Assembly (NCBI GenBank): GCA_018693315.1
Contig: JABHLR010000004.1
Location: 1 to 34,137, forward strand
Reading direction: 5' to 3'
DNA: 34,137 nt
Source: an archaeon
Lineage (GTDB): Archaea > Nanobdellota > Nanobdellia > Pacearchaeales > GW2011-AR1
Part shown: positions 1 to 34,137 of the stretch, piece after piece
Numbering within the stretch: the first letter of the stretch is position 1
How the letters are laid out: each line of letters opens with the position of its first letter
Notes under the pieces: model-generated
Seen by the model: only the letters and a program-made list of their open reading frames with translations
What the model was told of the DNA's origin: nothing
The model's database searches: none
Made by a program: the position numbers and the translations under genes

Positions 1-3000
1 AAAAAACTGAACATTAGATATACTAACAAAATGTTGCTCGCTACTATCTCCAGGATTTTGCCAAGCCCAAAATAGAACTGTAGCATTCGTCAAACTTTCC
101 ACTCCATCATTCCCAAAATCAACATAATCCCCATCACCATCAAAAGCAAACCCCTTTCCAAACTTCCCAGCATCAGTCTGAACCGCATTAACAATACTCC
201 CATTATTAGACCCAACATAATCCTCAACCGAAGTAGCATTAGCATCATCCATCCTCCACCACGAAACCAAACTATTATTAATATCAGCAATAATCGTCCC
301 ACTCCCAACCTCAGACGAACTCAAATTATAAACAACAGAACTACTATTATAATAACTATTATTCAAAGGCGAATTCAAAGTCAAAGTAGGACTAGAAGTA
401 TCAACACTAAAATTATTCACTCCACTGTCCACCACATTCCCCGCATAATCCTGAACATAGGCCTGATAACTATGTGAACCATCCGCAAAGCTCTCAGTAT
501 AAGAAACCCGAGTCGCATTATATAACCCAAGAACTTCCTCCGCTGTCAACGACCTGTTCAAAACAATAATATCGTCCATTGAGCCATTCCAATCCCTACC
601 ATTACCCTCTCCACCAATATACCATTCAGAAGTTGCTAAACTTACGTTATCAATAGCTCCTTCATTACAAAGTGTTCCATTAAGATATATCCACCCATAA
701 GTCCCATTACTTGTAACAAGCACATTTACCCAATTGTTCATATCTCCTACCAGAGGAGCATTACAATAAATACCTCCTGCCTGCGAAACTGAATTATACC
801 AACGCAAAACATACATATTATTTATTACCCTTATTCCAGGAGATAACTCACTCCCAAATTTCCTACCAACAACCCATTTGTTTGAGGGAGCCTCTTCTTC
901 GTTTTTCACCCACGCACTAATTGTAAATTCTCGATTCCCAGAAAAATTCAAACTCTGGTCATCCCCCATATCAACATAATCTCCATCCCCATCAAACGAA
1001 AACCCTTTCCCAAACTTCCCATTGTCAACCTGACTAGCATTATCAACAGGAACACCATCATTACTACCAATATAATCACTCACATTAGTACCATTCAAAT
1101 CATCCATCCTCCACCAACTAACCAAACTATTATTCAAATTCGAAACTATCATCGAACTCCCCTCATCACTCGAACTAACATTAATCAAAACCGTCGAATT
1201 ATCATAAACACTATTATTCAAAGGCGAAGCAACACTAACCGAAGGAAACGCAGTATCAACAACAAAACTCTGCACCTCCCCACCATCAACATTCCCAGCC
1301 AAATCCTGAGTCCAACCCCTAAACTCATGCGCCCCATCACCCAACGTCTCAGTATGCTCCAAAGCACTAGCATTATACAACGAAAGTATCTCTTCAACCG
1401 ACAACGACCTATTAAATATCATTACATCATCAACCGAACCATTCCACGAGCTAGGAATCTCTAAACTGTCCGAAGTAGTTGCCGTCACACCAATCCAAGC
1501 AGGAACCGCGGTAGTTCCCTGAACACCATCTACATACACCACCACATTAGTTCCATTTACAAGCCCAACAACATGATGCCAATTCGTATCTTCAATCCCA
1601 TCATTAAAAGCGGCCATGACAGAATCATCAGAACTATTCCAAACAGAAAATTCTATATTTTCTCCAGCATCCCAAGTCAAAGAGAAAAGATCAGTATCCC
1701 CGCTTTGCAGTATAATACCATTGGCTACCGACTTCGCTCCAACAGCACTTTTTACCCAAGCACTAACCGTAAAATCAGTCAACCCCTCAACAGCATCAAC
1801 ATCCCCAAAATCAATATAATCCCCATCCCCATCAAACGAAAATCCCTTCCCAAACTTCCCAGCATCAGTCTGAACAGCACCACTAACAGCCGTCCCATTA
1901 TTCAAACCCAAATAATCAACAACATCACCACTACCATTCAAATCATCCATCCTCCACCAACTCACAAGAGAATTATTAATATCAGCAACAATCGTCCCAC
2001 TCCCAACCTCACTAGAACTCAAATTATAAACAACAGAAGAACTATTATAATAACTATTATTCAAAGGCGAATTCAAAGTCAAAGTCGAACCAACAGTATC
2101 AACACTAAAATCATTCACACCACTATTCCTCACATTCCCCGCATAATCCTGAACATAGGCCTGATAACTATGTGAACCATCCGCAAAGCTCTCAGTATAA
2201 GAAACCCGAGTCGCATTATACAACCCCATTATCTCCGCATCCGTCAACGACCTATTCCAAATCATAACTTCATCAATAGTCCCATTAACATCATTATCTT
2301 CATTTCCATTCGCACCAATCCTAACTGGCGCCTCAGTATCCCTAAGCAAACCAGTCAAAGCAACAGGAGTCGCATCCGCAGCAACACCATTCACATATAT
2401 TTGAACCTCAGAACCATTATAAGTCCCAACAATATGATGCCAATCAAAATCCTCATTAATATTTGACGCACTACTCGCCTCCGCCACAGTATTTGAACCA
2501 TTTCTTACCTCAAATCTCCACGACTCATCATCAGACTTAACAAGTTTCCACACAGAAGAATCACCCGCCTTACTTACATAAAAAAAGCTAGTAGGTAATT
2601 CAATAACATTATTTTTCACCCAAGCACTCACACTAATCTCTGGTATAGCCTCAAACGCCGCGAGATCTCCCCCCATATCAACATAATCATTCACCCCATC
2701 AAAATCAAACCCCTTCCCAAACTTCCCAGCATCAGTCTGACTAGCATCATTAACAACACTACCATTATACACTCCAACATAATCAACAACCCCTCCAGTC
2801 CCATTCAAATCATCCATCCTCCACCACGAAATCAAACTATTATTCAAATTCGAAACAATCATCGAAGTCCCAGCCTCGCTACTCGAAACATTAACCAAAA
2901 CCGAAGAACTATCATAAACACTATTATTAACAGGACTAACAACACTCAAACTCGGAACACAAGTCCCAAGCATCATATCCCTATACAACGGCGAAAACGT

Positions 3001-6000
3001 CCCATCAACAAAACTCGAAGCACAATTCGTATAATTCAAAGCTATCACTCCATCACTCTCCCCAACATTCGAAGCATTATAAATCCCAGACAAAGTAACC
3101 AAAGTATCAACAAAAGTCATATTCCCACCAGTCGCCCCAATCGTCGTTACATTCCCCAAAGACGTTATCGAACTCGTAGCATTAATATAAACAGTCCCAC
3201 CATCTCCTGGAACTTCACCACCATCAAGACAACCCCCACGATTATCAATATCCCCCGAAAAATCAATTGTATTTCCATATAAAGCTATTCTTCCACCCCC
3301 TGCTCCCACTGTTACTCCATCACTATTTAAAGATTCATCTAAAGCAAGAAGAGAACCAGTTCCAGTTAAATTATCCGCAACAATCCAGATGCTTCCTCCA
3401 GCCCCTGCCTGCCCCCACGATTGACGCACCGGAGTAACACTTATATTCCCATCAATTTGCATTATCCCTCCAGATATTAACTTAATTGCCCCTCCTCCTA
3501 AACCAGAATTCCCTCCACTTCCTAAACTTGTTGGCTCTGTTTCAGAACCATACGGGTCATCCTCTCCTATATCACCAGACCCGCCATATCCGCCGTGTCC
3601 TCCACCCTCATTAGTCTCTCCAGAAGCAGGACCCTCACGAATAGCAAATCCCTCTCCCACTCCATCAATACTAGCATTCTCCTGAATTGTAACATTCCCA
3701 CTAACATTAATCACAACTCCCTGCCCATTATCATCAGCAGTCATATTCAAAGGATGAACCCCTAACATAGTCCCATTTGGAATAACCAAATTCCCATTAA
3801 TAGTATAATTTCCAGAAGGAAGACCAATGCTCCCATTTAAAGTCCACCCATCACCAGGCCAAGTATAATTAGTAACTCCGGCTTTACTACCCCACAACAA
3901 AGTTCCAGGCCTTGAAGAACCTGCCCCAGCCCCCTTATCAACACTAATAACCCCATCATAATTATAAGAATCAAAATCTAGTCTTATTCTTCCGCCGCCG
4001 CCGCCATTTCCCGTTGTACCCGACCCACCATCAGCATTTATCGTCCCGCTACCAGTTAAATTATCCGCAACCAACCAAATACTCCCTCCAGAACTAGTAT
4101 CTTGCCAAGTACCATCTACACCCTTCATATCAACAATCCCATCTACCTCTAGCACATTACTTGCCTCTAATTTAATTGCACTCCCTCCTCCATTATTATC
4201 CCCCCCACTTCCCAAACTAGTTGGAGCGCTTGCATTCCCATAAACAACATCACGGTCACCATAACCACCATGACCTCCCGCCTGATTCGTAGACCCATAC
4301 CCCGGCCCAACTTCCGTCGGAAACCCCAACCCAACCCCATCAATAACACCACTACTACCAACACTAATATTCCCATTAACCGAAGTCCAAACTTGCCCCT
4401 CCCCATTCACACTAGTATTATAAGGATAATCCCCATAAACATAAACAGTCCCATTCGACACATCAATATTCCCCGTCACATTCCAATACTGCGTCCCCTC
4501 CATATACAACTCCGCAACCTCCGCCGCCGACAACGACCTATTCCAAATCGCCACCTCATCAATCGAACCGTTCATATCATACGCATCATTTGCCCTTATA
4601 CCAATCCGAAGACCGGTAGTAGAATCACGAATAGAACCTGTTTGCGAAGAAGGACTAGCTCCTTCCGCACCATCTATATAAAGCAAAACGGCTGTCCCAT
4701 TATAGACTCCAACAAGATGATGCCACTCTCCATCTATTATAGCATTATCACCAGTGTTTGAACCTACCATGCCAGAACCCGTATCTACAGAGAAAATAAT
4801 ACGGTCATACGTTCCCCACCTATGAAGACTCCATGATTGCCAAGCAGCAGAACCAGGATTATATTTTGCAACAAAACTATTATCACTGCCAAACTCAACC
4901 TCTTTAACCCAAGCACTCACTGTTAATTCACCCACATTATCAATACCGCTAACATCTCCCATATCAATATAATCCCCAACCCCATCAAACGAATAAGCCC
5001 CAGCCCCCTTCCTCCCTGCAGTAGCAAAAGTAGCATCAGCAACAACACTCCCATTATTTCCATGCCCCGAAAAATCATAAACAACAGTATCATTCTCTCC
5101 ATAAGCAGAATCATTATTCAAATGATACAACCCAACAAGCCCAGTCAAACTAACACCAGAAGTCTCAACCTCTGCAGTTCCATAAGTCCCATTCCCAAAC
5201 AACGAATTCATATAAACACTCCCTCCATAACTTCCACCAACACTAAAATTATTCAAATACTGCGGCATCGTCTCCCTCGTCACATTACAATCATCACTCC
5301 CCGTCCCATTAAATATCACATTATCATAAGCAACAGGCACAGCCCCCTTACTCCAACACGACACATTATCAAACCTCTGAATCGAACCCGTCGAACAATT
5401 CCAAACATTATCAAACGCCGAATGATTCCCCACCCCCATATTATACAACCGCAAAATCTCCGCATCCGACAACGACCTATTATAAATCGCCATCTCATCT
5501 ATCGTCCCATTCCAAAAGTAATCGCCAACCGAATTTGACCCTATCTTAAGCCCATCCGAACCACCCCCAAAAGTCTGTAAAGTTCCGGAAAAAGCAGGAG
5601 GGGTAGCATCAACATTAACAGCATCAACATAAACCTGCACATGAGTCCCATTTAAAACCCCAACAAGATGATGCCAATTTGTATCTTGAATACAATCAAC
5701 ACATCTTGCGGAAGATAATGTATTACTGGTATTATATATATCAAAATTTACATTATCTCCAATATCCCAATTTAAACCAAGCACCCTATCGCCAGCACTA
5801 TTCCCAAATTTAATAACACTATTAACTACACCCGATGAAGCCTCAGCAGTTTTAACCCACGCAGTAACACTCAGAGTACTCCATCCAGAAGTATTAAACC
5901 CAATACCCAAATCAATATCATCATCAACCCCATCAAACTCCATAGCCCCACTAGACAAAATCCCCCCACTAGAATTAAACACCGCCTCAGTATTATTCCC

Positions 6001-8487
6001 ATGAAGCAAATTCCCCGAACTATCATTCACCCTCCCACGATTATAAATATTTGAAATCTCACTAGCAGACAAAGTCCTATTCCACATCGCCACCTCATCA
6101 ATATCACCATTCCAACTATTAGCTCCAGCATAATCAGAACCTATAAATAATCCAGTCGAAGGCTGAGACCAGTCTATATCTCCAGGATTTGTCCCAGTAG
6201 AACTGACAAAAACACCATTTTTATATACCGAGGTATCTGTCCCATTCCAAGTTGCCGTAAGATAAACCCATTCATTATCTGGAAAAATTGTAGCGAATGT
6301 GTTACTCGTATCCGTATTAAAACCACCACTAGTCAGAAAACCAACCTGCAAAGAACCATACCAAGTACGAAGATTAATTACGTCTCCATAAGTAGGATGA
6401 CCCGTATTAACATTATACAACCTCATCCCATTAACATCACCATCACTCTTTGCCCAAATAGATATACTAAAATTCCCAGGCGAGCCAATCGCATCAGCGA
6501 AATCACTCGTGACTACAATATGATCATCGTCATCGTCATCACCGTCATTATAAAACGAATAAGCCCCCGCCCCCTTCACCCCAGACGTAGTAAACACCGC
6601 CTCATTAACAACCGTCCCATTATTCCCATTCCCACTCGCATCATAAACATGAGTAGAATTCTCACCAAGCGAACCATCATTATTCAAATGCCACAACCCA
6701 ACAAGCCCAGTCAAATTCACATCACTCCCATAATCCAACTCCCACAAACTCCTATCAAGCTCATTCATATGCCACAACCCAACTAAACCCGTCTCAGCCT
6801 CGGCAACAATCTCATAAGCCTGATAACTCAAATGCGGAACAACCCACTCAACATAATCAACAAAACTATCATTATCCAAATCATAAGCAACATAATCCAC
6901 AGCAATCTTAACCAACCCCTCGTTTACATCCACGCTCTCATTCTCAACACTCTCGTTCTCAGAAGTTTCATTAACCTCAGCAACAACATTCCCACTAATC
7001 AACAAATTAAAACTCTCATTATCCGCCTCAACATCTTTCTTCTTTTCCTTTTTAACTTTTTTCTCAACACTATCATTAACCTCCGTAACATTCTCAACAC
7101 TCTCATCCTTATCCTTCTTTTCCTTTTTCTCAACATCACTCTCATTCTCAACACTCTCATTAACTTCAACAACCTTGCCGACCTCGTCCGATTCATCGGA
7201 TGCCATCTGGGCAGGAGGTACACCCTTGGGTGCATCATCACTAACATCACTAACATTCAAATAACCCAAAGCAACAGCATCCTCAACAGAAGCATACCAA
7301 TAAACTTTCAAATCAGAACTATTAACACCAGCACTCATATTATCCAAAACAGTATAAGCCAAAATCTCAGTATAATTATAAACATCATCAGCCGAAATCA
7401 CAACCCTCTTCCCATTACTAATATTACTCTCATTAGAAACAGGAGCCTCAGTATAATACTCAACAGCAACTTCCTCCCCCTCGCTAGCAACCCCACTCAA
7501 ATCAACAACAGTAGAATTCTCACCATCAACAATATTCCCACCAGCCTCGAGCTCATCCTCCAAAACAACATTCCCAGAAATCGTAAAACCAGCAACCCAA
7601 TTCCAAACCCGAGTAAACCAACCCTCGCCAGAAGAAATCTCACGAGCAACATTACCAGTCATAATCCCCGAAACAATCTCAGACCGATCAGCCTCGTCGA
7701 CAACAGAATCATAATCCTCAATCTCAGCCTCAGCCTCACCAACTTCCTCGTCGGTCAAAACAGAAATATTCTCAGCACCCAAAGGAATCTCAACACTAAC
7801 ATTATCGCCCGAAACATCAACCTTCTTCAGCCACTTAACCGGCCGATTAATCACAGCCTTATATTGCAAAGTCGTCACATTCTCAACAACAGAAACATTC
7901 ACAACAGTCTCGTTAGCAACAGTATCATTGACAATCGTTTCATTGACAACAGTTTCGTTAGCAACAGTCTCATTAGCTACGATCTCATTTACAACGCCTT
8001 CATTGACAGATGTTTCATTCACAACAGTTTCGTTTACAATAGTCTCGTTTACAACGCTTTCATTAGAAACACTTTCATTCACAACCGTTTCATTAGCAAC
8101 AGGCTCATCAACTAATTCCTCAACGCTCTCGTTTTCCACCACCACATCCTCAGAAACCTCTTCCTCGATATCATCCACAACAACAGGCTCATCAACTAAT
8201 TCCTCAACAGGAACATCCTCACCTTCAACAACAAAACCCGTCACACCATCCCAAACATCACCAGCAACTCCAGAATTAAAAGCGAAAAAACCCAAAGCAA
8301 AAATCAAGATCAAAACAGGCAACAAAAACAACAACTTCTTTTTTACACTACTTCCCAACTCCAAATCTTTCTTATCAACTTTAATATATCTCTTCTTCGG
8401 CTTCCCCGTTTTCGGATCACGATACGACTCATAAAAATACGGACCATACTTCTTTCCTTTAACTGCAATATACCTTTCATGCACCAT
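1..8487 (-). CDS. Giant LamG-repeat surface protein (3' end outside window)
   Basis: Translating the minus strand from the ATG at 8487 gives one frame of 2829 codons that runs off the left edge. I checked the frame at several points (8487, 7201, 6001, 3001, 1) and it agrees throughout. Residues 1-50 are basic and probably cytoplasmic, with a KKYGPYFYESYRDPKTGKP motif; about 51-70 is a single membrane anchor (N-in). Then come an acidic linker, a pentapeptide sequon tract (about 130-199), a Lys/Glu-rich stretch (about 420-500), three LamG (concanavalin-like) modules, two glycine-rich segments with GGHGGYG and GGGGRI motifs, and four more LamG modules, the last cut by the edge. LamG modules show FDGDGDYVDFG, SAWVK, WHH and NRSL...E..LYN signatures, and the last four carry a linker ending NNSLVSWWRMDD. 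LamG domains typically bind glycans or proteins, so a cell-surface adhesin or S-layer-associated role is inferred. The ORF track misses it because it has no stop in the window. Confidence 0.9.
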   Translation of the reverse strand, partial: MVHERYIAVKGKKYGPYFYESYRDPKTGKPKKRYIKVDKKDLELGSSVKKKLLFLLPVLILIFALGFFAFNSGVAGDVWDGVTGFVVEGEDVPVEELVDEPVVVDDIEEEVSEDVVVENESVEELVDEPVANETVVNESVSNESVVNETIVNETVVNETSVNEGVVNEIVANETVANETVVNETIVNDTVANETVVNVSVVENVTTLQYKAVINRPVKWLKKVDVSGDNVSVEIPLGAENISVLTDEEVGEAEAEIEDYDSVVDEADRSEIVSGIMTGNVAREISSGEGWFTRVWNWVAGFTISGNVVLEDELEAGGNIVDGENSTVVDLSGVASEGEEVAVEYYTEAPVSNESNISNGKRVVISADDVYNYTEILAYTVLDNMSAGVNSSDLKVYWYASVEDAVALGYLNVSDVSDDAPKGVPPAQMASDESDEVGKVVEVNESVENESDVEKKEKKDKDESVENVTEVNDSVEKKVKKEKKKDVEADNESFNLLISGNVVAEVNETSENESVENESVDVNEGLVKIAVDYVAYDLDNDSFVDYVEWVVPHLSYQAYEIVAEAETGLVGLWHMNELDRSLWELDYGSDVNLTGLVGLWHLNNDGSLGENSTHVYDASGNGNNGTVVNEAVFTTSGVKGAGAYSFYNDGDDDDDDHIVVTSDFADAIGSPGNFSISIWAKSDGDVNGMRLYNVNTGHPTYGDVINLRTWYGSLQVGFLTSGGFNTDTSNTFATIFPDNEWVYLTATWNGTDTSVYKNGVFVSSTGTNPGDIDWSQPSTGLFIGSDYAGANSWNGDIDEVAMWNRTLSASEISNIYNRGRVNDSSGNLLHGNNTEAVFNSSGGILSSGAMEFDGVDDDIDLGIGFNTSGWSTLSVTAWVKTAEASSGVVNSVIKFGNSAGDRVLGLNWDIGDNVNFDIYNTSNTLSSARCVDCIQDTNWHHLVGVLNGTHVQVYVDAVNVDATPPAFSGTLQTFGGGSDGLKIGSNSVGDYFWNGTIDEMAIYNRSLSDAEILRLYNMGVGNHSAFDNVWNCSTGSIQRFDNVSCWSKGAVPVAYDNVIFNGTGSDDCNVTRETMPQYLNNFSVGGSYGGSVYMNSLFGNGTYGTAEVETSGVSLTGLVGLYHLNNDSAYGENDTVVYDFSGHGNNGSVVADATFATAGRKGAGAYSFDGVGDYIDMGDVSGIDNVGELTVSAWVKEVEFGSDNSFVAKYNPGSAAWQSWSLHRWGTYDRIIFSVDTGSGMVGSNTGDNAIIDGEWHHLVGVYNGTAVLLYIDGAEGASPSSQTGSIRDSTTGLRIGIRANDAYDMNGSIDEVAIWNRSLSAAEVAELYMEGTQYWNVTGNIDVSNGTVYVYGDYPYNTSVNGEGQVWTSVNGNISVGSSGVIDGVGLGFPTEVGPGYGSTNQAGGHGGYGDRDVVYGNASAPTSLGSGGDNNGGGSAIKLEASNVLEVDGIVDMKGVDGTWQDTSSGGSIWLVADNLTGSGTINADGGSGTTGNGGGGGRIRLDFDSYNYDGVISVDKGAGAGSSRPGTLLWGSKAGVTNYTWPGDGWTLNGSIGLPSGNYTINGNLVIPNGTMLGVHPLNMTADDNGQGVVINVSGNVTIQENASIDGVGEGFAIREGPASGETNEGGGHGGYGGSGDIGEDDPYGSETEPTSLGSGGNSGLGGGAIKLISGGIMQIDGNISVTPVRQSWGQAGAGGSIWIVADNLTGTGSLLALDESLNSDGVTVGAGGGRIALYGNTIDFSGDIDNRGGCLDGGEVPGDGGTVYINATSSITSLGNVTTIGATGGNMTFVDTLVTLSGIYNASNVGESDGVIALNYTNCASSFVDGTFSPLYRDMMLGTCVPSLSVVSPVNNSVYDSSSVLVNVSSSEAGTSMIVSNLNNSLISWWRMDDLNGTGGVVDYVGVYNGSVVNDASQTDAGKFGKGFDFDGVNDYVDMGGDLAAFEAIPEISVSAWVKNNVIELPTSFFYVSKAGDSSVWKLVKSDDESWRFEVRNGSNTVAEASSASNINEDFDWHHIVGTYNGSEVQIYVNGVAADATPVALTGLLRDTEAPVRIGANGNEDNDVNGTIDEVMIWNRSLTDAEIMGLYNATRVSYTESFADGSHSYQAYVQDYAGNVRNSGVNDFSVDTVGSTLTLNSPLNNSYYNSSSVVYNLSSSEVGSGTIVADINNSLVSWWRMDDLNGSGDVVDYLGLNNGTAVSGAVQTDAGKFGKGFSFDGDGDYIDFGDVDAVEGLTDFTVSAWVKSAVGAKSVANGIILQSGDTDLFSLTWDAGENIEFSVWNSSDDSVMAAFNDGIEDTNWHHVVGLVNGTNVVVYVDGVQGTTAVPAWIGVTATTSDSLEIPSSWNGSVDDVMIFNRSLSVEEILSLYNASALEHTETLGDGAHEFRGWTQDLAGNVDGGEVQSFVVDTAFPSVSVASPLNNSVYDNSTVLINVSSSDEGSSMIVSNLNNSLVSWWRMDDLNGTNVSDYIGSNDGVPVDNASQVDNGKFGKGFSFDGDGDYVDMGDDQSLNFSGNREFTISAWVKNEEEAPSNKWVVGRKFGSELSPGIRVINNMYVLRWYNSVSQAGGIYCNAPLVGDMNNWVNVLVTSNGTYGWIYLNGTLCNEGAIDNVSLATSEWYIGGEGNGRDWNGSMDDIIVLNRSLTAEEVLGLYNATRVSYTESFADGSHSYQAYVQDYAGNVVDSGVNNFSVDTSSPTLTLNSPLNNSYYNSSSVVYNLSSSEVGSGTIIADINNSLVSWWRMDDANATSVEDYVGSNNGSIVNAVQTDAGKFGKGFAFDGDGDYVDFGNDGVESLTNATVLFWAWQNPGDSSEQHFVSISNVQFF
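433..522 (-). repeat. 90-bp exact repeat, copy 1 (LamG linker)
   Basis: This 90-bp stretch is identical to 2131-2220, with an offset of 1698 bp (566 codons). It encodes the linker between successive LamG modules (TRVSYTESFADGSHSYQAYV and following residues). The flanks are similar but not identical. Confidence 0.9.
2131..2220 (-). repeat. 90-bp exact repeat, copy 2 (LamG linker)
   Basis: Identical to 433-522. The two copies lie at the same position of an alternating A-B-A-B arrangement of LamG modules, so they probably reflect a recent duplication or gene conversion of a two-module block. Confidence 0.9.
7891..8100 (-). repeat. 15-bp tandem repeats encoding N-x-S/T pentapeptides
   Basis: Fourteen consecutive pentapeptides of the form [VIS][VAS]NE[TS] lie in the giant surface protein at about residues 130-199. 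Twelve of the fourteen contain an N-x-S/T sequon; two have decayed to NEG and NEI. The DNA is a degenerate 15-bp tandem repeat, seen on the + strand as repeated cattgacaac/cgtttcattagcaac units. A densely N-glycosylated stalk just outside the membrane is the likely product. Confidence 0.85.
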
Positions 8488-8503
8488 CTTTAAGATACTA
8501 AAT

Positions 8504-8558
8504 GTAGTGTAAAACCGATATATAAACCTTATTGGACAAAAAAAACAGTAGTGTAAAA
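8504..8558. promoter_or_regulatory. Promoter of the giant surface-protein gene with flanking direct repeats
   Basis: The minus strand carries a TATA-like GGTTTATATATC (8518-8528) about 34 nt upstream of the ATG at 8487. It is flanked by two exact copies of gtagtgtaaaa (8504-8514 and 8548-8558, + strand), spaced 44 bp start to start, about four helical turns. One copy lies near the expected transcription start, the other upstream of the TATA box, which is a typical layout for a regulator binding site. Confidence 0.5.
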
Positions 8559-8578
8559 ACAAAATTCCTCGTCAACAA

Positions 8579-9517
8579 CTAAGCATCTAATTCTTTAATA
8601 AGATTCTCCACATCAACCTTCTCAACCCCAGAAGCAATAATCTCCAAATTATTAAAAAAGTTATTAGTCTTCACATTCCCTGACAAATAAATCTCAGTCC
8701 CAATAAAATCATCCCTAAACGCCAAAGCCTTCGCCTCATCCTTCAAATCCTCTTCCGGAACAACCAAAGCAATCTGATCGCTAAACATAACAATCCTCAT
8801 CGTCTCAGTCCCATCATCCAAAACAAAATTCAAAATCGCCTTATCCTTCGGAGTAATCACGCCATGCTCCGCACACTTATACGCCTCACCCTCTTGCAAA
8901 GCCTTCTTGTTGCACTCAGGACAAACGTGATAAAACCTCGGCGAAAAAACCTGAACAACAGTCCCACGAATCCTAACATTCTGCCCCTGTCTAGCCTCAA
9001 CCAAAGTTATCTCATTTGTAACAGCCCCAGTCTTAATCTCATCCATAACAGTCGAACTCTTCTTAATCTCACTAAAACCACTCAAATGAATCTCCATATC
9101 CCTCGTCGCCCCATTCTTAATCTCAACAACATCTCCCTCCTTAATCGTCCCATCCTCAATCAAAGCAATATGATTCACGTCCCACAAAACAACACGAGTA
9201 CTCCCTGTATCATCAGCAATCACAAAATTCGCAACCTTCCCTTCTCGCCCATTCTTAGAATACTCACGCACAGGAAACAAATTAATAACCTTCGCGACAA
9301 CATTAACCTTCCTCATCCCAGCCATCAACTCACCAATCTTCAAATCCTGATCCTCAAAATTAATCCCAAGCTCGGCCGCAATAATCTGCGCAGCTCCTTC
9401 CTTCGAAATCAACCCAGACAGCTTAGCTTTCTTAGCCTCAACCTTCCGCTCAACCTCTTCTTTCTCGATGCCCGCCGACGTCGCAATCCTCTCAATTAAT
9501 AAATCATAATTTTGCAT
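8579..9517 (-). CDS. rpa: Replication protein A (archaeal RPA, OB folds plus zinc finger)
   Basis: Archaeal single-stranded DNA-binding protein for replication and repair. From the MQNYDLLIERI start it is 312 residues. An N-terminal helical segment (about 1-60) precedes a first OB fold (KVINLFPVREYSKNGREGKV ... RVVLWD, about 75-140). A second region with GQNVRIRGTVVQV follows, then a zinc finger of the form C-x2-C-x12-C-x2-H (CPECNKKAL ... CAEH), then VLDDGTETMRIVMF of the last OB fold. The track's start seven codons upstream (MLRCFLF) is less likely, because the TATA box lies 26 nt from the ATG at 9517 and so implies a leaderless start there. It is transcribed toward the surface-protein gene, 91 bp away, and divergently from the zinc-ribbon/aEF1B pair. 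Confidence 0.9.
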   Translation of the reverse strand: MQNYDLLIERIATSAGIEKEEVERKVEAKKAKLSGLISKEGAAQIIAAELGINFEDQDLKIGELMAGMRKVNVVAKVINLFPVREYSKNGREGKVANFVIADDTGSTRVVLWDVNHIALIEDGTIKEGDVVEIKNGATRDMEIHLSGFSEIKKSSTVMDEIKTGAVTNEITLVEARQGQNVRIRGTVVQVFSPRFYHVCPECNKKALQEGEAYKCAEHGVITPKDKAILNFVLDDGTETMRIVMFSDQIALVVPEEDLKDEAKALAFRDDFIGTEIYLSGNVKTNNFFNNLEIIASGVEKVDVENLIKELDA

Positions 9518-9537
9518 GAATAAAAAACACCTCAACA

Positions 9538-9547
9538 CTATTTAAGT
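9538..9547 (-). promoter_or_regulatory. TATA box of rpa
   Basis: Minus-strand ACTTAAATAG is centred about 26 nt upstream of the ATG at 9517, which fits a leaderless transcript and supports the MQNYD start. Confidence 0.6.
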
Positions 9548-9574
9548 ATTATTGAGATTAACCGCACAGTAAAA

Positions 9575-9583
9575 CTTATAAAG
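9575..9583 (+). promoter_or_regulatory. TATA box of the zinc-ribbon/aEF1B operon
   Basis: cttataaag centred 25 nt upstream of the ATG at 9604, consistent with a leaderless mRNA. It is divergent from the rpa promoter, with about 30 bp between the two boxes. Confidence 0.65.
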
Positions 9584-9603
9584 CAAATTCAAGACATCTA
9601 ACT

Positions 9604-9759
9604 ATGAAAAAGAACGAATGCATAAGCTGCAACAAAGAAACGTCAAAGAGCGTAAAGTTCCCCTGCCCTAAGTGCAGCGAACAAATCCTACGATGCGACA
9701 AATGCCGAAGTCTATCAATCGAATATAAATGCCCTAAGTGCGAATACAAAGGCCCATAA
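9604..9759 (+). CDS. Small zinc-ribbon protein (COG2888/DUF1610-like)
   Basis: A 51-residue protein absent from the ORF track because of its length. It contains four CxxC knuckles: CISC, CPKC, CDKC and CPKC, enough for two zinc sites. This matches the small archaeal zinc-ribbon family annotated as RNA-binding with a translation role (COG2888-type), whose gene is commonly next to aEF1B. Here the aEF1B start codon follows the stop codon after one base, so the two are cotranscribed. The function is inferred from family and context. Confidence 0.88.
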   Translation: MKKNECISCNKETSKSVKFPCPKCSEQILRCDKCRSLSIEYKCPKCEYKGP

Positions 9760-9760
9760 A

Positions 9761-10036
9761 ATGGCAACAGCAGGAATCCAATTCAAAATAATGCCAGAAG
9801 GTATCGACACAGATCTAGAAACTTTAAAATCTGAAATCAAAACAAAAATAGAATCTTTCGAATCCGGAGTCTTCAATGAAGCAAAAGAAGAGCCAATCGC
9901 ATTCGGATTAAAAGCACTAATTGTAACAATCGCACTTTCCGAAGACGAAGAATCAGACGCAGTAGAAAAAGCACTATCTGAAATTGAAGGCGTCTCATCT
10001 GTCGAGCTAATCGACTACCGAAGAGTTGTCGGATAA
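9761..10036 (+). CDS. ef1b: Translation elongation factor 1-beta (aEF1B)
   Basis: A 91-residue protein, the usual size of archaeal EF-1 beta, the guanine nucleotide exchange factor that recharges EF-1A with GTP. Diagnostic segments are KIMPEGIDTDLETL near the N-terminus, EPIAFGLKALIV in the middle and IEGVSSVELIDYRRV at the C-terminus. It starts one base after the zinc-ribbon stop codon and shares that gene's promoter. Confidence 0.95.
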   Translation: MATAGIQFKIMPEGIDTDLETLKSEIKTKIESFESGVFNEAKEEPIAFGLKALIVTIALSEDEESDAVEKALSEIEGVSSVELIDYRRVVG

Positions 10037-10044
10037 ATTTATAA
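10035..10044 (+). promoter_or_regulatory. TATA box of the HIT-like gene
   Basis: aaatttataa overlaps the aEF1B stop codon and is centred about 26 nt from the ATG at 10067, indicating separate leaderless transcription of the HIT-like gene. Confidence 0.6.
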
Positions 10045-10066
10045 CCTCCGCAAACATAATTCTAAC

Positions 10067-10669
10067 ATGCCAATCACAGACGAAGAAGCAAGCAAAATCA
10101 AAGAACAGCTCCTAACGCAATTAGATAATTTCCCCGAAGACAAAAGAGAACAAATCCAAACCCAAATCAATTCTATGACAAACGAACAAATCGAAGCCTT
10201 CGTCAAACAAAACCAACTAACACACCTAAATGGCGGATGCATATTCTGCTCGATAATCGCAAACAAAACTCCATCCTACAAAATCGCAGAAAGCCCTGAC
10301 GGAACTGCAATCCTAGAAATCAACCCCCTAAGCAAAGGCCACGCGCTAATAATCCCAAAAGAACACCTCGAAGAAATTCCAGAATCGATAAGATCGCTAG
10401 CGCAACAAGTCGCAACAAAACTAAAAGAAACATTCAGTCCTAACGACGTCCAAATCAACGAACTAAAAATCATGGATCACGCATTACTAGAAGTTGTTCC
10501 AATCTACGGCGACGAAACAGAGAAAAAACAAGCAACAGAAGAAGAGCTCAAATCACTCCAAAATCAAATAACAGGAGAGGCTAAAGAAGAAACCTCAGAA
10601 ACCGAAGAAGACGTAGAAGAAGACGAAGGGGATGAAGAAGTCCCAGTTCTACCTCCAAGAATTCCTTAA
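10067..10669 (+). CDS. HIT-domain-like protein with degenerate histidine triad
   Basis: A 200-residue protein. Residues 1-50 are a charged helical extension. Residues 58-61 are CIFC followed by SIIANKTPSYKI, and 83-100 read LEINPLSKGHALIIPKEH; both are hallmarks of HIT nucleotide hydrolases/transferases. The catalytic H-x-H-x-H-xx motif should follow, but the sequence is HALLEVVP (138-145): only the first histidine remains, the others being Leu140 and Glu142. A nucleotide-binding or structural role without catalysis is therefore more likely. The C-terminal 45 residues are very acidic. It converges on the prepilin peptidase gene with a 4-nt overlap of the 3' ends. Confidence 0.8.
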   Translation: MPITDEEASKIKEQLLTQLDNFPEDKREQIQTQINSMTNEQIEAFVKQNQLTHLNGGCIFCSIIANKTPSYKIAESPDGTAILEINPLSKGHALIIPKEHLEEIPESIRSLAQQVATKLKETFSPNDVQINELKIMDHALLEVVPIYGDETEKKQATEEELKSLQNQITGEAKEETSETEEDVEEDEGDEEVPVLPPRIP

Positions 10670-11487
10670 ATCAAATTAGCTATCAGACCTAAAACATAAT
10701 CCTTCAAAAATACATATCCCAAAAACGCAATCAGAAACGCTGGCACAAATGGCAACCCATCCTTAATCTTAACCTTCTTTTTCCCCTTCAATAATTTAAT
10801 ATCATTCAGCGACAAACCATCCCAATCGGCCTTAATCGTTTTCCCTTTAGCTTTAATGTCATCAACAAGCCAATCCCCTTCCCTCAACTCCTTCCCAGAA
10901 ACAACCTTTATCATCGAAACAGCCTCAAGACCCTTCGCAAAAACATAAAGCCCCATTGTCAAAACAGCAATTATTCCAATCACTAAAAATATAAAACTAA
11001 CAAATCCCAACGCCATCACAATAAGTCCAGCAACCAATGCCCACCCCTGACCACGAGAAACTTTTTGCATCTCCACATTCACCTTCTTGAAATCCTTAGA
11101 ATACAAAACAAAAGAATACAACAACCCATAAACAGAACCAGACAACATCAAAAACAAAAGAAAAATTCCAATGTTAGTTAACGTCAAGTAAAAAGTTGTC
11201 CCAACAAAAAATGCCGTCATAGCCACCAGCAACTTCGCATCGCCACCAGCAAAAACTCTACCATAATAAAACAAATTCATAAACGCAAACATAATCACCA
11301 ATGCAAAACCAGCACGAAAAATAATCGTAACATCCTTGCTAAATATCGCACTATAAAAAACAAAAACAAAACTCGCAACCAATAAAAACAAGTTCAACCA
11401 GTTATCGACCTCTCTCCTCTTTAAATCCTGCAAACTAGCAACAACAATCCCAATCAAAAACAGCCAAAACAAAAATCCAAACACCAT
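10666..11487 (-). CDS. Archaeal prepilin/preflagellin peptidase (A24 family)
   Basis: A 273-residue integral membrane aspartic protease that cleaves class III signal peptides of pilin-like proteins. The two catalytic aspartates are visible: D21 in LQDLKRREV after the first membrane helix, and D83 in the GxGD-type motif FAGGDAKLL. About seven hydrophobic segments are present, and the C-terminal soluble part (EGDWLVDDIKAKGK ... DGLPFVPAFLIAF) is typical of the archaeal branch. The ATG at 11487 shares a base with the stop codon of the 59-residue gene upstream, so it is translationally coupled. It is the last gene of the pilin-like operon and presumably processes all of its products. Confidence 0.9.
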   Translation of the reverse strand: MVFGFLFWLFLIGIVVASLQDLKRREVDNWLNLFLLVASFVFVFYSAIFSKDVTIIFRAGFALVIMFAFMNLFYYGRVFAGGDAKLLVAMTAFFVGTTFYLTLTNIGIFLLFLMLSGSVYGLLYSFVLYSKDFKKVNVEMQKVSRGQGWALVAGLIVMALGFVSFIFLVIGIIAVLTMGLYVFAKGLEAVSMIKVVSGKELREGDWLVDDIKAKGKTIKADWDGLSLNDIKLLKGKKKVKIKDGLPFVPAFLIAFLGYVFLKDYVLGLIANLI

Positions 11488-11666
11488 CAATATTTCTTAT
11501 TCTTCTTTTTAGATTTCTTTACTTTCTTCCCCATCTTGTCTTTCTCATCATCAGTTTCAGAAACATTGTGAGTTCTAAACTGCCCACCCCTCTTATACCC
11601 CCGAGCCAACCGCTTCCTCTTCAAGTCCTTCTTCGTTTTCCGCCGATCATTTCCTCCATAATCCAT
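11487..11666 (-). CDS. Small highly basic protein in pilus operon
   Basis: A 59-residue ORF missed by the track. It is Lys/Arg-rich from end to end (DRRKTKKDLKRKRLARGYKR, and a C-terminal KKVKKSKKKNKKY), with no membrane segment or cysteines. Start and stop codons each overlap the neighbouring genes by one base (TAATG upstream, TGATG downstream), which strongly supports it as a real coupled gene. I do not recognise a family. A nucleic-acid-binding role, or interaction with acidic membrane lipid or ribosomes, is possible but unproven. Confidence 0.75.
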   Translation of the reverse strand: MDYGGNDRRKTKKDLKRKRLARGYKRGGQFRTHNVSETDDEKDKMGKKVKKSKKKNKKY

Positions 11667-12214
11667 TATACAACCGTCACCTCAACTTTTCCATTAACCT
11701 TCCTAATCTCATACATCCTCTCAAACTCAAAAGTAAATTCAACAGGAAAATAATTTTTATTTGCCTTGGGAACTCTGGATGAAAGTTTTTTCCCAACCTC
11801 TGTTCTGCCAAAAACCAAAGAATTCCCATCTTTAGAAGTCAACCCCTCCGGATAAAGAACATTATCAAAAAAACCAGGCGCTTCATTAGTAAGCCTATCC
11901 TCAACAGTCAAATTCTTAAAAATAAACCCCTTCATTTTATCGTCGGATTTCACCGCGGCCAGAAAATTAACCCTAAACTCCTTATCAAAATCACCAGATC
12001 CAAAATTAACACCCTTAGCAGATTCCTTAATCAGCTCAACCTCTCTCATCTCAAAAACAGACAATCCATCTACAACATCCAAAACCACAACTGGCGAAAC
12101 CAACTCATTCGGCAAATCCTGACCCTGCTGATAACGAACCATAAAGACAACCCCGCAAAGTATCAAGGTTATAACAACAAGATACAGCCCGAAAAACATC
12201 CCACGCTTATTCAT
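11666..12214 (-). CDS. Prepilin-like protein (182 aa)
   Basis: The N-terminus MNKRG followed by a 20-residue hydrophobic stretch (MFFGLYLVVITLILCGVVFM) is a class III (prepilin) signal, with cleavage expected after KRG. The remaining 150 residues are a soluble extracytoplasmic domain with no family that I recognise. The track starts at 12220, but the ATG at 12214 shares one base with the upstream stop codon, the same TGATG junction used by its neighbours, and is preferred. Likely a minor pilin or pseudopilin. Confidence 0.75.
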   Translation of the reverse strand: MNKRGMFFGLYLVVITLILCGVVFMVRYQQGQDLPNELVSPVVVLDVVDGLSVFEMREVELIKESAKGVNFGSGDFDKEFRVNFLAAVKSDDKMKGFIFKNLTVEDRLTNEAPGFFDNVLYPEGLTSKDGNSLVFGRTEVGKKLSSRVPKANKNYFPVEFTFEFERMYEIRKVNGKVEVTVV

Positions 12215-13017
12215 CAACATTCGCTCTTCCTCCTATACGCAATCCTATAAGTCTTCCCGCCATAATTTACACTCGATTCAACCACTCCAGTAAAACCAAC
12301 CATAGAACTAAAATCCTTCATACTATCAAATTTCACACTACCCTCAGTTATCAAACCGAAAGGAGCCTCAAAGATATACTTATCAGAAAAGGTGCTCAAA
12401 ACTCCTTGTATCTTCACCAACAAATTCCTACTCTCATCAAGAAGATTGTCAACATCCTTATGCAAAAACCTAGTCTCAGAAGTATGGCCGGCCTTGTAAA
12501 TATAACCAGGACCCTCGTTTTGAACAACATAATCTAAAAAACTTCTATCAGAAAAACTTCTATCAACCAAACCATCATAAGCTCTAAACTGCAAAACAAT
12601 CGCGTTCTGAATATCCACCTCCTTCCCTTTAAATTCAATTTCAGTTTTCAAAATCTCAGCCAACTCATCCTTAAGATTAGCATATTCTCCGCGCCTTCTT
12701 CTCTCATACCGCTCAAGCACCTTATCAATATCCTCGCCACTCGCAATAGACTTCCTGGCAACACTCAGCTCATCAAAATTCCTCATATAGACAAAAACAT
12801 TATTTATCCCAACCTCACATTCGTCGAGAACATTGACCCCACTCTTTTGCCCATCGGTCCACTTAACAAAATAAGATCCAAGCGCAAAAATCAACAAAAT
12901 TATTACAACCGCGACAATCGAAATCAACATCGTTATAATATTCCCAACACCTTTTTTTTGAGAGCGACCTCGAAAAAAACATGGAGGATTTATCAATCCT
13001 ACTTTTTTATTAACCAT
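12214..13017 (-). CDS. Large pseudopilin-like protein, paralogue of 16649-17698
   Basis: 267 residues. The signal is unusual: MVNKK is followed by a 17-residue insertion (VGLINPPCFFRGRSQKK) and then GVGNIITMLISIVAVVIILL. The C-terminal two thirds align with the 349-residue protein encoded at 16649-17698: ILKTEIEFKGKEVDIQNAI matches ILATEINFRGRVMSVDRAV, EAPFGLITE matches ITPLGYVTE, and YGGKTYRIAYRRKSEC matches YGNRRFSVDYRRLASC. Function unknown; extracytoplasmic component of the pilus machine by context. Overlaps the preceding gene by 8 nt. Confidence 0.8.
   Translation of the reverse strand: MVNKKVGLINPPCFFRGRSQKKGVGNIITMLISIVAVVIILLIFALGSYFVKWTDGQKSGVNVLDECEVGINNVFVYMRNFDELSVARKSIASGEDIDKVLERYERRRRGEYANLKDELAEILKTEIEFKGKEVDIQNAIVLQFRAYDGLVDRSFSDRSFLDYVVQNEGPGYIYKAGHTSETRFLHKDVDNLLDESRNLLVKIQGVLSTFSDKYIFEAPFGLITEGSVKFDSMKDFSSMVGFTGVVESSVNYGGKTYRIAYRRKSEC
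12961..13008 (-). repeat. 51-bp palindromic in-frame insertion, copy A
   Basis: Codons 6-22 of the 267-residue gene. It contains GGATTGATAAATCC (5-bp stem with GATA loop) and TTTTTTTCGAGGTCGCTCTCAAAAAAA-like hairpin sequence. It lies between two AAAAAA tracts that both encode Lys-Lys, so the KKG processing motif is restored after it. About 80% identical to copy B at 14850-14897, while the genes around them are unrelated. Confidence 0.65.
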
Positions 13018-13513
13018 GTTGCATCAAAACCTCCACACTCATATCTGCATCAATCTTGGCACCACCCCTATCAAAAACAACAGGATAACTTTTCTTAAAA
13101 TACCCCGGCTCATATTGCTTAATATCATCACTCAACTTAACCGAACCCGCCTCATAAAGCTCCCTGACCCAAAGCGAACCAGAATCTCCTTGATACAAAC
13201 GAGCCAACTCACCACCACCGCCACTAAAAATAACTCTCGCAAAAATCCTGTCAAAATTCCCCGAGAAACCGCAATAAGAAAGCACCTTATCCAATTCACT
13301 GTTGGGATAAGAACCAAATTCAAAAACCCCATCCAAAGCCAAACAGTCAACAATATTTTTCCCAACTATTGCAGACCCAGAATCCCTAACATTAATATCG
13401 TGACTATAAAAAATCGCGACAATCCCAAAAATAACAATCGCAATAAGAGCAACAACAGCAACCCTAACTATCATCATAACCCCCTCACCCAAACCTCCCC
13501 TTTTATTAATCAT
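13010..13513 (-). CDS. Prepilin-like protein (167 aa)
   Basis: MINKRG plus a hydrophobic helix (MMIVRVAVVALIAIVIFGIV) is a class III signal. The soluble domain has two cysteines (DCLALDG and SYCGFSG) that could form a disulfide. The start codon overlaps the upstream stop by 4 nt (ATGA). No family recognised; likely a minor pilin-like subunit of the operon. Confidence 0.75.
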   Translation of the reverse strand: MINKRGGLGEGVMMIVRVAVVALIAIVIFGIVAIFYSHDINVRDSGSAIVGKNIVDCLALDGVFEFGSYPNSELDKVLSYCGFSGNFDRIFARVIFSGGGGELARLYQGDSGSLWVRELYEAGSVKLSDDIKQYEPGYFKKSYPVVFDRGGAKIDADMSVEVLMQHG

Positions 13514-13863
13514 GAAACGCTCACCACAAATTTAGTATCCTCATCCCTAACATCGACGGAGTATCTAGTAAAATAAGGATATCCCTTCAACGACTTAAAA
13601 TTATCAACACCAACAAAAACATTACCATCCCTCAAATCAACACTATGGACAAAACCACCAATATTCTTCTTCGGAATAATAAACTCCATTCCGGGCACAG
13701 CAGAATCAAGCAATAACGCAGTCTGCTTTTCAAGAATCTGCTGGCGAACACCTCGAGAATTCGCAGTCCCAGCAACAGCAGTAACAAGCAACGCCATAAT
13801 AATCGCTATCAAAATTATATGAATCAACGCCCTCCCCATAAGATCCCCTTTTTTATTCATCAT
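13510..13863 (-). CDS. Prepilin-like protein (117 aa)
   Basis: The track starts at 13899 (MVAMSILQS...), but the real start is probably the ATG ATG at 13863/13860, one base after the upstream stop, giving MMNKKG followed by ALIHIILIAIIMALLVTAVAG. That is a clean class III signal plus helix with a short soluble domain (about 85 residues) and no cysteines. Translationally coupled on both sides. Likely a minor pilin-like subunit. Confidence 0.75.
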   Translation of the reverse strand: MMNKKGDLMGRALIHIILIAIIMALLVTAVAGTANSRGVRQQILEKQTALLLDSAVPGMEFIIPKKNIGGFVHSVDLRDGNVFVGVDNFKSLKGYPYFTRYSVDVRDEDTKFVVSVS

Positions 13864-13864
13864 C

Positions 13865-14905
13865 CTAAGCCGGGATTGCAAGATACTCATCGCAACCAAT
13901 TGTTTTTAGATAATCGGGAGCCACTGCAATAATCTTTCTTTGTCTATTGGCCTCTTTGATAGCCTCTTTGGCGGCGGCCTCATTTCCCCAAAAATTCCAA
14001 TCAAGAGTAGCAGCACCAGCAGCCCCTGCGCCAATAACAGCCAGAGAAGCACCAAGAGTAAGGGGAGCAAAAATTACACCGGCAGCCACAACAGCCCCTG
14101 CGCCAATAATACCGCCGGTACTTGCACTGCCCAAATAACTCCCACTCAATCCCGAAACCGCCCTTATCTTATAAACCAAAAGTGTATCATCACCAACCGG
14201 CGACAAGTCATCCTGTATTTCAAAATGCTGAATCCCTGAAGTCTCATTAGTCCAAAGCGGCAAATAATCATCATAAGTCCCCTTGGACCCAGGAACGTCA
14301 TGCGTCTTATAATACTCAATAAACCTAATGTTAAAACCTAACATAAAATCATGATCAGGCCCCTTCAAAGAAGAAACCTTTTTCTTACTCACTTCCTCTC
14401 TTTTTTTCTCAATCTGCTCCCTAGTAAACCCACTCCCTTCATAATGCTCAGCCGACGCCTTAGCTGTATAATGCAACCGAGCAAAAACCACGCAATAAGA
14501 GGTAGTAGCATTAAATCCCTTATGAACAAAATCAAACTCACCACGACCAAACATATACCACCCAGACGCAACCGCCTTCGATATTTTTTCATAAATCTCA
14601 TCAGGATCCGCACTATCAAACGTCACAACCTCCGTCCTACACTTCAAAGGAAACAGACCCTTCATATCAGTTCCAAGCTCAAACAAATCCGGAGAATTCG
14701 CCCTCAAAACAACACTCTGCCTACACTCCTGCCAATCAAGCTCATCCGAAGTAAAATACTCAAAAAATAAAAAATAAATGGAAAGTGACAAAACGATCAA
14801 TCCCAATATCAACGCCAAAATATAACCTCGCCACACCGCCTTTTTTTGAGATCGATCTCGAGAAAAACGCAAAGGACTCAGCGATCCCACTTTTTTATTC
14901 ACCAT
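13865..14905 (-). CDS. Membrane-anchored extracytoplasmic protein with prepilin-like N-terminus (346 aa)
   Basis: First gene of the downstream pilin-like operon. The N-terminus is MVNKK, then the insertion VGSLSPLRFSRDRSQKK, then AVWRGYILALILGLIVLSLSIYFLF. The expected glycine after KK is alanine here, so processing is uncertain. The soluble part has several cysteines (QECRQ, LKCRTE, SYCVVF, IGCDEY). A Gly/Ala-rich hydrophobic stretch near the C-terminus (GGIIGAGAVVAAGVIFAPLT ...) could be one or two additional membrane helices. No family recognised. A TATA-like box lies 25 nt upstream of the ATG. Confidence 0.75.
   Translation of the reverse strand: MVNKKVGSLSPLRFSRDRSQKKAVWRGYILALILGLIVLSLSIYFLFFEYFTSDELDWQECRQSVVLRANSPDLFELGTDMKGLFPLKCRTEVVTFDSADPDEIYEKISKAVASGWYMFGRGEFDFVHKGFNATTSYCVVFARLHYTAKASAEHYEGSGFTREQIEKKREEVSKKKVSSLKGPDHDFMLGFNIRFIEYYKTHDVPGSKGTYDDYLPLWTNETSGIQHFEIQDDLSPVGDDTLLVYKIRAVSGLSGSYLGSASTGGIIGAGAVVAAGVIFAPLTLGASLAVIGAGAAGAATLDWNFWGNEAAAKEAIKEANRQRKIIAVAPDYLKTIGCDEYLAIPA
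14850..14897 (-). repeat. 51-bp palindromic in-frame insertion, copy B
   Basis: Codons 6-22 of the 346-residue gene, encoding VGSLSPLRFSRDRSQKK. It carries a perfect 12-bp palindrome (GAGATCGATCTC) framed by T5 and A7 runs, and a GGAT...GTCC stem. Most differences from copy A are transitions, and the hairpin potential is kept in both. Confidence 0.65.
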
Positions 14906-14924
14906 AATAAAACCACCAAAAACA

Positions 14925-14935
14925 ACTTAATAAAA
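14925..14935 (-). promoter_or_regulatory. TATA-like box of the second pilin-like operon
   Basis: Minus-strand TTTTATTAAG is centred about 25 nt upstream of the ATG at 14905. It is divergent from the promoter at 14950. Confidence 0.5.
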
Positions 14936-14949
14936 CTAACCATCAATAG

Positions 14950-14959
14950 AAATATAAAC
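14950..14959 (+). promoter_or_regulatory. TATA box of the secreted 511-aa protein gene
   Basis: aaatataaac centred about 26 nt upstream of the ATG at 14980, consistent with leaderless transcription. Confidence 0.6.
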
Positions 14960-14979
14960 CCAAAATACCCCGATTTTTT

Positions 14980-16515
14980 ATGAAAGGCCTCCTGGGAAAG
15001 CTCTTCTCGGTGAAAGGGTTTCTCCTAACAGCAGCAGTCGCAACAACAATAGCAGTCGCACCTCTCGCAATAAAACAAGCAAGCCCAGAAAAACCAGTTC
15101 CAAGAAAAATCGGCGATTTCAGATATCACACCGAGGTCACAAACATCTCAGCAATAAACACTCAATCATCTCCAAAACAAGGATTAAGACAAGCCAACGA
15201 AAATGGAGTTACATCTGTCGGTAATCACGGCACCCCAGACCCAAACGAAGCGGACCGCTCAATATACGTAGACATATCAATCGAAAACGCCCCGGAAGCA
15301 ATAACCATAAAACATTCCCATCACCCAAAAAGCAATTTATCAATAGAGAAAAAAGTCGACGAACACCTAACAGAAGATGCAAACAACACCCACACCTACC
15401 TCATCCTACCAAAAGAAATAGAAACAGGATTATTCACTCAAACAATAAGACGGATCAACACCAAAAACCCAGAAGGATTTTCAGTAGAAACAATTCCAAC
15501 AAAAGACTCAAAACTAAACGCAGCAATAAGAAAATACAACAGGCTATTCGCAAGCAACCCAAACCAGTCAGACCCAGAAATAAGTGAACTAGAACAAGCA
15601 GTAAGAAATTCAGCAAAACTTTTAGGCGGCAAAAAAGAAAAGATTATAGAATTTGGAATAGATGGATTCAAAAGAGTGCTAGAAAAAAACGAAACCTCAA
15701 GAAGAGATTTTCTAAAACAAAAATACGGCAAAGAATACCAAGTGATCAAAGCACCAATACAGGCATCAAACAAAAGAGAAGCAGGAAGCAACCCAATCGG
15801 ACGAACAACAATCTTAGAAATAGATAACTCCAAACTCGAAGAGACAAAAGAAGGTTACATCGAAATCCCACAAATAACATTCTCAAGAAACGACAAAAGA
15901 GCAGGATTACAAAAACTGGCTTACAAATTCGAAATAAGAAAACCGAAAGAAGCCCCTTTTAGAAAACAACTACCTTTAGATAAAGTCCTTCTCGGCCCGT
16001 GGGAATCCATCGGAGAATCATATCATGAAAACAATGCAGCAAGATTTACAGTAAATGAAAATTCAACAATAGTAATAATTACACCAGATAACCATCCTAT
16101 CATCAACGCCACAGCCTCAAATATCAAAGATCCAGATGCGCACAAATGGTACAACAACAGAAGAACTTTTGAAGTAATAACTCAGGATTTGGTTTGCATG
16201 GGTAAACACTTATACAAAAGAAAAAACGCGCCAACCCAAAATATTTCAACAGCCAAAAGACTACTTGGAAGATGGGACGAAGATAGCACAAAAGAAACCA
16301 CATATGAAATATCCAAAGATCATCTTATATACACAAACGGAACAAAAAGAGAAAGGCACACAATAAAAAAACCAATAAAAAGAATCGGTGAAACTTACAT
16401 CATTACCACAGAAAGAAAAAACGGAACAGAAAGAGAACTTATAGCCACGCAAACTGGAAAAAATAAAATGAAACTCATCTTAGGACATAACGACCATTCA
16501 TTAACAAGAAAATAA
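14980..16515 (+). CDS. Secreted protein with two lipocalin-like C-terminal repeats
   Basis: 511 residues. A conventional signal peptide or anchor (FLLTAAVATTIAVAPLAI, about 14-31) directs it outside. The middle is hydrophilic and has many N-x-S/T sites, with no family recognised. At the C-terminus two blocks both begin with an LLG-x-W motif (LLGPWESIGES at about 336 and LLGRWDEDSTKET at about 427) followed by alternating short beta-strand-like segments, the pattern of lipocalin-type 'LxGxW' barrels; this is inference from the motif only. It is the single + strand gene inside the pilus locus, between the two pilin-like operons, with its own promoter. It could be a cargo or partner of the machine, or an unrelated insertion. 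Confidence 0.7.
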   Translation: MKGLLGKLFSVKGFLLTAAVATTIAVAPLAIKQASPEKPVPRKIGDFRYHTEVTNISAINTQSSPKQGLRQANENGVTSVGNHGTPDPNEADRSIYVDISIENAPEAITIKHSHHPKSNLSIEKKVDEHLTEDANNTHTYLILPKEIETGLFTQTIRRINTKNPEGFSVETIPTKDSKLNAAIRKYNRLFASNPNQSDPEISELEQAVRNSAKLLGGKKEKIIEFGIDGFKRVLEKNETSRRDFLKQKYGKEYQVIKAPIQASNKREAGSNPIGRTTILEIDNSKLEETKEGYIEIPQITFSRNDKRAGLQKLAYKFEIRKPKEAPFRKQLPLDKVLLGPWESIGESYHENNAARFTVNENSTIVIITPDNHPIINATASNIKDPDAHKWYNNRRTFEVITQDLVCMGKHLYKRKNAPTQNISTAKRLLGRWDEDSTKETTYEISKDHLIYTNGTKRERHTIKKPIKRIGETYIITTERKNGTERELIATQTGKNKMKLILGHNDHSLTRK

Positions 16516-16518
16516 TAA

Positions 16519-16647
16519 TCATCCTGAAAATTTAGAAATCAATTTGACAAATCCAAAAACAACAGCCGCCAAAATCAACAACCACAAAACCCAACTCAAA
16601 GTTTTATCAGTAGAAACCTGCCCCTTTTTGTTTCGCCAAGTTACCAT
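16519..16647 (-). CDS. Small prepilin-like single-helix protein (42 aa)
   Basis: The long track ORF (98 aa) mostly reads through the upstream gene in another frame. The ATG at 16647 follows the upstream TAA by one base and gives a 42-residue protein: MVTWRNKKG, then QVSTDKTLSW, then one hydrophobic helix and KLISKFSG. The NKKGQ motif matches the class III signal of the probable major pilin. If processed, it would be only about 33 residues, essentially a bare pilin helix. Confidence 0.7.
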   Translation of the reverse strand: MVTWRNKKGQVSTDKTLSWVLWLLILAAVVFGFVKLISKFSG

Positions 16648-16648
16648 T

Positions 16649-17698
16649 TTATATACCCCGGCCCTCATTCCAGCCACTCGTTTTAACATTAGGCATTCCA
16701 TTGTTATCACAACTCGCCAACCTCCGATAATCAACAGAAAAACGCCTATTTCCATATTTCCAAGATATAAATGTGGACGCACCAGATGAACCTGGGTTCG
16801 ATTTATACCTAGCAAGCCTATTCGTCAAACCTGGAAGCGCAGACCCAATTCCATTTTCAGTAACATAACCCAATGGCGTAATAATATCATACTGGCCACA
16901 ATACTGGTCCAAAATAACCTTAAGTTTTGCAGAAACCTCCTTCGCTTCCGCATGCAAAGCACTTTCCTTTTTGTTATCATAAATATCCATATAACTACCC
17001 CCTCCAGCAATAATACCCGTACCTCTGTTATTATCCAAATAGTTATTAGTAGAACGCTCATCCTCCAAATTAGAATAACCCTCAAGTACCGCCCCAACAG
17101 CACGATCAACACTCATCACCCTCCCACGAAAATTAATTTCAGTTGCCAAAATCTTTTTCAAATCATCATCAATTTTTCCAGCAATAACAGCCACCTTCCC
17201 AGTAACACCAAGATCATAATAATCCTTAGCCGGCTCCTTTATTATCCTAACCTTCTCTCCCCTAGCAATCGACCACCCATCAGAATTATTTCCAATCTTC
17301 GCAGGAAATTTCAAGCTCACGCAATCATTACATTGTGAATCCGGCCCTTCGACCAAACAAATACAAGCATAATTTCTCTGAATCCCCGACGTAAAAAACT
17401 CATTGGCTCCCTCGGAATACTGTGACTGCCCACCAAAATAAATTAAAAAATACTCCCTTTTGGCTTCCCTATCATCTGTATCCTGTGGCTGCCACATAGA
17501 AAAATCAGCAAACCCAACATCGTCAGCCTCTGCGATAGCCGCGACAAAAGCCTCCATATAAGATTCCGAAGTTTCTTCTCCCCGATGGAACAAAGGTGTG
17601 AGAACTGCAACCATCAAAAATATAATCAGAACAACTCCAGCCACAGCCAAAATCACACTCAAAATCTGCGTTATTGTAAATTTACCGTCTTTTTTCAT
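16649..17698 (-). CDS. Large pseudopilin-like protein (349 aa), paralogue of 12214-13017
   Basis: The track start at 17713 is TTG. The ATG at 17698 gives a 4-nt ATGA overlap with the upstream stop and the N-terminus MKKDGKFTITQILSVILAVA, a class III-like signal plus helix. The soluble domain contains a cysteine cluster (ACICLVEGP, CNDC) absent from its paralogue. The C-terminal 190 residues align with the 267-residue protein (ILATEINFRGR, ITPLGYVTENG, YGNRRFSVDYRRLASC). Unknown function; extracytoplasmic subunit of the pilus machine by context. Confidence 0.8.
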   Translation of the reverse strand: MKKDGKFTITQILSVILAVAGVVLIIFLMVAVLTPLFHRGEETSESYMEAFVAAIAEADDVGFADFSMWQPQDTDDREAKREYFLIYFGGQSQYSEGANEFFTSGIQRNYACICLVEGPDSQCNDCVSLKFPAKIGNNSDGWSIARGEKVRIIKEPAKDYYDLGVTGKVAVIAGKIDDDLKKILATEINFRGRVMSVDRAVGAVLEGYSNLEDERSTNNYLDNNRGTGIIAGGGSYMDIYDNKKESALHAEAKEVSAKLKVILDQYCGQYDIITPLGYVTENGIGSALPGLTNRLARYKSNPGSSGASTFISWKYGNRRFSVDYRRLASCDNNGMPNVKTSGWNEGRGI

Positions 17699-18774
17699 AT
17701 TATTCTTCCGCAATTTTCCATTAAAAGATCATCCCTAATCTTAGCATAATCCTTCATGCCATCAACATAACTCTCAGGAACATAAAGATAATATTCCTTA
17801 TCTATATCAAACCTCTTCCATGCTTTCCCCTCAAACTTATAAAAAGTATAACTTGCAGTAATTGCATTCCCATTAAAGTCTTTCGTCTCCTGAGACTCAG
17901 ACACAACCCCATATTTTTTACCACCAATCTCTGTAGTCACCATGGGCCTACCAATTTTAATAGGTGGTCTTTCAAGATTCAAATAATAAACCTTCTTCTC
18001 AATAAAAGTCAACCTATTAAAATAAAGGGCACCCTTAAGAGCATTATAAGTCTCATGCCTAGTTCCCCCCTCTTTAATAACAGTATTACCACACGGCCAA
18101 TGTTCCCACTTATCAGTCTTATGCACATATTCCCAAAGGCAATAATCATCGTCTTCTTCAGCTCCCCAATACCAGGTAGCCCATTTTTCTCCCACCATAG
18201 AACCAACGCCAGCATGACCCAACCATCCAACATAATCAGTTTCAGTATCTCCCTCCGAATAAGTAACCTCCAAATTTTTAACCTTCTCAACCATCGCCAA
18301 ATAAATATTCCTCTCAACTTCCTCCGCCTCACCAAGCGTCTTGTAATCCAACCTATAATATTTCCTATCCTTCTCCGGCAAATCACTTCTCCAAATAGAA
18401 AAATTAATTCCGTTCTCATCACGATCAATCAAATAAGTCCCATCCATATCCTTAGAGCCACCCAAATTAGCCCGACACCAAGTCTTACAAACCTTCACCT
18501 CAGTATTATCATTATCAAACTTAAAATAATCCAAAATCTCAGGCCCATTAATAAATTTCGAAACCTTCTCTATATAACACCGTTCAATAGGATCATCATC
18601 ATCCCGCAACCCAAGCCAAATAAAAAACTCATCAACCTTACCTCCAGTCTGCTCAAACAAAGTCCCCATCTTTTTCGGCCCAGCAATAATAACTATAATC
18701 AAAATCACCGCCAACAAAACATAAATAATCACCTTAGAAAGAGACAGCTGCGTCGCACCTCTCTTCGCAATCAT
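17695..18774 (-). CDS. Prepilin-like anchored extracytoplasmic protein (359 aa)
   Basis: MIAKRG followed by ATQLSLSKVIIYVLLAVILIIVIIAG is a class III signal with helix. The large soluble domain has paired cysteines (ERCYIEK, VCKTWCRANLGG, DYCLWEY, WPCGNT, ENCGRII) and is rich in aromatic residues, suggesting a disulfide-stabilised surface domain. No family recognised. The start overlaps the preceding stop by 4 nt and the stop overlaps the next start by 4 nt. At this size a tip or adhesin-like minor pilin is plausible. Confidence 0.75.
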   Translation of the reverse strand: MIAKRGATQLSLSKVIIYVLLAVILIIVIIAGPKKMGTLFEQTGGKVDEFFIWLGLRDDDDPIERCYIEKVSKFINGPEILDYFKFDNDNTEVKVCKTWCRANLGGSKDMDGTYLIDRDENGINFSIWRSDLPEKDRKYYRLDYKTLGEAEEVERNIYLAMVEKVKNLEVTYSEGDTETDYVGWLGHAGVGSMVGEKWATWYWGAEEDDDYCLWEYVHKTDKWEHWPCGNTVIKEGGTRHETYNALKGALYFNRLTFIEKKVYYLNLERPPIKIGRPMVTTEIGGKKYGVVSESQETKDFNGNAITASYTFYKFEGKAWKRFDIDKEYYLYVPESYVDGMKDYAKIRDDLLMENCGRII

Positions 18775-18911
18775 CGCCCAAACCTCAAAACATTCCTTAT
18801 AGAATCCAACATCTCACCGCCCCTACCCGAAAGCAAAAGAATAACCCCGCCAACCAAAACTACAATTATAACAATGAGAATCAACAACTTAACAATCTGC
18901 TCCATTTCCAT
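18771..18911 (-). CDS. Small single-helix membrane protein (46 aa)
   Basis: MEMEQIVKLL, then a strongly hydrophobic helix (ILIVIIVVLVGGVILLL) and a polar tail. The track ORF is longer only because it extends upstream through the terminator region. An AGGTGAT Shine-Dalgarno lies just before the ATG at 18911 (the ATG at 18905 is an alternative with better spacing). It lacks the KKG/KRG motif of the neighbouring prepilins. First gene of the operon that continues with the 359-, 349- and 42-residue proteins. Confidence 0.65.
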   Translation of the reverse strand: MEMEQIVKLLILIVIIVVLVGGVILLLSGRGGEMLDSIRNVLRFGR

Positions 18912-18972
18912 AATATCACCTACACAAAATACAACAAACCAATTAATAAACATTCCTAAAAAGGAACGCAAA

Positions 18973-19005
18973 AAATAAAAAAATAAAAAAGAGGGAATAG
19001 CCCTC
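18973..19005 (-). terminator. Terminator after the probable major pilin gene
   Basis: In the minus direction, GAGGG-CTATT-CCCTC forms a 5-bp hairpin (18991-19005) followed immediately by a long T-rich tract (18973-18990). It lies 16 bp after the pilin stop codon. T-tracts terminate archaeal RNA polymerase, so this isolates the pilin from the operon downstream. Confidence 0.7.
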
Positions 19006-19021
19006 AAAAATTAATAACTTG

Positions 19022-19351
19022 TTAACAAGTTATCGGAGTACAATCTGTAACATAACCTGCATCAGCAAAAGATGAGCAATTTCCTGGGATTCTACCAGAA
19101 TCACTATCATTTATGATAATAGTCCTACTCTGATTACAAACACCAAATCTATTATCTTGCTGGCAAGCCAAAGTACAAGAAGTCTTCATGGTATCAATAT
19201 TAACATCGCCTCCACCAAGTCCTGTCACTTTATCCCAAAGGTTCCCCCATCCGGTGCTAAAACCATAGATCAAGAATACAAGAACTACCAATCCAAGAAC
19301 TATAGCGATAATAGTCCCCAAAGTCATCTGCTGTCCTTTTTTATTTTCCAT
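19022..19351 (-). CDS. Probable major pilin (109 aa)
   Basis: MENKKG followed by QQMTLGTIIAIVLGLVVLVFLIYG is a clean class III signal and pilin helix. The short soluble domain has six cysteines (SCTLAC, GVCNQ, GNCSS, TDCTPITC), enough for three disulfides. It is singled out from the minor pilin-like genes by its own TATA box, an about 36-nt leader, a near-complete Shine-Dalgarno (GGAGGTGA, 5 nt from the ATG) and a terminator directly after it, all pointing to high expression. The track's GTG start at 19360 lies inside the Shine-Dalgarno and is rejected. Confidence 0.8.
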   Translation of the reverse strand: MENKKGQQMTLGTIIAIVLGLVVLVFLIYGFSTGWGNLWDKVTGLGGGDVNIDTMKTSCTLACQQDNRFGVCNQSRTIIINDSDSGRIPGNCSSFADAGYVTDCTPITC

Positions 19352-19417
19352 TATTTTCACCTCCCTTACAACTATTCATCAACGGGATATTTCTATAAGC
19401 ATTCCCCATATTATAAA
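19352..19417 (-). promoter_or_regulatory. Pilin promoter and strong Shine-Dalgarno
   Basis: A TATA box (GGTTTATAAT, about 19409-19418) would start transcription near 19387, leaving an about 36-nt leader that ends with GGAGGTGA five bases before the ATG. This is the only clear leadered, strong-SD promoter among the monocistronic genes here. Confidence 0.6.
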
Positions 19418-19426
19418 CCTTCCTCA

Positions 19427-21601
19427 TTATGTTAACCCCGCCAACGCAACAGCACCAATAACACTCAAACCAATAATCGCACCGGTCGCAACAACCGCAT
19501 ACAAAATCATCGTCACCTTCAAATTCTTACCAGTCTGCGCCGTCGCCATCAAAGGATCACGCCCAGCTTTTATCGTAGTCAAAGTCCCAGTCAAAATAAA
19601 CACAATCTCAATCAAATAAATCCCAACAACAATCTGCAACCAATAAGTCGGAATCATTTTCGTAATATCAAAAATCGCAAGGATCCCCTCAACACCGCCA
19701 GCCCCCGCCAAAGCATTAGCACCAGTCGTCGCCCCACCCTCAAACATATTACTCAAACTCCCCAAAATCGTTGTAATCATCCCCGCCAAACCAACAATAA
19801 TCCCGGAAAGCAACGGCGCCAAAAAAGTCATATTCGATTTCATATCCGAAATAATATCCGCCAACAAATCATTCAACCTATCATTAATTTTCTTAATATT
19901 CTTAACATAATCAGAAATCGCCATCAACGACCTCGCCGCAACCTGCAAACCTTTCTTCGTCGACTCAACCAAAATCCTCATCGAAGTTGCAATCAACTGC
20001 GACGGATAAAAAATCACAGCACCCCTCTTCGGATCAAACAACGCCCGATCCAAACTCATCCCAAGCTGCTGAATATTCTCATTCACAATCCTAAAGAAAC
20101 CCTCCGTCGAAGTTCCCTTCGTCGACTCCATCGTCTTCGCCAAAGCAATCTCCGCCGGCAAACCATCACCAATCCGATTCCCAAGCTGAAACAGCGACGA
20201 CGTAAACTCCTTTTCAACTTCCTTATATTTCTTCCTCGTCTCCAAAATTTCCTTAGTCTTAGAATTATAAACAATAATAAAAACCATAGCAATAGAAATC
20301 GGAATAAACAAACTCATCAACAAAGCCAAAGCGCCAAACGGCCCACTCACAACTCCAGTCGCATCAGTCATAATTCCAAACGCGCCAGACTCCCCCAAAA
20401 ACCCAAGCCCCAAACTCGACCAAGTATAATCCCTCGTCGTCCCCAACCAAAACGGCACATTCGTATATCGCCACAGCAACGGAATCAAACCAATCACAAA
20501 AAACGGAAACGCAATCAAAATCGCCTTAAGATAAGCAGCATTACTCTTGTACTTCGGATACAACGGATTCTTCTCCAGCAAACTCGACTCACCATAACCA
20601 CCCGGCCGCTTCATCATCACACTCCCCGTCATATACAAAACCATAAACGGCACCAAAATATTGAAAATCAAAAACACATGATACCACTTAATCGAACCAC
20701 CCATCATCGTCGACGCCAAAGGCAAAATCGCCAAAGCCAGCGTCGGCAAAACAATTCCCAACATATAAATATTCGTCAAAGGCGCTTTCACATTATGCGT
20801 ATATTTCAACATCTTATCATAAACACCGTCGAGAATAACCTGCAAACTCTTCTCCAAAACATTAACTCTCCGCCCTTCATCAGGCTCATACAAACTCGAC
20901 TCAATCAAATGAAACGCCTCAACAAACTCCATGCTATAATCCTTCCAACCCTTCAAATAATCATCAACACTATCCTTTATCGTCGAAAATTTCCCAACTT
21001 CAACATCCCAAAAAACTTTCCTAAAATCCAAACTTAAAGGCGGTTGCAAATGCTCAGCAGCAAACGAAACGGCCTTCTCAAAATTCGAAGTATGCTTCAT
21101 ATAAATCACAATATACAAAATCGCGGGAACCATCTGCGACGACGCTTTCAAACGCCACTTCATCGCCAAACGATCGGGAGCTTTCGACGAATAAAAAAAC
21201 AAAAAGATAGCCAACAAAAAAACCAAAAATAAAAACGTAAGTTGAAACCCTCCACCAAGCAACCAAATTCCAACCAAAGAAAAAACTCCAGCAAACAAAG
21301 TCAAAAACAACAACATCGTCGCGAAAACAACAACTTCACTCGGCGTCACATTCAAATGCGCAGTCGCAATATTTTTCTCAAGATTCTCCCTATCCTTCTC
21401 ACCAACCCTAATCTTAAACAAACCCCCCATCGACTTACACCACCTCTCATAACGCGAAAACTCCGGCAACATCGACGCACGGAATCTCTCATAACTTTGC
21501 GAAAACCCCTTCCCCTGCGCCGACGACTCATTAAAACCCTTCATCTCCGACTCTATCTTCGCCCCATACTTCCTCAAAATATCATCAGTACTCGGTGCCA
21601 T
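19427..21601 (-). CDS. tadC: TadC/FlaJ-type pilus platform protein with two T2SSF domains
   Basis: 724 residues. Inner-membrane platform on which the secretion ATPase acts in archaeal type IV pili. It has two cytoplasmic T2SSF-like units: the first around ASSQMVPAILYIVIYMKHTS and FRKVFWDVEVGKF, the second around FTSSLFQLGNRIGDGLPAEI and LVESTKKGLQVAARSLMAI. Each is followed by hydrophobic helices, with about nine to ten membrane segments overall. The ATG at 21601 shares one base with the stop of the HExxH protein, so it is coupled to that operon and not to the ATPase gene. Confidence 0.88.
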   Translation of the reverse strand: MAPSTDDILRKYGAKIESEMKGFNESSAQGKGFSQSYERFRASMLPEFSRYERWCKSMGGLFKIRVGEKDRENLEKNIATAHLNVTPSEVVVFATMLLFLTLFAGVFSLVGIWLLGGGFQLTFLFLVFLLAIFLFFYSSKAPDRLAMKWRLKASSQMVPAILYIVIYMKHTSNFEKAVSFAAEHLQPPLSLDFRKVFWDVEVGKFSTIKDSVDDYLKGWKDYSMEFVEAFHLIESSLYEPDEGRRVNVLEKSLQVILDGVYDKMLKYTHNVKAPLTNIYMLGIVLPTLALAILPLASTMMGGSIKWYHVFLIFNILVPFMVLYMTGSVMMKRPGGYGESSLLEKNPLYPKYKSNAAYLKAILIAFPFFVIGLIPLLWRYTNVPFWLGTTRDYTWSSLGLGFLGESGAFGIMTDATGVVSGPFGALALLMSLFIPISIAMVFIIVYNSKTKEILETRKKYKEVEKEFTSSLFQLGNRIGDGLPAEIALAKTMESTKGTSTEGFFRIVNENIQQLGMSLDRALFDPKRGAVIFYPSQLIATSMRILVESTKKGLQVAARSLMAISDYVKNIKKINDRLNDLLADIISDMKSNMTFLAPLLSGIIVGLAGMITTILGSLSNMFEGGATTGANALAGAGGVEGILAIFDITKMIPTYWLQIVVGIYLIEIVFILTGTLTTIKAGRDPLMATAQTGKNLKVTMILYAVVATGAIIGLSVIGAVALAGLT

Positions 21602-22296
21602 CAACTCTTCCTCTCAATATATTTAATACACTTATCAATCAACAAATCAAAATCTTTTTTCTTCTTCCATTGCTTAGTAATGTAACTCCTCAGTTTTTTA
21701 TGAGGTTCATAGCCTTGATCAACAGACCAGTACAGCCCAACAGCGCCCTCACGTAACAGCACCGTTAGCGCCTCCTTCAAATCTTCCGCCTTTTCTCTCC
21801 CAATCTTCTCAATAACCATCCCCATATAATTAGCAAAAAAATGAAAATGCATTAACTCATGAGCAATCGTTCCCAATGTCCCAGAAACACTCGAGAAAAA
21901 ATTAATCAAGAAAAAAGAATTTTTCTTTTTATCATTATCATAAAAATAAGGACACCTACAGGCAACAGTCGGATAAACAAAACATCTCGAAATATCAAAC
22001 TCTTTTCCTGTAAGTTTAAACAACCAATCAAAATAACTCTTCTCAATCTTCCTCCAACCCGCTTCAACTGCTTTCAAATAAATCTCAATCAAGCCAGAAT
22101 TATGAATCGTCTCATAAAACCCTCCAATCTTCCCCTTAACCTTCTTAAACTCGACATCTTTGCAAATCTCAATAACTTTCGAAGGCATATACTTACTAAA
22201 ATCATGCCAACTAGAATCCTCATTACATGTCTGCCAAACATTATGCAAATCCCTCCCACGATTTACCTTAAAGATTAACTTTGGATTCTTCATCAT
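21601..22296 (-). CDS. HExxH zinc metallopeptidase-like protein in pilus operon
   Basis: 231 residues, soluble, no signal peptide. The HELMH motif (146-150, in TLGTIAHELMHFHFF) is a metallopeptidase zinc site, and E175 in KAEDLKEALTVLL is placed as a possible third (gluzincin-type) ligand. Cysteines occur before the motif (SRCFVY, VACRC). I do not recognise the family. The start at 22296 or 22293 follows a GAGGTGA sequence and overlaps the MBL gene by about 29 nt; its stop overlaps the tadC start by 1 nt. A protease embedded between a hydrolase and a pilus platform gene is unusual and suggests a processing or turnover role inside the cell. Confidence 0.7.
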   Translation of the reverse strand: MMKNPKLIFKVNRGRDLHNVWQTCNEDSSWHDFSKYMPSKVIEICKDVEFKKVKGKIGGFYETIHNSGLIEIYLKAVEAGWRKIEKSYFDWLFKLTGKEFDISRCFVYPTVACRCPYFYDNDKKKNSFFLINFFSSVSGTLGTIAHELMHFHFFANYMGMVIEKIGREKAEDLKEALTVLLREGAVGLYWSVDQGYEPHKKLRSYITKQWKKKKDFDLLIDKCIKYIERKS

Positions 22297-22843
22297 TCAC
22301 CTCAAAAATTTTACCATGTCCAGGAACAATAAAATCAGCCATCTTCAAAATCTTCTCGCGATTCTTCATAATCTCCTCAACATTCCTCTCAAAAGAAGGC
22401 ATCTTCTTCGCATCCGAATAAAACAAATCACCAGCGACACAATAAACCTTTCCTTTCTCCCTAAAAACCACAGAACAACTATCACTCGAATGCCCCTGGG
22501 TAGAAATCACTTCAACATTCCTCCCAATCTTCAAAGGCAACCTCTTCCAATAAAATTTTTTCTTCAAAACACCTCCAGAATTAATAAAATCCGCATTCTC
22601 AAAAAAAGCACCATTCCAAACATGATCCAAATGAGAATGGGTGCTCACAATATGTGTCACATCCTTTGGCGAAACTCCTTCCTTCTTCAAGCTTTTTTTT
22701 ATTTCATCAAAAAATCCCCGTCCTCCACAATCCACAAGAATTATTTTTTTACTTTCCTTAATCAAAGTCACAGACGAACAAGCACTTATCCAACTCTTTT
22801 TATCAGACTTTGCAAAACCTACCTTTATCTGTTTAATCATCAT
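22268..22843 (-). CDS. Metallo-beta-lactamase-fold hydrolase
   Basis: 191 residues with a complete binuclear zinc site: THSHLDH (HxHxDH), the later histidine in QGHSSDS, the bridging aspartate in VAGDLFY, and the last histidine in VPGHGK. Single-domain enzyme of the MBL superfamily; substrate unknown (thioesterase, glyoxalase-II-like, or nuclease-like are all possible). Its start overlaps the RHH gene stop by 4 nt, so it is part of the RHH-MBL-HExxH-tadC operon. Confidence 0.88.
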   Translation of the reverse strand: MMIKQIKVGFAKSDKKSWISACSSVTLIKESKKIILVDCGGRGFFDEIKKSLKKEGVSPKDVTHIVSTHSHLDHVWNGAFFENADFINSGGVLKKKFYWKRLPLKIGRNVEVISTQGHSSDSCSVVFREKGKVYCVAGDLFYSDAKKMPSFERNVEEIMKNREKILKMADFIVPGHGKIFEVNDEESKVNL

Positions 22844-23076
22844 TTACCTCTTTTAAGCTTCTCAAAAACAGCCAAATCAATAAACTGCTTCCGGTTCGCA
22901 TACTTAAATTTATTCTCTTCCAGATTAATAAACTCTTCCACCCTCGCCAACAACTCAGAACTAACCTTCACCGCAGCGTCCCGAGCCCTCACCTTTTTCT
23001 TCTTCCCCAGAATCTTATCCTCAATCTTTTTCAAACCATCCAAATTAATCTCAATCGGCGCCTTACTCTTAACCAT
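22840..23076 (-). CDS. Ribbon-helix-helix regulator
   Basis: 78 residues. The C-terminal half (VKVSSELLARVEEFINLEEN ... NRKQFIDLAVFEKL) has the beta-strand, helix, helix pattern of an RHH DNA-binding domain; the N-terminal half is basic. First gene of the operon leading to tadC. The inverted repeat directly upstream of its start suggests autoregulation. An antitoxin is the alternative, but no toxin-like partner is adjacent. Confidence 0.7.
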   Translation of the reverse strand: MVKSKAPIEINLDGLKKIEDKILGKKKKVRARDAAVKVSSELLARVEEFINLEENKFKYANRKQFIDLAVFEKLKRGK

Positions 23077-23077
23077 A

Positions 23078-23113
23078 GTTACTAATAGTAACCAAAAGTA
23101 ACTTTATATATTA
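23078..23113 (-). promoter_or_regulatory. RHH operon promoter with GTTAC operator
   Basis: The inverted repeat GTTAC-TATTA-GTAAC (23078-23092) sits between the TATA box (TAATATATAAAG, 23102-23113) and the start codon at 23076. A third GTTAC half-site is at 23098-23102. Binding there would cover the transcription start, so repression by the adjacent RHH protein is likely. Confidence 0.6.
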
Positions 23114-23118
23114 ATCGC

Positions 23119-23475
23119 TCACACAAACCTTCCACGAAGTATCCCATGACCAACGGCCACACGAGAAATCGCCTCACAAAACCCCTGATAACACTCACTA
23201 TCCCCAGACACTTTAGGCCCCTCAGTAAGCCTATTCGCCCAATCCCTCGCAGCAGAATAAACATCAACAGCCCCCCTCTTCAACCCAGAAAGACAATCCG
23301 TCAAAACATTCAAAACATAAATATCCTTAATCGCCCCCATCGAGAGATTATCCAAAAGACCAGCCAAAAGACCAACCGACTCACCCTGTCTACCCTCGGC
23401 AATCTCTTCAGCAGCAGAATCAGCCAACCCAGAAAGGTCCCAGTTAACAAATTTCATTTCAAAAACTTCACTCAT
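23119..23475 (-). CDS. Hypothetical cytosolic protein (118 aa)
   Basis: The ATG at 23475 lies 26 nt from a TATA box; the track's TTG at 23478 is rejected. The protein is mostly helical (GLADSAAEEIAEG, GLLAGLLDNLSMG, VYSAARDWANRL) with three cysteines and no membrane segment. No family recognised. It lies between the ATPase gene and the RHH operon and has an almost identical promoter to the next small gene upstream. Confidence 0.6.
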   Translation of the reverse strand: MSEVFEMKFVNWDLSGLADSAAEEIAEGRQGESVGLLAGLLDNLSMGAIKDIYVLNVLTDCLSGLKRGAVDVYSAARDWANRLTEGPKVSGDSECYQGFCEAISRVAVGHGILRGRFV

Positions 23476-23495
23476 CAAATCCGGAACAAAACATT

Positions 23496-23513
23496 CTTTA
23501 TAAAAATTTATAT
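23496..23513 (-). promoter_or_regulatory. TATA element, copy 1 of a shared 18-bp promoter
   Basis: ctttataaaaatttatat (+ strand) is identical to 23938-23955. Centred about 26 nt from the ATG at 23475. Confidence 0.6.
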
Positions 23514-23527
23514 CCTAAACATAAAAA

Positions 23528-23917
23528 TCAAGCACAAGACACACAGAGACCAAGCCCAGGAATATATTCTCCATCTGGAGCAACAACATTATTGTAAAGC
23601 GATTCAGTCGCATCACGCTTAACCCCCTCAACATCCAACGCCCTCCCCTCCATCTCACACGTCCTCGCCATCCTACCAAAACGCATTATATCCTCATACG
23701 CCGTAAAAACAGAATCCATCCCGCCAATCGCCCATCTCACACTAGAATACTTCTTGACAAAAGCCCCAAAATCCTTATGCAACTGCGTCCGAGCAACTCT
23801 CAAATCTCTAGAACTAAAATCAGTATGAGCAATAACAGACAAAGCCCCCTGAACCTCCCAAGAAAGACTCCTAAGAGTATCAGCTCCACGAAAAACCCCA
23901 CCTGTAGTATCTAACAT
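23528..23917 (-). CDS. Hypothetical cytosolic protein (129 aa)
   Basis: The ATG at 23917 lies 25 nt from its TATA box; the track's TTG start at 23935 is unlikely. Helical, soluble, with a C-terminal cysteine pair (LCVSC). No family recognised. It lies directly downstream of the ATPase gene in the same direction but has its own promoter overlapping the ATPase stop codon. Confidence 0.6.
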   Translation of the reverse strand: MLDTTGGVFRGADTLRSLSWEVQGALSVIAHTDFSSRDLRVARTQLHKDFGAFVKKYSSVRWAIGGMDSVFTAYEDIMRFGRMARTCEMEGRALDVEGVKRDATESLYNNVVAPDGEYIPGLGLCVSCA

Positions 23918-23937
23918 CCCACCAACAACAAACAACT

Positions 23938-23955
23938 CTTTATAAAAATTTATAT
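23938..23955 (-). promoter_or_regulatory. TATA element, copy 2 of a shared 18-bp promoter
   Basis: Same 18-bp sequence as 23496-23513. It overlaps the last codons and stop of the tadA-type gene. Confidence 0.6.
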
Positions 23956-26217
23956 ATTCAATCTTTTAGATTCCTTCTCCAACCACCGCTTCCACTCAGG
24001 AAAAACCCTATCGCTCGTCGGCAAACCAATCTCAGCAGTAACCTTATCCGAAATCTGATGAAACGCATTATTCGACTTCACAGTAAAACCACCCTCCAAC
24101 AACTCCGGCATCTTAACCCTCTCCGCAAAATCAACAGTCTCCTGCTTAATCTGCTGCCTCAAAACAACATTATCCCAAACCGCATCCCAATCCCCAGCCC
24201 AACCCTTAACATTCGCCGCAATATCCTTAATAATCTCAGAATCCCCATTAATCAAATCATCAGTCGGCTTCATCAAATCCTCCTCAACATCATACTTCAT
24301 CAAATCAACAAAACCACCCTCCCTCAAAGGATCCTCAGTCCAATGCTTCCGAACCTCAGTAATCTGCAAAACCCGACGCCACGAATGCAAACCATCAGCA
24401 GACTTAATCGGATTCGCAACAACAATCAAATCAGTCGCCTTAAACGAAGTCACAGGAACCCCCAAATCATTAACAACCCTATCAAAAACAGAATACGGCG
24501 AACCACCATGAATCGTACCGGCAACAACATTCGCCAACGCACCAACCCTCATCGCCTCATACAAAGCCTTCGCCTCAGCCGACCGAATTTCCCCAACAAT
24601 CAAACTCGAATCACCCAAACGCAAAGAAGACCGAATCCCCTCCTCGGCCGCAACCTCAGTCGACTCTCCAGCCAAAGCACTCCGAACCTTCATCGACAAA
24701 ATATCATAATCCAATTTCCTCATCGCTGTAACCGGCAACTCCAAAGTATCCTCAATCGTAATAATCCGATGCGACGGCATAATCTCCAACAATAACGAAC
24801 CAAGCAAAGACGTCTTACCACTCGACCTAGTCCCAGCAACCAACATCGTCCTCGCCCCATCAATCATAAAACTCAACAAACCAGCGCCAAGCGAATCAAT
24901 CATCTTGTTCTTAATAAACAGCGGCAACGTCCACGGCTTCGACCTATGTCGACGCAAAGTATAAGCCAAACCTCCAGCAGAAAGTGGCTGCTGGATAATC
25001 GCAACCCTCGCACTCACATCACCAAGCTCCAAATTCGTATCCAAAATCGGATTAGCCTCATCCAAAGCCCGACCAGAAGTCATCCTAAATTTCGCAGCCC
25101 AAGAATCAGCATCCTCAGAACTCGGAATCAAATTCGTAACACACTCATCAAAATCATTATGCCTAACAAAAATTGGAGAAAGCGAAACCGGCGCATTAAC
25201 CATAATATCCTGCAAATTCTCGTCCTCCAACAAAACTTCCAAAACCCCAAAACCAATCGTATGCCGAACCAAAATCTTCGCCAACTTTGTCAAATCCCCA
25301 AAACTCAAATTAATATTTTTACTCCCCGCCAAATCACCAATCAAATCCCGAGCAACATTAAAAAAAACCTGACGAGTCCGCTCAGGATCATTAAACTCCT
25401 CAGCCGTCGGCCGATGCTCAATCAAAACATTCCTAGCCAAATTCAACAACATATGATGATCCTCATCCAAAGTATATTCCGGCGGCGACAAATGATAAAC
25501 TAACTTCGCCTTGTTCGGCCGACGAAAAATCGTAACCAAACTCTCGTCGCTATCCTTAGCAATCGAATACTGCTTCACAATCTCAGCGTCCTCAGGAACC
25601 CTCGCAACCATCCGCGTAAAAGTAAAATTCGGCATAATATCCGCCCGAAGAACCTCCGCATAAATATCCCTATCCCCAAGATTATAAGAATCAAACGACA
25701 ACTTCAACCTCTTAATCAACAACAACTCATCAAAAAAACCAACAACCCTCTCGATAATCTTAACATACTCCCCAACATCCTGACCATTCTCCAACTCCGC
25801 CCTCTTCGAAAAAAGCATCCCCCTCAACTCTCGATAAGCCTTCACCGGATCCGTCGGCAAAACCTCATTAATAACATGATTAAAAAAAGCGTGCGCCTCA
25901 TAATACGAAGCCCCCAAATGCGACAACTTCTCAGCCGAAACAATCTTCTCCTGCTTCGCCAAAAAATCAACAAGATGCGCAACCTCAACCAACATCTTAA
26001 CCTGCCCAAAATCATGCGAATAATTCCTCTGCTGCACAAAAACAATCCTCGCAACATTCGGATCCTCTTTCAAATTATCAATCGCCCGACCCATAACCTC
26101 AGCAGAATCAATCAGCGACGGCACAAACGCAGCCCCAAGATAATTCACATACATCACATTCTCCCCGCTCTCACTAACAACCTCATAAGAATACAACGGA
26201 GTATCTGCCTTGAACAT
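23950..26217 (-). CDS. tadA: TadA/VirB11-type pilus secretion ATPase
   Basis: 755 residues, longer than the family core because of an about 300-residue N-terminal region. PilT/VirB11-type motor that powers pilin assembly at the platform protein. Motifs: Walker A GTRSSGKTS (about 462), Asp box TIEDTLEL (about 487), Walker B SLIVGEIRS (about 540), His box GTIHGGS (about 569). The upstream N-domain contains ENLQDIMVNAPVSLSPIFV, as in archaeal TadA. A C-terminal extension of about 130 residues follows the core. The ATG at 26217 is preferred to the GTG at 26220; an AGGTG sequence lies about 11 nt before it. Divergent from the coiled-coil gene pair. Confidence 0.92.
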   Translation of the reverse strand: MFKADTPLYSYEVVSESGENVMYVNYLGAAFVPSLIDSAEVMGRAIDNLKEDPNVARIVFVQQRNYSHDFGQVKMLVEVAHLVDFLAKQEKIVSAEKLSHLGASYYEAHAFFNHVINEVLPTDPVKAYRELRGMLFSKRAELENGQDVGEYVKIIERVVGFFDELLLIKRLKLSFDSYNLGDRDIYAEVLRADIMPNFTFTRMVARVPEDAEIVKQYSIAKDSDESLVTIFRRPNKAKLVYHLSPPEYTLDEDHHMLLNLARNVLIEHRPTAEEFNDPERTRQVFFNVARDLIGDLAGSKNINLSFGDLTKLAKILVRHTIGFGVLEVLLEDENLQDIMVNAPVSLSPIFVRHNDFDECVTNLIPSSEDADSWAAKFRMTSGRALDEANPILDTNLELGDVSARVAIIQQPLSAGGLAYTLRRHRSKPWTLPLFIKNKMIDSLGAGLLSFMIDGARTMLVAGTRSSGKTSLLGSLLLEIMPSHRIITIEDTLELPVTAMRKLDYDILSMKVRSALAGESTEVAAEEGIRSSLRLGDSSLIVGEIRSAEAKALYEAMRVGALANVVAGTIHGGSPYSVFDRVVNDLGVPVTSFKATDLIVVANPIKSADGLHSWRRVLQITEVRKHWTEDPLREGGFVDLMKYDVEEDLMKPTDDLINGDSEIIKDIAANVKGWAGDWDAVWDNVVLRQQIKQETVDFAERVKMPELLEGGFTVKSNNAFHQISDKVTAEIGLPTSDRVFPEWKRWLEKESKRLNI

Positions 26218-26252
26218 CACTTTTTTTCACCTAAACTTATTTACAAAAACAC

Positions 26253-26287
26253 ATATTAAAATATATGTATCCTAAACAATTATAAAC
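26253..26287. promoter_or_regulatory. Divergent promoters between the ATPase and coiled-coil genes
   Basis: Plus direction: aattataaac (26278-26287), centred 25 nt from the ATG at 26308. Minus direction: ATACATATATTTTAATATG around 26253-26270, about 40 nt upstream of the ATPase start and therefore leadered, with AGGTG in the leader. Confidence 0.55.
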
Positions 26288-26307
26288 TTCTCAAACTAAT
26301 ATCAATA

Positions 26308-26697
26308 ATGGCAGAACAACAAGAAACAGGTGGTCAAGTTCAATTTCTCCTAGCCGACTTCAACACACGACTTAGAGACATCGACGAACGAAACCGACTA
26401 ATCAGAGAACGTGTCCTCCTCCTCGGAAAAAACCTAATCTCATCACGACAAGACGTTGAAGACGAACTCAAAGAAATCAAAAAAGACAACATCGAAATCA
26501 AAGCCGACCTCGAAAAACTGAAAAAAACATCAAGTAGCCTACTAACCGAATTCAACAAATTCGTAAAACGAGAAGAAATCGTCCTCGTCGAAAGAATGCT
26601 AAAAGACTTTCAACCCTTAGAATTCATGCGAAAAAAGGACGTTGAAGAACTAATCGCAAATAAGTTAAAAATAAATACTACAAAAACAACAATTTAA
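26308..26697 (+). CDS. Coiled-coil protein (129 aa)
   Basis: Almost entirely charged heptad-like helix (DFNTRLRDIDERNRLIRERV, then VEDELKEIKKDNIEIKADLE), no membrane segment. Resembles in style the small coiled-coil accessory proteins of archaeal pili and archaella (FlaC/D/E type), but I see no specific family signature. Directly followed by the next gene after one base and divergent from the ATPase gene, so an accessory role to the motor is a reasonable inference. Confidence 0.7.
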   Translation: MAEQQETGGQVQFLLADFNTRLRDIDERNRLIRERVLLLGKNLISSRQDVEDELKEIKKDNIEIKADLEKLKKTSSSLLTEFNKFVKREEIVLVERMLKDFQPLEFMRKKDVEELIANKLKINTTKTTI

Positions 26698-26698
26698 T

Positions 26699-27466
26699 AT
26701 GCCAACCCTAGAAAAAGTGATGCAAATGCAACAACAAGGAAAAACAGACGCAGAAATCTCGACACAGTTACAAAACGAAGGTGTACCCGCAGCAGAAATA
26801 AATGATTCTTTTAATCAAGCAAAAATAAAAAACGCAGTATCTCCACCAGGCGCAGCAGCCCCAGAACAAGCTCCAATGGAAGGAATGCAGGCATCAATCA
26901 TGCCAAACCAACCAGAACCAACAGCACAAACTCCACCCCAAGCTCAACCAATGACACAAGAGCTACCTGCAAGATTAGACGCAGCAGCACAAGAAGCACA
27001 AGCACAACAATTCCCACAACAACAAGCAGTAGCGCCCCCAGAAGTTTACCCGCCACAGGAAGGATTCGCGCCAGAACAACCTCAAGACGATTACTACCAA
27101 CAAACACCGCAAGCTTACTCACAACAAGATTACTACGCGCCACAAGGCGGAACAGACACAGAAACAATCTCAGAAATCGCAGAACAAGTCACAACAGAAA
27201 AACTAAACGACTACAAAAAGAAAGTCGGAGACATAGCATCATTCAAGAACAACATCCAAGACAAAGTTAACGACATAGACGACCGACTAAAAAGAATTGA
27301 AAACAGCATCGACAAACTCCAACAAGCAGTCATCGGAAAAATCGGAGAATTCGGAGAATCAAACGCAGCAGTTCACAAAGATCTCGATAACCTCCACGGA
27401 ACAGTCGCAAAATTAATGAACCCATTAATCGATAACTACAACGAGCTAAAGAAAATTTCTAAATAA
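26699..27466 (+). CDS. Coiled-coil protein with Pro/Gln-rich linker (255 aa)
   Basis: Three parts: an N-terminal helical motif (QQGKTDAEISTQLQNEGV ... FNQAKIK, about 1-45) of a type common in archaeal coiled-coil proteins; a disordered Pro/Gln/Ala-rich linker (about 48-155) including QDYYAPQGG; and a C-terminal coiled coil (KLNDYKKKVGDIASFKNNIQ ... RIENSIDKLQQAV). Cotranscribed with the previous coiled-coil gene. Possible cytoplasmic scaffold for the pilus motor. Its stop codon abuts the stop of the converging membrane-protein gene. Confidence 0.7.
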   Translation: MPTLEKVMQMQQQGKTDAEISTQLQNEGVPAAEINDSFNQAKIKNAVSPPGAAAPEQAPMEGMQASIMPNQPEPTAQTPPQAQPMTQELPARLDAAAQEAQAQQFPQQQAVAPPEVYPPQEGFAPEQPQDDYYQQTPQAYSQQDYYAPQGGTDTETISEIAEQVTTEKLNDYKKKVGDIASFKNNIQDKVNDIDDRLKRIENSIDKLQQAVIGKIGEFGESNAAVHKDLDNLHGTVAKLMNPLIDNYNELKKISK

Positions 27467-27940
27467 TTATCCTTTTATTTTCCAAGCAACAACAGCCGCA
27501 ATAATCAACAAAAGAATCATACCAAACCATTCACTATTAGCCCACTCTCCAAGCAACGGCCAATTAACAGCCCAGTTAAAAACATAAGCCGAACTTATCA
27601 CAAAGAGCGCAATAACAACTCCAACCATAGCCCAAGAAAACCAACTATTTTTCGTCAAAAAAGCCAACGGATCCTTTCCTGGCAAAAACGCCAACACAAT
27701 TAACAAAAAGAAAAAACACACTACCAAAACAGCAACCCACGCCGAGCTAAATCTAATAAACTCAACCAAACTAACCTCGACAACAAAAAACGCAGCCAAA
27801 ATCAACGAAATAAAAATCATAATCCACTCACTTCCACCAAGAACCTGAGTCTTCGCAAGCAAGGCATACACTACAATAAACACTAACAAAAACGCAAAGA
27901 TCGGGACAAAATACCCAAATGCTCCTAATGCTGCTGCCAT
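27467..27940 (-). CDS. Multi-pass membrane protein, tandem paralogue 1
   Basis: 157 residues with four to five hydrophobic helices. Helix 1 reads PIFAFLLVFIVVYALLAKTQ, matching the PFLL-x-F-x-VVFAI-x-x-K-[ST]-K pattern of the next two genes. Function unknown. Own TATA box (AAATATATAAACG, 27961-27972) 26 nt from the start. Confidence 0.7.
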   Translation of the reverse strand: MAAALGAFGYFVPIFAFLLVFIVVYALLAKTQVLGGSEWIMIFISLILAAFFVVEVSLVEFIRFSSAWVAVLVVCFFFLLIVLAFLPGKDPLAFLTKNSWFSWAMVGVVIALFVISSAYVFNWAVNWPLLGEWANSEWFGMILLLIIAAVVAWKIKG

Positions 27941-27960
27941 AACAAATCAACAGAAAAAGC

Positions 27961-27972
27961 GTTTATATATTT
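27961..27972 (-). promoter_or_regulatory. TATA box of tandem paralogue 1
   Basis: AAATATATAAAC in the minus direction, centred 26 nt from the ATG at 27940. Confidence 0.6.
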
Positions 27973-27978
27973 ATGGAA

Positions 27979-28494
27979 TTACCCGTTAGCCTTGTCCTTA
28001 CTGTTAGCGACAACCGCAATCACAGCAATAATAACACCCAAAACAATCAGTGCCCACACATTCTCAACAAACCATCCACCAAACCCAGAATAACTACTCC
28101 ACTGATCCCACGAAGCCAAAGCCCAAATGAAAACACCAATACCAACAACCCATCCAACCCAAGCAACCTTATGGCTCCACTTTCCATCTTTATCCTCAGG
28201 AAAAAAGAATCCCAAGAAAATTAACACTACCAAAAACAAAGACAACCCTACACCAAATCTAGGAAACACTATAGCAAAAAACTCAGATACAAAATCAAAC
28301 TGCAGCGACAATAAAGAAATCGAAACCGCAATCAATGCAATAATTCCCCTATTGTCCTTACCTTGACTAGAAAACATCTTCGTCTTATCCATAATAGCAA
28401 ACACAACAGCAAAAATCAACAGAAACGGAATTACATAAGAAAACACTCCAATATCATTCCAGATATTCAACACCTCAGTAACTGTCGTAACCAT
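27979..28494 (-). CDS. Multi-pass membrane protein, tandem paralogue 2
   Basis: 171 residues with four hydrophobic helices. IPFLLIFAVVFAIMDKTKMF aligns with helix 1 and the short basic loop of both neighbours; the loop QGKDNRGIIALIAV also matches paralogue 3 (KAQIDAIVALVIG). Tryptophan-rich loop before the last helix. Function unknown. Confidence 0.7.
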   Translation of the reverse strand: MVTTVTEVLNIWNDIGVFSYVIPFLLIFAVVFAIMDKTKMFSSQGKDNRGIIALIAVSISLLSLQFDFVSEFFAIVFPRFGVGLSLFLVVLIFLGFFFPEDKDGKWSHKVAWVGWVVGIGVFIWALASWDQWSSYSGFGGWFVENVWALIVLGVIIAVIAVVANSKDKANG

Positions 28495-28511
28495 GCAATC
28501 TTAAAAGAATT

Positions 28512-28525
28512 CTTATTTATATATG
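28512..28525 (-). promoter_or_regulatory. TATA box of tandem paralogue 2
   Basis: CATATATAAATAAG centred 25 nt upstream of the ATG at 28494; lies between this gene and the long hairpin. Confidence 0.6.
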
Positions 28526-28544
28526 TTTTGACAATCAAACAATC

Positions 28545-28641
28545 TTAATTCTTAACAAGAAAGTTCGCCGTGTAAAAATTTTCGACGTGTGCAAGTGCAC
28601 ATAAGAAAATATTTTACCAAGAAATTTTCGTTAAGAATTAA
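28545..28641. repeat. 97-nt nested inverted repeat (long hairpin)
   Basis: Outer arms TTAATTCTTAAC (28545-28556) and GTTAAGAATTAA (28630-28641) are perfect complements. Inside them GTAAAAATTTTC pairs with GAAAATATTTTAC with a single bulge, and the apex is TGTGC-AAGT-GCACA. The structure begins 3 nt after the stop codon of the upstream membrane-protein gene and ends before the next promoter. It lacks a T-tract, so a simple terminator is not obvious; a structured 3' UTR, a small RNA or a degenerate mobile repeat are alternatives. Confidence 0.7.
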
Positions 28642-28643
28642 AA

Positions 28644-29129
28644 TTAATCGTCTTTCTTTTTACGACCACTCATAATTGCAACAGCCATCGCACCGATTAT
28701 CAAAAGAATCATAACAGCATTGACCCAAATGTCGCTACTACCCGACCCCGAAAACCAATCCAAAATTATATTTCCAAGCCCACTAATATACAAGACTATA
28801 ACAATCGTGAAAATCCCAGCCAAAATCCCAAAAGTAATCTTCATCCAATCAGGAGCCTTCGACAAATCTCCAGCAACAAATCCGTACAAAATTAAAAACA
28901 CTAAAATCACAGCAACACCAACAGCCATCCACGGCATTATCCCAACAATAATATTCCTCGGCTGTGGAAGCCCAATTAAAAGCAAGCCAATAACCAAAGC
29001 AACAATCGCATCAATCTGCGCCTTCCCTTCGCCCAAAATCTTAGACTTCTGCAAAATAGCGAACACAACAACGAACACGAGTAAGAACGGCAACAACATC
29101 TCCGTAAAGAATGGGTTATCAAATATCAT
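28644..29129 (-). CDS. Multi-pass membrane protein, tandem paralogue 3
   Basis: 161 residues, four to five hydrophobic helices, short basic tail (GRKKKDD). LPFLLVFVVVFAILQKSKIL is the clearest version of the motif shared with the other two paralogues. Function unknown; small family of membrane proteins near pilus genes. Confidence 0.7.
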   Translation of the reverse strand: MIFDNPFFTEMLLPFLLVFVVVFAILQKSKILGEGKAQIDAIVALVIGLLLIGLPQPRNIIVGIMPWMAVGVAVILVFLILYGFVAGDLSKAPDWMKITFGILAGIFTIVIVLYISGLGNIILDWFSGSGSSDIWVNAVMILLIIGAMAVAIMSGRKKKDD

Positions 29130-29148
29130 ACATCTCTAAAAACTAAAA

Positions 29149-29160
29149 CCTATTTAAATA
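29149..29160 (-). promoter_or_regulatory. TATA box of tandem paralogue 3
   Basis: TATTTAAATAGG in the minus direction, centred 25 nt from the ATG at 29129. Confidence 0.6.
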
Positions 29161-29169
29161 TTCCTAAAA

Positions 29170-29466
29170 CTAAACCAAAGCCTCTTCATCTAGAGAACCC
29201 ATGTCCTCTTCCTCTGTCTGAACAGGAACCGCATTCTTATTGATTATAACAATATCCCCAATCGCCTTAATGAACTGGTGCGGAACAATAATCCCTCGAG
29301 CTCCACCAAGAATCTGAACCATTCCGGACTCACGAGCAACGACAATTCTCCAACCGTCGACCTTATTATCCATCAAATTAACTTCCTCAATCATCCCAAA
29401 CAAATCGCCAGAATCAGTATACACTCTCCTTCCGACAACCTCGCTCATTCTTTTTATTCTTAACAT
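29170..29466 (-). CDS. PRC-barrel domain protein
   Basis: 98 residues, soluble. GRRVYTDSGDLFGMIEEVNL then DGWRIVV, GGARGIIVPHQFIKAIGDIV: the strand pattern of the archaeal small PRC-barrel family, thought to bind RNA or proteins in RNA metabolism and cell division contexts. The ATG at 29466 is placed 25 nt from a TATA box and is kept; the internal ATG at 29448 is an alternative. Confidence 0.85.
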   Translation of the reverse strand: MLRIKRMSEVVGRRVYTDSGDLFGMIEEVNLMDNKVDGWRIVVARESGMVQILGGARGIIVPHQFIKAIGDIVIINKNAVPVQTEEEDMGSLDEEALV

Positions 29467-29485
29467 AAAACAATCAAAGACATTT

Positions 29486-29495
29486 CATTTAAATA
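29486..29495 (-). promoter_or_regulatory. TATA box of the PRC-barrel gene
   Basis: GTATTTAAAT in the minus direction, centred about 25 nt from the ATG at 29466. Confidence 0.6.
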
Positions 29496-29548
29496 CATTT
29501 CTATGATACAAACTATACTAATAAAGACGCACTCCGTCGGCAGATAAC

Positions 29549-29558
29549 TTTATAAAAA
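29549..29558 (+). promoter_or_regulatory. TATA box of the M50-like gene
   Basis: ctttataaaa centred 25 nt upstream of the ATG at 29578. Confidence 0.6.
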
Positions 29559-29577
29559 ATATTAACATTAAAAAAAT

Positions 29578-30207
29578 ATGAGTACAAAAGAAAACTGGAA
29601 AGAAATCACAACAGTAATCATTGCAGCCCTCGTGCTAGGTCTAACAGTTGCATACAAAGATCACGAAATATTCTACTACGCAGCAATAAGCTTTCTAATA
29701 ATCCTAACACTAAATGTGCTAGTAAAAAAAGCAGTCGGCCATTATTTCGAAATCGGCGTCAGAACAAAATTCTGGACATGGTACCAATTCGGACTAAGAA
29801 AAGACTGGCACTTCAAAAAACCAGTTCCAATGATGTGGCTCCCGCTAATCTTGGTTCTATTCACAAAAGGATTTTTCCTTTGGCTAGGAATTCTTGAATT
29901 CGACGTCGAGGCAAAAACAGAAAGAGTATCACGAAGACACGGACTCTATAGATTCACAGAAGTAACAGAATGGCACATGGCATGGATCGCAACATGGGCG
30001 CTAGCCGCAAACTTTGCCCTCGCTATAATCGCCTACATAGTCGGCTTCGAACTTTTCGCAAAACTAAGCATCTACTTCATCGCATGGTCCATGGTACCTC
30101 TCGCAAGATTCGACGGAGCAAAAATATTCTACGCGAGCAGAGCATTCTGGATAATAGCATTCGCAATCGCAATGATCATACTCGGCTGGGGCCTAACAAT
30201 AGTTTAA
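29578..30207 (+). CDS. Site-2-protease (M50)-like membrane protein, probably inactive
   Basis: 209 residues with about six membrane helices. The segment SMVPLARFDGAKIFYASRAFW resembles the NLLPIPPLDGGKI motif of intramembrane M50 metalloproteases, with the FDG aspartate kept. The HExxH zinc site expected earlier is absent: TEWHMAWI occupies the likely place. The loop FEIGVRTKFWTWYQFG and WHFKKPVPMMWLP follow the first helices. I infer a degenerate M50 homologue; a loosely similar archaeal membrane protein is the alternative. Its stop lies 3 nt from that of the converging gene. Confidence 0.65.
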   Translation: MSTKENWKEITTVIIAALVLGLTVAYKDHEIFYYAAISFLIILTLNVLVKKAVGHYFEIGVRTKFWTWYQFGLRKDWHFKKPVPMMWLPLILVLFTKGFFLWLGILEFDVEAKTERVSRRHGLYRFTEVTEWHMAWIATWALAANFALAIIAYIVGFELFAKLSIYFIAWSMVPLARFDGAKIFYASRAFWIIAFAIAMIILGWGLTIV

Positions 30208-30210
30208 CGA

Positions 30211-30468
30211 TTAACCCAAAGAAGGAATTTTCTTTTTCTTTACAGCTTTCTTTTTAGTCTTCATTGCGGTCTCCTTAGAAAAACCAGCTCGCCTAAAAAA
30301 GAAAACATAAACTATCGGCAAAACTCCAAACGTATTAAAAATGAAAAACGAAATAAACCAAAGCAAATTATTATCACGAGCAGAATGCCAAGCACCAACC
30401 GCCTTCCATGCAATCGTCCAAATCAAAATCGGGTAAACCCACGTCGGCACAATAATATCCATCACCAT
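30211..30468 (-). CDS. DUF5652-type small membrane protein
   Basis: 85 residues, two membrane helices and a lysine-rich C-terminal tail (KTKKKAVKKKKIPSLG). The WKAVGAWHSARDNNLLWFIS and FNTFGVLPIVYVFFF segments match the DUF5652 pattern (W-x-x-x-A-W-x-A-R-N ... NT-x-G-x-LPI-x-Y). Function unknown. It shares a TATA box with the divergent helicase gene. Confidence 0.75.
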   Translation of the reverse strand: MVMDIIVPTWVYPILIWTIAWKAVGAWHSARDNNLLWFISFFIFNTFGVLPIVYVFFFRRAGFSKETAMKTKKKAVKKKKIPSLG

Positions 30469-30488
30469 AAAACTTTACCACTTCAAAA

Positions 30489-30498
30489 CTTATAAACC
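30489..30498. promoter_or_regulatory. Palindromic TATA box shared by two divergent genes
   Basis: The core TTATAA (30490-30495) reads the same on both strands. Its centre is 25 nt from the ATG of the DUF5652 gene (30468, minus) and 25 nt from the ATG of the helicase gene (30518, plus). No second TATA box is visible in the 49-bp gap, so one element appears to serve both leaderless genes. Confidence 0.7.
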
Positions 30499-30517
30499 TA
30501 TCCACATTCAATAAAAA

Positions 30518-32053
30518 ATGGAAGAGCTGAAACTAACCCCAAGAGAATATCAACAAGTAATCTTTGAAACCTGCAAAGAAAAAGACTGCCTTGTAGTTCT
30601 ACCAACAGGAACAGGAAAAACCCTAATCGCACTCATGTTAGCAATCGACCAGTTCAAAAAATTCCCGCTAGAAAAAGTTCTAATCCTCGCGCCAACTCGC
30701 CCACTAATCGAACAACATTTCGAATCTTTCAAGAAACACCTTCCTGAAGACTGGGCAGATCTTCAACTTTTCACAGGAAAAACCCCAGCAGACAAACGAA
30801 AAAAAACATGGCGAACAGCCGAATTCATTTTCTCAACACCGCAATGCATCGCAAACGATCTAGACAAAGGCCTATACAAACTAGACGAAGTAGCCCTACT
30901 TGTCGTCGATGAATGCCACCGTTGCATGAAAAATTATGCCTACAACCGCGTCTCACAAAGATACAAAACACAAGCAACAAACAGAAAAATTCTCGGATTA
31001 ACTGCATCTCCAGGATCAGACAAAAAAACAATAACACAAGTTTGCCAAAACCTCGGAATCGAAGCAGTCGAAATCAGAACAAGAGAAAGCCCAGACGTCA
31101 AACCATATTTACAGGAATTAGAATTCGAAAAAATCGAAGTTAACTTCCCACCAGAACTCCAAGAAATAAAAATCCTACTTCAAACAATCTACGACAGAAA
31201 AGTAAGCGAACTAAAACATAGAAGGGTCCTTTTCGGAAACGCCTCAAAAACAATGCTCCTAAAAACCCAAGGAAGATTAATGTCAGGAAAAAGAAGTCTC
31301 AATAGTATGCTCGCCGTTTCAGCCTGCGCCCAAGCCCTAAAAATATCACACGCAATCGAACTCCTCGAAACACAAACCGTATCATCACTAATCGAATACA
31401 TGAAATCACTATTCCAACAAGCTGCAGAACAAAAATCCAAAGGCGTTCAAAAACTAGTCAAATCACCAGAATTCGCAAAAGCCTACAGCCTCGCAACAAC
31501 GCTAAATATCGAGCACCCAAAAATAGGCGTACTCAAAGAACTAATGGAATTCCAATTTGATGAAAAACCAAACTCAAAAATAATTATCTTCGCTCAATTC
31601 AGAGAAACACTATTAAAAATTGCGGAAACTCTCCAAGAAATTCCAAACATAAAACCATGCGTCTTCGTCGGCCAAGCAATCAGGCAACACAAAAAAGTAA
31701 CAACTGGTTTAAAACAGAAAGAACAAAAAGCAATGATAGAAAAATTCAAAGAAGGAGAATTCAACATCCTCATCGCAACATCAATCGCCGAAGAAGGTCT
31801 AGATATCCCAGAAGTTGATGAAGTAATTTTTTATGAACCCGTCCCATCAGCAATTAGAAAAATTCAAAGAGCAGGACGAACAGCAAGGCTATCAAAAGGA
31901 TCACTAAAAATTCTCATAACAAAAAATACAAGAGATCAAATTTACCACTACTCAGCTCACCACAAAGAAAGACGAATGCATCGAGCAATCGACGACATAA
32001 AAAAAGACTTCAACCGAAACGGAAAAATAACAAACCAAAAAAGACTATTCTAA
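30518..32053 (+). CDS. hef: Hef-type superfamily 2 helicase (helicase part only)
   Basis: 511 residues. Stalled-fork and branched-DNA helicase. Motifs in order: LPTGTGKT (motif I, 28-35), APTRPLIEQH (Ia), VVDECHR (II, about 130-135), LTASPG (III), an insertion domain between the RecA lobes (about 200-330), IFAQFRETLLK (IV), IATSIAEEGLDIPEVD (V) and IQRAGRTARLSKG (VI). In euryarchaeal Hef the helicase is fused to an ERCC4 nuclease; here the protein ends right after the helicase, and a separate nuclease gene lies 1.1 kb downstream. Confidence 0.92.
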   Translation: MEELKLTPREYQQVIFETCKEKDCLVVLPTGTGKTLIALMLAIDQFKKFPLEKVLILAPTRPLIEQHFESFKKHLPEDWADLQLFTGKTPADKRKKTWRTAEFIFSTPQCIANDLDKGLYKLDEVALLVVDECHRCMKNYAYNRVSQRYKTQATNRKILGLTASPGSDKKTITQVCQNLGIEAVEIRTRESPDVKPYLQELEFEKIEVNFPPELQEIKILLQTIYDRKVSELKHRRVLFGNASKTMLLKTQGRLMSGKRSLNSMLAVSACAQALKISHAIELLETQTVSSLIEYMKSLFQQAAEQKSKGVQKLVKSPEFAKAYSLATTLNIEHPKIGVLKELMEFQFDEKPNSKIIIFAQFRETLLKIAETLQEIPNIKPCVFVGQAIRQHKKVTTGLKQKEQKAMIEKFKEGEFNILIATSIAEEGLDIPEVDEVIFYEPVPSAIRKIQRAGRTARLSKGSLKILITKNTRDQIYHYSAHHKERRMHRAIDDIKKDFNRNGKITNQKRLF

Positions 32054-32054
32054 C

Positions 32055-32065
32055 ATTTAAATAGA
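32055..32065 (+). promoter_or_regulatory. TATA box of the TVP38-type gene
   Basis: catttaaatag right after the helicase stop codon, centred 25 nt from the ATG at 32085. Confidence 0.6.
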
Positions 32066-32084
32066 CCGACAACTAATAAACAAA

Positions 32085-32750
32085 ATGAAAAAGAAAACAA
32101 GTGAGCTATTAATCGTTCTGGCAATCGTAATCGTCCTGGCAATCGTAGTTTTCAAATTCAGAGACATTCTATTCGATCAGCAAAATTTAATATCTGCCAT
32201 AGAAACACTCGGAATATGGGGTCCAATTATTTTAATAGTAATTATAATAATTCAGGGAATCATATCAATATTCCCAATCGCAATACTATTCTTTGCAGCC
32301 GGCGTACTATATGGAGAATCCCTTGGAACACTATACTCTATAATTGGATACACAATAGGTGCCATAATCGCATTTTACTTAGCAAAAAAATACGGAAAAG
32401 ATATAGAGAAAAAATGGATTGCAAAAAAGAAAACTGAACACTTTGAGAAAATTCTAAGAAAACGTGGATCTATTGGAATATTTCTCGGCAGAATACTCCT
32501 AGTATTTCCTGCAGATGTAGTTTCGTTCGCCGCCGGAATCGCAGAAATAAAACCCAAAAAATTCATCACAGCGACAACACTCGGAGTCCTCCCCGTAATT
32601 CTCATAATCACATTTTTAGGAACCGCAATAATTTCCTACCTCTCAAACAAATGGGTTCTTGCAATCGTAGGGGTAGTTTTTATTACAATCTTAATAACAC
32701 ACAAATTCCATCACAAAATAGCCAAAAGAATTCATCACAAAAATACTTAA
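32085..32750 (+). CDS. TVP38/TMEM64 (SNARE-associated, DedA-like) membrane protein
   Basis: 221 residues with about six hydrophobic segments. The re-entrant motif FFAAGVLYGESLGTLYSIIG followed by GAIIAFYLAKKYGKD and later GRILLVFPADVVSFAAGIAE are the VTT-domain signature. Members are integral membrane proteins linked to lipid or ion transport and membrane homeostasis. Located between the two Hef halves, with its own promoter. Confidence 0.88.
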   Translation: MKKKTSELLIVLAIVIVLAIVVFKFRDILFDQQNLISAIETLGIWGPIILIVIIIIQGIISIFPIAILFFAAGVLYGESLGTLYSIIGYTIGAIIAFYLAKKYGKDIEKKWIAKKKTEHFEKILRKRGSIGIFLGRILLVFPADVVSFAAGIAEIKPKKFITATTLGVLPVILIITFLGTAIISYLSNKWVLAIVGVVFITILITHKFHHKIAKRIHHKNT

Positions 32751-32751
32751 A
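32744..32751 (+). promoter_or_regulatory. Weak TATA-like box before the 135-aa membrane protein gene
   Basis: tacttaaa overlaps the end of the TVP38-type gene and is centred about 25 nt from the ATG at 32772. Weaker match than the other boxes. Confidence 0.4.
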
Positions 32752-32771
32752 CATTCTAAACAAATAACCTT

Positions 32772-33179
32772 ATGGCAAACAAGGTGATAAAAGAAATCAA
32801 AGATTTCGAAATAAAACATCGAGTAATCTCATTCATTCTAATCGTCTTAGTCACAATCGCAATCACTAGACTTCTAACTCACTATAAAGACGTCGATTTA
32901 TTCATCAAAGGATTCGAACTTCACCACTTCTATTACGGAGTCACCCTACTAATACTGACAGCAATTCTCATGCTCTTCGGCAAAAAACACTACAGAATCT
33001 GGCTAACACTATCGGCAATTTCAATCGGGCTGATCCTAGACGAATTCCTCTACGTAGGAAACGGTTTCGGAAACTATAGCACATACGCATCAACATTCCC
33101 ATCCGCCGTCCTATTCGCAGTCATAGTCGCCCTAATAACATCCATCATATTTTACATATCAAAGAAAAGAAAAAAATGA
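32772..33179 (+). CDS. Integral membrane protein with conserved His/Asp motifs (135 aa)
   Basis: Four hydrophobic helices. Two notable motifs: FELHHFYYGVT before helix 2 and IGLILDEFLYVG between helices 3 and 4; the histidines and acidic residues in or near membrane segments look conserved rather than incidental, perhaps metal-binding. No family name that I can give. Its TGA overlaps the ERCC4 nuclease ATG by 4 nt (ATGA), so the nuclease is translated from the same mRNA. Confidence 0.7.
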   Translation: MANKVIKEIKDFEIKHRVISFILIVLVTIAITRLLTHYKDVDLFIKGFELHHFYYGVTLLILTAILMLFGKKHYRIWLTLSAISIGLILDEFLYVGNGFGNYSTYASTFPSAVLFAVIVALITSIIFYISKKRKK

Positions 33180-33874
33180 ACCCCATAGAAAACATCTTCT
33201 CCAAATCCAAAATATCCCACAAGGAAACTAAATGCCCAAACCCAAAAATCCCAATCATCGTAGACACTCGCGAAAAACAATCCCTAATCGCAGCAAACCT
33301 TCTAGAAAAAAAAGCAAACATCAATTTTGAAAAACTAGAAATCGGAGACTACCTAATCGGCGATACAATAATCGAACGAAAAACATTCTCAGATTTCATT
33401 TCGTCAACACTCGACAAGCGCCTCCAAGAACAACTCATCAACCTCAAAAAATATCCCAAACACTTCCTCATCATAGAAGGCTTCTACTACAACTACAAAA
33501 ACCAAAGAATAAACATCCACGAAAACGCAATAAGAGGAATGTTCCTATCTGTCGCACTAGACTTCCAAGTCCCAATAATCTACACAGAAGACGAAGAAGA
33601 CACTGCAAACTTCCTAATCCTCGTCGCTAAAAAATATGAAAAACCAAAAATAGAAATTTCGTCAAGACCTTCAAAAAATATCAAATCAATAACAGAACAA
33701 AAACAATTCATCCTAGAAGGCTTTCCGGGCATCGGACCCAAAACATCAAAACAACTCATCAAAGAACTCTCATCCCTCCAAGAAATCTTCGCCGCCTCAA
33801 AAGAACAACTCAGATTGATAACATCCTGGGACGAATCGAAAATCGAAAACTTCACACAACTACTTCATCTTTAA
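33176..33874 (+). CDS. ERCC4/XPF-type structure-specific nuclease (nuclease part of split Hef)
   Basis: 232 residues. The ERCC4 catalytic core reads IIVDTREKQS, LEIGDYLIGD, then the ERK-x-x-x-D signature IIERKTFSDFI (about 66-74) and DKRLQEQ. The C-terminal tandem helix-hairpin-helix begins at LEGFPGIGPKTSKQLIKEL (about 178). This is the domain order of the C-terminal half of euryarchaeal Hef and of crenarchaeal XPF. With the helicase gene nearby it likely reconstitutes Hef activity as two polypeptides. The 3' end overlaps the converging gene by 23 nt. Confidence 0.92.
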   Translation: MNPIENIFSKSKISHKETKCPNPKIPIIVDTREKQSLIAANLLEKKANINFEKLEIGDYLIGDTIIERKTFSDFISSTLDKRLQEQLINLKKYPKHFLIIEGFYYNYKNQRINIHENAIRGMFLSVALDFQVPIIYTEDEEDTANFLILVAKKYEKPKIEISSRPSKNIKSITEQKQFILEGFPGIGPKTSKQLIKELSSLQEIFAASKEQLRLITSWDESKIENFTQLLHL

Positions 33875-34127
33875 AAAAGTGCCTAAGATTAACCCCATAA
33901 CAATCCATTCTCCTTTTCCCCTCCGAAAAAACAACCTCTATTCTATAACCCTTCTTCTTGAAAAACTGCCTCAATCTCGTAGCAACATATCCTCCCTCTG
34001 CAAATAAATCATCCCTTTGTAGCCCATTAGTATATAACTCAATTGCCAATGGCCAAGCCTCATTAGAAACAGTACACCCAAAACCAATATCCAAAGAAAT
34101 TTCGTCAAGCCTTCTCAACCCTTCCAT
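33852..34127 (-). CDS. Hypothetical protein (91 aa, start uncertain)
   Basis: Small soluble protein with no membrane segment; cysteines in FGCTVS and DCYGVN. No family recognised. The ATG at 34127 is only 10 nt from the window edge and the frame remains open upstream, so the true start may lie outside. It overlaps the nuclease gene tail-to-tail by 23 nt. Confidence 0.5.
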   Translation of the reverse strand: MEGLRRLDEISLDIGFGCTVSNEAWPLAIELYTNGLQRDDLFAEGGYVATRLRQFFKKKGYRIEVVFSEGKRRMDCYGVNLRHFFKDEVVV

Positions 34128-34137
34128 TAAAAATACA

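Follow-up and report, generated by a model that had tools for sequence, protein, structure and literature searches.

Among the described systems closest to the element considered here, REPs are dispersed extragenic palindromes found mostly downstream of coding regions, and some REPs contribute, at their ends, the stop codon of the adjacent open reading frame (PMC3733652). A single REP is 20-40 bp long and carries a GTAG or CGTC tag (PMC3733652). The hairpin described below lies between two membrane-protein genes of a Pacearchaeota genome, in a stretch of 34,137 nucleotides that is called the window throughout. Rather than standing alone, it belongs to a dispersed family of structured elements. 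A search of the available literature found no description of this hairpin family, and, to our knowledge, the 3'-end biology of DPANN archaea has been little explored.

The nested hairpin that had been noticed at positions 28545-28641 is real, and its best limits are a little wider, 28538-28647 (110 bases). A 131-nucleotide stretch around it folds with -30.7 kcal/mol, compared to a mean of -15.7 kcal/mol for its shuffled versions (z -4.65), and none of 200 shuffles is as good. The nested arms are found at 28541-28561 with 28625-28645 and at 28574-28583 with 28605-28614, and there is an apical stem. On the minus strand, the whole element is a type A copy with three nested helices and conserved internal loops, as judged by its score with covariance model R1 (110.3 bits compared to 40.7 bits on the plus strand), the z value of its fold and the covariation in 35 copies. 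The outer stem corresponds to inverted repeat I1. Its 5' arm (28625-28646, minus strand) includes a stop codon, and its 3' arm (28540-28561, minus strand) covaries with the 5' arm; among orthologous copies, the outer stem is what stays with the locus. The region between them (28562-28624, minus strand), which the subtypes and a permutation test identify as the part exchanged between copies of the same genome, contains the type A middle module, CTTGGTAAAA / TTTTACACGGCG, and the apex, CTTATGTGC-ACTT-GCACACGTCG.

According to the list of open reading frames, the gene upstream of the element (28644-29129, minus strand) encodes a 161-residue membrane protein, the TAA stop codon of which (28644-28646) is at the edge of the element. 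The protein has no Pfam match; when the upstream proteins are grouped, its homologues in genomes G009, G014 and G015 likewise precede a copy of the element. The downstream gene (27979-28494, minus strand) encodes a 171-residue protein and has its own TATA-like sequence, CATATATAAATA, about 15 bases past the element. The two flanking genes had been described as paralogues, and they do share 29% identity (E 8e-11); a third paralogue follows. The three tandem small membrane proteins adjoin a PRC-barrel gene (window positions 27467-29466), and one of them has homologues in 15 of the 16 genomes of the genus.

The 674-kb genome that contains the window has 11 distinct copies, detected with model R1, which was built from 35 copies, and model R2, which was built from a second subtype. 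A plain DNA search finds its copies on contigs C3, C5 and C6, and copies in relatives, mostly of the same genus. Distinct copies were counted by position, as raw match counts also pick up the palindromes in antisense. Copies are present in 13 of 16 congeneric Pacearchaeota genomes, and the number per genome runs from 0 to about 24, with about 24 in G009, 22-23 in G015 and none in G004, G006 and G012. The element is not essential, because its copy number varies this widely among congeneric genomes and orthologous sites frequently lack it. A few other genera within the same family also carry copies. Of 200 genomes sampled across the order, 19 have matches, and these belong to a single family; a phylum-wide sample of 371 genomes yields no match in any other family. 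The carriers found by a pattern scan of GTDB are Candidatus Pacearchaeota, unnamed archaeon MAGs and one contig of a Desulfobacteraceae MAG. The latter copy (L055:1075-1190, 89.6 bits) is near tRNA-Ser and Radical SAM genes on a contig with 49% GC, and transfer, a chimeric contig or misbinning may account for it. Viral contigs scanned with the type A pattern contain no match. The element reaches the gathering score of no family in Rfam 15, and its only weak matches, to microRNA precursors, are taken as chance hairpin hits.

The pairing of the element is maintained, as the overwhelming covariation among copies from related genomes demonstrates. Changes on both sides of a pair are present in 27 of the 39 pairs in an alignment of 35 type A copies, and in 27 of the 35 pairs in an alignment of 36 type B copies. 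The fraction of paired cells is 94.9% for type A and 95.3% for type B, and falls to 31-53% when the structures are slid; none of 500 shuffles of either alignment reaches any of the covariation measures. Correction of quasi-palindromes is unlikely to be the sole cause of this covariation, because the internal loops, which are asymmetric, have been conserved. At least three middle modules exist, A (CTTGGTAAAA / TTTTACRCTGCG), B (TACTTCGTTG / CGCCTYGTCTAA) and C (TTTTGTCGTGAT / ATTCTAACTTAAAA), and they have a common apex, CTYAYGTRC-NNNN-GYRCRCNNCG; 87 of 128 copies contain a loose form of this motif. Small TACCC...GGGGCA insertions, some with a hairpin of their own, are nested inside several copies (L025:1398-1532, L035:1499-1596, L102:1544-1691 and L150:1574-1722) and are possibly a second short repeat family.

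Most copies of the element start at the ends of genes. The orientation of each copy was set by model score alone, before its placement was tested against sense open reading frames of at least 60 residues with a stop codon at -12 to +25 of the element start. A sense gene stops at the element start in 107 of 128 copies, compared to 15 of 128 in the antisense test, and 11 of those 15 also have a sense gene. The offset of the stop codon is identical (4) in 49 of the 128 copies, as in the window copy, and the 5' arm then begins with the TAA; the stop codon is 6 bases further in for 16 copies and 13 bases further in for 7. The upstream genes were identified by Pfam, and names ending in '-like' are from our own reading of the sequences. 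In raw counts of genomes per gene, they are led by S7 (7), RadA (6), EF-1A (5), a PRC-barrel-like gene (5) and a DnaG-like Toprim gene (4). The others include S10, L24e, S3Ae, EF-2-like, eIF-1A, TBP, RtcB, SecY-like, gyrase A, prolyl-, arginyl- and another class I tRNA synthetase, an SRP54-type GTPase, thioredoxin-like, GAPDH-like and rubrerythrin genes. The RadA-like gene at locus L149 of G010 (1734-3299) contains a LAGLIDADG domain and so probably an intein. In G013 and G005, the element begins at the end of the archaeal 16S rRNA. The copy in G014 comes after the GGATCACCTC motif, although the Rfam match to 16S rRNA stops earlier. There, at locus L129 (1623-2581), the match ends about 960 bases short of the GGATCACCTC end, so that the 16S rRNA may contain an intron or another insertion.

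The element of the window is assigned to the minus strand on the basis of gene placement and model score, because the other two indicators conflict. In favor of the reading preferred below, one pair is always U-G in type B, and another is mostly G-U in type A, when the sense strand is read. The counts of G-U against A-C favor no clear strand, and in 103 of 128 copies it is the antisense strand that has the better fold. This last feature, together with the size, the palindromic form and the position after a stop codon, would also fit an integron attC-like recombination site, and archaeal integrons exist (PMC9668308). This identity is highly improbable and largely refuted, as none of the 128 copies has both the RYYYAAC and the GTTRRRY box, and the upstream genes, rather than being cassettes, are core genes whose order is conserved.

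Comparison of empty and filled sites makes it possible to place the element relative to the end of the transcript. At EF-1A empty sites (e.g. G004, G007, G013 and G014), the stop codon is followed at once by GGTC..GACC and then by a T-tract. At EF-1A filled sites (G000, which is the genome of the window, G005, G008, G009 and G015), the element separates the stop codon from a T-rich stretch. The S7 locus has copies in G000, G003, G007, G009, G013 and G015 and is empty in several other genomes; in G011, it has a probable remnant of the element. These sites suggest that the element most likely sits inside the transcript, before the terminator. The element might itself be a transcription terminator or a 3'-processing signal instead of a stabilizer of the 3' UTR, as its precise position at the ends of genes and of 16S rRNA and the T-runs soon after many copies would allow. 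T-runs of at least 5 are present within 80 nucleotides downstream of 80 of the 128 copies, compared to A-runs in 29, a difference that in part reflects the T-rich composition downstream. However, the EF-1A empty sites already have a terminator-like hairpin and a T-tract of their own, and the window copy has no clear T-tract, just as the preliminary description had stated. A role as terminator or processing signal is thus considered unlikely.

The evolution of the outer stem differs from that of the middle module. Outer arms at orthologous loci are more alike than under permuted labels (0.701 versus 0.639 for the 5' arm and 0.686 versus 0.631 for the 3' arm), and none of 500 permutations reaches these values. 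The middle module is not more alike at orthologous loci (5' half, 0.570 versus 0.585, 409 of 500 permutations; 3' half, 193 of 500), and is more alike among copies of the same genome in the permutation test. As the outer arms follow the locus and the middle modules follow the genome, the loci persist while the cores are exchanged or re-inserted. Random scatter of about 115 copies over an assumed ~900 genes per genome would give about 0.13 copies per gene in the genus; 6 are observed at S7.

Part of this behavior resembles that of a non-autonomous mobile element, MITE- or REP-like, with gene 3' ends as its target. The hairpin, formed by DNA or by a single strand, would then serve primarily its own movement, and any effect in RNA would be a by-product. 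Copies at unrelated loci of the same genome are up to 95% identical, and the nearest neighbor of a copy is orthologous in only 6 of 127 cases. Both empty and filled sites exist, the copy number swings, and presence is patchy; in genus g43, for instance, one genome has 18 matches and three others have none. At the EF-1A locus of the window's own genome (L205/L095), a lone direct repeat, AAACTTTAA, is present on both sides of the element, where empty sites join, and looks like a target duplication. However, flanking direct repeats are not in excess over all copies (the mean longest match is 4.94 compared to 5.02 for mismatched flanks). The Y1 transposase (PF01797) does not track the element and is absent from the incomplete assemblies of the carriers G000, G015, G002 and G008. 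In addition, simple insertion would not be expected to give a nearly one-sided orientation at stop codons, nor to recur at the same genes. Primary mobility therefore remains a minority explanation, to which we give some weight as the main rival of the one preferred below. Of the earlier suggestion of a decayed MITE-like element, dispersal, variable copy number and empty sites stand; decay is contradicted by the maintained pairing, and neither target duplications nor a transposase partner were found.

By combining these observations, it is possible to propose what the element does. The explanation that we prefer, with somewhat more confidence than doubt, is that the hairpin is a copy of a dispersed family of structured elements of ~106 nucleotides in one Pacearchaeota family, most likely forming the very start of the 3' UTR or of the 16S rRNA trailer. 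In the mRNA, the element would form a long hairpin between the stop codon and the terminator. This hairpin may mark or protect the 3' end of the transcript, acting as a shield against 3'-to-5' decay, and it might insulate single-gene transcription units. Like bacterial REP elements, the copies would spread and become homogenized through recombination. The best reading, as far as sequence comparison can tell, is therefore a REP-like dispersed palindromic element that acts as a structured 3' UTR or trailer RNA. The 3' UTR placement proposed in the preliminary description is strongly supported by the 107 stop codons and the EF-1A sites, and the stabilizing effect proposed with it is plausible by inference; a free-standing small RNA, which that description offered beside it, would be a possible alternative.

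A more tentative possibility is that the family represents a novel class of archaeal 3'-end RNA. It would be a modular hairpin at housekeeping stop codons and at the 16S rRNA 3' end, recognized by a dedicated protein or nuclease, with an outer stem bound to its locus and a middle module swapped and homogenized in each genome. A strongly covarying Pacearchaeota family that is linked to core-gene stop codons and to 16S rRNA offers a precise and testable way into the question of how reduced archaea define or protect their transcript ends, and its persistent loci with exchanged cores represent an unusual evolutionary mode. Should it prove to be no more than a mobile repeat, it would still be a REP-like family of archaea that lacks the usual transposase.

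The element can be compared to several known systems. Like the families of Rfam, it is covarying, structured and RNA-like, but no family reaches the gathering score on it. An intrinsic terminator has a G+C-rich hairpin directly followed by a T-tract, which the window copy does not have; T-runs of at least 5 do lie within 80 nucleotides of 80 of the 128 copies. Integron attC sites are likewise long imperfect palindromes directly after a stop codon, whereas their defining R boxes are missing in all 128 copies. The element shares with MITEs its short length, dispersal, variable copy number, inverted repeats and empty sites, and differs from them in its strong internal covariation and in having no excess of target duplications and no known autonomous partner. 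The element also resembles bacterial REP, REPIN and BIME sequences: the archaeal element is also a dispersed extragenic palindrome near gene 3' ends, plausibly transcribed, with a stop codon at its edge. Unlike REPs associated with TnpA-REP/RAYT, it is not followed by a Y1 transposase, and no GTAG or CGTC tag is present at the ends of its aligned copies. It is also about 106 nucleotides long instead of 20-40 bp, has three or more exchangeable middle modules and conserved internal loops, and nearly always shares the orientation of the upstream gene.
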